Shown here piece after piece: positions 1 through 64,000 of a stretch of 64,000 nt of DNA. Within the stretch, counting starts at the first letter, position 1; each line of letters opens with the position of its first letter. The DNA comes from Aquincola tertiaricarbonis (lineage in GTDB: Bacteria > Pseudomonadota > Gammaproteobacteria > Burkholderiales > Burkholderiaceae_C), in NCBI RefSeq assembly GCF_023573145.1, contig NZ_CP097636.1, positions 3,472,001-3,536,000 of the forward strand, written 5' to 3'. Made by a program: the position numbers and the translations under genes. Under the pieces are notes generated by a model. The model was given only the letters and a program-made list of their open reading frames with translations, was not told where the DNA came from and did no database searches.

Positions 1-188
1 TAGCCCGGCACATGCTTGGCGGAGCAGGTCGGCGTGTAGGCGCCAGGCAGCGCGAAGATGGCCACGGCCTTGCCGGCCAGCGCCTTGTCCAGCACCACCG
101 GGTTCGGGCCCAGGGTGCAGCCCTCGGTCTCGACGTCGATGAACTCTTGCAGCGTGACCGACGGCAGACGGTCTCCGATCTTCAGCAT
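1..188 (-). CDS. Peroxiredoxin (Prx5-like), 3' end outside the window
   Basis: Only the first 62 residues are present; the gene runs off the left edge. Reading from the ATG at 188, the protein begins MLKIGDRLPS and reaches the motif PGAYTPTCSAKHVPGY near residues 48-63. This is the active site of the Prx5/redoxin group of thiol peroxidases, with Cys55 as the expected peroxidatic cysteine. A second cysteine (Cys24) sits in the usual N-terminal insert. The family reduces hydrogen peroxide and alkyl hydroperoxides, usually with glutathione or glutaredoxin. It lies 92 bp downstream of rpsQ on the same strand, behind a strong hairpin, so it may be a separate unit. The family call is firm; the physiological reductant is not visible. 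Confidence 0.85.
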   Translation of the reverse strand, partial: MLKIGDRLPSVTLQEFIDVETEGCTLGPNPVVLDKALAGKAVAIFALPGAYTPTCSAKHVPG

Positions 189-228
189 GGCAATGCTCCG
201 CTCAGGTTATTAAGGGGCTGGATGGCAA

Positions 229-263
229 ACGGCCGGTCGCCATCGAGATAGCGGACCGGCCGT
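229..263 (-). terminator. Hairpin closing the S10 gene cluster
   Basis: A perfect 10-bp inverted repeat (229-238 with 254-263, 15-nt loop) lies 18 bp past the rpsQ stop codon. On the minus strand the stem is followed by only two T residues, so it is a weak intrinsic terminator or a processing/attenuation hairpin. It separates the ribosomal-protein genes from the peroxiredoxin gene. Confidence 0.55.
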
Positions 264-280
264 CTTGGAGGCAACAGCGA

Positions 281-568
281 TTAGACCGCTTCAGCCTTCT
301 TCACCAGGCGCGTGACGCGCCAGGACTTGGTCTTCGAGATCGGACGACCTTCGGTGATCTCGACCACGTCACCCATCTTGTACTCGCCCGCTTCGTCGTG
401 GGCGTGGTACTTGTTGGAACGGGCGACGATCTTGCCGTACAGCTCGTGCATGTGACGACGCTCGACCAGCACGGTCACGGTCTTCGCACGCTTGTCGCTG
501 ACGACGGTGCCGACGAAGGAACGGGGCACGCGGTTCGGCGTGACCTTCTCTTGGGCTTGCTCGCTCAT
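281..568 (-). CDS. rpsQ: 30S ribosomal protein S17
   Basis: This 95-residue protein has the S17 core: [23 protein letters not shown], then the [17 protein letters not shown] segment and the C-terminal [17 protein letters not shown]17 is a primary 16S rRNA-binding protein of the small-subunit body. The start codon overlaps the end of rpmC by 4 bp (ATGA), so the two are translationally coupled. It is the last gene of the S10 cluster here. rplN and the rest of the spc cluster do not follow directly; a peroxiredoxin does. Confidence 0.97.
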
Positions 569-765
569 TTCGCGGCCTCCTTCTTCTTCTCGTTCAGCAC
601 CGTCTTGGCACGCGCGATGTCACGACGGGTCTTGCGGAGAACGGTGTGGTTGCTGAGCTGCTGGGTCGCCTTCTGCATGCGCAGGCCGAAGTGGGCCTTC
701 AGCAGGTCGGAGACTTCCTTCTCGAGCGCCGCCACGTCCTTGGTACGCAGTTCGGATGCTTTCAT
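565..765 (-). CDS. rpmC: 50S ribosomal protein L29
   Basis: This 66-residue protein has the L29 pattern: [37 protein letters not shown], then the [17 protein letters not shown] helix. L29 lies at the polypeptide exit tunnel of the large subunit and helps bind trigger factor and SRP. It is 14 bp downstream of rplP and overlaps rpsQ by 4 bp, as in the standard S10 operon order rplP-rpmC-rpsQ. Confidence 0.97.
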
Positions 766-779
766 GGTGGTTCCTTCGA

Positions 780-1196
780 TCAGGTGCCGACCTGGCGCGC
801 CACGAAGGTGCAGCTCAGGGGCAGCTTGGCCGCGGCAAGCGTGAACGCTTCGCGGGCCAGGGCTTCGGGCACACCATTGATCTCGTACAGCACCTTGCCC
901 GGCTGGATCTCGGCGACGTAGTACTCAGGGTTGCCCTTGCCGTTACCCATACGGACTTCGGCAGGCTTTTGCGAGATCGGCTTGTCCGGGAAGATCCGGA
1001 TGAAGATCCGACCGCCGCGCTTGATGTGACGCGAGATCGCGCGGCGGGCCGCTTCGATCTGGCGCGCCGTCAGGCGGCCGCGTTCGGTGGCCTTCAGGCC
1101 GAACTCGCCGAACGACACGGCCGCGCCGCGCGTGGCCACGCCGGTGTTGCGGCCCTTCTGTTCCTTGCGGAACTTACGACGGGAAGGTTGCAGCAT
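780..1196 (-). CDS. rplP: 50S ribosomal protein L16
   Basis: The 138-residue product starts [17 protein letters not shown] and contains [18 protein letters not shown] and [18 protein letters not shown], all characteristic of L16, which organises the 23S rRNA A-site region and contacts the tRNA elbow. Length is normal for the family. The start lies 2 bp after the rpsC stop, so the genes are probably translationally coupled in the S10 operon. Confidence 0.97.
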
Positions 1197-1198
1197 CT

Positions 1199-2035
1199 TT
1201 ATTCTCCTTTGGCACCGGGCGCGGCAGCAGCCGCGCGCGGCACGCGCTTGGCGCCGACCGGGCCGCGGGCATCACCCGACGGAGCGGCACCGTCACGGCG
1301 TTCGCCGGGGCGGCCACGGCCACCCGGGGCGCCACCAGGACGGGGACCGCGACGGGGGCGGCGATCGTCTTCGGGCACGTCCGACTTCAGGGCCGGCACT
1401 TCGCCGTTGGCCAGGCGGTCACCGCGGTACACCCACACCTTCACGCCGATGACGCCGTAGGTCGTCTTGGCTTCGGAGAAGCCATAGTCGATGTCGGCCT
1501 TCAGGGTGTGGAGGGGCACGCGACCTTCGCGGTACCACTCGCAGCGGGCGATTTCGATGCCGTTCAGGCGACCCGACGACATGATCTTGATGCCCTGGGC
1601 GCCCAGGCGCATCGCGTTCTGCATCGCGCGCTTCATGGCGCGGCGGAACATGATGCGCTTTTCGAGCTGCTGGGTGATCGAGTCGGCGATCAGCTGGGCA
1701 TCGACTTCGGGCTTGCGCACTTCCTCGATGTTCACAGCCACCGGCACGCCCAGGCGGCGCGTCAGTTCAGCCTTCAGGTTCTCGATGTCCTCGCCCTTCT
1801 TGCCGATCACCACGCCCGGACGTGCCGAGAAGATGGTGATGCGTGCGTTCTTGGCGGGGCGCTCGATCAGAACGCGCGACACCGCGGCGTTCTTCAGCTT
1901 GGCCTTCAGGTACTCGCGAACGTCCAGGTCTTCAGCCAGCATGGTGCTGAAGTTCTTGTTGTTCGCAAACCAGCGCGAAGCCCAGGCACGGGTGACAGGC
2001 AGGCGGAAGCCGGTCGGATGGATCTTCTGTCCCAT
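1199..2035 (-). CDS. rpsC: 30S ribosomal protein S3, with long basic C-terminal tail
   Basis: The first ~210 residues are standard S3: [18 protein letters not shown], the KH domain with [14 protein letters not shown], and the C-terminal domain with [15 protein letters not shown]3 lines the mRNA entry channel and contributes to helicase activity. The protein is 278 residues, about 45 longer than E. coli S3. The extra tail is rich in Arg, Gly, Pro and Ala (for example [20 protein letters not shown]). Similar extensions occur in some betaproteobacteria, as I recall. Start: the ATG just after a GGAAGACC-type Shine-Dalgarno. Confidence 0.96.
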
Positions 2036-2044
2036 GGTCTTCCT

Positions 2045-2374
2045 TTAGTTGCCGACGGTCACGTAGATGTGCGCGGTCGGCTTGCTGATGCGGTTGCCGC
2101 GGCCCTTGGCCCGGGCGGAAAACCGCTTCAGCGTGGCGCCCTGCTCCACGTAGATCGACTTGACGCGCAGTTCGTCGATGTCGGCACCATCGTTGTGCTC
2201 GGCGTTGGCGATGGCCGACTCCAGAGCCTTCTTGATGATGCCGGCGGCCTTCTTGGGCGTGAACGTCAGGATGTTGAGGGCCTGATCCACCTTCTTGCCG
2301 CGGATCAGGTCGGCCACCAGCCGGCCCTTGTCGCAGGAGAGGCGCACGCCGCGAACGATTGCTTGAGTTTCCAT
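2045..2374 (-). CDS. rplV: 50S ribosomal protein L22
   Basis: This 109-residue protein ([26 protein letters not shown] ... [22 protein letters not shown]) matches L22. The conserved loop [14 protein letters not shown] is the beta-hairpin that lines the exit tunnel and where macrolide-resistance changes occur; no deletion is seen. It sits between rpsS and rpsC in the usual S10 order, with 9-12 bp gaps. Confidence 0.97.
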
Positions 2375-2386
2375 CGTCGCTGTCCT

Positions 2387-2662
2387 TTACTTCTTGGCCT
2401 TCTTGTCTGCCGGGTGACCCTTGAAGGTCCGCGTCAGCGCGAATTCGCCAAGCTTGTGGCCGACCATCTGGTCGCTCACGTACACCGGCACGTGTTGCTT
2501 GCCGTTGTGCACAGCGATCGTCAGACCGATGAACTCGGGGAGGATCGTCGAGCGGCGCGACCAGGTCTTGATCGGCTTCTTGTCCTTGATGGCCACCGCC
2601 TTTTCGACCTTGGCCTGCAGGTGCTGGTCGACGAAGGGGCCCTTCTTGAGAGAACGTGTCAT
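2387..2662 (-). CDS. rpsS: 30S ribosomal protein S19
   Basis: I chose the ATG at 2662 over the longer frame because it gives the family start [15 protein letters not shown] and the normal length of 91 residues. A Shine-Dalgarno (GGAGGA) precedes it. The protein contains [28 protein letters not shown] and [15 protein letters not shown]19 sits in the head of the small subunit next to S13. It follows rplB by 17 bp. Confidence 0.97.
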
Positions 2663-2679
2663 GGCTGTCCTCCGCCTGA

Positions 2680-3504
2680 TTACTTCTTGCGACGCGAGAC
2701 GATGAACGTCTGCGTGCGCTTGTTGCTGCGGGTACGGTAGCCCTTGGTCATCGTGTTCCACGGCGACACAGGCACTTGGCCTTCGCCGGTACGACCTTCA
2801 CCACCACCGTGCGGGTGATCCACCGGGTTCATCGCCACACCCCGCACGGTCGGGCGGATGCCCTTCCAGCGGATGGCACCAGCCTTGCCGTACTGGCGCA
2901 GGCTGTGCTCTTCGTTGCTCACTTCACCGATGGTGGCGCGGCAATCGATGTGGATGCGACGGACTTCACCCGAGCGCAGGCGCAGCTGGGCGTAGGAGCC
3001 TTCGCGGGCCATCAGCGTCACCGAGGTGCCGGCCGAGCGCGCGATCTGCGCGCCCTTGCCAGGCAGCAGCTCGACGCAGTGGACGATCGAACCCACGGGG
3101 ATGTTGCGGATGGGCAGCGTGTTGCCGGCCTTGATCGGCGCTTCCGAGCCGCTCAGCAGCGTGGCGCCCACTTCCAGACCGCGCGGGGCGATCACGTAGC
3201 GGCGCTCACCGTCGGCGTAGCACACCAGCGCGATGTGGGCGGTACGGTTCGGGTCGTATTCGATACGCTCGACCTTCGCCGGGATGCCGTCCTTGTTGCG
3301 ACGGAAGTCCACCACGCGGTAGTGATGCTTGTGGCCACCGCCCTTGTGGCGGATGGTGATGTGACCGTTGTTGTTGCGGCCGGCGTTCTGCTTCTGCGGC
3401 TCGAGCAGCGATGCTTCCGGCGCACCCTTGTGCAGGTGCTTGTGCACCACCTTCACCACGGCACGGCGGCCGGGCGAAGTCGGCTTGACCTTGACGACAG
3501 CCAT
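2680..3504 (-). CDS. rplB: 50S ribosomal protein L2
   Basis: From the ATG at 3504 the 274-residue protein starts [19 protein letters not shown]. The C-terminal [15 protein letters not shown] loop holds the histidine implicated in peptidyl-transferase-centre assembly (His229 in E. coli numbering). L2 is a primary 23S rRNA binder needed for subunit association. The start codon overlaps the rplW stop by one base (TAATG), so translation is coupled. The longer upstream frame in the same phase is inside rplW and is rejected. Confidence 0.98.
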
Positions 3505-3824
3505 TACGCGCTCTCCCCGGAGAAGTTCAGTTCCTGGCCGTCCTTCAGGCACACATAGGCCTTCTTGACGTGGTCGCGGCGGCCGATGGAACGACCGAAA
3601 CGCTTGACCTTGCCCTTCTGGTTCACGGTCTGGACGGAGTCCACTTCGACCTTGAACATCAGCTCGACGGCAGCCTTGATCTCGGGCTTGGTGGCGTTGC
3701 GCAGCACCTTGAACAACACCTGGTTGTTCTTTTCGCCGACGCTGGTGGCCTTTTCCGAGACGATCGGGGCGACCAGCACTTGAGCCAGGCGGCCCTCATC
3801 GAATTTTTGCGGAGCGGCGCTCAT
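3504..3824 (-). CDS. rplW: 50S ribosomal protein L23
   Basis: The product is 106 residues: [43 protein letters not shown], then [17 protein letters not shown]23 surrounds the exit tunnel and docks trigger factor and SRP. It overlaps rplD by 4 bp (ATGA at 3821-3824) and rplB by 1 bp, giving a tightly coupled rplD-rplW-rplB block. Confidence 0.97.
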
Positions 3825-4444
3825 GCAAACATCTCCTTGAGCTGCTCGATGGCCGCCTTGGTCACCAGCACCTTCTTGTAGAAGACCAGCGACAGCGGAT
3901 CGGCGTAGCGAGGCTCGACAACCAGCACGTTGGACAGGTTGCGCGAAGCGAGCAGCAGGTTCTCGTCGACGGTGTCGGCGATGACCATGACCGAGTCCAG
4001 GCCCATGCCCTTGAACTTCTGGGCGAGCTGCTTGGTCTTCGGCGTGTCGACGGTGAACGAGTCCACCACGGCCAGGCGACCGTCACGCGCGAGCTGCGAC
4101 AGGATCGACGCCATGCCGGCGCGGTACATCTTCTTGTTGACCTTCTGAGTGAAGTTCTCGTCCGGGCTGTTCGGGAAGATGCGACCACCCCCACGCCACA
4201 GCGGCGAGGAGGTCATACCAGCGCGAGCGCGGCCGGTGCCCTTTTGGCGGAACGGCTTCTTCGTCGAGTGCTTGACGACGCCGCGGTCCTTCTGGGCACG
4301 GGTGCCTTGACGGGCGTTGGCCTGGTAGGCCACGACGATCTGGTGCACTAGCGCTTCGTTGTAGTCACGCGCGAAGACGGTGTCGGGCGCGTCCACCTTG
4401 TCGGTGGGCTGACCTTGTTCGTTCAGGAGCTCGAGTTGCATCAC
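3821..4444 (-). CDS. rplD: 50S ribosomal protein L4
   Basis: The 207-residue protein has the L4 extended loop ([29 protein letters not shown]) and the C-terminal RNA-binding core. In E. coli L4 also represses the S10 operon by promoting attenuation in its leader; whether this holds here cannot be read from the sequence. Translation may start at either of two adjacent ATGs (ATGATG). The first overlaps the rplC stop in an ATGA arrangement. Confidence 0.97.
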
Positions 4445-5121
4445 TGGGCTCCCTTCGCAGCCTTGGCCTTGATGGCCGGGCGCACGAACACGTGGCCGTT
4501 CTTGGCACCCGGGACGGCACCCTTGACCAGCAGCAGTTGACGGGCTTCGTCAACGCGCACGATGTCGAGGTTCTGGGTCGTCACGGTCTCGTCGCCGCGG
4601 TGGCCGGACATCTTCTTGCCCGGGAACACACGGCCCGGGTCCTGCGCCATCGAGATCGAGCCGGGCACATTGTGCGAACGGCTGTTACCGTGCGACGCGC
4701 GCTGCGAGCCGAAGTTGTGGCGCTTGATGGTGCCGGTGAAGCCCTTGCCGATCGAGGTGCCTTGCACGTCGACGATCTGGCCGGCGGCGAACAGCGTCAC
4801 AGGCACGGTCGAGCCGGGCTTGTATTCGGCTGCCACTTCGGCGGGCACGCGGAATTCCTTGAGCACTTCACCTGCCAGCACACCTGCCTTGGCAAGGTGG
4901 CCTGCTTCAGGCTTGGTCACGCGCGAGGCGCGACGGGTGCCGAACGCCACTTGAATGGCGCTGTAGCCGTCGGTTTCGACGGTCTTGACCTGGGCGACGC
5001 GGTTGTTGGACACGTCGAGCACCGTCACGGGCACGGCGTCGCCGTCGTCCGTGAAGATGCGCATCATGCCCACCTTGCGGCCCAGCAATCCGAGCCGATG
5101 GCTCGCGCTTGCGGTCGTCAT
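4441..5121 (-). CDS. rplC: 50S ribosomal protein L3
   Basis: I chose the ATG at 5121 because it follows a good Shine-Dalgarno (GGAGAAG, 5-nt spacing) and gives 226 residues. The N-terminus [23 protein letters not shown] carries the L3 signature, and [21 protein letters not shown] is the loop reaching towards the peptidyl-transferase centre. A longer in-frame extension upstream lacks family similarity. The 186-bp gap to rpsJ is unusually long for this operon and holds a hairpin and a candidate promoter. Confidence 0.97.
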
Positions 5122-5244
5122 GGTTCTTCTCCAGCCCCTTGCCTGGTGCAAGGAGCCCGGTTGCACAACACCCGACATCGATTGGCCGGGCTGACTTGAA
5201 TTCCGTGATCTCCCCCGGAAAGCCCGAGGTTGTCGCGAAAAGCC

Positions 5245-5282
5245 TGCGAGTGTAGCAGATCCGAAGACCGGCCACACTCGCA
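5245..5282. promoter_or_regulatory. Hairpin and candidate extended -10 promoter between rpsJ and rplC
   Basis: A perfect 9-bp inverted repeat (5245-5253 with 5274-5282) lies in the rpsJ-rplC gap. On the minus strand the sequence TGCTACACT (5249-5257) resembles an extended -10 element, but no convincing -35 is present. A second small hairpin at about 5286-5300 is followed by T residues only on the plus strand. A secondary promoter or attenuator for rplC and the downstream genes is possible. Confidence 0.3.
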
Positions 5283-5307
5283 CACCACGCTGAGCGTGGT
5301 TTTGGGG

Positions 5308-5619
5308 TTACTGCAGCTTGATTTCGACGTCGACGCCGGCGGGCAGGTCGAGCTTCATCAGCGCGTCGACCGTCTTGTCGGTCGGGTCGACGATGTCCAT
5401 CAGACGCTGGTGGGTGCGGATCTCGAACTGGTCGCGCGAGGTCTTGTTGACGTGCGGCGAACGCAGGATGTCGAAGCGCTGCATCCGGGTCGGCAGGGGC
5501 ACCGGGCCACGGACGATGGCGCCCGTGCGCTTGGCGGTGTCGACGATTTCGAGGGCCGACTGGTCGATCAGCTTGTAATCGAAAGCCTTCAGGCGGATGC
5601 GGATCTTTTGCTTTTGCAT
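5308..5619 (-). CDS. rpsJ: 30S ribosomal protein S10 (NusE)
   Basis: The family start [22 protein letters not shown] fixes the ATG at 5619 and a length of 103 residues. The sequence includes [15 protein letters not shown] and the 3' major-domain loop [20 protein letters not shown]10 is a head protein and, as NusE, pairs with NusB in antitermination. It is 82 bp downstream of tuf copy 1, so the str and S10 gene sets may be one transcription unit. The gap contains a 16-bp perfect palindrome (5642-5657). Confidence 0.98.
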
Positions 5620-5701
5620 GACGTTTCCTTCAAAGAGCGGTGCGGCCCGCGGGCCGCGGAGTTGTGGAACCCGGGCCGTGCGGGCCCGGGCCGTCACGCA
5701 A

Positions 5702-6892
<1,191 letters not shown>

Positions 6893-7014
6893 TTCAAGTT
6901 CTCCGTATCAAAGAGCAGTGCCAGTGCTCAGGTTTTAGGTTTCCGACCGGGTGCTGGTTCGCCCGCCACTGGCAGCGGACGGCACCCGGCCGAAGACCGG
7001 CTGGTTGTTGTTGC

Positions 7015-9117
<2,103 letters not shown>

Positions 9118-9137
9118 GGTGTTGCTCCAAATACAGG

Positions 9138-9174
9138 GGCCGCTCGCGGGTTGGTGCAAACCCGAAGAGCGGCC
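9138..9174 (-). promoter_or_regulatory. Intercistronic hairpin between rpsG and fusA
   Basis: The arms GGCCGCTC (9138-9145) and GAGCGGCC (9167-9174) are perfect complements. An inner stem (CGGGTT with AACCCG) extends the structure. No T tract follows on the minus strand, so it is more likely an mRNA-stability or translational-control element than a terminator. Confidence 0.45.
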
Positions 9175-9198
9175 AGGGGAACGTTGGACTGGGACGAC

Positions 9199-9669
9199 TT
9201 AGAAGCGGAAGTGCGAGAAGGCCTTGTTGGCCTCTGCCATGCGGTGCACTTCGTCACGCTTCTTCATCGCGCCGCCGCGGCCTTCCGAGGCCTCCAGCAG
9301 CTCATTGGCCAGGCGCGCGGCCATCGACTTCTCGCCACGCTTGCGGGCGGAGTCCTTCAGCCAGCGCATCGCGAGCGCCATGCGGCGGACGGGGCGAACT
9401 TCCACGGGAACTTGGTAGTTCGCACCACCGACGCGGCGGCTCTTGACTTCGACCATCGGCTTCACGTTGTTCAGCGCGGTCATGAAGATCTCGAGCGGAT
9501 CCTTGTTGGCCTTCTTTTCGACCTGGTCGAGGGCACCGTAGATGATGCGCTCGGCCACGGCCTTCTTGCCGGATTCCATCACGACGTTCATGAACTTCGA
9601 GAGATCGACGCTGCCGAACTTCGGGTCGGGCAGGATCTCGCGCTTGGGTACTTCGCGGCGACGCGGCAT
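9199..9669 (-). CDS. rpsG: 30S ribosomal protein S7
   Basis: The 156-residue product starts [20 protein letters not shown] and contains [24 protein letters not shown], typical of S7, the assembly nucleator of the 30S head. In E. coli S7 represses its own operon by binding the rpsL-rpsG gap. Here that gap is 148 bp (9670-9817), long enough for such a site, but I could not identify the binding structure. Confidence 0.98.
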
Positions 9670-9817
9670 GGGAGTCTTCCTTTATCAGCTTCAGTTGGCG
9701 CGGGCTTCTTGCCCTTGCCTTGGATGGCCATAGCCTGAAACAACCATCCACTTACTCGGCGAGCCCTGGGGCCCTCCGCAACGTGCAACCGGCTTGCGGC
9801 CGATCGCGCTGGTGGCT

Positions 9818-10195
9818 TTAAGCCTTCTTCGGGCGCTTGGCGCCGTACTTGGAGCGAGCCTGCTTACGGTCCTTGACGCCTTGCAGGTCGAGGGAGCCGC
9901 GCACGATGTGGTAACGCACACCGGGCAGGTCCTTCACACGGCCGCCGCGCACGAGCACGACGCTGTGTTCCTGCAGGTTGTGGCCTTCACCGCCGATGTA
10001 CGAGATGACCTCGAAACCGTTGGTCAGGCGCACCTTGGCGACCTTACGCAGCGCCGAGTTCGGCTTCTTCGGGGTCGTGGTGTAGACGCGGGTGCAGACA
10101 CCGCGGCGCTGGGGGCCGCCCTGCATGGCAGGCGACTTGGACTTCGTGGCTTCGACCTCACGGCCGTGGCGCACGAGCTGGTTGATGGTAGGCAT
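9818..10195 (-). CDS. rpsL: 30S ribosomal protein S12
   Basis: This 125-residue protein starts [20 protein letters not shown]. It carries the decoding-centre loops [21 protein letters not shown] (Lys43) and [13 protein letters not shown] (Lys88, Asp89), all wild type, so no streptomycin-resistance change is visible. It is the first gene of the str operon, and a promoter with an inverted repeat lies about 140 bp upstream. A much longer frame running into upstream DNA is rejected. Confidence 0.98.
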
Positions 10196-10330
10196 GTGGA
10201 CTTGTTCCCGTTTGAAGTCACGCAATTTTTTCTGTCGGGAGAAGCCACAGCGCTCTTGTGTGGGACGACCTGAGCGCCGCGCGGGGCGCAGCAGGCGACA
10301 AAGAGCGCAGCAGAATCTGCCGAAGAACCC

Positions 10331-10363
10331 GGGAGTATATTCGCACTCCCGTTGACCGTGCAA
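10331..10363 (-). promoter_or_regulatory. Probable sigma-70 promoter of the str operon, with palindrome
   Basis: Read on the minus strand: TTGCAC (10358-10363), an 18-bp spacer and TATACT (10334-10339). The -10 is embedded in a 6-bp inverted repeat, GGGAGT (10331-10336) and ACTCCC (10345-10350). The predicted start lies roughly 130 nt before rpsL. The -10 is good and the -35 modest. Confidence 0.55.
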
Positions 10364-10367
10364 GCCG

Positions 10368-10841
10368 ATGATCCCTGACCCCCTGTCCACCGACGCCGTG
10401 GTCGTCGACACCAACGTGGCGCTGGACTGGCTGGTGTTCCGCAACCCGGGTGTGCTGCCGCTGTTCGAGCGGATCACCAGCGGGCGGCTGCGCTGGCTGG
10501 GCTGCGAGCGCATGCGCGACGAGCTGGCGCACGTGTTGTCACGCGGGCTGGGGGGCCGGCTGGGCGACATGCCACCGGCGCCGGTGGTGCAGGCCTGGAC
10601 CCGGCAGGTGCAGCTGCACCCTGCGCCGGTGCCGGGCGCCACGCAGCGCCTGCACTGCACCGATCCGGACGACCAGGTGTTCATCGACGCCGCCGTGGTG
10701 TGGCAGGCGCGCTGGCTGGTCACGCGCGACCGCGCGCTGCTCAAGCTGGCCAAACGCGCCCGCCGCTGGGGCGTGGAGGTGCTGACACCCGAGCGCTGCC
10801 TCGAACAGCTGGGTTCAGCCGCCGGGCAGCCCCAAGGCTGA
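10368..10841 (+). CDS. PIN-domain protein (PIN_3-like)
   Basis: This 157-residue protein resembles PIN-type Mg-dependent ribonucleases found as orphan toxins. Acidic residues typical of the fold are visible: Asp14 in [11 protein letters not shown], Glu52 in [12 protein letters not shown], Asp99/Asp102/Asp107 in [12 protein letters not shown] and Asp121 in LVTRDRALL. No antitoxin gene is adjacent. It is the only plus-strand gene in the first 30 kb, wedged between rpsL and rpoC. No Shine-Dalgarno precedes the ATG, so it may be leaderless or start at a nearby GTG. The fold call is good; the biological role is unknown. Confidence 0.75.
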
Positions 10842-10877
10842 ACGCGCCCCCTTGGGGAGCCGCGAGCGCAGCGAGCT
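10830..10877. repeat. Dispersed intergenic repeat behind the PIN gene
   Basis: CCCCAAGG (10830-10837) can pair with CCTTGGGG (10850-10857). The following 16-mer GCGAGCGCAGCGAGCT (10862-10877) occurs again, inverted, at 56115-56130. GC-rich short elements of this style are common between genes in Burkholderiales. It may also act as the plus-strand terminator of the PIN gene. Confidence 0.5.
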
Positions 10878-10893
10878 GGGGGCAACGCAAATG

Positions 10894-10917
10894 AAAAGGG
10901 GCGGCCTAAGCCGCCCC
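10894..10917 (-). terminator. rpoBC terminator
   Basis: An 8-bp GC stem (10898-10905 with 10910-10917) with a 4-nt loop is followed on the minus strand by TTTT. It lies 43 bp past the rpoC stop. This is a canonical intrinsic terminator closing the rplKAJL-rpoBC unit. Confidence 0.85.
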
Positions 10918-10960
10918 CTCCAGATGCAGGCCACCACGCGGGCGGACTGTCTGCCCGGCC

Positions 10961-15184
<4,224 letters not shown>

Positions 15185-15202
15185 GCCTTTTCTCCTGTTC
15201 CC

Positions 15203-19327
<4,125 letters not shown>

Positions 19328-19629
19328 TGAACACTCCGTGTCGAAAACCCCCGCCTGGCCGTGGCAGGAGTTTCGTCGGCGACTGGCAACTCGGGTCTTG
19401 CACCCGAGGCTTGGTGGTTGGCCACTACCAACCGCTGGCGGACAACCCCGGCGTTGCACCGGAGTCCGACCAAACCCGTTCTCTGCAGTCGGATCAGAGA
19501 ACACTTGGAAAAGGAAGGGCGCGTATTGTGTCGCGCTTTCCCTTTCCGAGTGACCTCAAGCCGTGGAAACCCTGAAGCACGAAAGGCTGGGTGCCTGTAG
19601 GGCACCCAGCCTCGCTTCGGGCAAGCCGA
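19328..19629 (-). promoter_or_regulatory. rplL-rpoB intercistronic region (no gene)
   Basis: No supported ORF lies in these 302 bp. The region contains several predicted stem-loops, among them TCGGGT/ACCCGA near 19390 and GGTTGG/CCAACC near 19415-19430, plus the strong attenuator hairpin described separately. In E. coli this interval holds a partial terminator and an RNase III site that set the rplL:rpoB ratio. A similar role is likely here by position. Confidence 0.5.
19585..19611 (-). terminator. rplL-rpoB attenuator hairpin
   Basis: A perfect 11-bp stem (19585-19595 with 19601-19611) with a 5-nt loop is followed by TTT on the minus strand. It sits 18 bp beyond the rplL stop and upstream of rpoB, where a partial terminator is expected. 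Confidence 0.7.
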
Positions 19630-20007
19630 TTACTTGACTTCGGCCTTGGCGCCGGCTTCCACCAGCTTCTTGACAGCGGCTTCGGCGTCGGCCTTGGGGA
19701 TGGCTTCCTTGACGGTCTTGGGAGCGCCGTCCACCAGGTCCTTGGCTTCCTTCAGGCCCAGGCCCGTCAGTTCGCGCACGGCCTTGATGACCGACACCTT
19801 CTGGGCGCCAGCGTCCAGCAGCACCACGTTGAATTCGGTCTTCTCTTCCACCGCGGCGGCGGCGGCGCCACCACCACCGGCGGCCGGAGCGGCCACGGCA
19901 GCAGCCGAAACGCCGAACTTCTCTTCAATGGCCTTCACCAGGTCATTGAGTTCCATCACGGTCATGGTGTCCAGGCTGGACAGGAAAGCGTCTTTGTCGA
20001 ATGCCAT
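19630..20007 (-). CDS. rplL: 50S ribosomal protein L7/L12
   Basis: This 125-residue protein has an N-terminal dimerisation domain ([33 protein letters not shown]), an Ala/Gly hinge near residues 37-55, and the factor-binding C-terminal domain ([39 protein letters not shown]). It forms the multicopy stalk that recruits translational GTPases. It follows rplJ by 42 bp. Confidence 0.98.
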
Positions 20008-20049
20008 TTTGGATTCCTAGAAACAGTTGAATTGCTTGAATGCTGTGCG

Positions 20050-20580
20050 TCAGGCCGCGGCGGTTTCCGCTTCGGCAGGCGCGGCTTCGGCGCCGCCACC
20101 CTTCTTTTCCGACACGGCAGCCACCGCACGCGCGAAGCGGGCGATCGGCGACTGCAGCAGGCCGGCCAGTTGGGTCAGCAGGACTTCGCGGCTGGGGATC
20201 GAGGCCAGGGCCTTGATGCCTTCGGCGTCGAGCGCCTTGCCACCAAATGCACCGCCCTTGACGACCAGCTTGTCGTTGGTCTTGGCAAAGTCCGACAGGA
20301 CTTTGGCCGAAGCGACAGCGTCTTCCGAAAAACCGTAGATCAGCGGACCGGACATGGCTTCCGCAGCCACCTCGAACGGCGTACCGGCCACAGCGCGGCG
20401 GGCGAGCGTGTTCTTCAGCACATGAAGGTACACGCCCTTTTCCCGCGCGTCGCGGCGCAGCTTGTCGAGATGGGCAACGGTGAGGCCACGGTACTCGGCC
20501 AGCGTGAGCGTCTGCGAACGGGCTGCCTGGGCGGCCACATCCGAGATCACGGTAGCTTTCTCGTTGCGATTGAGACTCAA
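20050..20580 (-). CDS. rplJ: 50S ribosomal protein L10
   Basis: The 176-residue product starts [35 protein letters not shown], the L10 N-terminal rRNA-binding domain. An alpha-helical tail binding L7/L12 dimers follows, ending in an Ala/Glu-rich segment. L10 anchors the stalk and, with L12, represses its own operon in other bacteria. A 266-bp leader region without genes precedes it. Confidence 0.97.
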
Positions 20581-20846
20581 GGTCTGCTCCTCACATCACG
20601 TGCCTCGGCACCCTCTCGGGCGCTCCGGCACAACGGATTGCAGCGACCATCTGTTTCCAGGGAAAACAGCGGGACGCCATCTGCGCTGGCTTCGGCTCGG
20701 GCGGGCCCTTGCCTCGATTACGGCGCCGCCTGCAAGCAGACGGCACCACCAGCGGTCTTGGATGACCCGCCGCCGCCCGTGAAGGCGGCAGCGGCCCACC
20801 AATTCGTCAGGCAGCGCGCCAGACTCGCGCGCCGCCCTCGATCACA
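20581..20846 (-). promoter_or_regulatory. Probable L10 leader / rplJL control region
   Basis: The 266 bp between rplA and rplJ contain no supported ORF. By position this is where the autoregulatory L10 leader, with a kink-turn target for L10-(L12)4, and often a second promoter are found. GC-rich self-complementary stretches are present (for example near 20765-20800). I could not assign the conserved L10-leader fold by eye. Confidence 0.45.
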
Positions 20847-21554
20847 TTACGACTGAGCGGTCAGCGCGATCGACGAGGTGTCGACGCGCACGCCCACGCC
20901 CATCGTCGAGCTGACGGCGACCTTGCGCAGGTACACGCCCTTGCTCGACGCCGGCTTGGACTTGTTCAGGGCTTCCAGCAGCGCAGCCAGGTTGGCCACC
21001 AGCTTGTCGGAATCGAACGAGCGACGGCCGATGGTCGAGTGGATGATCCCGGCCTTGTCGACGCGGAACTGCACCTGACCGGCCTTGGCGTTCTTCACGG
21101 CGGTGGCGACGTCGGGCGTGACGGTGCCGACCTTGGGGTTCGGCATCAGGCCACGGGGACCCAGCACCTGACCCAGCGTACCGACGATACGCATGGTGTC
21201 CGGCGAGGCGATCACCACGTCGAAGTTCAGGTTGCCGCCCTTGATCTGCTCGGCCAGGTCTTCCATGCCGACCACGTCGGCGCCAGCGGCGCGGGCTTCG
21301 TCAGCCTTGGCGCCTTGGGCGAACACGGCGACGCGCTTGGTCTTGCCGGTGCCGTTGGGCAGCACGACGGCGCCACGCACGACCTGGTCCGACTTCTTGG
21401 CGTCGATGCCGAGCTGCACCGACACGTCGATGGATTCATCGAACTTGGCGGTGGCGCATTCCTTCACCAGACCCAGTGCGGCGTCGATCGGATACAGCTT
21501 CAGGCTGTCGACCTTGCCCTGCAGGGCCTTGGCTTTCTTCGTGAGCTTGGCCAT
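20847..21554 (-). CDS. rplA: 50S ribosomal protein L1
   Basis: The 235-residue protein starts [32 protein letters not shown]. It contains the L1 signature [25 protein letters not shown] and ends with a typical domain I strand. L1 forms the mobile stalk controlling E-site tRNA release and represses rplKA translation in other bacteria. It starts 1 bp after the rplK stop. Confidence 0.98.
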
Positions 21555-21555
21555 G

Positions 21556-21987
21556 TCAGGCTCCTTCCACGGTCACGCCCATCGAGCGGGCGGAACCGGC
21601 AATCGTCTTCACCGCGGCTTCCAGGTCGGCAGCCGTCAGGTCCTTCTGCTTGGTCTTGGCGATCTCTTCGATCTGCGCACGGGTCAGCTTGCCGACCTTT
21701 TCGATGTGCGGACGACCCGACCCCTTGTCCAGCTTCAGCGCCTTCTTGATCAGCACGGTGGCCGGCGGCGTCTTCAGGATGAAGGTGAACGACTTGTCGG
21801 CGAACGCGGTGATCACCACCGGCAGCATCAGGCCGGGTTCCATGCCCTGGGTCTGCGCGTTGAACGCCTTGCAGAACTCCATGATGTTCAGGCCGCGCTG
21901 GCCCAGTGCCGGACCGACCGGCGGCGACGGGTTGGCCTTGCCGGCCGGGATCTGCAGCTTGATGAAGCCGACGATTTTCTTTGCCAT
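21556..21987 (-). CDS. rplK: 50S ribosomal protein L11
   Basis: This 143-residue protein contains [38 protein letters not shown], including the Pro-rich loop used by RelA and thiostrepton, and the C-terminal rRNA-binding domain with [25 protein letters not shown]. It lies 128 bp downstream of nusG; that gap holds a small CTGCCG/CGGCAG hairpin (22019-22034). Confidence 0.98.
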
Positions 21988-22115
21988 GAATGGCTCCTAT
22001 CGAGTTCAAGCGCTCGGGCTGCCGAAGGCGGCAGACCGGGCTCCTCGTCCAGTGCGACCCTGTTGCGAAGACGGCGGGGGGCGCCGGGTCGCGCCACATC
22101 CCCCACCCGGAAAAA

Positions 22116-22697
22116 TCAGACCTTCTCGACCTGCGAGAAATCGAGCTCCACCGGCGTGGCGCGGCCGAAGATGGTGACGGACACCCGCACCTTCGACTTC
22201 TCGTAGTTGACGTCTTCCACGGCGCCGTTGAAGTCGGTGAACGGGCCTTCCTTGACCCGCACCGTCTCGCCCACCGTCCACTCGACCTTGGGCTTCGGCT
22301 TCTCGACGCCCTCTTGCATCTGGTTGACGATCTTCATCACCTCGGCTTCCGAGATGGGAACCGGGCGGTTCTTGGCACCGCCAACGAAGCCGGTGACCTT
22401 GCTGGTGTGCTTGACCAGGTGCCAGGACTCGTCGTCCATCAGCATCTCGACCAGCACGTAACCCGGGAAGAAGCGGCGCTCGGTCACGGCTTTCTTGCCG
22501 TTCTTCAGCTCGACGACTTCTTCGGTCGGCACCAGGATGCGGCCGAACTTGCTGTTCATGCCGGCACGCTCGATGCGCTCACGCAGGTTGCGCTCGACGG
22601 CCTTTTCCATGCCGGAGTAGGCGTGCACGACGTACCAGCGCAGCGGCGACGGCGCCGGTGCGGCGGCGTCGGTGGGGGTCATTTCGGATTCGCTCAT
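22116..22697 (-). CDS. nusG: Transcription antitermination factor NusG
   Basis: This 193-residue factor has an NGN domain at about 20-135 ([19 protein letters not shown] ... [34 protein letters not shown]) and a C-terminal KOW domain ([37 protein letters not shown]). It binds RNA polymerase, suppresses pausing and couples to Rho or to S10. It is 16 bp downstream of secE. Confidence 0.98.
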
Positions 22698-22713
22698 GCT
22701 TTCTCGCTTGTCG

Positions 22714-23103
22714 TCAACGCCGCCAGCCCAGGACCAGGTCGTACAGGACCCACTCCAGGGTCTTGTCGGTCAGCCACAGGAACAAGGCCATCACCAGCAC
22801 GAAGGCGAACACATAGCCGGTCATCTGCATGGCTTCCTTGCGGCTGGGCCACACGACCTTCTTGGTCTCGCGCGCGGAATCCTGGCCGAAGGCGATCAGC
22901 TGCTTGCCGGTCTCGGAGACCAAGAACACGCCGACCGCGGCCGCCAGCAGCACCAGCAGGGCGACGACGCGCAGCCACAGCGGCTGCGCCGCCAGCAGGT
23001 AGAAAGCCGCCACCGCGCCAACCACCAGCACGCCGGCAGCGGCCAGCTTGGCCTTGTCTGCGCTGCTGGAGACGGTTTCGACTTGAGGATTGGTGGTGGC
23101 CAT
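22714..23103 (-). CDS. secE: Preprotein translocase subunit SecE
   Basis: From ATG 23103 the protein is 129 residues with three hydrophobic segments (about 20-40, 44-64 and 98-125), the long three-TM form seen in E. coli. The conserved amphipathic segment [20 protein letters not shown] precedes the last helix. SecE clamps SecY in the translocon. The start preceding [11 protein letters not shown] was preferred to the longer frame, whose extra 22 residues look like untranslated leader. Confidence 0.97.
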
Positions 23104-23251
23104 CGCTTTCAATTCAGATACGGATCGTGGGCTGTGTGCACCGGCAAAACACAGGCGCATCAGCAGCAAAGCCCGCCGGGCCGGCGCAAGATCTGCGCAC
23201 TGCCCGCGGGCTGATTTGGCTTACCGAGCGAGACGCCTCAGCGTCCGACGG

Positions 23252-23327
23252 TGGCAGGGGCAGAGGGTCTCGAACCCCCAACCTTCGGTTTTGGAGACCG
23301 ACGCTCTGCCAATTGAGCTATGCCCCT
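23252..23327 (-). tRNA. tRNA-Trp (CCA)
   Basis: Read on the minus strand this 76-nt sequence folds as a tRNA. The acceptor AGGGGCA pairs with TGCCCCT, the D arm is AGCTC...GAGC, the anticodon loop CTCCAAA gives CCA, the T arm is GGGGGTTCGAACCCTC, and a CCA end is encoded. It lies between tuf copy 2 and secE, the standard betaproteobacterial place. Confidence 0.96.
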
Positions 23328-23341
23328 GCAGCCTTGACTAC

Positions 23342-24532
<1,191 letters not shown>

Positions 24533-24576
24533 GTTGCGCGCTCCTGGCTGAGAAACGATTTCTTACGGTTGGCGGG

Positions 24577-24651
<75 letters not shown>

Positions 24652-24705
24652 ATCGACACGGCTCTGGGTCGCACGGGTGCGGCACAAAGCGGTGTCGACG
24701 CAGAC

Positions 24706-24779
24706 TGGAGCGGGAGACGGGAATCGAACCCGCGTCATCAGCTTGGAAGGCTGGGGTTCTACCATTGAACTACTCCCGC
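24706..24779 (-). tRNA. tRNA-Gly (TCC)
   Basis: This 74-nt sequence on the minus strand has acceptor GCGGGAG with CTCCCGC, anticodon loop CTTCCAA (TCC), T arm CGGGTTCGATTCCCG and an encoded CCA. It is part of the Tyr-Gly-Thr tRNA cluster before tuf. Confidence 0.96.
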
Positions 24780-24826
24780 TACGGAGTCAGCACCAAATCA
24801 CTGCACTACAAAAAACAACTCGCCTT

Positions 24827-24912
24827 TGGTGGAGGAGGCTGGATTCGAACCAGCGTAGGCGTAAGCCAACAGATTTACAGTCTGCCCCCTTTAGCCACTC
24901 GGGCACCCCTCC
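24827..24912 (-). tRNA. tRNA-Tyr (GTA)
   Basis: This 86-nt class II tRNA on the minus strand has acceptor GGAGGGG with CCTCC at the end, a long variable arm (GGCTTACGCC), anticodon loop CTGTAAA (GTA), T arm GCTGGTTCGAATCCAGC and an encoded CCA. It is the first transcribed element of the tRNA-tuf-secE cluster, just downstream of a good promoter. Confidence 0.96.
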
Positions 24913-24926
24913 TGGGCGAGCCAATG

Positions 24927-24954
24927 ACTATAGCACGGTTGTTTGAAGTGTCCA
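24927..24954 (-). promoter_or_regulatory. Sigma-70 promoter of the tRNA-tuf-secE-nusG cluster
   Basis: Minus-strand TGGACA (24949-24954, five of six to consensus), a 16-bp spacer and TATAGT (24927-24932), with an extended -10 TG. The predicted start is about 8 nt before tRNA-Tyr. The promoter overlaps the ung stop codon and 3' coding sequence. Confidence 0.75.
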
Positions 24955-25662
24955 GTCCATTGAGCCTAAATTTTCTTGAGAGGCCAGAAATTCCTGGGCG
25001 CGGCGGAAGTGCCCGCAGCCGATGAAGGGCACCGGCGGCCGCTGCGCCGACAGCGGCGACGGATGGTTGGCGGTGAGCACCAGATGCTGCGGATGGGCGG
25101 CGGCGATCGGCTGGCCGAAGGCCTGGGCGTGGTTGCCCCACAGCATGAACACCTTGGGGCGTGGCTCCTGCGCAACAGCGGTCAGCAAGGCGCGGGTCAG
25201 CGACTCCCAGCCCTTGCCTGCATGGCAGCCGGCCTGGCCGTCTTCCACCGTCAGGCTGGTGTTGGTGAGCAGCACGCCGCGCTGAGCCCAGGGCGTCAGG
25301 TCGCCGGAGGCGGGCATCGGCAAGCCCAGGTCGCGCTGCAGCTCCTTGAAGATGTTGCGCAGGCTGGGTGGCAGGCGCACGCCGGCCGGCACCGAGAAGG
25401 CCAGCCCCTGCGCCTGACCGGGCCCGTGGTACGGGTCCTGGCCGACGATGACGACGCGAACGCTGTGCAGCGGCGTGAGCTGCAGCATGCGCAGCGGATT
25501 GGCCGGGTACACCGGGGCGCCGGCGGTGACGCGGGCGTCGACGTGGGCGATCAGGCGGCGCGCCTCGTCGGTGGCGCGCCAGGCATCGATCACCGGCTGC
25601 CAGTCGCCACCGACCTCGCAGAGCAGGTCGGCCAGCGGCCGGCAAAGGCGGTTGGAGGTCAC
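24928..25662 (-). CDS. ung: Uracil-DNA glycosylase
   Basis: This 244-residue family-1 UDG removes uracil from DNA to start base-excision repair. The water-activating loop [19 protein letters not shown] carries the catalytic Asp76. The uracil pocket contains [10 protein letters not shown], and the C-terminal DNA-intercalation loop is [12 protein letters not shown]. The ATG overlaps the trpC stop (ATGA), so it is coupled to the trp operon. Its 3' end contains the promoter of the next gene cluster. Confidence 0.97.
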
Positions 25663-26447
25663 TGGAACAGCGCGGCCAGCGCCTGGCCCGGATCGTCGGC
25701 GCGCATGAAGGCTTCGCCCACCAGGAAAGCGTGAACGCCCGCCTCACGCATGCGCAGCACGTCTGTACGGCTCAGGATGCCGGATTCGGTGACCAGCAGT
25801 CGGTCGGCCGGCACCCGGGCCAACAGGCCCAGCGTGGTGTCCAGCGTGACTTCGAACGTGCGCAGGTTGCGGTTGTTGATGCCCAGCAGCGGCGTCTTCA
25901 GGCGCAGCGCGCGGTCCAGCTCGGCGCCGTCGTGCACTTCCACCAGCACCGCCATGCCCAGGGCGTGTGCGGTGGCTTCCAGGTCGGCCATCTGCGCGTC
26001 GTCCAGGCAGGCGGCGATCAGCAGGATGCAGTCGGCGCCCATCGCGCGCGCCTCGAACACCTGGTACTCGTCCACCATGAAGTCCTTGCGCAGCACCGGC
26101 AGCGCGCAGGCGGCGCGCGCCTGCTGCAGGTAGGCGGCATCGCCCTGGAAGAACTGGCGGTCGGTGAGCACCGACAGGCAGGCCGCGCCGCCCTGCTGGT
26201 AGCTGGCGGCGATGTCGGCGGGCACGAAGTGCTCGCGCAGCACGCCCTTGCTGGGGCTGGCCTTCTTGACCTCGGCGATCACCGCGGCCTGGCCGGCGGC
26301 CACCTTGGCGCGCAGCGCAGCCTCGAAACCGCGCAGGTCGCCGTGGGCTTCAGCCTCGCGCCGCAGGCTGGCCAGGTCGCGCTGGCGGCGCGCGGCGGCC
26401 ACTTCTTCGTGCTTGACCGCCACGATGCGGTTCAGAACGTCACTCAT
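25659..26447 (-). CDS. trpC: Indole-3-glycerol phosphate synthase
   Basis: This 262-residue TIM barrel closes carboxyphenylamino-deoxyribulose phosphate to indole-3-glycerol phosphate. Signatures: [19 protein letters not shown] (catalytic Lys region), [56 protein letters not shown] and VTESGI. It is a single-domain form without a fused TrpF. It follows trpD by a 108-bp gap that holds a GC-rich repeat. Confidence 0.97.
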
Positions 26448-26555
26448 GTCTGCCCCTCGCCCGATGACACCCTCGGGCGATCCCCCAAGGGGATGCGGGC
26501 CGCCTTGGGAGCGGCCCGGCGGTCGGCCCGCTGGAAAGATATGCGTCGAACGAAA
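26448..26555. repeat. GC-rich intergenic element between trpD and trpC
   Basis: The gap contains CCCCCAAGGGG (26482-26492), followed by GCGGGCCGCCTTGGGAGCGGCCCGGCGG-like self-complementary sequence (about 26495-26525). It resembles the CCTTGGGG-type repeats near 10830 and is unusual inside an otherwise compact operon. Confidence 0.4.
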
Positions 26556-27587
26556 TCACGATTTCAACCTTTGCGTGGTAGCGATGAACTGCTGCAGCTT
26601 GGCGCGGGCGGCGCCCGAAGCCACGGCCTCTCTAGCCAGCTTCACGCCTTCGGCGATGGAGCCGGCCACGTCGGCACAGTACAGCGCCGCGCCAGCGTTC
26701 AGCAGCACGATGTCGCGCACCGGGCCTTCTTCATTGGCCAGCGCCTGCTGGATGCAGGCGACCGACTCTTCCTTGTTGGCCACGCGCAGCACGCGCGAGT
26801 CGTAGACGGGCAGCCCGAAGTCGCTGGGGTGCACCACGTACTCGCGCACCGCGCCGTCCTTCAGCTCGCCAACCATCGATTCGCCCGAGAGCGACAGCTC
26901 GTCCATGCCGTTCATGCCGTGCACGATCATCACGTGCTCGCTGCCCAGGCGCTGCAGCACCCGCACCTGGATGCCGACCAGGTCGGGGTGGAACACGCCC
27001 ATCAGCTGATTGGGCGCGTTGGCCGGGTTGGTCAGCGGCCCCAGGATGTTGAAGATGGTGCGCACACCCAGTTCCTTGCGCACCGGCGCGGCGTGCTTCA
27101 TCGACGCATGGTGGTTGGGCGCGAACATGAAGCCGATGCCGGTTTCCGCCAGGCAGGTGGCCACCTGCTCGGGCGTCAGGTCGATGCAGGCGCCCAGCGC
27201 TTCCAGCACGTCGGCGCTGCCGGAGCTGGACGAGACGCTGCGCCCGCCGTGCTTGGCCACCCGCGCACCAGCGGCGGCCGCCACCAGCATCGCGGCGGTG
27301 GAGATGTTGAAGCTGTGCGCCGCGTCGCCACCGGTGCCGCACAGGTCCACCAGGTGGCGGCGGTCGGCCACCGCCACCGGGGTGGCGAATTCGCGCATCA
27401 CCTGGGCGGCGGCGGCGATCTCGCCGATGGTTTCCTTCTTGACGCGCAGGCCGATGGACAGCGCGGCGATCATCACCGGCGACATCTCGCCCTGCATGAT
27501 GCGGCGCATGAGCGCCAGCATCTCGTCATGGAAGATCTCGCGGTGCTGGATAACGCGGGTCAGCGCGTCGATGTTGCTGATGCTCAT
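26556..27587 (-). CDS. trpD: Anthranilate phosphoribosyltransferase
   Basis: This 343-residue enzyme transfers phosphoribose from PRPP to anthranilate. The PRPP-binding segment [27 protein letters not shown] and the following [21 protein letters not shown] are intact, as is the anthranilate-side [29 protein letters not shown]. It lies 12 bp after the threonine aldolase gene. Confidence 0.97.
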
Positions 27588-27599
27588 GCAGCAGGCTCC

Positions 27600-28607
27600 T
27601 CAGGCGGACAGCAGTTCGCGCAGCACGGGCAGCGCGCGGTCGATGTCGTCGGCCGTGACATTCAAATGGGTGACGAAGCGCAGGGTGTAGAGGCCGGTGC
27701 ACAGCACGCCGCGTTCCGCCAGGCGCTCCACCAGACCAGCGGCCCGCTCGGCCGGCAGGTCGACGAACACGATGTTGGTCTGCGGCGGCGTGACCTGGAC
27801 GCCCGGCAGGCCTTGCAGCCCCTCGGCCAGCCGGCGGGCGTTGGCATGGTCTTCGGCCAGGCGATCGACGTGATGCTCCAGCGCATGCAAGGCCCCGGCC
27901 GCGATGATGCCGGCCTGCCGCAGGCCGCCGCCCGCCATCTTGCGCCAGCGGTGGGCGCGCTGGATGAATTCACGCGAGCCGCAGAGCGCCGAGCCCACCG
28001 GCGCGCCCAGGCCCTTGCTGAAGCACACCGACACGCTGTCGAACGGCTGCGCCAGCTCGGCCGCGCTGCGGCCCGACGCCACCGCCGCGTTGAACAGGCG
28101 CGCGCCGTCCAGGTGGCAGGCCAAACCCTTGCTGCGGGCCAACGCGGTGGCTTCCTGCACATAGGTCTGCGGCAGCACGCGGCCGCCCCAGGTGTTTTCC
28201 AGGCACAGCAGCCGGCTGCGCGCGAAGTGGGCGTCGTCGGGCTTGATGTTGGCGGCGATGTCGGCCAGCGCGATGCTGCCATCGGCCTGCTGCGGCAGCG
28301 GCTGCGGCTGGATGCTGCCGAGCACGGCGGCGCCGCCGGCTTCCCAGCGGTAGCAATGGGCCTGCTGGCCGACCAGGTATTCGTCGCCGCGCCCGCAATG
28401 GGTCATCAGCGCCACCAGGTTGCTTTGCGTGCCGCTGGGCACGTACAGCGCGGCCTCGAAGCCCAGCATCTCCGCCACCCGCTGCTGCAGCCGCAGCACC
28501 GTGGGGTCGTCGCCGAACACGTCGTCGCCCACCTCGGCGCGGGCCATCGCCTCGCGCATCGCCGCCGTCGGCCGGGTGACGGTATCGCTGCGCAGGTCGA
28601 TGGTCAT
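27600..28607 (-). CDS. ltaE: Low-specificity L-threonine aldolase, inserted in the trp operon
   Basis: This 335-residue fold-type I PLP enzyme cleaves L-threonine or L-allo-threonine to glycine and acetaldehyde. Visible: [33 protein letters not shown], Asp167 in [10 protein letters not shown], and the PLP lysine Lys198 in [20 protein letters not shown]. The ATG at 28607 overlaps the trpG stop (ATGA). It is therefore co-transcribed with the trp genes, although it has no step in Trp synthesis. Substrate stereospecificity cannot be read from the sequence. Confidence 0.93.
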
Positions 28608-29179
28608 GATCGCTGGCTCTGGGTGATGAAGTTGCGCAGCATGGCGTGGCCATGCTCGCTGAGGATGGATTCGGGGTGGAACTGCACGCCTTCCAGCAGC
28701 ACTTCCTTGTGGCGCACGCCCATGATCTCGCCGTCGTCGGTGGTGGCGGTGATCACCAGCTCGTCGGGCAGCGTCTCGCGCTCGATGGCCAGCGAGTGGT
28801 AGCGCACCACGTCGAACTGCTCGGGCAGGTCGGCGAACACACCGCGCTGGTCGGTGCGGATGCGGCTGACCTTGCCGTGCATCTGCACCTGCGCCCGCAC
28901 CACCTTGCCGCCCAGCGCGGCGCCGATGGCCTGGTGGCCCAGGCACACGCCCAGCAGCGGCAGCTTGCCCTTGAAGTGGCGGATGGCCTCGACGCAGATG
29001 CCGGCCTCGGCCGGCGAGCACGGGCCGGGCGACAGCACCAGCTGGTCGGGCTTCAGCGCCTCGATGCCGGCGATGTCGATCTCGTCGTTGCGGAAGACCT
29101 TGACCTCCTGCCCCAGCTCGCCGAAGTACTGCACCAGGTTGAAGGTGAAGCTGTCGTAGTTGTCGATCATCAGCAGCAT
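28604..29179 (-). CDS. trpG: Anthranilate synthase glutaminase subunit
   Basis: This 191-residue class I glutamine amidotransferase supplies ammonia to TrpE. The catalytic Cys79 is in [12 protein letters not shown] and the His-Glu pair in [14 protein letters not shown]. The start [21 protein letters not shown] is the family N-terminus; the longer upstream frame lies inside trpE and is rejected. It is separated from the trpE stop by one base. In some bacteria this subunit also serves folate synthesis. Confidence 0.97.
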
Positions 29180-29180
29180 G

Positions 29181-30656
29181 TCAGAACCCCTCTTCCACCA
29201 GTTCAGCGGCGCGGATGAGCGCCCGGGCCTTGGCCTCGGTCTCCTTCCATTCCAGCTCGGGGACGGAATCGGCCACCACGCCGGCCGCGGCCTGCACGTA
29301 CAGCGTCTGGTCCTTGATGATGCCGGTGCGGATGGCGATCGCCAGGTCCATGTCGCCGGCAAAGCTGAGGTAGCCGCAGGCGCCGCCGTAGATGCCGCGC
29401 TTGACGGGCTCCAGCTCGTCGATGATTTCCATCGCGCGGATCTTGGGCGCGCCGGTCAGCGTGCCCGCCGGGAACGTAGCCTTGAGCACGTCGAGGTTGG
29501 TGGTGCCCTCCAGCAGCGAGGCTTCCACGTTGCTGACGATGTGCATCACGTGCGAGTAGCGCTCCACCACGAAGGCCTCGGTGACCTTGACACTGCCGGT
29601 CTTGGCGATGCGGCCGACGTCGTTGCGGGCCAGGTCGATCAGCATCAGGTGCTCGGCTCGTTCCTTGGGGTCGGCCTTCAGCTCGGCTTCCAGCGCCAGG
29701 TCCTGCTCGGGCGTGGCGCCGCGCGGGCGGGTGCCGGCCAGCGGGCGGATGGTGACCTTCTCGCCTTCGGACGTGGTTTCCTGGCGCACCAGGATCTCGG
29801 GCGAGGCGCCGACGATCTGGAAGTCGCCCATGTCGTAGAAGTACATGTAGGGCGACGGGTTGAGCGAGCGCAGCGCGCGGTACAGCGTCAGCGGTGACTC
29901 GGTGTAGCGCTTCTTCAGCCGCTGGCCCACCTGCACCTGCATCATGTCGCCGGCCGCGATGTACTCCTTGGCCACGGCCACGGCCTTCAGGTAGTCGGCC
30001 TTGTCGAACTCACGCTCCACCGCATAACTGGCGCCGCGGCGCACCGGCGGCGCGGTGACGCTGAACTTGAGCTTGTCCGCCAGTTCCGACAGCCGGCGCT
30101 TGCCCGAGAAATAGGCCTCGGGCCGCGACGGATCGGCGTAGACGATCAGGTACAGCCGGCCTGACAGGTTGTCGATGACGGCCAGCTCTTCGCACTGCAG
30201 CAGCTGGATGTCGGGCGTGCCGATGTCGCCGGGCTTGGCGGCCTTGGCCAGCCGCGGCTCCATGTAGCGCACCGCGTCGTAGCCGAAGTAGCCGGCCAGG
30301 CCGCCGCAAAAACGCGGCAGGCCGGGCCGCAGCGCCACCTTGAAGCGCTGCTGGTAGGCCTCGATGAAGTCGAGCGGGTTGCCTTCGTGGGTTTCCACCA
30401 CCTGGCCGTCGGTCACCACCTCGGTGCGCAGGCCGGTGGTGCGCAGCAGCGTGCGCGCTGGCAGGCCGATGAAGGAGTAGCGGCCGAAACGCTCGCCGCC
30501 CACCACGGACTCGAGCAGGAAGCTGTGCGGCTGGCCGCCGGCCAGCTTGAGGTACAGCGACAGCGGGGTTTCGAGGTCCGCGAACGCCTCGGCGATCAGC
30601 GGAATGCGGTTGTAGCCCTGCGAGGCCAGGCTCTTGAATTCGAGTTCGGTGATCAT
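29181..30656 (-). CDS. trpE: Anthranilate synthase component I
   Basis: This 491-residue chorismate-using enzyme makes anthranilate. The N-terminal feedback site [20 protein letters not shown] is intact, suggesting Trp sensitivity. The catalytic domain shows RYMYF-type [52 protein letters not shown] and [23 protein letters not shown] Shine-Dalgarno lies 8 nt before the ATG. A 220-nt leader with a Trp-containing peptide precedes it. Confidence 0.97.
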
Positions 30657-30737
30657 GTGTTCAGCCCTCCGGGCCCCGGCGCAGACATGGCGTGGCCGGG
30701 GTCGACAGTCGGAATTGCGGGGAAGCGGTGGCGGTGC

Positions 30738-30814
30738 GGGCGCTGTGCTCAGCCGGCCCGTAGGCGGCGTGCCAACCAGCCCGCCCGTTGCAAACTAGAC
30801 GGAAGCAGGCTGGC
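30738..30814 (-). promoter_or_regulatory. Candidate trp attenuator (alternative RNA pairings)
   Basis: Three mutually exclusive minus-strand pairings are visible: 1:2 (30808-30814 with 30775-30781), 2:3 (30771-30777 with 30751-30757, with three G-U pairs) and 3:4 (30750-30753 plus 30756-30759 with 30738-30745, loop 30746-30749). Hairpin 3:4 is the terminator candidate, but no U tract follows, so the termination mode is uncertain. Confidence 0.5.
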
Positions 30815-30875
30815 GACGCCAGGGCCAGGCTCCCCGGTCGTTCGACCTCGTCGTGAGTTTGCGCGGCATGAACAT
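30795..30875 (-). CDS. trpL: Candidate trp leader peptide, 26 residues
   Basis: An ORF of 26 codons starts at ATG 30875 (a second in-frame ATG is at 30869) and stops at 30795. It encodes MFMPRKLTTRSNDRGAWPWRRQ followed by PASV. Two Trp codons (30825-30827 and 30819-30821) flank one Pro, near the end of the peptide as in known trp leader peptides. The Trp codons lie just before RNA segment 1 of the candidate attenuator. A TGCTATAGT extended -10 ends 8 nt before the ATG, so the message would be leaderless or nearly so, and no Shine-Dalgarno is present. This is inference from sequence; expression is not shown. Confidence 0.55.
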   Translation of the reverse strand: MFMPRKLTTRSNDRGAWPWRRQPASV

Positions 30876-30883
30876 GGTCGGCG

Positions 30884-30892
30884 ACTATAGCA
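30884..30892 (-). promoter_or_regulatory. Candidate trp operon promoter (extended -10)
   Basis: Minus-strand TGCTATAGT (TATAGT at 30884-30889). No good -35 is visible, but the extended -10 matches that of the tRNA-cluster promoter. The expected start is at about 30877, beside the leader-peptide ATG. Confidence 0.5.
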
Positions 30893-30916
30893 GCGCCCGT
30901 ATGATCGCCGCCTCCC

Positions 30917-32977
30917 ATGGCAGACACCCTCAACCCCGCCCAGCTCGAGGCGGTTTATCACCTCGACGGTCCCTGCCTCGTGCTGGCCGGCGCCGGCTCC
31001 GGCAAGACCCGCGTCATCACCCACAAGATCGCGCGGCTGCTGCAGGCCGGGCTGGAACCGAAGCAGATCGCGGCCATCACTTTCACCAACAAGGCCTCGC
31101 AGGAAATGCGCGAGCGGGCCAAGTCGCTGGTGGGCCCGCGCGCGGCCAAGGACCTGGTGGTGAGCACCTTCCACTCCCTCGGCGTTCGCATGCTGCGTGA
31201 AAGCGGCACCCGGCTGGGCCTGAAGGAGCAGTTCTCCATCCTGGACAGCGACGACGTGCTGGGCGTGCTTCGCGATGCCGGCGGCACCACCGACGCCGCC
31301 ACCGCCCGCCGCTGGCAGTGGACCATCAGCCTGTGGAAGAACCAGGGCCTGAACAGCGACAGCGCGCTGGCTGCCGCCAAGGACGCCGACGAGCAAGTGG
31401 CCGCCCGGGTGATGAAGCTGTACGAGGAGCGGCTGGCCGCCTACCAGGCGGTGGACTTCGACGACCTGATCAGCCTGCCGCTGAAGCTGCTGAACACCGA
31501 CGAAGAAGCCCGCGCCGACTGGCAGGGCCGCTTCCGCCATGTGCTGGTGGACGAGTATCAGGACACCAACGCGGTGCAGTACGAGCTGCTGAAGGCCCTG
31601 GTCAGCCACCCCGACGACCGCCTGGCCGGGCGCTTCACGGCGGTGGGTGACGACGACCAGAGCATCTACGGCTGGCGCGGCGCCACCATCGAGAACCTGC
31701 GCCGGCTGCCGCAGGACTTTCCAAAGCTGAAGGTCATTCCGCTGGAGCAGAACTACCGCTCCACCGGCGCCATCCTGCGCGCGGCCAACAACGTGATCGC
31801 CGGCAACCCCAAGCTGTTCGAGAAGAAGCTGTGGAGCGACTTCGGCGATGGCGAGCCGGTGCACCTGATGGAGTGCGACGGCGAAGAGCACGAGGCCGAG
31901 CGCGCCGTCTCGCGCATCCAGGCGCTGCGCGCGCAGGGAGGGCAGGTGAAGTTCAGCGATTTCGCGGTGCTGTACCGGGCCAACCACCAGGCGCGTGTGT
32001 TCGAGCAGAAGCTGCGCGCGGCGCAGATTCCCTACAAGGTGTCGGGCGGCCAGAGCTTCTTCGACCGCGCCGAGATCAAGGACCTGTGCGCCTGGCTGCG
32101 GCTGCTGGTCAACCAGGACGACGACCCGGCCTTCCTGCGCGCGGTGACCACGCCCAAGCGCGGCATCGGCCACCAGACGCTGGGCAAGCTGGGCGAGTTC
32201 GCGGGCAAGTGGAAGCTCAGCCTGTTCGAGGCCTTGTTCGCCGAGAGCCTGGGTGTGTCGCTCAATGCCAAGGCCATCGGCAGCCTGCACGAGTTCGGCC
32301 GCTACATCAACGACTTCGAGCACAAGGCCCGCCACACCACCGGCGGCGAAGACGCCAAGACGCTGCTGCTGGGCTGGCTGAAGGACATCGGCTACGAGCA
32401 GCACCTGTACGACAGCGAAGAAAGCGAAAAGCTGGCCGCCTCGCGCTGGTCCAACGTGATGGACTTCATCGACTGGATCGCCAAGCGCTGCGGCGGCGAG
32501 ATCACGCAGGACGGCGGCACCTTCGAGAGCGAGCGCAAGAGCGTGCTGGAGGTGGCGCAGACCATCAGCGTGATCATCAGCCTGGCCGAGCGCGGCGAGG
32601 AGCAGGACGTGGTCACGCTGTCGACGCTGCATGCCTCCAAGGGCCTGGAGTGGCCGCATGTGGTGCTGGTCGGCGTGAACGAGGGTCTGCTGCCCTTCCG
32701 CAGCGACACCGAGGAGATGACGCCCGACCGCCTGGAAGAAGAACGCCGGCTGATGTACGTGGGCATCACCCGCGCGCGCACCACGCTGGCGGTGAGCACG
32801 CTGCGCCGGCGCAAGAAGGGCCGCGAGACCATCCAGGGCATTCCCAGCCGCTTCATCGCCGAGATGAAGCTGCACGAGTCGTCGAACAAGGAAGACCCGA
32901 AGGAGCGGCTCAAGAAGATCCGCGAAGCGCTGGCCGCCAAGGCGGCGGCCGCGGCGCCGCCGGCTACATCCCCTTGA
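30917..32977 (+). CDS. rep: Rep/UvrD-family DNA helicase
   Basis: This 686-residue SF1A 3'-5' helicase has all core motifs: Walker A GAGSGKTRVITHKI (about 24-38), ITFTNKASQEMRERA (Ia), DEYQDTNAVQYELL (II), GDDDQSIYGWRGA (III), LEQNYRSTGAIL (IV), LSTLHASKGLEWPHVVLVG (V) and EERRLMYVGITRARTTLAVS (VI). Length and sequence style favour Rep, a replication-fork accessory helicase, over UvrD, which is longer. It is divergent from trpE and its end overlaps the response-regulator gene by 14 bp. Confidence 0.93.
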   Translation: MADTLNPAQLEAVYHLDGPCLVLAGAGSGKTRVITHKIARLLQAGLEPKQIAAITFTNKASQEMRERAKSLVGPRAAKDLVVSTFHSLGVRMLRESGTRLGLKEQFSILDSDDVLGVLRDAGGTTDAATARRWQWTISLWKNQGLNSDSALAAAKDADEQVAARVMKLYEERLAAYQAVDFDDLISLPLKLLNTDEEARADWQGRFRHVLVDEYQDTNAVQYELLKALVSHPDDRLAGRFTAVGDDDQSIYGWRGATIENLRRLPQDFPKLKVIPLEQNYRSTGAILRAANNVIAGNPKLFEKKLWSDFGDGEPVHLMECDGEEHEAERAVSRIQALRAQGGQVKFSDFAVLYRANHQARVFEQKLRAAQIPYKVSGGQSFFDRAEIKDLCAWLRLLVNQDDDPAFLRAVTTPKRGIGHQTLGKLGEFAGKWKLSLFEALFAESLGVSLNAKAIGSLHEFGRYINDFEHKARHTTGGEDAKTLLLGWLKDIGYEQHLYDSEESEKLAASRWSNVMDFIDWIAKRCGGEITQDGGTFESERKSVLEVAQTISVIISLAERGEEQDVVTLSTLHASKGLEWPHVVLVGVNEGLLPFRSDTEEMTPDRLEEERRLMYVGITRARTTLAVSTLRRRKKGRETIQGIPSRFIAEMKLHESSNKEDPKERLKKIREALAAKAAAAAPPATSP

Positions 32978-33797
32978 ACAGCTGCGTGTAGCTGCGGCTG
33001 ACTTCCAGCTTCTCGGGCCGGTCCTTGATGGCCACCAGCTGGCGGCCGCGGAAGTCGCGTGACACGCCGGCGATGGCCTTGACGTTGACCAGCGTGGAGC
33101 GGTGGATCTGCCAGAAGCGCTGCGGGTCCAGCTCGTCCACCAGCTCCTTGATCGGCTTGCGGATCAGCGCCTCCACCTGCGCCGTCTGCACCCGGGTGTA
33201 CTTCTCGTCGCTGACGAAGAACAGCACCTCGTCCACCGGAATCATCTGGATGCTGGCGCCCACGCTGGCCTGGATCCACTGCAGGTAGCTGGGCGCCTGG
33301 CCCATCTGCGCGGCCAGCTTGTGCAGCAGCTGCTGCAAAGGCTGGGCGGCGGGCGCTTCCGGCATGGCCTCGTCGCCCCGTCGCTGCGCCAACCGCTTGC
33401 GGATGCGCTCCACCGTGACGGCCAGCCGGTCGCGCTCGGCCGGTTTGAGCACGTAATCGGCCACGCCCTGCTCAAAGGCCTGCACCGCGTATTCGTCGTA
33501 GGCGGTGATGAAGACGATCTCGCAGCCGTCCCAGTCGTCGCCGGTGGGCAGCTGGGCGATCTGGCGGGCGGCGTCCACGCCGGTCAGACCCGGCATGCGG
33601 ATGTCGAGGAACACCAGTTCGGGCCGGTGTTCGGCCACCCGATCGACCGCCTCCTGCCCGTTGCGGGCCTCGGCCACGATCTGCAGCGCCGGCCACACCT
33701 CGGCCAGGCGGGCGCGCAGCTGGTCGCGCATCAGGCGTTCGTCGTCGGCGATCACGCAGCGCACCGCGGGCGCCGGGTTGCTGGGGGTACTGCTCAT
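32964..33797 (-). CDS. LytTR-family response regulator
   Basis: This 277-residue protein has a receiver domain at about 12-130 (acid pocket Asp18/Asp19, phosphoacceptor Asp65 in LVFLDIRMPG, Lys in DYVLKPAERD). A linker follows, then a LytTR DNA-binding domain at about 175-275 (VDEVLFFVSDEKYTRVQT, RFWQIHRSTLVNVKAI). It belongs to the AlgR/LytR group of transcription regulators. It overlaps its kinase gene by 4 bp (ATGA), so they form one two-component system. Target genes are unknown; the nearby small ORF and YceI genes are candidates by position only. Confidence 0.92.
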   Translation of the reverse strand: MSSTPSNPAPAVRCVIADDERLMRDQLRARLAEVWPALQIVAEARNGQEAVDRVAEHRPELVFLDIRMPGLTGVDAARQIAQLPTGDDWDGCEIVFITAYDEYAVQAFEQGVADYVLKPAERDRLAVTVERIRKRLAQRRGDEAMPEAPAAQPLQQLLHKLAAQMGQAPSYLQWIQASVGASIQMIPVDEVLFFVSDEKYTRVQTAQVEALIRKPIKELVDELDPQRFWQIHRSTLVNVKAIAGVSRDFRGRQLVAIKDRPEKLEVSRSYTQLFKGM

Positions 33798-35230
33798 GCG
33801 GCGGATTCTGTCGCTTCGGGCCGGGTGCGCGCCACATAGGGCACGGTGATGGTGACGATGGTGCCGCTGGGCGCGTTGGCCGCCACCGCCACCGCGGCCC
33901 GGCCGCCGTACAGCAGTTGCAGCCGCTCGCGGATATTGGCCAGGCCCACGCCGGTGCCGGCGGTGGCCGCCTTGCCGAAGCCCAGGCCGGTGTCGGCCAC
34001 GGTGACGGCCAGCTTGCCGTGCACGATCTCGGCACGCACCGTGAGCTGCCCGCCTTCGGGCTTGGGCTCCAGGCCGTGCTTGATGGCGTTTTCCACCAGG
34101 CCCTGGATCATCATCGGCGGGAACTCGGCCGAGTGCAGGCCCTCGGGCACGTCGATCACGGTCTGCAGCCGCTCCTCCATCCGCACCTTCAGGATCTCGA
34201 GGTAGGGGCGGATCACCGCCAGCTCACGGCCCAGCTCGCGCACGCCGCCGGTGCTGGCTTCACGCATCGTCGGCATGCTGGCGCGCAGCAACGCGATCAG
34301 GTTCTTCTGCATGCGGCTGGCGCGCGGCGGGTCGGTTTCGATCAGGTGGTCGATCGACGCCAGCGTGTTGAAGAGGAAGTGCGGCTCCACCTGCGCCTGC
34401 ATCGCGGCCATGCGCGCTTCCACCACCTGGCGCTTGAGCGATTCGGCCTCGGCCACCTCGGTGGCCTGCGCGGCCACGGTCTCGGCCTGCAGCCGGCCGC
34501 TGTAGGTGATCTTGATGATGGCCGACGCGATGATCCACAGCACCGCCAGGTCGGTGAGGAAGTCGCCGACATGCACGGTGCGGGTGCGCGTGCGCGGTCG
34601 GTCGGGGTCGGCATCGGCGGCGCTGGCATCGGCGGCCGATTGCTGGGTGGCGTCGCTGGCCTCCCGGATGGCATCGGCGATCTCGCGCACGCCCTCTTCG
34701 ATGGTCTGCCGCAGCTCGTCGGCGTCGGCGCCCGGCGGCACCGAAGCGGTGGCGGCCGGCAGCTTGGCAACGATGGTTTCGGCCGCGGCCTGCGCCGGAT
34801 CCGCGGCGGAGGCCGCCGACGATGCGGAAGCCGCCGACGCCGCCGAGGCAGCCGAACTGGGCCCCCGGCGCAGCACGCGCACGCCTTCCTTGCCGATGGT
34901 GATGTCGATCGTCGGCTCGGTGGTCGGCGGGCTGGTGGCGGGCCGCGGGGCAGACGGCGGCTTGGGCGGCACCGGCGGAATGGTCACGCGCACGCCGCGC
35001 TCCACCTCTTCGGTGATGCGCCAACTGAAGGGCGGCAGCCGCTCCAGGATGCTGGCCAGGATCAGCAGGAGCAGCGACAGCACGGCGAAGCGCTTCCAGC
35101 TGATGCCCACCAGCCATTTGGCATAGGCGCGGAAAGCGGGCACCCAGGCGGCGACCAGGCGTTGCCAGGTGCTGGCAGCAGGGTGCGGTGTGGCGCGAGC
35201 GTCGCTCGCGCGGAAATCAGGTGCGGACAT
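33794..35230 (-). CDS. LytS-like sensor histidine kinase
   Basis: From ATG 35230 the kinase is 478 residues. TM1 (about 49-64, [15 protein letters not shown]) and TM2 (about 225-242) enclose a periplasmic region of some 160 residues. That region contains a low-complexity Ala/Ser tract (around 125-150) and an acidic/Arg-rich part. The cytoplasmic domain has the His_kinase (PF06580-type) motif [19 protein letters not shown] with probable phospho-His284, then an ATPase domain ([35 protein letters not shown]). No known ligand domain is seen outside. Upstream codons to 35290 are possible but less likely. Confidence 0.9.
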
Positions 35231-35356
35231 GGGGCGGGCGGCGGCTGTGTGGCCCCACTGTACGCAGAGGCCTGCGGTCGGTGCGCGCATGGCGCGACCA
35301 GTTGCAGGCCGGTGGGCACAGGCTGCTGCCTGGCCCGACCGATGGGTGTGTGCTGC

Positions 35357-35434
35357 TTACTGGATGGCCTGGACGACCATCAGGACCAGCAGCATCACGA
35401 CCATGGCCATTTGAACGGCTCGTTGTTGGTGCAT
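35357..35434 (-). CDS. Unannotated 25-residue hydrophobic peptide ORF
   Basis: An ATG at 35434 opens 25 codons ending TAA at 35357. The product is MHQQRAVQMAMVVMLLVLMVVQ followed by AIQ, essentially one transmembrane helix with four Val-Val/Met-Val pairs. A good Shine-Dalgarno (AGGGAGA) lies 8-9 nt upstream. It is alone between the histidine kinase start and the YceI genes on the same strand. I do not recognise a family; a small membrane regulator or a type I-toxin-like peptide are possibilities. The evidence is the SD, the composition and the isolated position. Confidence 0.5.
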   Translation of the reverse strand: MHQQRAVQMAMVVMLLVLMVVQAIQ

Positions 35435-35556
35435 ATACGGGTTCTCCCTAGTGCCTGAAGCGTAACAGGCATTCGGTGAAACCCGTACCCACCCGATCGG
35501 GCGAATTGGTAACGAAATTTGTGTTGCAGCGCAGCATCAGCTGCGCCGCAGCTGTG

Positions 35557-36141
35557 TTACTGCTTGACGGCCTCGACCTGGATCACCAGGCGGACGCTGT
35601 CGCTGAAGCCGTAGTTCAGGCCGTAGTTGACGCCGAACTGGCTGCGGGTCAGCGTGGTTTCGAAGTCGCCGCCGCACACCTCACGCTTGAGCATGGGGTT
35701 CTGGTAGCAGTTGAACTTGCTGGCCTTGAGCGTCACCGGCAGGGTCTTGTCCAGCAGCGTCAGGTTGCCGCTGACCTCAGCCACCTTGTCGCCGTTGAAC
35801 ACGAACTTGTCGCCCACGAACTTGGCCGTGGGGTACTTCTCGGTGTTCAGGATGTCGGCGCTTTGCAGGTGCTTGTTGAAGGCCGGCGTGCCGCTGTTCA
35901 CCGAGGTGGTGTCGATCGTGATCTCGACCTTGCCGGTCTTGGCCGCGCGGTCGAAGCTGACGGTGCCTTCCTTCTTGTCGAAGCGGGCGCGGTTGGTGGA
36001 GGTGGCGAAGTGGTCGATCTCGAACGTCACGAAGGTGTGCGTCGGGTCGATCGCATAGTCGGCAGCGTGGGCGGCGGGCGCGGCCAGGGCGGCAGCCAGG
36101 GCCAGAGAAGCGGCGGCCAGGGTCGAGTACGTCTTGCGCAT
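35557..36141 (-). CDS. YceI family periplasmic protein A
   Basis: This 194-residue protein has a Sec signal peptide (MRKTYSTLAAASLALAAALAAPAAHA, cleavage near 26/27) and a YceI-like lipocalin-fold domain (YAIDPTHTFVTFEIDHFATSTNRARFDKKEGTVSFDRAAKTGKVEI). The family binds long isoprenoid or amphiphilic lipids in the periplasm. It contains two cysteines (FNCYQNPMLKREVCGGDF), which could form a disulfide. It is the third gene of a cytochrome b561-yceI-yceI set. The ligand is unknown. Confidence 0.92.
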   Translation of the reverse strand: MRKTYSTLAAASLALAAALAAPAAHAADYAIDPTHTFVTFEIDHFATSTNRARFDKKEGTVSFDRAAKTGKVEITIDTTSVNSGTPAFNKHLQSADILNTEKYPTAKFVGDKFVFNGDKVAEVSGNLTLLDKTLPVTLKASKFNCYQNPMLKREVCGGDFETTLTRSQFGVNYGLNYGFSDSVRLVIQVEAVKQ

Positions 36142-36185
36142 CAGAGGTCCTACAGGGGTTGGAAAAACGGGAGACAGTGGCGTGC

Positions 36186-36779
36186 TTACAGCGCGCCGAT
36201 GCCGGTGAGTTGCAGCTTGAACTTCACCTGCACGTCGTTGGCCACCATCGAGGTGTCGGCCCACTCGCCTTCACCGATCTTGAAATCGGCGCGCTTGAGC
36301 GTGAAGCCGCCGGTGGCGGTGGTGTTGCCGCCGGCCTGGGTCAGCACCACGGGCACCACCAGGTCGCGCACGTTGCCCTTGATGTCCAGCTTGCCGGTCA
36401 CGTCGAACTTGCCCGGGCCGGTGGCCTTGACGCTGGTGGAGGTGAACTTGGCTTGCGGGAACTTGGCGACGTTGAACCACAGCGGCTTGACCACTTCGGC
36501 CTCGCTCTCGGGCGCGCCCAGGCTGATGCTGGCCAGGTCGATCGCCAGCGCGATGCGGGCGGTGTCCGGCTTCTTGGGGTCGAACGCCACCTGGGCGTCG
36601 AACTTGCGGAACTTGCCGTCCACCGGCACGCCCATCTGGCGGCTGGTGAAGCTGATGTCGCTCTGCGCCGGCACCAGCTTGGCGGCGGCCTGGGCGAACA
36701 CGGGGCCGGTGGCGGCCAGCGCCAGCGCGGCGGCGGCCAGCGTGCGGCGCGAGATCAGGGAAAAGCGGATCGAGGTCAT
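36186..36779 (-). CDS. YceI family periplasmic protein B
   Basis: This 197-residue YceI protein starts MTSIRFSLISRRTLAAAALALAATGPVFA, with a signal peptide cleaved near residue 29. The domain reads KLVPAQSDISFTSRQMGVPVDGKFRKFDAQVAFDPKKPDTARIAL. Its sequence is clearly diverged from protein A, so this is not a recent duplication. It lies 11 bp after the cytochrome b561 gene and 44 bp before protein A. The classical E. coli pair is yceJ-yceI; here there are two YceI proteins. Confidence 0.92.
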   Translation of the reverse strand: MTSIRFSLISRRTLAAAALALAATGPVFAQAAAKLVPAQSDISFTSRQMGVPVDGKFRKFDAQVAFDPKKPDTARIALAIDLASISLGAPESEAEVVKPLWFNVAKFPQAKFTSTSVKATGPGKFDVTGKLDIKGNVRDLVVPVVLTQAGGNTTATGGFTLKRADFKIGEGEWADTSMVANDVQVKFKLQLTGIGAL

Positions 36780-36790
36780 GGGGTGGGCTT

Positions 36791-37339
36791 TCAGGCGCGG
36801 CCCGGCACCATGCGGTGCAGCAGGCCGTCGCGGTCGATGAAATGGTGTTTGAGGGCGGCGGCCACGTGCAGCACCACCAGCACGGCCAGCGAATAGGCCA
36901 GCCAGCCGTGCCACGGCTTGATGGCGGCGGCCAGCGCCTTGTCCACCGGCACGAAATCGGGCAGCGGCACCAGGCCGAACACCACGATGGGGAAGCCCGC
37001 GGCCGAGCTGTAGGCCCAGCCCACCAGCGGCACCGCGAAGAACAGCAGGTACAGCAGGTGGTGGGTGGCATGGGCCGCCAGGCGCTGCACCGGCGACATC
37101 GGCAGGTCGGCCGGCGGGCGGTTGAACAGGCGCCACAGCAGGCGCAGCGCCGACAGCGCCAGGATCACGCTGCCCGCCCACTTGTGCCAGTTGTACAGCT
37201 TGAGCCGCTGCGGCGAGAACGGCATGCCGGACATCTGCCAGCCGACCAGGAAGGTGCCGATGATCAGCACCGCCAGCAGCCAGTGCAGCGCGATGGCGGT
37301 CAAGGTGTAACGGTGACGGGGGAGGGAGGCGTTCGGCAT
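36791..37339 (-). CDS. Cytochrome b561 (YceJ-like)
   Basis: This 182-residue inner-membrane di-heme protein has four predicted helices (about 15-35, 50-68, 90-110 and 145-165). Heme-ligand histidines are in ALHWLLAVL, YNWHKWAGSVIL and the C-terminal VVLHVAAALKHHF. It probably passes electrons between the quinone pool and periplasmic partners. It is the first gene of a set with two YceI proteins; start at ATG 37339, giving MPNASLPRHRY. Confidence 0.92.
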   Translation of the reverse strand: MPNASLPRHRYTLTAIALHWLLAVLIIGTFLVGWQMSGMPFSPQRLKLYNWHKWAGSVILALSALRLLWRLFNRPPADLPMSPVQRLAAHATHHLLYLLFFAVPLVGWAYSSAAGFPIVVFGLVPLPDFVPVDKALAAAIKPWHGWLAYSLAVLVVLHVAAALKHHFIDRDGLLHRMVPGRA

Positions 37340-37398
37340 GGTGCGGCAGTGTGCCCAGCGGACCCGTGCCGCCGGTTCAGCACGCTTCACGCTTGGCT

Positions 37399-38316
37399 TC
37401 AGATGCTTTGAATGCCCGCAGGTTCCCACCACAGGCCGGCAGTGGCCTGCGCCAGCGCCGCGGCCTGCGCGGCCGGCAGCAGCTGGTGGCGCAGGGCGAA
37501 ATCCAGCGTCACCAGTGCGGCGTCCACCGTCATCTCGCCTGCCTGCGCCAGGGCCAGCGCCTGCTCGACCGGCACGCAGTGGTAGGCCGACACCTCACCG
37601 TCCTGGTTGGCCGGCGTCAGGCCGGGTGGCAGCTCGATGTCGAAGACGTGCAGCCGCTCCACCTGCAGGCCTTCGGGCAACTCTCGCTGCAGCTGGATCA
37701 CCCGCCCCGGCCGCGCGACGTGCAGCTGGGGTGTGGCCAGGCCGGCCTCTTCCCAGCCTTCGCGTACAAGCGTTTCGAATGGCGTCTGCCCCAGCGGCAC
37801 GCCGCCGCCGATCAGGTTGTCCAGCAGGCCGGGGTCGATGGCCTTGGTGAGCGAGCGGCGGCCCAGCCACAGGTGCGTGGGCCGGCCGCCAGCGTCCGCC
37901 AGGTAACCGTTGGCATGGGCGCCGAAGGTGAGCGTGCCCCAGAAGCGCGCGGCGGCGCGCTCGATGTCCGCCAGCGGCGGTGCGCCGGTGGACGCCTGCA
38001 GCGGCAGCACCGGAAAACGCTCGTCGCGCCAGCCGGGAATGGCGCCCGCCGCCCGCAGCCGCAGGTTGAGCGGCTCGAACCAGGCGGTGGCGGCGGCGCC
38101 ATCGGCCAGCCATGGGGCACTGAGGTGGTCCGGCGTCACCTGCAGGTCGGGCGCCAGCGTTTGCAGCAGCGGCAGCTGGTGCTCGGCCACGCTGCCTACC
38201 GCCTGGCCGCGCAGGCGGAAACGCCGGCGCGCATGGCCGCAGTGGCGGGCCTGGCGGATGCAGGGCCAGTCGGCGGCCGGCGCCGGCCAGGGCAGGGAGC
38301 GATCGGTGGGCAGCAC
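37399..38316 (-). CDS. Nudix hydrolase with DUF4743-like N-terminal domain
   Basis: The C-terminal ~170 residues form a Nudix domain with box GGGVPLGQTPFETLVREGWEEAGL, in which Gln replaces the usual first Glu. The N-terminal part (CGHARRRFRLRGQAVGSVAEHQLPLLQ) resembles the DUF4743 domain seen before Nudix domains in thiamin-pyrophosphokinase-linked proteins. The start is uncertain: I give GTG 38316 (305 residues), but no good Shine-Dalgarno is seen there, and a longer reading to 38505 overlaps the next gene antisense. Substrate unknown. Confidence 0.75.
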   Translation of the reverse strand: MLPTDRSLPWPAPAADWPCIRQARHCGHARRRFRLRGQAVGSVAEHQLPLLQTLAPDLQVTPDHLSAPWLADGAAATAWFEPLNLRLRAAGAIPGWRDERFPVLPLQASTGAPPLADIERAAARFWGTLTFGAHANGYLADAGGRPTHLWLGRRSLTKAIDPGLLDNLIGGGVPLGQTPFETLVREGWEEAGLATPQLHVARPGRVIQLQRELPEGLQVERLHVFDIELPPGLTPANQDGEVSAYHCVPVEQALALAQAGEMTVDAALVTLDFALRHQLLPAAQAAALAQATAGLWWEPAGIQSI

Positions 38317-38470
38317 CCCGCCATCGTAGGCGGCTGCCAGCGTTTCGGGATCGCGTCTGACAAGGCGCGACGACGGGCGCCGACTGCGGCGGCTGGCCGC
38401 GCTTTTTAAAGTTCCTTCAACGATTCCCTGTGCCCCACCCCGTAGTGCCCCACCCTCGCCGGAGCCCGCC

Positions 38471-38665
38471 ATGCACCGCCGCCAACGCCGCCAACGTCCT
38501 GCCACCCCGCCCCGCCACCAACCCGCCGGCTATCGCCTGTCGGCCGTCACCTTCGTGGCCGGTATCGCCGCCGCGCTGGTGATGATCGGCGCCCAGGCCG
38601 ACGAGGGCGATGCCGCCGCAGCAGGCATCGACAGCGCGCCGGTGGTGCTGTCCATCGGCCGCTGA
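38471..38665 (+). CDS. Small membrane or secreted protein, 64 residues
   Basis: The 64-residue product has an Arg/His-rich N-terminus, one hydrophobic segment (about 22-42, YRLSAVTFVAGIAAALVMIG) and an acidic/Ala-rich tail. A GGAG Shine-Dalgarno lies 6 nt before the ATG. I recognise no family. It could be a signal-anchored peptide or a lipoprotein-like small protein without a lipobox. Codon positions look GC-typical, consistent with a real gene. Confidence 0.5.
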   Translation: MHRRQRRQRPATPPRHQPAGYRLSAVTFVAGIAAALVMIGAQADEGDAAAAGIDSAPVVLSIGR

Positions 38666-38773
38666 GTTGCACTGCCCGACCCCGGCGCGCGGATTCCGGC
38701 GCTGGCACTGCGGGTAAACGCTGAGGCGGGTGAGAATCCGCCCCATGCCCACCTGCTGTAAACCGGACCGCCT

Positions 38774-39673
38774 GTGAGCGCGGTCCAGCGGCCGCTACAG
38801 GCCATCCTCTTCGTCGTGTTCGCCGTCGCGTGCTTCGCGGTGCTGGACACGGGCACCAAAACCCTGAGTGCGGTGGTGCCGGCCGTGATGGCCGTCTGGT
38901 TCCGCTACCTGTTCCAGGCGCTGGTCACGGCGGTGGCCATGCTGCCGCGGCGCGGACTGAAGCTGCTGCACACCCGACGTCCAGGCATGCAGTTCGCGCG
39001 CGGGGCGTTGCTCACGGCGTCCAGCGTGTTCTCGTATTTCAGCCTGATGCACATGCCGATCGGCGAGTTCACCGCCATCGTGATGCTCACGCCGCTGATG
39101 ATCACCTTGATGGCCGCCACCTCGCTGGGTGAGCGCATCTCGCCGCTGCGCTGGGTGTGCGTGGCCGGCGGCTTCGTCGGCGCCATCACCGTCATCCGCC
39201 CCGGCAGCGACATGTTCACGCTGGCCAGCCTGATGCCGCTGGGCCTGGTGGCCACCAACGCCGCCTACCAGGTGCTGACCAGCCGCCTGGCCCGCACCGA
39301 AGACGCGGCCACGATGCACTTCTACACCGGCTGCGTGGGCGCGGCGCTGCTGTCGGTGCTGCTGCCTTTTGTGTGGACCACGCTGCCGGCCGAGGTGTGG
39401 GCGATGTTGGTGGGCATCGGCGTGTGCAGCACGCTGGGCCACTACCTGCTGATCCTGGCCTACGGCAAGGCACCGGTTGCGGTGCTCACGCCCTACCTTT
39501 ACATGCAGATCGTGTTCGCCACGCTGGCCGGCTGGGCCGTGTTCGCGCACATGCCCGACGCCTGGGCCATCACCGGCATCCTGACCATCGGCGTGTGCGG
39601 CGCGCTGGGCACCTGGCTTACCGCGCGCGACCAGGCGCGGGTGGCGCAGGCGCGCGCGGCGGCTTCAGCCTAG
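38774..39673 (+). CDS. EamA/DMT-family transporter 1
   Basis: This 299-residue protein shows about ten hydrophobic helices in two EamA repeats (AVVPAVMAVWFRYLFQALV..., and PVAVLTPYLYMQIVFATLAGWAVF). The drug/metabolite superfamily exports small molecules such as amino acids or metabolites. It uses GTG as start. No partner gene is adjacent; it converges with putA (8-bp overlap of the 3' ends). Substrate unknown. Confidence 0.85.
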   Translation: MSAVQRPLQAILFVVFAVACFAVLDTGTKTLSAVVPAVMAVWFRYLFQALVTAVAMLPRRGLKLLHTRRPGMQFARGALLTASSVFSYFSLMHMPIGEFTAIVMLTPLMITLMAATSLGERISPLRWVCVAGGFVGAITVIRPGSDMFTLASLMPLGLVATNAAYQVLTSRLARTEDAATMHFYTGCVGAALLSVLLPFVWTTLPAEVWAMLVGIGVCSTLGHYLLILAYGKAPVAVLTPYLYMQIVFATLAGWAVFAHMPDAWAITGILTIGVCGALGTWLTARDQARVAQARAAASA

Positions 39674-42600
39674 GGTCATCAGGCTCGCATTGCCCCCCGC
39701 CGCGGCGGTGTTGACGGACACGCTGCGCTCCAGCATCAGCGGCTCCAGGCTGAAGACGCCTGGCTGCAGCCGGCCCGGCGCGGCCACCTGCAGGCCGACG
39801 ATGGGGCCGCTGCGTGACGCCAGCTGCCGGCTGGCGTGGCGGGCGTCGTCGGGGTGGCCGTGCAGCAGCACCGCGTCGAACGCCGCCTCGGCCAGTGCCT
39901 GCGCGGCGTCGCCGGGCAGCAGCCGCACCTGGGCACGCAGCGCGGCCGGCAAGGCCTGCTGCAGGCCGCGTGCCGCGGGGCTTTCGGGCCACAGCGCGGT
40001 GGAGCCGACGGCCAGCACATGGGCCAGCTGGCACAGCCGCTCGTCGCGGTCGTCGGCCATCGACAGGCACAGCACCGCCGCGCGCGGCAGCAGCCGGTAG
40101 ACGTTGCGTTCCCCAGTCGGGCCGGGCAGCAGCTGCTGCAGGCCCGCCGGTGACACCGCGGCCAGCGCGCTGCACAACGTGGCCAGCCAGGGCGCACCGG
40201 GCTGGCTGGCGGCCAGGGCCTGCAGCGGGGCCTGCACCGCGCGGGCCGCGGGTTCCAGCACGGCCGCGGCCGCGGCGCCGCCCTCTGCCACCGGCCCGGC
40301 CACCAGCCGCCGCAGGTACAGCGGCCCGCCGGCCTTGGGGCCGGTGCCTGACAGGCCTTCACCCCCGAAGGGCTGCACGCCCACCACGGCGCCGACGATG
40401 TTGCGGTTGACGTACTGGTTGCCGGCATGCACCCGCTCGGTCACCAGCGCGATGGTTTCGTCGATGCGGGTATGCAGCCCCAGCGTCAGGCCGTAGCCGG
40501 TGGCATTGATCTGGTCGATCAACGCCGGCAGCTCGTCGCGCCGGTAGCGCAGCACGTGCAGCACCGGGCCGAAGACCTCGCGCTGCAACTCGGCCAGCGA
40601 CGGGATCTCGATGACCGCTGGCGGCACGAAGCTGCCATGCGCCAGCACCGCCGCATCACCGCCCAGCCGCTGCACCGCATGGCCGCGCTCGCGCAGCGTG
40701 GCGATGTGCGCTTCGATGCCGGCGCGCGCTTCTTCGTCGATCACCGGGCCGATGTCGGTGCTCAGCTCGTCGGGTGGCGCCAGGGTCAGTTCACGCAGCG
40801 CGCCGTGCAGCATCTTCAGCACATGGTCGGCCACGTCCTGCTGCAGGCACAGCACACGCAAGGCGGAGCAGCGCTGGCCCGCACTGTCGAAGGCCGAGCT
40901 GATCACGTCGGCCACCACCTGCTCGGCCAGCGCCGACGAGTCCACGATCATCGCGTTCTGGCCGCCGGTCTCGGCGATCAGCAGCGGCGGCCGGCCCTGC
41001 GCATCCAGCCGGCCGGCCAGGCTGCGCTGCAGCAGCCGCGCCACCTCGGTGGAGCCGGTGAACATCACGCCGCGCACCCGTTCGTCGGCCACCAGCGCGG
41101 CGCCCACCGTTTCGCCACGGCCGGGCAGCAGCTGCAGCGCGCCGCCGGGTACGCCGGCCGCGTGCAGCAGCTGCACCGCCTGCGCGGCGATCAGCGGCGT
41201 CTGCTCGGCCGGCTTGGCCAGCACGGTGTTGCCGGCCGCCAGCGCGGCGGCCACCTGGCCCACGAAGATGGCCAGCGGGAAGTTCCAGGGGCTGATGCAG
41301 ACGATGGGCCCCAGCGGCCGGTGCTGCTCGCTCAACTCGCGCCGGGCCTGGGTCGCGTAGTAGCGCAGAAAGTCCACCGCCTCGCGCACCTCGCCGATGG
41401 CGTTGGGCAGGGTCTTGCCGGCTTCGCGCACGATCAGGCCCAGCAGCGGCTGCATCTGCGCCTCCAGCGTGTCGGCGGCGCGCTCCAGCAACGCCGCGCG
41501 CTCGGCGGGCGGCGTGGCGGCCCAGGCCGGGCCGGCGGCCACGGCGGCGGCCACGGCATCGGCCGCGTCGGCGGTGGTGGCCTCGGTCACCTGGCCCACC
41601 ACGTCGCGGCGGTCGGCCGGGTTGGTCACCGGCTGCGGCGTGCCGGCCGTGCGGGGCTGACCGCCAATCAGCGGCAACGCCTGCCATGCGGCGCCCGGGC
41701 GCAGCAGTGCGCCGGCCAACGAGGCCAGCCGGTGCTCGTTCGACAGGTCGATGCCGCTGCTGTTGGCCCGCTCGGCCCCGTACAGCGCACGCGGCAGCGC
41801 AATGCCCGGGTGCGGCAGGCCGGCCTGGCCTTCGGCCTGCGCGGCGGCGTCCACCACCGCCACCGGGTCGGCCACCAGCTGCTCGATGGGCACGGCTTCG
41901 TCGGCGATGCGGTTGACGAAGGAGCTGTTGGCGCCGTTTTCCAGCAGGCGGCGCACCAGGTAGGCCAGTAGCGTCTCGTGCGTGCCCACCGGTGCATAGA
42001 TGCGGCAGGGCCGAGCCAGGCCGCCCTCGGCGCGCGGGCCCACCACCTGGCTGTACAGCGGCTCGCCCATGCCGTGCAGGCACTGGAATTCGTACTGGCC
42101 GGCGTAGTAGTTCTGCCCGGCCAGCTGGTAGATGGCGGCCAGAGTGTGCGCGTTGTGGGTGGCGAACTGCGGGTACACCGCCTCGGGCGCGGCCAGCAGC
42201 TTGCGGGCGCAGGCCAGGTAGCTCACGTCGGTGTGCACCTTGCGGGTGTAAACGGGGTAGTCCTCCAGCCCGTCCACCTGCGCGCGCTTGATCTCGCTGT
42301 CCCAGTAGGCGCCCTTGACCAGCCGCACCATCAGTCGCCGCCGTGTGCGGCGGGCCAGGTCGATGATGAAGTCCAGCACATGCGGGCAGCGCTTCTGGTA
42401 GGCCTGCACCACGAAGCCGATGCCGTGCCAGCCTTCCAGGCCCGGGTCGGCGCACAGCTGCTCCAGCAGGTCGAGCGACAGCTCCAGCCGGTCGGCCTCC
42501 TCGGCGTCGATGTTCAGGCCGATGTCATAGCCGCGGGCCAGCAGCGCCAGCTTCAGCAGCCGGGGGTACAGCTCGGTGAGCGTGCGGCCGACCTGCGCCC

Positions 42601-43414
42601 GGCTGTAGCGCGGGTGCAGCGCCGACAGCTTGATGGAGATGCCCGGCCCTTCGTAGATGCCGCGGCCGGCCGAGGCCCGGCCGATGGCATGGATGGCGGC
42701 CTCGTAGGCGGCCAGGTAGCGCTGCGCGTCGGCCTCGGTCAGCGCGGCTTCGCCCAGCATGTCGTACGAATAGCGGAAGCCTTCGGCCTCGCGGCGGCGG
42801 GCGTTGGACAGCGCCTCCTCGATCGTCTGGCCGGTGACGAACTGCTCGCCCATCAGCCGCATGGCCATGTCCACGCCCTTGCGGATCAGCGGCTCGCCGC
42901 TCTTGGCCACCACGCGAGCCAGCGCCTGCGCCAGGCCGGTTTCGGTGTGGGTGGTGACCAGCTTGCCGGTGAGCACCAGGCCCCAGGTGGCCGCATTGAC
43001 GAACAGCGAGCCGCTGCGGCCCAGGTGCGAAGCCCAGTCGCCGTCGCCGATCTTGTCGCGGATGAGGGCATCACGCGTGGCCGCATCGGGGATGCGCAGC
43101 AGCGCCTCGGCCAGGCACATCAGCGCCACGCCTTCCTGCGACGAGAGCGAGAACTCCTGCACCAGGCCCTGCACCAGGCCTTCGCGGCCGCCGGCCGACT
43201 TGCGCTCGCGCAGCCGCGTGGCCAGCTGGCCGGCCAAGGCCTGCACCGCGGCGGCCTGGGCCGCGGGCAGCCGGGCCTGCTCCAGCAGCACGGCCACGGC
43301 CTCCGGCTCGGGTCGGCGATAGGCGGAGGTGATGGCCGCGCGCAGCACGCTTTGCGGGCGCAGGCGGGCGGCGAACTCGACAAAGGGCCGGGGGGCTTCG
43401 GTGACAGCATTCAT
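39665..43414 (-). CDS. putA: Bifunctional proline dehydrogenase / glutamate-semialdehyde dehydrogenase
   Basis: This 1249-residue enzyme oxidises proline to glutamate in two steps. The FAD-dependent proline dehydrogenase barrel covers about 150-480 (ISIKLSALHPRYSRAQ, VRLVKGAYWDSEIKRAQ). The NAD-dependent aldehyde dehydrogenase covers about 560-1040 (PWNFPLAIFVGQVAAALAAGNTV, FTGSTEVARLLQ, catalytic Cys849 in FDSAGQRCSALRV). A C-terminal tail typical of type B PutA follows. No N-terminal ribbon-helix-helix repressor domain is visible, so regulation is probably by the divergent LysR gene. Confidence 0.96.
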   Translation of the reverse strand: MNAVTEAPRPFVEFAARLRPQSVLRAAITSAYRRPEPEAVAVLLEQARLPAAQAAAVQALAGQLATRLRERKSAGGREGLVQGLVQEFSLSSQEGVALMCLAEALLRIPDAATRDALIRDKIGDGDWASHLGRSGSLFVNAATWGLVLTGKLVTTHTETGLAQALARVVAKSGEPLIRKGVDMAMRLMGEQFVTGQTIEEALSNARRREAEGFRYSYDMLGEAALTEADAQRYLAAYEAAIHAIGRASAGRGIYEGPGISIKLSALHPRYSRAQVGRTLTELYPRLLKLALLARGYDIGLNIDAEEADRLELSLDLLEQLCADPGLEGWHGIGFVVQAYQKRCPHVLDFIIDLARRTRRRLMVRLVKGAYWDSEIKRAQVDGLEDYPVYTRKVHTDVSYLACARKLLAAPEAVYPQFATHNAHTLAAIYQLAGQNYYAGQYEFQCLHGMGEPLYSQVVGPRAEGGLARPCRIYAPVGTHETLLAYLVRRLLENGANSSFVNRIADEAVPIEQLVADPVAVVDAAAQAEGQAGLPHPGIALPRALYGAERANSSGIDLSNEHRLASLAGALLRPGAAWQALPLIGGQPRTAGTPQPVTNPADRRDVVGQVTEATTADAADAVAAAVAAGPAWAATPPAERAALLERAADTLEAQMQPLLGLIVREAGKTLPNAIGEVREAVDFLRYYATQARRELSEQHRPLGPIVCISPWNFPLAIFVGQVAAALAAGNTVLAKPAEQTPLIAAQAVQLLHAAGVPGGALQLLPGRGETVGAALVADERVRGVMFTGSTEVARLLQRSLAGRLDAQGRPPLLIAETGGQNAMIVDSSALAEQVVADVISSAFDSAGQRCSALRVLCLQQDVADHVLKMLHGALRELTLAPPDELSTDIGPVIDEEARAGIEAHIATLRERGHAVQRLGGDAAVLAHGSFVPPAVIEIPSLAELQREVFGPVLHVLRYRRDELPALIDQINATGYGLTLGLHTRIDETIALVTERVHAGNQYVNRNIVGAVVGVQPFGGEGLSGTGPKAGGPLYLRRLVAGPVAEGGAAAAAVLEPAARAVQAPLQALAASQPGAPWLATLCSALAAVSPAGLQQLLPGPTGERNVYRLLPRAAVLCLSMADDRDERLCQLAHVLAVGSTALWPESPAARGLQQALPAALRAQVRLLPGDAAQALAEAAFDAVLLHGHPDDARHASRQLASRSGPIVGLQVAAPGRLQPGVFSLEPLMLERSVSVNTAAAGGNASLMTLG

Positions 43415-43527
43415 GAGGCGCTCGACTCGGCTATGGCGCAGGCGTGAATTCACCTGCCGCGGTGTGTCGGCCCACTATAGGAAGCGCCCCGCCCCGCCGC
43501 AATGGCACAGCCAGACGGCTTGCCGAT

Positions 43528-43554
43528 GCAGTCATCGCTTTTTGCGATGGCTGC
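43528..43554. promoter_or_regulatory. LysR-type operator between putA and lysR
   Basis: An 11-bp inverted repeat with one mismatch (43528-43538 with 43544-43554, 5-nt T spacer) contains ATC-N9-GAT (43534-43548), the classical T-N11-A LysR box. A second repeat GCCAG-N6-CTGGC (43553-43568) abuts the lysR start codon. Confidence 0.65.
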
Positions 43555-43571
43555 CAGCGCATACTGGCGGC

Positions 43572-44498
43572 ATGGACCTGCGGCAGTTGAAGTACTTCGT
43601 GCGCATCGTGGAGCTGGGCGGGCTGTCGGCCGCCGCGCAGTCGCTGCACGTGGCGCAGCCCTCGCTCAGCCAGCACGTGGCCAACCTCGAGGCCGAGCTG
43701 GGCCTGCCGCTGCTGGAACGTGGCGCCCGCGGCGCTCGGCCCACGCCGGCCGGCCGCCGGCTCTACGAGCAGGCCAAGGCCCTGCTGCGCCAGGCCGGCG
43801 ACATCCCGGCGCTGGTGCGCCAGGAGGGCGGCGACGTGGCCGGCCATGTGCGCCTGGGGCTGCCGGCCAGCACCTCGCGCCGGGTGGCGGTGCCGCTGCT
43901 GCGCGCGCTGCGCCTGGCCCACCCGGGCGTGACGCTGGAGATCGTGGAAGGCTCCACCGCCTACATCGCCGAGATGCTGCAGCGCCACCTGCTGGACCTG
44001 GGCGTGGCGGTGCACCCCGGCGACGACGCGCGGCTGGACGTGCACCCGCTGGTGACCGAGGAACTGATGCTGGTGGGGCCGCCTGGTGAGGCCGCGCCCG
44101 GCCCGGTGGAGGTGGCCGAGCTGGCGGCGCTGCCGCTGCTGCTGCCGGCCTTCCCGAATGCCATCCGCGTGCGCATCGAGCAGCTGTGCAACGCCGCCGG
44201 CCTGCGCTACCGGCTGGTGGCCGAAAGCGCCGCCGCGCAGGTGATGGTGGCCGCCGCCCAGGCCGGCATCGCCTGGACCATCCTGCCCTGGTCGGCCTTC
44301 GAGCATGAAGACCCGGCCAGCCTGAGCTGGCGGCCCATCGCCGGCCGCGCCTTCACCCGCACGCTGGCGGTGTGCGGCAGCCGCGCCGCCAGCGGCCAGC
44401 CGGCGGGCGAGGCGGTGCGCCGCCAGCTGCAGGCGGTGGTGGCCGCGATGCTGGCCGAAGGCGGCTGGCCGCAGGCGGAGCTGCCGGTGCGGCGGTAG
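43572..44498 (+). CDS. LysR-family regulator, divergent from putA
   Basis: This 308-residue LTTR starts MDLRQLKYFVRIVELGGLSAAAQ, with the winged helix-turn-helix at about 1-60 (HVAQPSLSQHVANLEAELGLPLLERG) and a co-inducer domain at about 90-300. The DNA between it and putA contains a strong LysR box. It is therefore the likely regulator of putA, perhaps responding to proline. I chose ATG 43572, directly after an inverted repeat; the longer frame crosses the intergenic operator. Confidence 0.9.
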   Translation: MDLRQLKYFVRIVELGGLSAAAQSLHVAQPSLSQHVANLEAELGLPLLERGARGARPTPAGRRLYEQAKALLRQAGDIPALVRQEGGDVAGHVRLGLPASTSRRVAVPLLRALRLAHPGVTLEIVEGSTAYIAEMLQRHLLDLGVAVHPGDDARLDVHPLVTEELMLVGPPGEAAPGPVEVAELAALPLLLPAFPNAIRVRIEQLCNAAGLRYRLVAESAAAQVMVAAAQAGIAWTILPWSAFEHEDPASLSWRPIAGRAFTRTLAVCGSRAASGQPAGEAVRRQLQAVVAAMLAEGGWPQAELPVRR

Positions 44499-44576
44499 CT
44501 CCGCCCGAAGCGCACCAAGAGACGACCGTGCTGCCGCACAATCCGGCCGCCCAGCCCACAGGCCCCGCCGCCACCC

Positions 44577-47728
<3,152 letters not shown>

Positions 47729-47732
<4 letters not shown>

Positions 47733-48691
47733 GCGCCCGGTGCCGACAGCGCGCGGATCAGCTGCCGCAAGGCCGGCGAAGCCTTGCCACGGCGGCAGAT
47801 GAGCACGATGTCCTGCCGGTGCGCATACCGCGCCGGCTGCACCCGCCGCAGCGGCTGAAGCGCCGTGGTGCCGGCCACGTAGTGATCGGGCAGGAAACCC
47901 GCATGGCGGCCGGTGAGCACCAGCAGCGCCACGCCTTCCAGGCTGTCGGCGCGGGCGCTGCCTGCGGCCGTGCCCGGCGGCACCGGCAGCAGCGCCGGCG
48001 GCAGCGTGTCCACGTAGGGGTCGGTCACCAGCGCGGCGTCTTCCAGCCGCAGCGTCGCCGCTTCATCGCCGGCCCAGGCATACCAGGGGTGGCCGGGCGC
48101 CACCCACAGGCTGTTGGCCTCGGCATACAGGCGGTGCTGCTCCAGCCCGGCGGGCGCGGTGCGGGCGGCCACGATGCCGGCGTCCAGCGTGCCGGCCAGC
48201 AGTTCACGCTCGATCTCCAGCGGCCGGCGTGCGGCCAGCTGCCACTGCAGCCCCGGCACCGCCTGCGCGCAGCGGGCCAGCAGCGCCGGCACCCGGCCTT
48301 CGGTCAGCAGCGCGTCCACCATGCCCAGCCGCAGCACCGGCGCCGCCGCCGCGCCGCTGAAGGACGCCAGGTCGTCGCCGAAGGCGCGCATCGCGCCGAA
48401 GAGCCGGCGCGTCAATGCCTGCAGGCGCAGACCGTCTTCCGTCAGCTGGAAGCCGCCGCGGCCGCGCCGCGCCAGCGTGGCGCCCAGCAGCGCTTCCAGC
48501 TCGCGCAGCTGCTTGCTGACGGTGGACAAATCGAGCTGCAGCTCCACCGCCGCCGGCGACAGGCCGCCCGCCGCCGCCACCGCGGCGAAGGTGCGCAGCA
48601 GCCGCAGCTGCGCCTCGCCCAGCGGCGCGCCGGGCGCTGCCGCGCTGTCGATGCTGGATGGCTGTGCCAGTGAACTTGCCCGCCGGGCCAT
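47729..48691 (-). CDS. LysR-family regulator, divergent from agmatinase-like gene
   Basis: This 320-residue LTTR has the helix-turn-helix at about 25-85 (LLRTFAAVAAAGGLSPAAVELQLDLSTVSKQLRELEALLGATL) and an effector domain to the C-terminus. Start: ATG 48691, giving MARRASSLAQ. Its 3' end overlaps the sensor kinase by 4 bp, convergently. The 55-bp gap to the agmatinase-family gene is short, and a weak GGGT-N5-ACCC repeat (48706-48718) lies in it. It probably regulates that gene in response to a guanidino compound or amino acid. Confidence 0.88.
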
Positions 48692-48746
48692 GCCGTGTCG
48701 CTCCTGGGTCCCGTACCCTTGCCGCGCATTCTCGGAGCTGCACGCC

Positions 48747-49709
48747 ATGTCCCTCGATCCCACCGCCCACGCCTTTGCTTTCCTGTCGCAAGGCAGCTTC
48801 CTCAAGGGCGCCGCGGCACTGCCGGGCCAGCTGGCGCCCCAGCCCTACGGCGTGGCCGGCCTGGCCTGGGACGGCTCCACCACCAACCGGCCGGGCGCCC
48901 GCATGGCGCCGCGCGCCATCCGCACCGCCAGCCACATGCTGTGCGACGGGCTGCACCCGCACTTCGGCACCACGCCCATAGCCCAGCTGGTGGACCTGGG
49001 CGACCTGGCACTGCCCAACACCTCGCTGGTGGCCATGCGGGCCGCGCTGGCGGAGGCGCTGCCGGCGCTGCTGGCGGCGCGCCACATGGTGTGGCTGGGC
49101 GGCGACCATTCGGTGACGCTGCCCATCCTGCGGGCGCTGAAGGCGCAGCAGGGCCGGCCACTGGCGGTGATCCACTTTGACGCGCACTGCGACACCTGGG
49201 AAGACCACTTCGGCGAACCCAGCGGCCACGGCACCTGGGTCTACGAAGCGATTCAGGAAGGCCTGGTGGTGCCCGAGTGCTTCACGCAGCTGGGCATCCG
49301 CTCGGCCGGTGACCGGGCGGCGCGCGAGTACGTGCGCGACCAGGGCGGCCAGATCTTCACCGCGCGCGACCTGCGCGGCCTGGAAAGCCCGGCCCAGCTG
49401 GCGGGCGTTGTGGACGCCATCCGCCAGCGCATCGCCGCGGCCGGCCACCCGCCGGTGTACCTGAGCCTGGACATCGACTGCCTGGACCCGGCCTTCGCCC
49501 CCGGCACCGGCACGCCCGAGCCGGCCGGCATGAGCACCGCGCAGGTGATGACGCTGCTGGAAGAACTGGCCGACCTGCCCTTCGTGGGCATGGACTGCGT
49601 GGAGGTGTCGCCGCCCTACGACCATGCCGAGCTGACGGCCTACGCGGCCGCCAGCTTCGTGTGGACTTACCTGAGCGGGCGGGTGGCCGCCCAGCTCAAT
49701 AAGAGCTGA
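48747..49709 (+). CDS. speB: Agmatinase/ureohydrolase-family protein
   Basis: This 320-residue arginase-fold enzyme has the binuclear Mn site: GGDHSVTLP (near 118), FDAHCDTW (near 145) and SLDIDCLDPAFAPGTGTPEP (near 240). The family hydrolyses agmatine, guanidinobutyrate or related guanidino compounds to urea plus an amine. The sequence cannot separate these; agmatine to putrescine is a common default. The start MSLDPTAHAF is preceded by GGAG. Its end overlaps the binding-protein gene by 14 bp, convergently. Confidence 0.85.
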   Translation: MSLDPTAHAFAFLSQGSFLKGAAALPGQLAPQPYGVAGLAWDGSTTNRPGARMAPRAIRTASHMLCDGLHPHFGTTPIAQLVDLGDLALPNTSLVAMRAALAEALPALLAARHMVWLGGDHSVTLPILRALKAQQGRPLAVIHFDAHCDTWEDHFGEPSGHGTWVYEAIQEGLVVPECFTQLGIRSAGDRAAREYVRDQGGQIFTARDLRGLESPAQLAGVVDAIRQRIAAAGHPPVYLSLDIDCLDPAFAPGTGTPEPAGMSTAQVMTLLEELADLPFVGMDCVEVSPPYDHAELTAYAAASFVWTYLSGRVAAQLNKS

Positions 49710-50847
49710 CCGCGCTCGGCTGCCCGCCCTTGAAGGTGAACACCGTCACCGGCGACGACTTGAGGTCGCGCTGGTTGTCGAACTCGTAGGTGCCGGCCGC
49801 GCCCTTGTAGCTGCCCTTCTGCATCGCCTCGGCCACCTTGGCCGGGTCGGTGCTGCCGGCCTTCTGCATCGCCTGGGCGATGAGGTGCACCGCGTCGTAG
49901 AAGTTGACGGCATAGGTCAGCGGATCGCGCTGGTTGTTGGCCGCGCGGTAGGCCTGCACGAAAGCCTGGCCCTCGGAAGCTCTTTGGATCATCGCGCCGC
50001 CCTGGGTGCACCAGACGTTCTCGCCCACCGCATCGCCGCCGGCCAGTTTGGCGGTTTCGCTGGAGCACAGGCCGTCGCCGCCCAGCAGTTTGGCGGTGAT
50101 GCCCAGCTGCTTCATCTGCCGCGCCATCGGGCCCGCCTGGGCCGAGTAGCCGCCGAAGAAGATGGCATCAGGCCGCGCGGCCTTGATGCTGGTGAGCACC
50201 GGCGTGAAGTCGGTGGCCTGGCCCGAGACGTATTCGCTCTTGACCACCTGCAGCCCGTTGGCCTTGGCCGCGTTGCTGAACTCCTGCGCCAGGCCCTGGC
50301 CATAGGCGCTGCGGTCGTCGATCACGGCCACTCGCTGCAGCTTCAGTTCCTTGGCCGCGTACAGCGCCATCTTCACGCCCAGCGCGGTGTCGGCCGCGCC
50401 CACACGGAACAGGCGCGCAAAGCCCTGCTGCGTGATCTTGGGGTTGGACGACACCGTGGCCACCACCACGCCGCCCTGGTCGTACACACGTGAGGCGGGC
50501 ATGGTCACGCCCGAGTTGTAGGGCCCGACGACGAACTTGACGCCGCCGTCCACGAGCTTTTGCGCCACGGCCACGCCCTGGCGCGGGTCGGCCTGGTCGT
50601 CCTCGGCCTGCAGCTTCAGCCGCAGCGGCCGGCCGCCCACGCTGAGCTTGCGGGCGTTGACTTCGTTGACGGCCAGCTGCGCGCCGGCCAGGTTGTCCTG
50701 GCCGTTGCCGCTTTGCGGGCCGGACAGCGGGCTGCTCAGCCCGATGGGCACCACCAGCTCCTGCGCGCGTACGGCGGCAGGCAGGGTCAGCGCCACGGCC
50801 AGGGCGGCGCCTTGCAGGCACAGGTTCGGGGTTGGGTTCAAACGCAT
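49696..50847 (-). CDS. Branched-chain amino acid-type ABC substrate-binding protein
   Basis: This 383-residue periplasmic protein has a signal peptide (about 1-28) and a two-lobe LivJ/LivK-like domain (VPIGLSSPLSGPQSGNGQDNLAGAQLAVNEVNA ... VVGPYNSGVTMPASRVYDQGGVVVATVSSNPKITQ ... DDRSAYGQGLAQEF). Such proteins feed ABC importers of Leu/Ile/Val, amides or aromatics. No permease or ATPase is adjacent. It lies 26 bp downstream of the ferredoxin oxidoreductase gene, implying import of that enzyme's substrate or its precursor. Confidence 0.9.
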   Translation of the reverse strand: MRLNPTPNLCLQGAALAVALTLPAAVRAQELVVPIGLSSPLSGPQSGNGQDNLAGAQLAVNEVNARKLSVGGRPLRLKLQAEDDQADPRQGVAVAQKLVDGGVKFVVGPYNSGVTMPASRVYDQGGVVVATVSSNPKITQQGFARLFRVGAADTALGVKMALYAAKELKLQRVAVIDDRSAYGQGLAQEFSNAAKANGLQVVKSEYVSGQATDFTPVLTSIKAARPDAIFFGGYSAQAGPMARQMKQLGITAKLLGGDGLCSSETAKLAGGDAVGENVWCTQGGAMIQRASEGQAFVQAYRAANNQRDPLTYAVNFYDAVHLIAQAMQKAGSTDPAKVAEAMQKGSYKGAAGTYEFDNQRDLKSSPVTVFTFKGGQPSAVSSY

Positions 50848-50873
50848 CTTCAGGATCGGATCAGGTCAAGGGT

Positions 50874-53800
50874 TCAGGCCACGCGGCGCGCAGCCGGGCT
50901 GCCGCCGGCGCGCCACTGTGCCATCAGGCCGTCCCACTTCGGGCGGGCGGTGGCCAGGTGGCGGGCCTTCACATGGCCGTAGCCGCGGATCTGCTCGGGG
51001 ATGCTGGCGATCTCCACCGCCAGCGGCAGCCGCTCGGCGTTCAGGCCCTGCAGCAGTTCCAGCACACAGGCCTTGTACTGCTCGATCAGCGCGCGCTCGG
51101 TGCGGCGCTCTTCAGAACGGCCGAAGATGTCCAGTGCGGTGCCGCGCAGGCCCTTCATCTTGGCCAGTACGCCGAAGGCGGTGTGCATCCACGGACCGAA
51201 GGGGCGCTTGACCAGCTCGCCGCGCTCGTTGGTCTTGGCGGTGAGCGGAGGGGCCAGGTGGTGCACCAGCTTGTAGTCGCCCTCGAACATCGCGGCGATC
51301 TTCTCGTCGAAGCCGGTCTGCGTGTGCAGGCGCGCCACTTCGTACTCGTCCTTGTAGGCCATCAGCTTGAACAGGTAGCGGGCCACCGCCTCCGACAGCC
51401 GGGTGCCGCCCAGCGGGCTTTCGGCCTGCCGCACCTGGTCGACGAAGCGGCGGTACTGCTCAGCGTAAGCCGCGTTTTGGTAGTCGGTGAGGAAGCTCAC
51501 CCGCTTGGCCACCAACTCGTCGATCGACGGCTTCTTGACGAACTGGATCACCTGCGCGGCCTTGAACAAGGCCTTCACCGCCGCCAGGTCATGGGCGCAG
51601 CGGCGGCCCCATTCGAAGGCGGCCTTGTTGTTGTCCACCTGCACGTTGTTCAGCTCCATCGCGCGCATCAGCGCGGCATGGCCCAGCGGCACCCGGCCCT
51701 GCTGCCAGGCGTAGCCCAGCATCAGCGGGTTGGTGTAGATGCTGTCGCCCAGCAGCTGCACCGACACTTCCTCGGCATCGAAGGCGCCCAGCCCGCCCGC
51801 GCCCACGGCCTGCGCCAGCGTGGTCTCGCAGCCGGCCGGGAACTGCCAGTCGGGGTTCTGCACGAAGGCCGCGGTGGGCGAGCCATGGGTGTTCATCGCC
51901 ACGAAGGTGCGGCCCGGCTTGATGACGGCCATGGTGGCCTTGTTGGCGCCGACGATGGGGTCGCAGGCGATCACCAGATCGGCCTTGGCGGTGTCCACCT
52001 TGGTGGTGAAGATGGCATCGGCGCGGTTGGCGATCTGGATGTGGCTCCAGGTGGCGCCACCCTTTTGCGCCAGGCCCGCGGCATCTTGCGTGACGACGCC
52101 CTTGCCTTCCAGGTGCGCGGCCATGCCCAGCAACTGGCCGATGGTGATGACGCCGGTGCCGCCCACGCCAGCCACCACGATGCCCCAGGCCTGCTCGGCC
52201 AGCGGCAGCGCGGGCTCGGGGATGGGCGGCAGCGTGCTCAGGTCACCCTTCTTCTCTTTTTTCGGCTTCTTCAGCTGGCCACCTTCCACGGTGACGAAGC
52301 TGGGGCAGAAGCCCTTCAGGCACGAGTAGTCCTTGTTGCAGCTGTTCTGGTTGATGCGGCGCTTGCGGCCGAACTCGGTGTCCACCGGTTCCACGCTGAG
52401 GCAGTTGCTCTGCACGCTGCAGTCGCCGCAGCCCTCGCACACCAGCTCGTTGATCACCACCGTCTTGTCGGGCGTGGCCATCTTGCCGCGCTTGCGGCGG
52501 CGGCGCTTCTCGGTGGCGCAGGTCTGGTCGTAGATGATGGCCGTGGTGCCCTTGAGCTCGCGGAACTGGCGCTGGATCGTGTCCAGCTCGTCGCGGTGGT
52601 GCACCGTGACGCCGGGCAGCAGGCTCACGCCCTGGTACTTCTGCGGCTCGTCGGTGACGATGACGGTCCTGGCCACGCCCTCGGCGTCCAGGCTCTTCAT
52701 GATCTGCAGCACCGAGTGGCCTTCCGGCCGCTCGCCCACCTGCTGGCCGCCGGTCATGGCCACGGCGTCGTTGTAGAGGATCTTGTAGGTGATGTTCACG
52801 CCCGAGGCGATGCTCTGGCGAATGGCCAGCAGGCCGCTGTGGAAGTAGGTGCCGTCGCCCAGGTTGGCGAACACATGCGCATCGGTGGTGAACGGCGCCT
52901 GGCCGCTCCAGGCCACGCCTTCGCCGCCCATCTGGCTGAAGGTCACGGTGCTGCGGTCCATCCAGGTGGCCATGTAGTGGCAGCCGATGCCGGCCAGCGC
53001 GCGCGAACCTTCGGGCACGCGGGTGCTGGTGTTGTGCGGGCAGCCCGAGCAGAACCAGGGCGCGCGCTCGCCGCTGCCGCCGGCCGCGTTCACCGTCACC
53101 AGCGCACGCTCGGCGGCCTCGATCTCGCGCAGCCGCGCGTCCATGCGCGCCGCCACGTCGGCGGGCACGCCCAGCTTCTTCAGCCGCTTGGCAATCGCCT
53201 TGGCGATGATGGCGGGCGTGAGGTCGGCCTTGGCGCGCAGCAGCCAGTTCTCGCTGGGGTTGGGCATGGCCCATTCGCCACCGGTCAGGTCGCCTTCGGG
53301 CTCGTCGAACTTGCCCAGCACGTTGGGCCGCACGTCGGCACGCCAGTTGTACAGCTCTTCCTTCAGCTGGTATTCGATGACCTGGCGCTTTTCTTCAACC
53401 ACCAGGATCTCTTGCAGGCCCTGCGCGAAGTCGCGGGTGATGGTGGCTTCCAGCGGCCACACCACGTTGACCTTGTGCAGCCGCACACCCAGTGCGCGAC
53501 AGGTGTCGTCGTCCAGGCCCAGGTCGGCCAGCGCCTGGCGGGTGTCGTTGTAGGCCTTGCCGCTGGCAATCAGGCCGAAGCGGTCGTTCGGCCCGGCGAT
53601 CACGTTGTAGTTGAGCTTGTTGGCCCGCACGTAGGCCAGCGCGGCGTACCACTTGTAGTCCATCAGCCGCGCTTCCTGCTCCAGCGGCGCATCGGGCCAG
53701 CGGATGTGCAGCCCGCCCGGCGGCATCACGAAGTCCTCGGGCAGCACGATGCGCACGCGGTCGGGGTCCACCGACACCGAGGCCGACGACTCCACCACTT

Positions 53801-54443
53801 CCTGGATGGTCTTCATGCCCGACCACACGCCGGAGAAGCGGCTCATCGCAAACGCATGCAGGCCCATGTCCAGGATGTCCTGCACGCTGCTGGGAAAGAA
53901 CACCGGCAGGCCGCAGGCCTTGAAGATGTGGTCGCTCTGGTGCGGGGCGGTGCTGCTCTTGCTGATGTGGTCGTCACCCGCAATGGCGATCACGCCACCG
54001 TGCTGCGAGGTACCGGCCATGTTGGCGTGCTTGAACACGTCGGAGCAACGGTCCACGCCCGGGCCCTTGCCGTACCAGATGCCGAAGACGCCGTCGAACT
54101 TCTTGCTCTGCGGAAAGAGGTCGAGCTGCTGCGTGCCCCACACCGCGGTGGCGCCCAGTTCCTCGTTCACGCCGGGCTGGAACACGATGTGGTTGTCGGC
54201 CAGGTGCTTGCGCGCGGACCACAGCGCCTGGTCGTAGCCGCCCAGCGGCGAGCCGCGGTAGCCGCTGATGAAGCCGGCGGTGTTGAGCCCCGCGGCCAGG
54301 TCGCGGGCGCGCTGCAGCATCGGCAGCCGCACCAGCGCCTGCACGCCGCTCATGAAGGCCCGGCCGCTGGCCAGCGCGTACTTGTCGTCGAGGCTGACGG
54401 TTTCCAGGGCGCGGCGGACCGACTCGGGCAAGGGTGCATTCAT
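50874..54443 (-). CDS. Fused indolepyruvate:ferredoxin oxidoreductase
   Basis: This 1189-residue 2-oxoacid oxidoreductase converts aryl-pyruvates, and probably branched-chain 2-oxoacids, to acyl-CoA. Domains: pyrimidine-binding N-terminus to about 300; TPP domain with FANLGDGTYFHSGLLAI (about 525-540) and FCSGCPHNTST; 4Fe-4S cysteines CEGCGDCSVQSNC (about 668-680) and CNKDYSCLKGFCPSF (about 699-712); gamma domain with AGVGGTGVITIGQLLG (about 755). The tail resembles the family's C-terminal DUF6537. It starts at ATG 54443 and is divergent from an Lrp-family gene. Confidence 0.93.
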   Translation of the reverse strand: MNAPLPESVRRALETVSLDDKYALASGRAFMSGVQALVRLPMLQRARDLAAGLNTAGFISGYRGSPLGGYDQALWSARKHLADNHIVFQPGVNEELGATAVWGTQQLDLFPQSKKFDGVFGIWYGKGPGVDRCSDVFKHANMAGTSQHGGVIAIAGDDHISKSSTAPHQSDHIFKACGLPVFFPSSVQDILDMGLHAFAMSRFSGVWSGMKTIQEVVESSASVSVDPDRVRIVLPEDFVMPPGGLHIRWPDAPLEQEARLMDYKWYAALAYVRANKLNYNVIAGPNDRFGLIASGKAYNDTRQALADLGLDDDTCRALGVRLHKVNVVWPLEATITRDFAQGLQEILVVEEKRQVIEYQLKEELYNWRADVRPNVLGKFDEPEGDLTGGEWAMPNPSENWLLRAKADLTPAIIAKAIAKRLKKLGVPADVAARMDARLREIEAAERALVTVNAAGGSGERAPWFCSGCPHNTSTRVPEGSRALAGIGCHYMATWMDRSTVTFSQMGGEGVAWSGQAPFTTDAHVFANLGDGTYFHSGLLAIRQSIASGVNITYKILYNDAVAMTGGQQVGERPEGHSVLQIMKSLDAEGVARTVIVTDEPQKYQGVSLLPGVTVHHRDELDTIQRQFRELKGTTAIIYDQTCATEKRRRRKRGKMATPDKTVVINELVCEGCGDCSVQSNCLSVEPVDTEFGRKRRINQNSCNKDYSCLKGFCPSFVTVEGGQLKKPKKEKKGDLSTLPPIPEPALPLAEQAWGIVVAGVGGTGVITIGQLLGMAAHLEGKGVVTQDAAGLAQKGGATWSHIQIANRADAIFTTKVDTAKADLVIACDPIVGANKATMAVIKPGRTFVAMNTHGSPTAAFVQNPDWQFPAGCETTLAQAVGAGGLGAFDAEEVSVQLLGDSIYTNPLMLGYAWQQGRVPLGHAALMRAMELNNVQVDNNKAAFEWGRRCAHDLAAVKALFKAAQVIQFVKKPSIDELVAKRVSFLTDYQNAAYAEQYRRFVDQVRQAESPLGGTRLSEAVARYLFKLMAYKDEYEVARLHTQTGFDEKIAAMFEGDYKLVHHLAPPLTAKTNERGELVKRPFGPWMHTAFGVLAKMKGLRGTALDIFGRSEERRTERALIEQYKACVLELLQGLNAERLPLAVEIASIPEQIRGYGHVKARHLATARPKWDGLMAQWRAGGSPAARRVA

Positions 54444-54570
54444 GCGGGGTACTCCAGTGGCGATGGCGAGGCTGGTGGGCGCTGGCGAAAGGCGCGTCAG
54501 GCTCGTGACCCGGCGCGCCCGCGTCGTGCTGCCAGTGTAGATTTGGCAGCCCGTGAAGTCTTTTCGTTGT

Positions 54571-54597
54571 TTGCTCGATTACCATGGTTTTGAGCAA
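54571..54597. promoter_or_regulatory. Palindromic operator candidate between IOR and Lrp genes
   Basis: TTGCTC (54571-54576) and GAGCAA (54592-54597) form a 6-bp inverted repeat centred on CCATGG (54582-54587), within the divergent promoter region. Lrp/AsnC proteins bind such dyads; this is the likely target of the adjacent regulator. Confidence 0.5.
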
Positions 54598-54630
54598 CGT
54601 TCTTTCTCGCAGGCTCGACTTACTGACCAA

Positions 54631-55191
54631 ATGCCATCGCGAATTGCCAGATCAGGGAAAACCCCAGTCACTTCGGATACGGCGGCCGGCGGTGCCGAGC
54701 CGGAGCGCAGCGGCACCGACCTGGACCGCTACGACGTGGCCATCCTGGAGGCGCTGCAGCAGGACGCGCGGCTGTCCAACGCCGAGCTGGCGGCGCGCAT
54801 CGGCCTGTCGGCCGCACCCACCTGGCGGCGCGTCAAATGGCTGGAGGCGCAGGGCTACATCACCGGCTACCGCGCCGAGCTGGACCGCCGCCGCATCGGC
54901 CTGGGCGTGCTGGCCTTCGTGCGGGTGGATACCGAGCGCAGCAGCGGCGCCGCCACCAAGGTGCTGGAAGAGGCGCTGCGCCAGCTGCCCGAGGTGACGG
55001 CCTGCCACTACATCAGCGGCGCCGGCACCTTCGAGCTGCAGGTGATGGCGGCCGACCTGGACGCCTTTTCGCGCTTTGCCACCGACACGCTGCTGAACCT
55101 GCCGAACGTGAAGGACATCCACACCAGCTTCTCGCTGGGTGAGGTGAAGTCGGGCGCGGCGCTGCCGCTGGCCCACCTGAAGAAGAAGTAG
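54631..55191 (+). CDS. Lrp/AsnC-family regulator
   Basis: From ATG 54631 the protein is 186 residues. A roughly 30-residue polar N-terminal extension precedes a winged helix (LDRYDVAILEALQQDARLSNAELAARIGLSAAPTWRRVKWLEAQGYI), then the RAM amino-acid-binding domain (VTACHYISGAGTFELQVMAADLDAFSRFATDTLLNLPNVKDIHTSF). The gene is divergent from the indolepyruvate oxidoreductase and probably controls it in response to an amino acid. An alternative GTG start at 54553 would cross the palindrome and is less likely. Confidence 0.9.
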   Translation: MPSRIARSGKTPVTSDTAAGGAEPERSGTDLDRYDVAILEALQQDARLSNAELAARIGLSAAPTWRRVKWLEAQGYITGYRAELDRRRIGLGVLAFVRVDTERSSGAATKVLEEALRQLPEVTACHYISGAGTFELQVMAADLDAFSRFATDTLLNLPNVKDIHTSFSLGEVKSGAALPLAHLKKK

Positions 55192-55200
55192 AGACCCTGG

Positions 55201-56103
55201 ATGCCCCACTCCGAGACCCGACGCGGCCTGCCGCTGCTCCACCTGCTGCTGGCGCTGGCCGTGGTGGCGGTGTGGGGCACCAACTTCGTCATCATCAAGC
55301 AGGCACTGATCCGCCTGCCGCCGCTGCTGCTGGGCACGCTGCGCTTCGTGTTCGCGGTGCTGCCGGCCATCTTCTTTTTGCCGCGGCCCGCGGTGCCCTG
55401 GCGCCAGCTGGCGGCCTACGGCGTGTTGATCGGCGCCGGCCAGTTCGGCCTGCTGTTCATCGCGATGCGGGCCGACATCACGCCGGGCCTGGCCTCACTG
55501 GTGGTGCAGACGCAGGTGTTCTTCACCATCGGCCTGTCGATGTTCATCCACCGCGAGCGGCTGCGCGGTTTCCAGTGGCTGGCGCTGGCGCTGGCGGCCG
55601 GCGGGCTGGGCATCATCGCCTCGCACACCGACGCGCACACCACGCTGCTGGGCCTGGCGCTGGTGCTCACCGCGGCCATGTGCTGGGCGGCCGGCAACCT
55701 GGTGGCCAAGGCCGCCGGGCCGGTGAACATGCTGGCCTATGTGGTGTGGGCCAGCGTCTTCTCGGTGCCGCCGCTGCTGCTGCTGTCGCTGGTGGTGGAA
55801 GGGCCGGCGCTGATCGCCCACAGCCTGCAGCACGCCGACGCGGCCGCCTGGGGCGCGGTGCTGTGGCAATCGGTGGGCAATACCCTTTTCGGCTACGTGG
55901 CCTGGGCCTGGCTGCTGGCCCGCCACCCGGCGGCCACCGTCTCGCCGATGGCGCTGCTGGTGCCGCTCTTCGGCATGGGCGCCTCGGCCCTGGTGCTGGG
56001 TGAGCCGATGCAGCCCTGGAAACTGGGCGCCGCGGCGCTGGTGATGGGTGGGTTGGCTTTGAACCTGCTGGGGCCGCGGCTGTGGGCGCCTGGCAAGGGC
56101 TGA
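55201..56103 (+). CDS. EamA/DMT-family transporter 2
   Basis: This 300-residue transporter has about ten helices in two EamA halves (GTNFVIIKQALIRLPPLLLGTLRFVFAVLPAIFFLP; VSPMALLVPLFGMGASALVLGEPMQPWKLGAAALVMGGLALNLLGPRL). The start MPHSETRRGLPLLHLLLAL is 9 bp after the Lrp-family stop, so the two are one operon. An amino-acid exporter under Lrp control (EamA/YbiF-like) is a reasonable inference; substrate not shown. Confidence 0.87.
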   Translation: MPHSETRRGLPLLHLLLALAVVAVWGTNFVIIKQALIRLPPLLLGTLRFVFAVLPAIFFLPRPAVPWRQLAAYGVLIGAGQFGLLFIAMRADITPGLASLVVQTQVFFTIGLSMFIHRERLRGFQWLALALAAGGLGIIASHTDAHTTLLGLALVLTAAMCWAAGNLVAKAAGPVNMLAYVVWASVFSVPPLLLLSLVVEGPALIAHSLQHADAAAWGAVLWQSVGNTLFGYVAWAWLLARHPAATVSPMALLVPLFGMGASALVLGEPMQPWKLGAAALVMGGLALNLLGPRLWAPGKG

Positions 56104-56114
56104 TTGGGCCGCCA

Positions 56115-56130
56115 AGCTCGCTGCGCTCGC
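56115..56130. repeat. Dispersed repeat, second copy
   Basis: The 16-mer here is the exact reverse complement of the one at 10862-10877. It lies just behind the EamA gene in a 279-bp gene-free gap (56104-56382), which otherwise shows only GC-rich sequence. Confidence 0.55.
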
Positions 56131-56382
56131 GTCCCCCCGTGGGAGATCTCTGTGCTGATCCGGGCGGCGCATGCACGGCCGGCCTGGGGCAAACCCGGTA
56201 GGCGCCTGCGCCGCGCCGGTGCGCGGCCCTTGCTGTCATCGGGCTGTCGTGCGCCGCCCGCATGCTGCGGCGGGCGTGCCGGGCGGTGTACGCCCTCACC
56301 CGCACCGGGCCGGGGCGGCACCGTGCTTGCATCCGCTTGTCGCGCGGCGGTCGGCCGTGCACCTTTGACGGGAGCCCTTGCC

Positions 56383-56805
56383 ATGAACGACTACACGATC
56401 CAGCTGGTCAACGAAAGCTTCGATCTGGTGGAGCCGATGGCTCCGCAGGCGGCCGCGCTGTTCCGAGAGAACCTGGTGCAGGCCGCCCCCACGCTGCAGA
56501 CGCTGCTGCACAGCGACGCCGGCGCCCCTGGCGAGCAGCTGGTGCTGGCCATGGGTGAGGCGCTGCGCCAGCTGCGCGAGCCCGACGACCTGCTGCCCGC
56601 GGTGGAAGGCCTGGGCCGCCGCCATGCCGGGCTGATGGGCCTGCGCGACGAAGACTACGACGCGGTGGGCGGCGCCCTGCTCAAGACGCTGGAGCAGGGC
56701 CTGGGCCCCGCCTTCGACGACGAGACCCGGGCCGCCTGGATCGACGTCTACAGCGCCATGGCCGGTGCCATGAAACAGGTGAGCCGCAGCGCTTCGGCCG
56801 CCTGA
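56383..56805 (+). CDS. Single-domain globin-like protein
   Basis: This 140-residue protein aligns with bacterial globins: helix A/B VNESFDLVEPMAPQAAALFRENLVQAAPTLQTLLH, a short E region, and the proximal-His segment LGRRHAGLMGLRDEDYDAVGGALLKTLEQGLGPAF, with His81 the probable heme ligand (F8). Family members bind O2 or NO or act as hemin receptors. It lacks the FAD reductase domain of flavohemoproteins. A GGGAG Shine-Dalgarno precedes the ATG. The distal-pocket residue is not clear. Confidence 0.8.
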   Translation: MNDYTIQLVNESFDLVEPMAPQAAALFRENLVQAAPTLQTLLHSDAGAPGEQLVLAMGEALRQLREPDDLLPAVEGLGRRHAGLMGLRDEDYDAVGGALLKTLEQGLGPAFDDETRAAWIDVYSAMAGAMKQVSRSASAA

Positions 56806-56806
56806 T

Positions 56807-57997
56807 TCACTTCGGGGCCAGCGCCCACATGCGCAGCCGCTGCTTCATGCGGCCGGCCTGCTGTTCGGCCACCTCGCCGGGGCCCCAGAAGTAATCCGCC
56901 CGCACCGCGCCCACGATGGCGGTGCCGGTGTCCTGCGCCAGCACCAGCCGCCGCAGCGGCGTGTTGGACAGCGGCTCGGTGGTGTCCAGCCACACCGGGG
57001 TGCCGTAGGGCACGCTGCGCGGGTCCACCGCGATGGAGCGCTCGGGCGTCAACGGCACGCCTTGCGCGCCGCGCGGCCCGGCGCTGGGGTCGGGCAGCGG
57101 TTCTTCGCGAAAGAACACGGTGCGCGGGTTGCTCCACAGCATCTCGTTGACGCGGCGCGGGTTGCGCCGCGCCCACTCGCGGATGGCCGGCCAGGAGGCG
57201 GTGTCGGGCGTCAGCTCGCCCTGCTCGATGAGCCAGCGGCCGACCGACTTGTAGGGCTGGTCGTTGTGGCCGGCGAAGGCCACGCGCAGCACCTGCACCC
57301 GGCCGTCGGGCTCGGTCACGCGCATGCGGCCCGAGCCCTGGATCTGCAGCACCAGCGCGTCCAGCGGGTCGGCCACGTAGGCGATTTCACGGCCCTTGAG
57401 CGCGGCCTGGGCGGCCGGCAGCGTGTCGATCTGCTGGCGCGTCCACCACGGCTTGCGCTGGCCCAGGTCGGCCGGCGCGCGGTGCAGCGGAATGCGGAAG
57501 TTGCCGCGCGGCAGCCGACTGGCTTCCACCAGCGGCTCGAAGTAGCCGGTGATCAGGCCGTCGGGGTCGGGCCGGTCCAGCGCCTCGATGCGGTAGGGCT
57601 GCAGCCGTTGCATGAACCACTGGCGGGCGCTCCCGTCGTCGGCCGGCGGCGGCGACAGCAGCGCCTCGGCGCACAGCCGGCTCCAGCCCGGGGCCGGGCG
57701 CTCGCAGCCGCGCACGAAGGCGCGCCAGGCGTCGGCGGCGCGGTCACCGTCCCAGCCGGGCAGCTCGGACCAGCCCACCGGAATCCAGCGCGCATTGGGC
57801 CGGTCCAGGGTGCCGGGCGGCCAGCTGGCCGGCGCCGGCACCGAAGGCGCGGTGGCCACCGCTGCCGGGCTGGTGGGTGCCGGTGCGGGCCGGGGCGGTT
57901 CGTCGGGCGGCGGCAGCGGCGTGGTGGTGCAGGCCGCCAGCACCGCGGCGGCGGCCGCGCCCAGGGTGGCGCGAAGGGTTCGGTAAGCTCGGTGCAT
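56807..57997 (-). CDS. mltA: Membrane-bound lytic murein transglycosylase A
   Basis: This 396-residue outer-membrane lipoprotein has a lipobox VLAAC (Cys about 23) after a short signal. The MltA domain (LITGYFEPLVEASR, QIQGSGRMRVTEPDG, VAFAGHNDQPYKSVGRWL) is followed by a 3D domain with the catalytic Asp (LVLAQDTGTAIVGAVRADYFWG). It cleaves glycosidic bonds of peptidoglycan. It starts at ATG 57997; that codon overlaps the start of a divergent membrane-peptide gene. Confidence 0.95.
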   Translation of the reverse strand: MHRAYRTLRATLGAAAAAVLAACTTTPLPPPDEPPRPAPAPTSPAAVATAPSVPAPASWPPGTLDRPNARWIPVGWSELPGWDGDRAADAWRAFVRGCERPAPGWSRLCAEALLSPPPADDGSARQWFMQRLQPYRIEALDRPDPDGLITGYFEPLVEASRLPRGNFRIPLHRAPADLGQRKPWWTRQQIDTLPAAQAALKGREIAYVADPLDALVLQIQGSGRMRVTEPDGRVQVLRVAFAGHNDQPYKSVGRWLIEQGELTPDTASWPAIREWARRNPRRVNEMLWSNPRTVFFREEPLPDPSAGPRGAQGVPLTPERSIAVDPRSVPYGTPVWLDTTEPLSNTPLRRLVLAQDTGTAIVGAVRADYFWGPGEVAEQQAGRMKQRLRMWALAPK

Positions 57998-58115
57998 GTG
58001 GCTACTTCTGCTGGAAGCGCTGGGTGCGCTGGCCGTTCTCATCTTCATCGTCTGGTGGACCATGTTCTCGGGCCGGCGCAAGGGCGAACGGCGCGACGAC
58101 CGGGACGAGCGCTGA
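57996..58115 (+). CDS. 39-residue membrane protein divergent from mltA
   Basis: ATG at 57996 opens 39 codons to TGA at 58115. The product has a hydrophobic helix (about 2-22, WLLLLEALGALAVLIFIVWW), then TMFSGRRKGERRDDRDER, a basic/acidic tail facing the cytoplasm. The sequence resembles short conserved membrane proteins I recall beside mltA in Burkholderiales. Its ATG and that of mltA share the tetramer CATG. No strong Shine-Dalgarno is visible. Function unknown. Confidence 0.6.
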   Translation: MWLLLLEALGALAVLIFIVWWTMFSGRRKGERRDDRDER

Positions 58116-58123
58116 ACCTCAGC

Positions 58124-60247
58124 TCATGATTTTGGTGGCACCAGGAAGCTCAGCGGCTGGGTGACCAGCCGGCGGCGGATGGCCGCGTAGATGTGCTTGC
58201 GCTCACGCACGCGGATGCCGCGCGAGCGCATCGCCACCTTGAAGGCCAGCCAGAAGCTGACAGTGAGGTTGAGCATGCCGGTGAGCACGATGCCGGCCAC
58301 GCACCACCAGAAGGGCGCCGTCTGCAGCAGCGAGGCGCCGTGCGCCCCCACCGCGGCGGCCAGCTGGCCGGTGGACAGGGTGACGTGGCGCACCTCGATC
58401 GGCAGGCCGAAGAAGGCGGCCACCACCGGCACCACGCCCAGCATCATGCCCAGCGACACGTTGGCCGCCAGGCCCGAGATGTTGTGCCGCCACCAGTTGG
58501 CCCAGCGCTGCGCCCGCGCCGGCCCCAGGCGGGCGACGATGCGCGGGTTCCAGGCGATGGCGCCGTCCAGCCGGTGGAAGACGAACCAGTTCTCGGTCCA
58601 GCCGGCGATCAGCGAGCTGGCGAACAGCAGCACGCCGGTGAAGGCGGCATACAGCGGCGTGGGGCCCAGCAGCGTCAGCGAGTGCAGCACGTAGTCGGCC
58701 TCCTGCGGGCCCACCAGCGGGCGGCCGAAGGCCACCTGGCACAGGTACTGCACCGCCAGCACCACCGGCCCGCACACCGCCAGGTTGCCGACGATGCCGG
58801 CCACCTGCGAGCGGATCAGGTGCGCCACCTGGTCGACGAAGCCTTCCACCGCGGCCACGTCGTCGGCCTGGCCGCGGGTGCTGGCGGCGCTGCGCACCTC
58901 GGCCAGCTTGGCGGCCATGGCAGGCGCCGTCATCGCGGGCTGCTTGGTGGCCACCGTCCAGTGCAGCAGCATGATGAGCACGAAGCTCAGCGCGTAGTTG
59001 GCACCGGCCCAGAAGCCGCCCCAGAAGGCCGACAGCCCCAGGGCCATGACGCCGAACTTGACGTAGGTGGTGCCGGCGATCACCAGCCCGCCGCCGGCCG
59101 CGCGGCGCAGCATGCCGGCGTATTGCTGGCGGGTGCGGGTGATGTAGTGGTCGCCCGTCTCGGCGCTGCGCTCGGCCACCTGGCGGGCCAGCTGCGAGTA
59201 GTGCCGCGCCATCAGGTTGCGCAGGCCACGGCGGCGGCCAGCGACCTGCACCAGCGTGCCCAGCAGGTGGCGCACGTCGGCGGCCGGCTGCTCCGACAGC
59301 AGGCAGCCCAGCAGCTGCTCCACCCGCTGGCAGCGCTCGTGCAGCTGGTCGATCTCGAAGACGATGTCCACCGAGACGCCGTACTCCTCCAGGTGGTCGA
59401 CGATGCTGTCGGTGGCGCGGCGGCAGGTGTCCAGCAGCGCCCGCAGGTACACCGTGGCCTGCAGCGAGACCTCGCGCTCGCCGGCCAGCACCGCGCTGCG
59501 CACCTGCTCGGTGGCCAGTGGCAGCTGGCGGAACGGCTCCGAAGCCAGCAGCGCCGGGCTCATGCGCTGGCGCAGCGGCGGCGAGAAACCGGCCGCCTGC
59601 ACCGCGCTCACCAGGATGGAGATGGCGTCCAGCAGCGTCTGCCGCCACACGGTGGGCTGGATGCCGGGGCGGGCCTCGGCCGGCGCCGCACTGGCGGCCG
59701 GCAGCGGCGTGGCCATCTCCTGCGGCATGGCGCCGCGCGGCACCACCAGCTGGGCGATGCGGTCCAGCAGTTCCTCGTCCAGCCGCTCGATCCAGTCGGC
59801 GTCGCTGCCGCGGAACAGCAGCGGAAACAGCGCCGCCAGGTCGCGCGTGGCCGGCGAGCCGGGCAGCACCTCGGCGCGCAGCCGCTGCCACAGCTCGCTG
59901 CGCAGCGCCATGCGGTGTGAGAAGCCGAAGTCGGCCAGCAGCGCGACGGCGTCGATCTCGCGCCAGAAGGCGTGGAACATCGCCTGCACCTGCGCCTTGT
60001 GCTCGGGGCTCTGGTCCAGCACCCGCAGCAGGTGGCGCAGGCGCAGCACCGGCATCGGCGTGCTGCGCTCGGGGCGGGCGGCGGCGCCTTCGGTGCCGGC
60101 AGCGGCCTCGCGCCGCGTGGGCACGTGGCGCAGCCACTCCATCAGGCGCACCAGCCACATGTGGCGTTCGGGCTGGGCGGCCCGGCCGTCTGCGGCGTTG
60201 AGCAACGCCGTCAGGTCCCAGGCGATCGTGGGTTTGGCGGCCGACAC
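58124..60247 (-). CDS. Gcr-family 'site-specific recombinase' membrane protein
   Basis: This 707-residue protein matches the family annotated as gonococcal site-specific recombinase (Gcr, PF10136). The N-terminal ~370 residues are soluble and helical; the C-terminal third has about six to eight hydrophobic segments (from about 395 to 680, for example GLSAFWGGFWAGANYALSFVLIMLL). No tyrosine- or serine-recombinase catalytic motif is visible, and a membrane protein is unlikely to be a recombinase. Actual function unknown. It ends 8 bp from the 39-residue gene, convergently. Confidence 0.8.
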   Translation of the reverse strand: MSAAKPTIAWDLTALLNAADGRAAQPERHMWLVRLMEWLRHVPTRREAAAGTEGAAARPERSTPMPVLRLRHLLRVLDQSPEHKAQVQAMFHAFWREIDAVALLADFGFSHRMALRSELWQRLRAEVLPGSPATRDLAALFPLLFRGSDADWIERLDEELLDRIAQLVVPRGAMPQEMATPLPAASAAPAEARPGIQPTVWRQTLLDAISILVSAVQAAGFSPPLRQRMSPALLASEPFRQLPLATEQVRSAVLAGEREVSLQATVYLRALLDTCRRATDSIVDHLEEYGVSVDIVFEIDQLHERCQRVEQLLGCLLSEQPAADVRHLLGTLVQVAGRRRGLRNLMARHYSQLARQVAERSAETGDHYITRTRQQYAGMLRRAAGGGLVIAGTTYVKFGVMALGLSAFWGGFWAGANYALSFVLIMLLHWTVATKQPAMTAPAMAAKLAEVRSAASTRGQADDVAAVEGFVDQVAHLIRSQVAGIVGNLAVCGPVVLAVQYLCQVAFGRPLVGPQEADYVLHSLTLLGPTPLYAAFTGVLLFASSLIAGWTENWFVFHRLDGAIAWNPRIVARLGPARAQRWANWWRHNISGLAANVSLGMMLGVVPVVAAFFGLPIEVRHVTLSTGQLAAAVGAHGASLLQTAPFWWCVAGIVLTGMLNLTVSFWLAFKVAMRSRGIRVRERKHIYAAIRRRLVTQPLSFLVPPKS

Positions 60248-60263
60248 GGTGTGCGGGCCCGCG

Positions 60264-60632
60264 TCAGTGAAGCTGCTGCGGCTGCGCCAGCATGAATTCC
60301 GGGATCTCGGCCTCGAAGGGGTAGGCCTGCTCGGTCATGCAGAAGAAGGTGCCGCGCATGGTGCCCTGCGCGGTCGGGATGCGGGTCCAGCTGGTGTATT
60401 CGAAGCTCTGCCCCGGGGCCAGCAGCGGCTGCTTGCCCACCACGGCCAGGCCGCGCACCTCCTCGGTGTGGCCATGGGCGTCGGTGATCACCCAGTGCCG
60501 GGCCACCAGCTGCGCGGCCACGTCGCCGCTGTTCACGATGGTGATCGTGTACGCGAAGGCGTGCTGCCCATCCTGGGACTGCTCGGGCAGGTACTGGAGC
60601 TTGACGGTGCAGCGGAACTCGGGATTTGCCAT
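60264..60632 (-). CDS. apaG: ApaG (CO2+/Mg2+ efflux-associated domain protein)
   Basis: This 122-residue DUF525 protein contains FAYTITIVNSGDVAAQLVARHWVITDAHGHTEEVRGLAVVGKQPLLAPGQSFEYTSWTRI and GTMRGTFFCMTEQ, the ApaG immunoglobulin-like fold. The start MANPEFRCTV at 60632 gives the normal length; a second ATG nine bases upstream is possible. It is 16 bp upstream of the Gcr-family gene on the same strand, probably one operon. Precise role unclear; apaG of E. coli affects cobalt resistance. Confidence 0.93.
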   Translation of the reverse strand: MANPEFRCTVKLQYLPEQSQDGQHAFAYTITIVNSGDVAAQLVARHWVITDAHGHTEEVRGLAVVGKQPLLAPGQSFEYTSWTRIPTAQGTMRGTFFCMTEQAYPFEAEIPEFMLAQPQQLH

Positions 60633-60751
60633 CGCCGGCATTTTAGGAGCCCCCGGACATGAAGGGGGTGGGCAGGAATAGTGCACGCCCGGCCGTTGGT
60701 TCAGGGGGGTGGTGCCCACCAAAGGGGGTAGCCGATCGTTACGATTTGTTC

Positions 60752-63655
60752 ATGCCCCGCAGTTCCCCTCGCAGTGCCCTCCGCAGTGCCTCCCGCCCCA
60801 TTGCCCGCCGCTGGCGCCAGCAGGCCATGGCGCTGCCGTTGAGCATCACGCTCGCGCTGCCGCTTGCCCTGCTGCTACCTGCCTCCGCCGCCGCCGCGGC
60901 ACCCGCCACCACGCGCAGCACCAAGGGCGACGCACAATCGGCCCGCTACTACGAAGACGCCCTGTCGCGCTACCAGAAGCGCGACTTCACCGGCGCCGTG
61001 CTGCAGCTGAAGAACGCGCTGCAGATCGACCGCAGCCAGCTGCCGGTGCATGTGCTGCTGGGGCAGGCCCTGCTGGCGCAGGGCGACGCGGCTGCGGCCG
61101 AGGTGTCCTTGACCGAAGCACTGCGCCTGGGTGTGGACCGGGCCGAGGTGGTGCTGCCGCTGGCGCAGGCGCTGCTGGCCCAGGGCAAGCAGGCCGATCT
61201 GCTGCGCCAGCCCCGGCTGGCGCCCGAGGGCCTGCCCGCCGCCACGCAGGCGGCGCTGCTGCTGGTGCGCTCGGCGGCGCAGGCCGACCTGGGCGATGCG
61301 GCGCAGGCGCTGCAGTCGGTGCAGCAATCCCGCGCGCTGCAGCCCGGCGCCGACAGCTGGCTGGCCGAGGTGCCCATCCGCCTGCGCGCCCGGCAACTGG
61401 CCGAAGCCGCCACCGCGGCCGACCGCGCCCTGGCATTGGCACCCGACTCGGCCGCCGCCCAGTACCAGAAGGGCGCGGTGCTGCACGTGCAGGGCCAGCT
61501 GGCCGGTGCGCTGGCTGCCTACGACGCCGCGCTGCGTGCCGACCCGGCGCACCTGGAAGCGCGCGTGGCCCGCATCGGCATCCGGCTCGACCAGCAACGC
61601 GATGCCGAAGCCGCCACCGACGTGGCCGAGCTGCAGCGCCTGTCTCCGCGCGAGCCCCGCGGCGCCTACCTGAAGGCGCTGCTGGCCGAGCGCAAGGGCG
61701 ACGCCGCCGCCGCCCAGACCGCGCTGCGCCAGGTCACCGACCTGATCGACCCGGTGCCGCTGGACTACATCCGCTACCGGCCGCAGGTACTGATGCTCAA
61801 CGGCCTGGCCCACTTCGGCCTGAACGAGCGTGAAAAGGCCAAGCCCTACCTGGAGCTGCTGCAGCGGCTGCAAGGCCACAGCCCGGTGTCCAAGCTGCTG
61901 GCGCAGATCTACCTGGACGAGAACAACCCCGACCGCGCCATCGTGCTGCTGGAAGCGCAGCTGCAGGCGCAGCCGTCCGACAGCCAGGCCATGATGCTGC
62001 TGGCCAGCGCGCAAATGGCCCGCGGCCAGCATGCCCGGGCGGCCGAGCTGATGCAGGCCGCGCTGTCGGCGCAGGACACGCCGGCCGTGCGCACCGCCCT
62101 GGGCCTGAGCCTGCTGGGCAGCGGCCAGGGCAGCGCCGCCATCCAGCAGCTGGAAGCCGCGCTGCAAAAAGACCCCGGCCAGCAGCGCGCTGCGGTGGCG
62201 CTGACGGGCCTGTACCTCACCAACGGCCAGCCGGCCAAGGCCCTGGTGCTGGCCGAGCGGCTGGTGCAGCAGCAGCCGCGCCAGGCTGCGCTGTACAACC
62301 TGCTGGGCAACGCCCGCCTGCGCAACGGCCAGGCCGAGCCGGCCCGCGCCGCCTTTGAACAGGCGCTCAAGCTCGACCCGAAGATGCTGCCGCCACAGGT
62401 CAACCTGGCGCGGCTGGACGCCCAGGCCGGCCGCTTCGACGCCGCCAGCCAGCGGCTCGCCGGCCTGATCGCGCGCGACGGCCGCAACATCGACGCGATG
62501 CTGGAAATGGCCAGCCTGGCGCGCCGCCAGCAGCGACCCGCCGACGTGCAGCGCTGGCTGGAAAAGGCCGCCGCCACCGCCGACGGCCGCGACGTACGCC
62601 CCGGCCTGGCGCTGGTGGACCTGCACCTGCAGGCAGGCCGCGCCGAGGCGGCCATGGAACCCCTGCGCAAGCTGGGCGCCAAGGCGCCGCAGAACCTGGC
62701 GGTGCTGCTGGCCGAAGCCCGCGTGCGCCTGGCCGTGGCCGACGCAGCGGGCGCCCGCAACACGCTGGCCACCGCCACCCGCGTGGCCCATTTCGATGCG
62801 CCGGTGCAGGTGGAGATCGCCCGCCTGCAGCTGGCCGCCGCCAACGCCGAAGGCGCGGCCTACAGCCTGCAGAAGGCCTTGTCGGGCCAGCCCGGCCACC
62901 TGCCGGCGCTGGCGCTGCAGGCCGAGCTGGCGCTGCGCCGCGGCGATCTGGCCCAGGCCGAACAGCAGGCCCGGCAGATCGCCCAGCTGGCGCCCCGGCG
63001 CGCCATCGGCTACAGCCTGCAGGCCGATGTGCTGATGGCCCGCCAGCAGCCCGCCGCCGCCATCGACCTGTATCGCAAGGCGCACCAGGTGGAGCCTTCC
63101 ACCGACACCGCCATCCGCCTGTTCAGCGCGCAGGGCAGCCAGCCCGACGGCGCCCGCCTGGCCCTGCCCACGCTGGAGCAGTGGCTCAAGGCCCAACCGC
63201 AGGACCGCGTGGCCCAGCGGGCCCTGGCCGATGGCCAGGCCCGTGCCGGCCTGCTGCCTGCTGCGCGGGCCAGCTACGAGGCGCTGCTGCGCCAGCAGCC
63301 CGACGACGCCGGCACGCTGAACAACCTGGCCAACGTGCTGCTCAAGCAGGGCGACACCGGCGCGCTGGCGGTGGCCGAGCGTGCGCTGGCGCTGCGGCCG
63401 GCCGATGCCAACGTGATCGACACCGCCGGCTGGGCCGCCTTCCAGGCCGGCCAGGCCGACCGCGCGCTGCAGCTGCTGCGCGATGCACGGCTGCGGGCGC
63501 CCGACAACCCGGACATCCGCTTCCACCTGGCCACGGTGCTGGCCAAAGCAGGCCGGCGCGATGAAGCCCGGGACGAGATCGATGCAGTGCTGAGGGGCGA
63601 TCGGCGCTTCGACAGCGCGGCGCAGGCACAGGCCCTGCGCCGGACGCTGCAATAA
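60752..63655 (+). CDS. prsT: PrsT-like TPR protein of PEP-CTERM/exosortase systems
   Basis: This 967-residue protein has a signal or membrane anchor (about 22-48), then roughly 20 TPR units through to the end (for example DALSRYQKRDFTGAVLQLKNALQIDRSQLPVHVLLGQALLAQGD). The layout and length match the PEP-CTERM-system TPR protein PrsT associated with exosortase loci and exopolysaccharide. The N-terminus from ATG 60752 is preferred to a longer frame. The next gene is a putative exosortase substrate, which supports the call. The exosortase itself is outside the window. Confidence 0.82.
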   Translation: MPRSSPRSALRSASRPIARRWRQQAMALPLSITLALPLALLLPASAAAAAPATTRSTKGDAQSARYYEDALSRYQKRDFTGAVLQLKNALQIDRSQLPVHVLLGQALLAQGDAAAAEVSLTEALRLGVDRAEVVLPLAQALLAQGKQADLLRQPRLAPEGLPAATQAALLLVRSAAQADLGDAAQALQSVQQSRALQPGADSWLAEVPIRLRARQLAEAATAADRALALAPDSAAAQYQKGAVLHVQGQLAGALAAYDAALRADPAHLEARVARIGIRLDQQRDAEAATDVAELQRLSPREPRGAYLKALLAERKGDAAAAQTALRQVTDLIDPVPLDYIRYRPQVLMLNGLAHFGLNEREKAKPYLELLQRLQGHSPVSKLLAQIYLDENNPDRAIVLLEAQLQAQPSDSQAMMLLASAQMARGQHARAAELMQAALSAQDTPAVRTALGLSLLGSGQGSAAIQQLEAALQKDPGQQRAAVALTGLYLTNGQPAKALVLAERLVQQQPRQAALYNLLGNARLRNGQAEPARAAFEQALKLDPKMLPPQVNLARLDAQAGRFDAASQRLAGLIARDGRNIDAMLEMASLARRQQRPADVQRWLEKAAATADGRDVRPGLALVDLHLQAGRAEAAMEPLRKLGAKAPQNLAVLLAEARVRLAVADAAGARNTLATATRVAHFDAPVQVEIARLQLAAANAEGAAYSLQKALSGQPGHLPALALQAELALRRGDLAQAEQQARQIAQLAPRRAIGYSLQADVLMARQQPAAAIDLYRKAHQVEPSTDTAIRLFSAQGSQPDGARLALPTLEQWLKAQPQDRVAQRALADGQARAGLLPAARASYEALLRQQPDDAGTLNNLANVLLKQGDTGALAVAERALALRPADANVIDTAGWAAFQAGQADRALQLLRDARLRAPDNPDIRFHLATVLAKAGRRDEARDEIDAVLRGDRRFDSAAQAQALRRTLQ

Positions 63656-63697
63656 ACGCAACGCCAGACGTTGCAACACAGTGGGGAAGAAGTAAGC

Positions 63698-64000
63698 ATG
63701 AAACTGAGCAAGACCCGTTGGCTGGCAGCCGCCCTGGCTGCCGGCGCGGCCTCGATGTCACCCGCGGCGCATGCCGCGATGACCTGGGGCTTCCAGCAAC
63801 CCGGCGTGTGCGCGCAGAACAGCGCCAACGCCAACAACTTCGGCAACAGCTGGGCATGTGGCGGCGGCAACCCCGCCCTCACCGTCAGCGGCTATTCGTC
63901 CAACGGCTCGGGCAGCACCTTCGTGGCGGCCAACGTGGACGACAACGGCGCTTCGGGCTTCGGCGTCAAGTCGACCAGCGAAGGCCTGAACGCCGGCCAG
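63698..64000 (+). CDS. Secreted, probable exosortase-dependent surface protein (partial)
   Basis: The first 101 residues are in the window. A signal peptide (MKLSKTRWLAAALAAGAASM ... AHA) is followed by a Gly/Asn/Ser-rich segment (NNFGNSWACGGGNP, NGSGSTFVAANVDDNGASGFGVKSTSEG). It resembles the N-termini of exosortase-dependent surface proteins (XDP1-like) in Burkholderiales. The C-terminal PEP-type sorting signal, needed to prove it, is beyond the right edge. It lies 42 bp behind prsT, with an inverted repeat GCAACG/CGTTGC (63658-63674) between. Confidence 0.6.
   Translation, partial: MKLSKTRWLAAALAAGAASMSPAAHAAMTWGFQQPGVCAQNSANANNFGNSWACGGGNPALTVSGYSSNGSGSTFVAANVDDNGASGFGVKSTSEGLNAGQ

Follow-up and report, generated by a model that had tools for sequence, protein, structure and literature searches.

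The DNA analysed here, referred to below as the window, is a stretch of 64,000 nucleotides from Aquincola tertiaricarbonis. The region of interest is flanked by trpE, which encodes anthranilate synthase component I, and by a divergent gene for a Rep-like helicase that starts at 30917. Downstream of trpE lie genes for a TrpG-type amidotransferase, a threonine-aldolase-like protein, and trpD; the second of these, resembling low-specificity L-threonine aldolases, occupies 27603-28613, with trpG and trpD as its neighbours in the trp cluster. An initial annotation had placed a hidden trpL with a Trp-Pro-Trp motif between a -10 element and trpE, and the ORF is indeed found there, together with the further elements collected in Table 1.

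Table 1. Features of the trpL-trpE region, in window coordinates.
Feature	Position	Strand	Remarks
Extended -10 element TGCTATAGT	30884..30892	-	8 nt 5' of the trpL ATG
trpL leader ORF, 26 sense codons, peptide MFMPRKLTTRSNDRGAWPWRRQPASV then stop	30795..30875	-	conserved core RGAWPWR; ATG at 30875, TAG at 30797-30795 (re-read from the window sequence)
Long-range helix, 5' strand GCAAACT	30856..30862	-	7/7 pairs with 30796-30790
P1 hairpin GGTC-GAAC-GACC	30836..30847	-	just 5' of the Trp codons; covaries
Internal Shine-Dalgarno-like GGGGAG	30830..30835	-	ends 2 nt 5' of the first and 8 nt 5' of the second Trp codon
Two Trp codons, TGG CCC TGG	30819..30827	-	window sequence; both Trp in 65/67 own-family regions
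Long-range helix, 3' strand AGTTTGC	30790..30796	-	overlaps the trpL stop codon
P4 hairpin CCCCGGC/GCCGGGG	30674..30701	-	5' of the trpE ribosome-binding site; read from sequence, paired in the predicted fold
trpE Shine-Dalgarno GGAGGG	30665..30670	-	read from sequence
trpE, anthranilate synthase component I	29181..30656	-	TIGR00564 above cut-off; ATG at 30656

To place this ORF among its relatives, trpE was sought in 120 genomes and found in 115, and upstream DNA was taken for 90 loci. The sample of the window's own family comprised 72 genomes, one per genus except for two of the window's genus, and yielded 67 trpE upstream regions; four genomes without a trpE match and one with a partial match (G009) were left out. 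Of these 67 regions, 65 contain, no more than 400 nt from trpE, a short ATG-started ORF that encodes a W-x-W-R motif. The two without it are L020, whose upstream DNA amounts to only 119 nt, and L060, whose upstream DNA amounts to 342 nt. Adding a leader from a neighbouring family (L057) gave a working set of 66, and a locus from another family (L061) was dropped, having a matching motif without a comparable leader. Across the 66 leaders an Ala, the two Trp and the Arg that follows are invariant, the Ala being encoded by GCC in 52, GCT in nine, GCA in four and GCG in one, and the Arg after the second Trp by CGT in 33, CGC in 19, CGG in nine and CGA in five; such variable third bases in invariant codons are the pattern expected of a translated sequence. 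The invariance of Trp and Arg is a product of selection, because the set was chosen by W.WR, and the fair measure of conservation is the 65 of 67.

In named genome contigs the exact core was found at no fewer than 118 loci, and among the matches listed 112 of 118 have trpE downstream, in five of the other six the sequence runs out no more than 130 nt past the Trp codons, and the 80 that were listed include Rubrivivax, Ideonella, Roseateles, Acidovorax, Comamonas, Rhodoferax, Paraburkholderia and Burkholderia. The exact core pattern occurs in 277 of 399 family genomes, a figure that exact matching makes an undercount, and it is single-copy in all but four; the window's own genome carries one copy. 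That the ORF arose by chance in GC-rich DNA, for which its small size is the only argument, is hardly credible beside its retention in nearly every own-family region, the tie of its core to trpE, its codon pattern and the promoter spacing described below. The leader ORF is a genuine conserved trpL, with its translation predicted from these sequence patterns. Among the matches listed, L154, from a Paraburkholderia symbiont, is the sole core locus with ample downstream sequence in which trpE was not detected.

In other Burkholderiales families (21 loci, L070-L090) the W-x-W-R motif is present at 11 loci, nine of them reading W-R-W-R, and the Trp codons lie 60-84 nt 5' of trpE in eight of the 11. 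At L071, L076-L079, L081, L083 and L086 a W-R-W-R ORF with this short distance leaves little room for an intrinsic terminator.

An extended -10 element, TTTGCTACACT (in the window TGCTATAGT), is common to the leaders. In 63 of the 66, a TANNNT box is separated from an in-frame ATG by 6-10 nt, the -10 at this spacing being mostly TGCTACACT; the corresponding count is 14 of 622 arbitrary upstream control points, in a test that allowed up to three ATGs per leader and one point per control. The profile of the 63 promoters is that of an extended -10, TTTGC-TACACT, and it contains no -35 signal. In a larger leader set the box stands 6-12 nt before the ATG in 143 of 180 cases, 6 and 7 nt being the commonest spacings. 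According to the early part of the peptide, leaders with the -10 element were divided into two groups, S (RK type, to which the leader of the window belongs; 45 distinct) and C (95 distinct). A Shine-Dalgarno sequence was not found in the 18 nt before trpL, where mean anti-Shine-Dalgarno binding is -0.11 kcal/mol (n=63), as against -6.17 kcal/mol by the same measure for the trpE upstream region. Since transcription starts about 7 nt after the -10 box, the conserved spacing would put the end of the transcript at the trpL ATG or a few nucleotides before it. We infer with good reason that trpL is transcribed near-leaderless in groups S and C, from a start predicted by this spacing, in line with what had been suggested for the window.

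A third group, B, consists of 37 mostly Burkholderia-type leaders; a -10 box next to the ATG was not found in these 37, and the near-leaderless inference therefore stops at groups S and C. Group B keeps the RGAWPWR core, and its peptides are of the MFLN(K/R)KRS type in 28 of 37. At nine of its loci (L091, L095-L097, L099, L104, L108, L114 and L118) the distance from the stop codon to trpE is 268-384 nt.

Within the ORF, the GGGGAG site binds the anti-Shine-Dalgarno sequence at -5 kcal/mol or better in all 66 leaders, whereas windows starting at W-4 to W+2 never reach -5 kcal/mol and windows further upstream do so in at most 20%. The site is written with CGG in 59 of 66 leaders and GGA in 58 of 66, codons which account for 3% of 67 Arg codons and 0% of 56 Gly codons, respectively, where trpE begins in those genomes. 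Its mean energy is -7.1, whereas synonymous sequences drawn according to the codon use of trpE average -2.5, and the site has the lower energy in 66 of 66; all 11 non-consensus cores stay Shine-Dalgarno-like (-5.6 to -10.3), even with changed amino acids. Draws reach -5.5 in 70% of cases with uniform codon choice and in 5.7% with trpE codon use, so that much of the effect could stem from the amino acids, and the bases could instead be kept for RNA pairing. Tentatively, and with more doubt than belief, we propose that GGGGAG acts as a built-in ribosome brake, anti-Shine-Dalgarno pairing holding the ribosome at the second Trp codon of a leader whose output uses no intrinsic terminator. If this is true, the brake would make a sharp Trp sensor from as few as two Trp codons, and would do so inside a gene that itself starts without a Shine-Dalgarno sequence.

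The same site might be read as the start signal of an internal ORF beginning at an NUG that overlaps the second Trp codon. The spacing to this NUG is 7 nt, and in the 66 leaders UGG is preceded by C, T or G and never by A; yet the commonest triplet is CUG (53 of 66), a poor start codon, and the end of the ORF is not conserved, the share of leaders in which it stops no more than 20 nt from the start of trpE (18% in S, 24% in C) being like that for the other frame (18% and 20%). We regard such an ORF as very improbable. Both alternative frames running into trpE were examined for ORFs and rejected, their ends not being conserved.

RNA pairing was assessed by comparing each strand's own (cognate) partner with partners from other genomes in 2000 permutations. 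As the sequences are related, and three groupings were each tested for 14 pairings, the permutation values are only guides. The P1 hairpin has a cognate excess in both groups (S, z 4.4, 2/2000 permutations; C, z 7.3, 0/2000). In group S, ORF nucleotides 8-26 pair with a 43-nt stretch that starts 3 nt upstream of the stop codon (z 4.4, 0/2000); in group C, ORF nucleotides 0-14 pair with -115..-45 of trpE (z 3.7, 0/2000) and nucleotides 8-26 with -45..-2 of trpE (z 3.3, 1/2000). A long-range helix of at least six Watson-Crick pairs is present in 23 of 45 leaders of group S (12.9 expected) and 48 of 95 of group C (32.4 expected), and the openness of its 3' strand relative to its surroundings is 0.40 versus 0.39 in S (n=23) and 0.66 versus 0.41 in C (n=48). 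Predicted folding is on average stronger than in shuffled sequence for windows after the stop codon and around -60..-15 of trpE, in both groups (best mean z about -0.7 to -1.1); for the leader of the window as a whole the gain over shuffles is 1.06 sd and not significant.

Two other searches for pairing partners were abandoned. An RNAduplex search for the long-range partner gave GC-rich noise and was replaced by the cognate test, and a landmark scan, whose high scores partly joined the 5' end to the trpE start region, was set aside, since conservation on the two sides is something that shuffles leave uncontrolled. In group C, a frequent GAATGAAC at about -80..-55 of trpE is complementary to the trpL 5' end (ATGTTCATTCA). 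In L040 both strands are altered (TCTAAACA/TGTTTAGA) and the pairing is kept.

The pairings that had been proposed for the window were a different set, namely the mutually exclusive 1:2, 2:3 and 3:4 of a classical ribosome-stalling attenuator. Their segment coordinates were not given in the initial annotation, and the distances it states between the Trp codons and segment 1, 5 and 11 nt, point to CCAGCC as that segment. In the window this segment pairs with a GGCTGG after the trpL stop, but GGCTGG was not found after the stop in L002, a sister genome with 97% identity in trpE. In group S the three pairings gave z -1.9 (n=37), 0.8 (n=45) and -1.1 (n=45), and the corresponding windows in group C gave z -1.9, 0.6 and 2.6, the last with 10/2000 permutations. 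The comparison of regions upstream of trpE thus upholds the W-x-W-R ORF and lends no covariation in the window's group to the stems proposed with it, while P1 and the long-range helix do covary.

A classical E. coli-type transcription attenuator also calls for an intrinsic terminator. None was found by a terminator scan of window positions 30400-31400, and the initial remark that no U tract follows 3:4 holds. Across the relatives, lax criteria gave terminator-like sites in 16 of 140 leaders (S 5/45, C 11/95), scattered and with no common place, and T5 runs occur in 4 of 45 (S) and 16 of 95 (C). The Trp codons and the stop have the positions that a classical attenuator needs, and the 3:4-type window in group C has the cognate excess just given; against these stand the terminator and T-run counts and the negative values for 1:2 in both groups, and we consider this mechanism improbable here. 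The off-step is probably not an intrinsic terminator.

With no conserved terminator, the output would be Rho-dependent or translational. Rho-dependent termination could take place in the untranslated stretch after trpL and be opposed by the stalled ribosome or by structures that it allows. The trpL stop and trpE are separated by 85-234 nt in the 66 leaders, intrinsic terminators are not conserved, and C exceeds G with a skew of about 0.12; the leader skew, however, is no higher than that of the trpE start in S (0.120 versus 0.144) and about equal to it in C (0.115 versus 0.112), and so provides no distinct Rho signal. We hold this to be plausible, if short of probable.

Control of trpE translation would follow a scheme proposed for the LEU element discussed below, the core GGGGAGCC being base-paired to the ribosome-binding region of trpE except when it is covered by a stalled ribosome. 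In group C, complementarity between the core and the 16 nt preceding trpE exceeds that of shuffles (z 7.5; 7.6), with lower values for the controls trpG, trpD and trpC (z 3.0, 0.9 and 1.8). In group S the excess before trpE is z 2.7 (n=47), with a mean difference smaller than that for trpG (z 1.9, n=28), although the window -22..-7 reaches z 3.7. The cognate test of the core gave z 0.7 and 0.1, with few distinct cores (n=6 and 8). Nor did folding with a model ribosome clearly change the accessibility of the trpE Shine-Dalgarno sequence: with the ribosome at the Trp codons, stalled minus naked was +0.003 (S) and +0.015 (C), against -0.002 and +0.020 for shuffled middles (paired z 0.4 and -0.5), and with the ribosome at the trpL stop the accessibility was slightly lower than naked in group C only (-0.022, z -2.1). 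Because control genes show part of it, the core-to-trpE pairing is kept as an alternative mainly for group C, and we judge translational control by this route rather unlikely. Between the two routes we lean slightly toward Rho, mainly on account of the long untranslated stretch that follows a translated ORF.

Taken at the level of sequence comparison, the locus is likely to be a family-wide trp leader that would read the supply of Trp-tRNA by the position of a ribosome; its output probably works by something other than an intrinsic terminator. Judging from the conserved spacing, transcription would begin at or within a few nucleotides of the trpL ATG, from the extended -10 promoter. A ribosome would then translate trpL and, when charged Trp-tRNA is scarce, slow down at UGG-CCC-UGG, as the conserved Trp codons suggest; the Shine-Dalgarno-like sequence ending 8 nt 5' of the second UGG may prolong the stop. 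Stopped there, the ribosome would melt P1 without blocking the early ORF, which could then pair with sequence at and beyond the trpL stop. Covariation supports P1 and the long-range pairings themselves, and the leader may switch between these states. The stalled state would permit trpE expression and a ribosome that finishes and leaves would not, the candidate off-steps being Rho-dependent termination and control of trpE translation.

As in the trp attenuator of E. coli (trpL), a short ORF with two close Trp codons precedes trpE. The E. coli trp leader has a Shine-Dalgarno sequence, the 1:2/2:3/3:4 set and a U-tract terminator; here the ORF has no Shine-Dalgarno sequence before it, conserved terminators are absent, the pairings are others and a Shine-Dalgarno-like sequence lies inside the ORF. 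A likeness to Sinorhizobium had been suggested as well. Passages of PMC7298713 describe the rnTrpL/peTrpL system of Sinorhizobium meliloti, in which the transcript starts at the trpL ATG and precedes trpE, the peptide has 14 aa and acts in trans, and an sRNA is made by attenuation. The likeness goes as far as a start predicted at or near the ATG and the position before trpE; the peptide here would have 26 aa, and a terminator able to release an sRNA was not found.

In the relevant passages of PMC1262725, the actinobacterial LEU element is a leader ORF with a conserved long-range pairing and a run of leucine codons that pairs with the Shine-Dalgarno sequence, and its authors consider leader translation unlikely as the mechanism. 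It shares with our trpL a leader ORF containing codons of the regulated amino acid and a conserved long-range pairing, and differs in amino acid and gene; complementarity of the core to the Shine-Dalgarno sequence is here clear only in group C. The same passages describe mycobacterial cys leader peptides with a conserved ORF and no conserved terminator hairpin, for which the authors suggest Rho; these two properties are shared by our leaders, which differ in pathway and phylum. Passages on trp control in gammaproteobacteria (PMC5343134), passages of a study whose method misses Rho-dependent cases (PMC2965389), and passages of PMC4833913 contain no description of this trpL, and neither do those of the two papers above. 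A search of full-text literature, whose scope largely leaves work in subscription journals aside and so makes a prior description possible, likewise found none, and the peptide words RGAWPWR, GAWPWR and AWPWRR had zero occurrences among the literature matches listed.

A Trp-sensing leader of this kind is indicated in hundreds of betaproteobacterial genomes, and scans for intrinsic terminators would overlook it. Its relatives form a natural set of near-leaderless regulatory ORFs in which the coupling of leaderless translation to RNA polymerase can be studied. The effect of internal Shine-Dalgarno sequences on elongation is disputed, and it becomes testable where evolution appears to retain one at a regulatory stop. 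The leader is also missing from Rfam: with release 15, Trp_leader, which we take to be RF00513, gave no match in the window or 20 relatives, and nothing reached a gathering score at trpL in the window or in these relatives. In one of the 20 relatives (L049, 247-290, minus strand) a sub-threshold Glutamine-II match lies over trpL, with 21.1 bits against a gathering score of 33 and an E value of 0.11, and is taken as chance.
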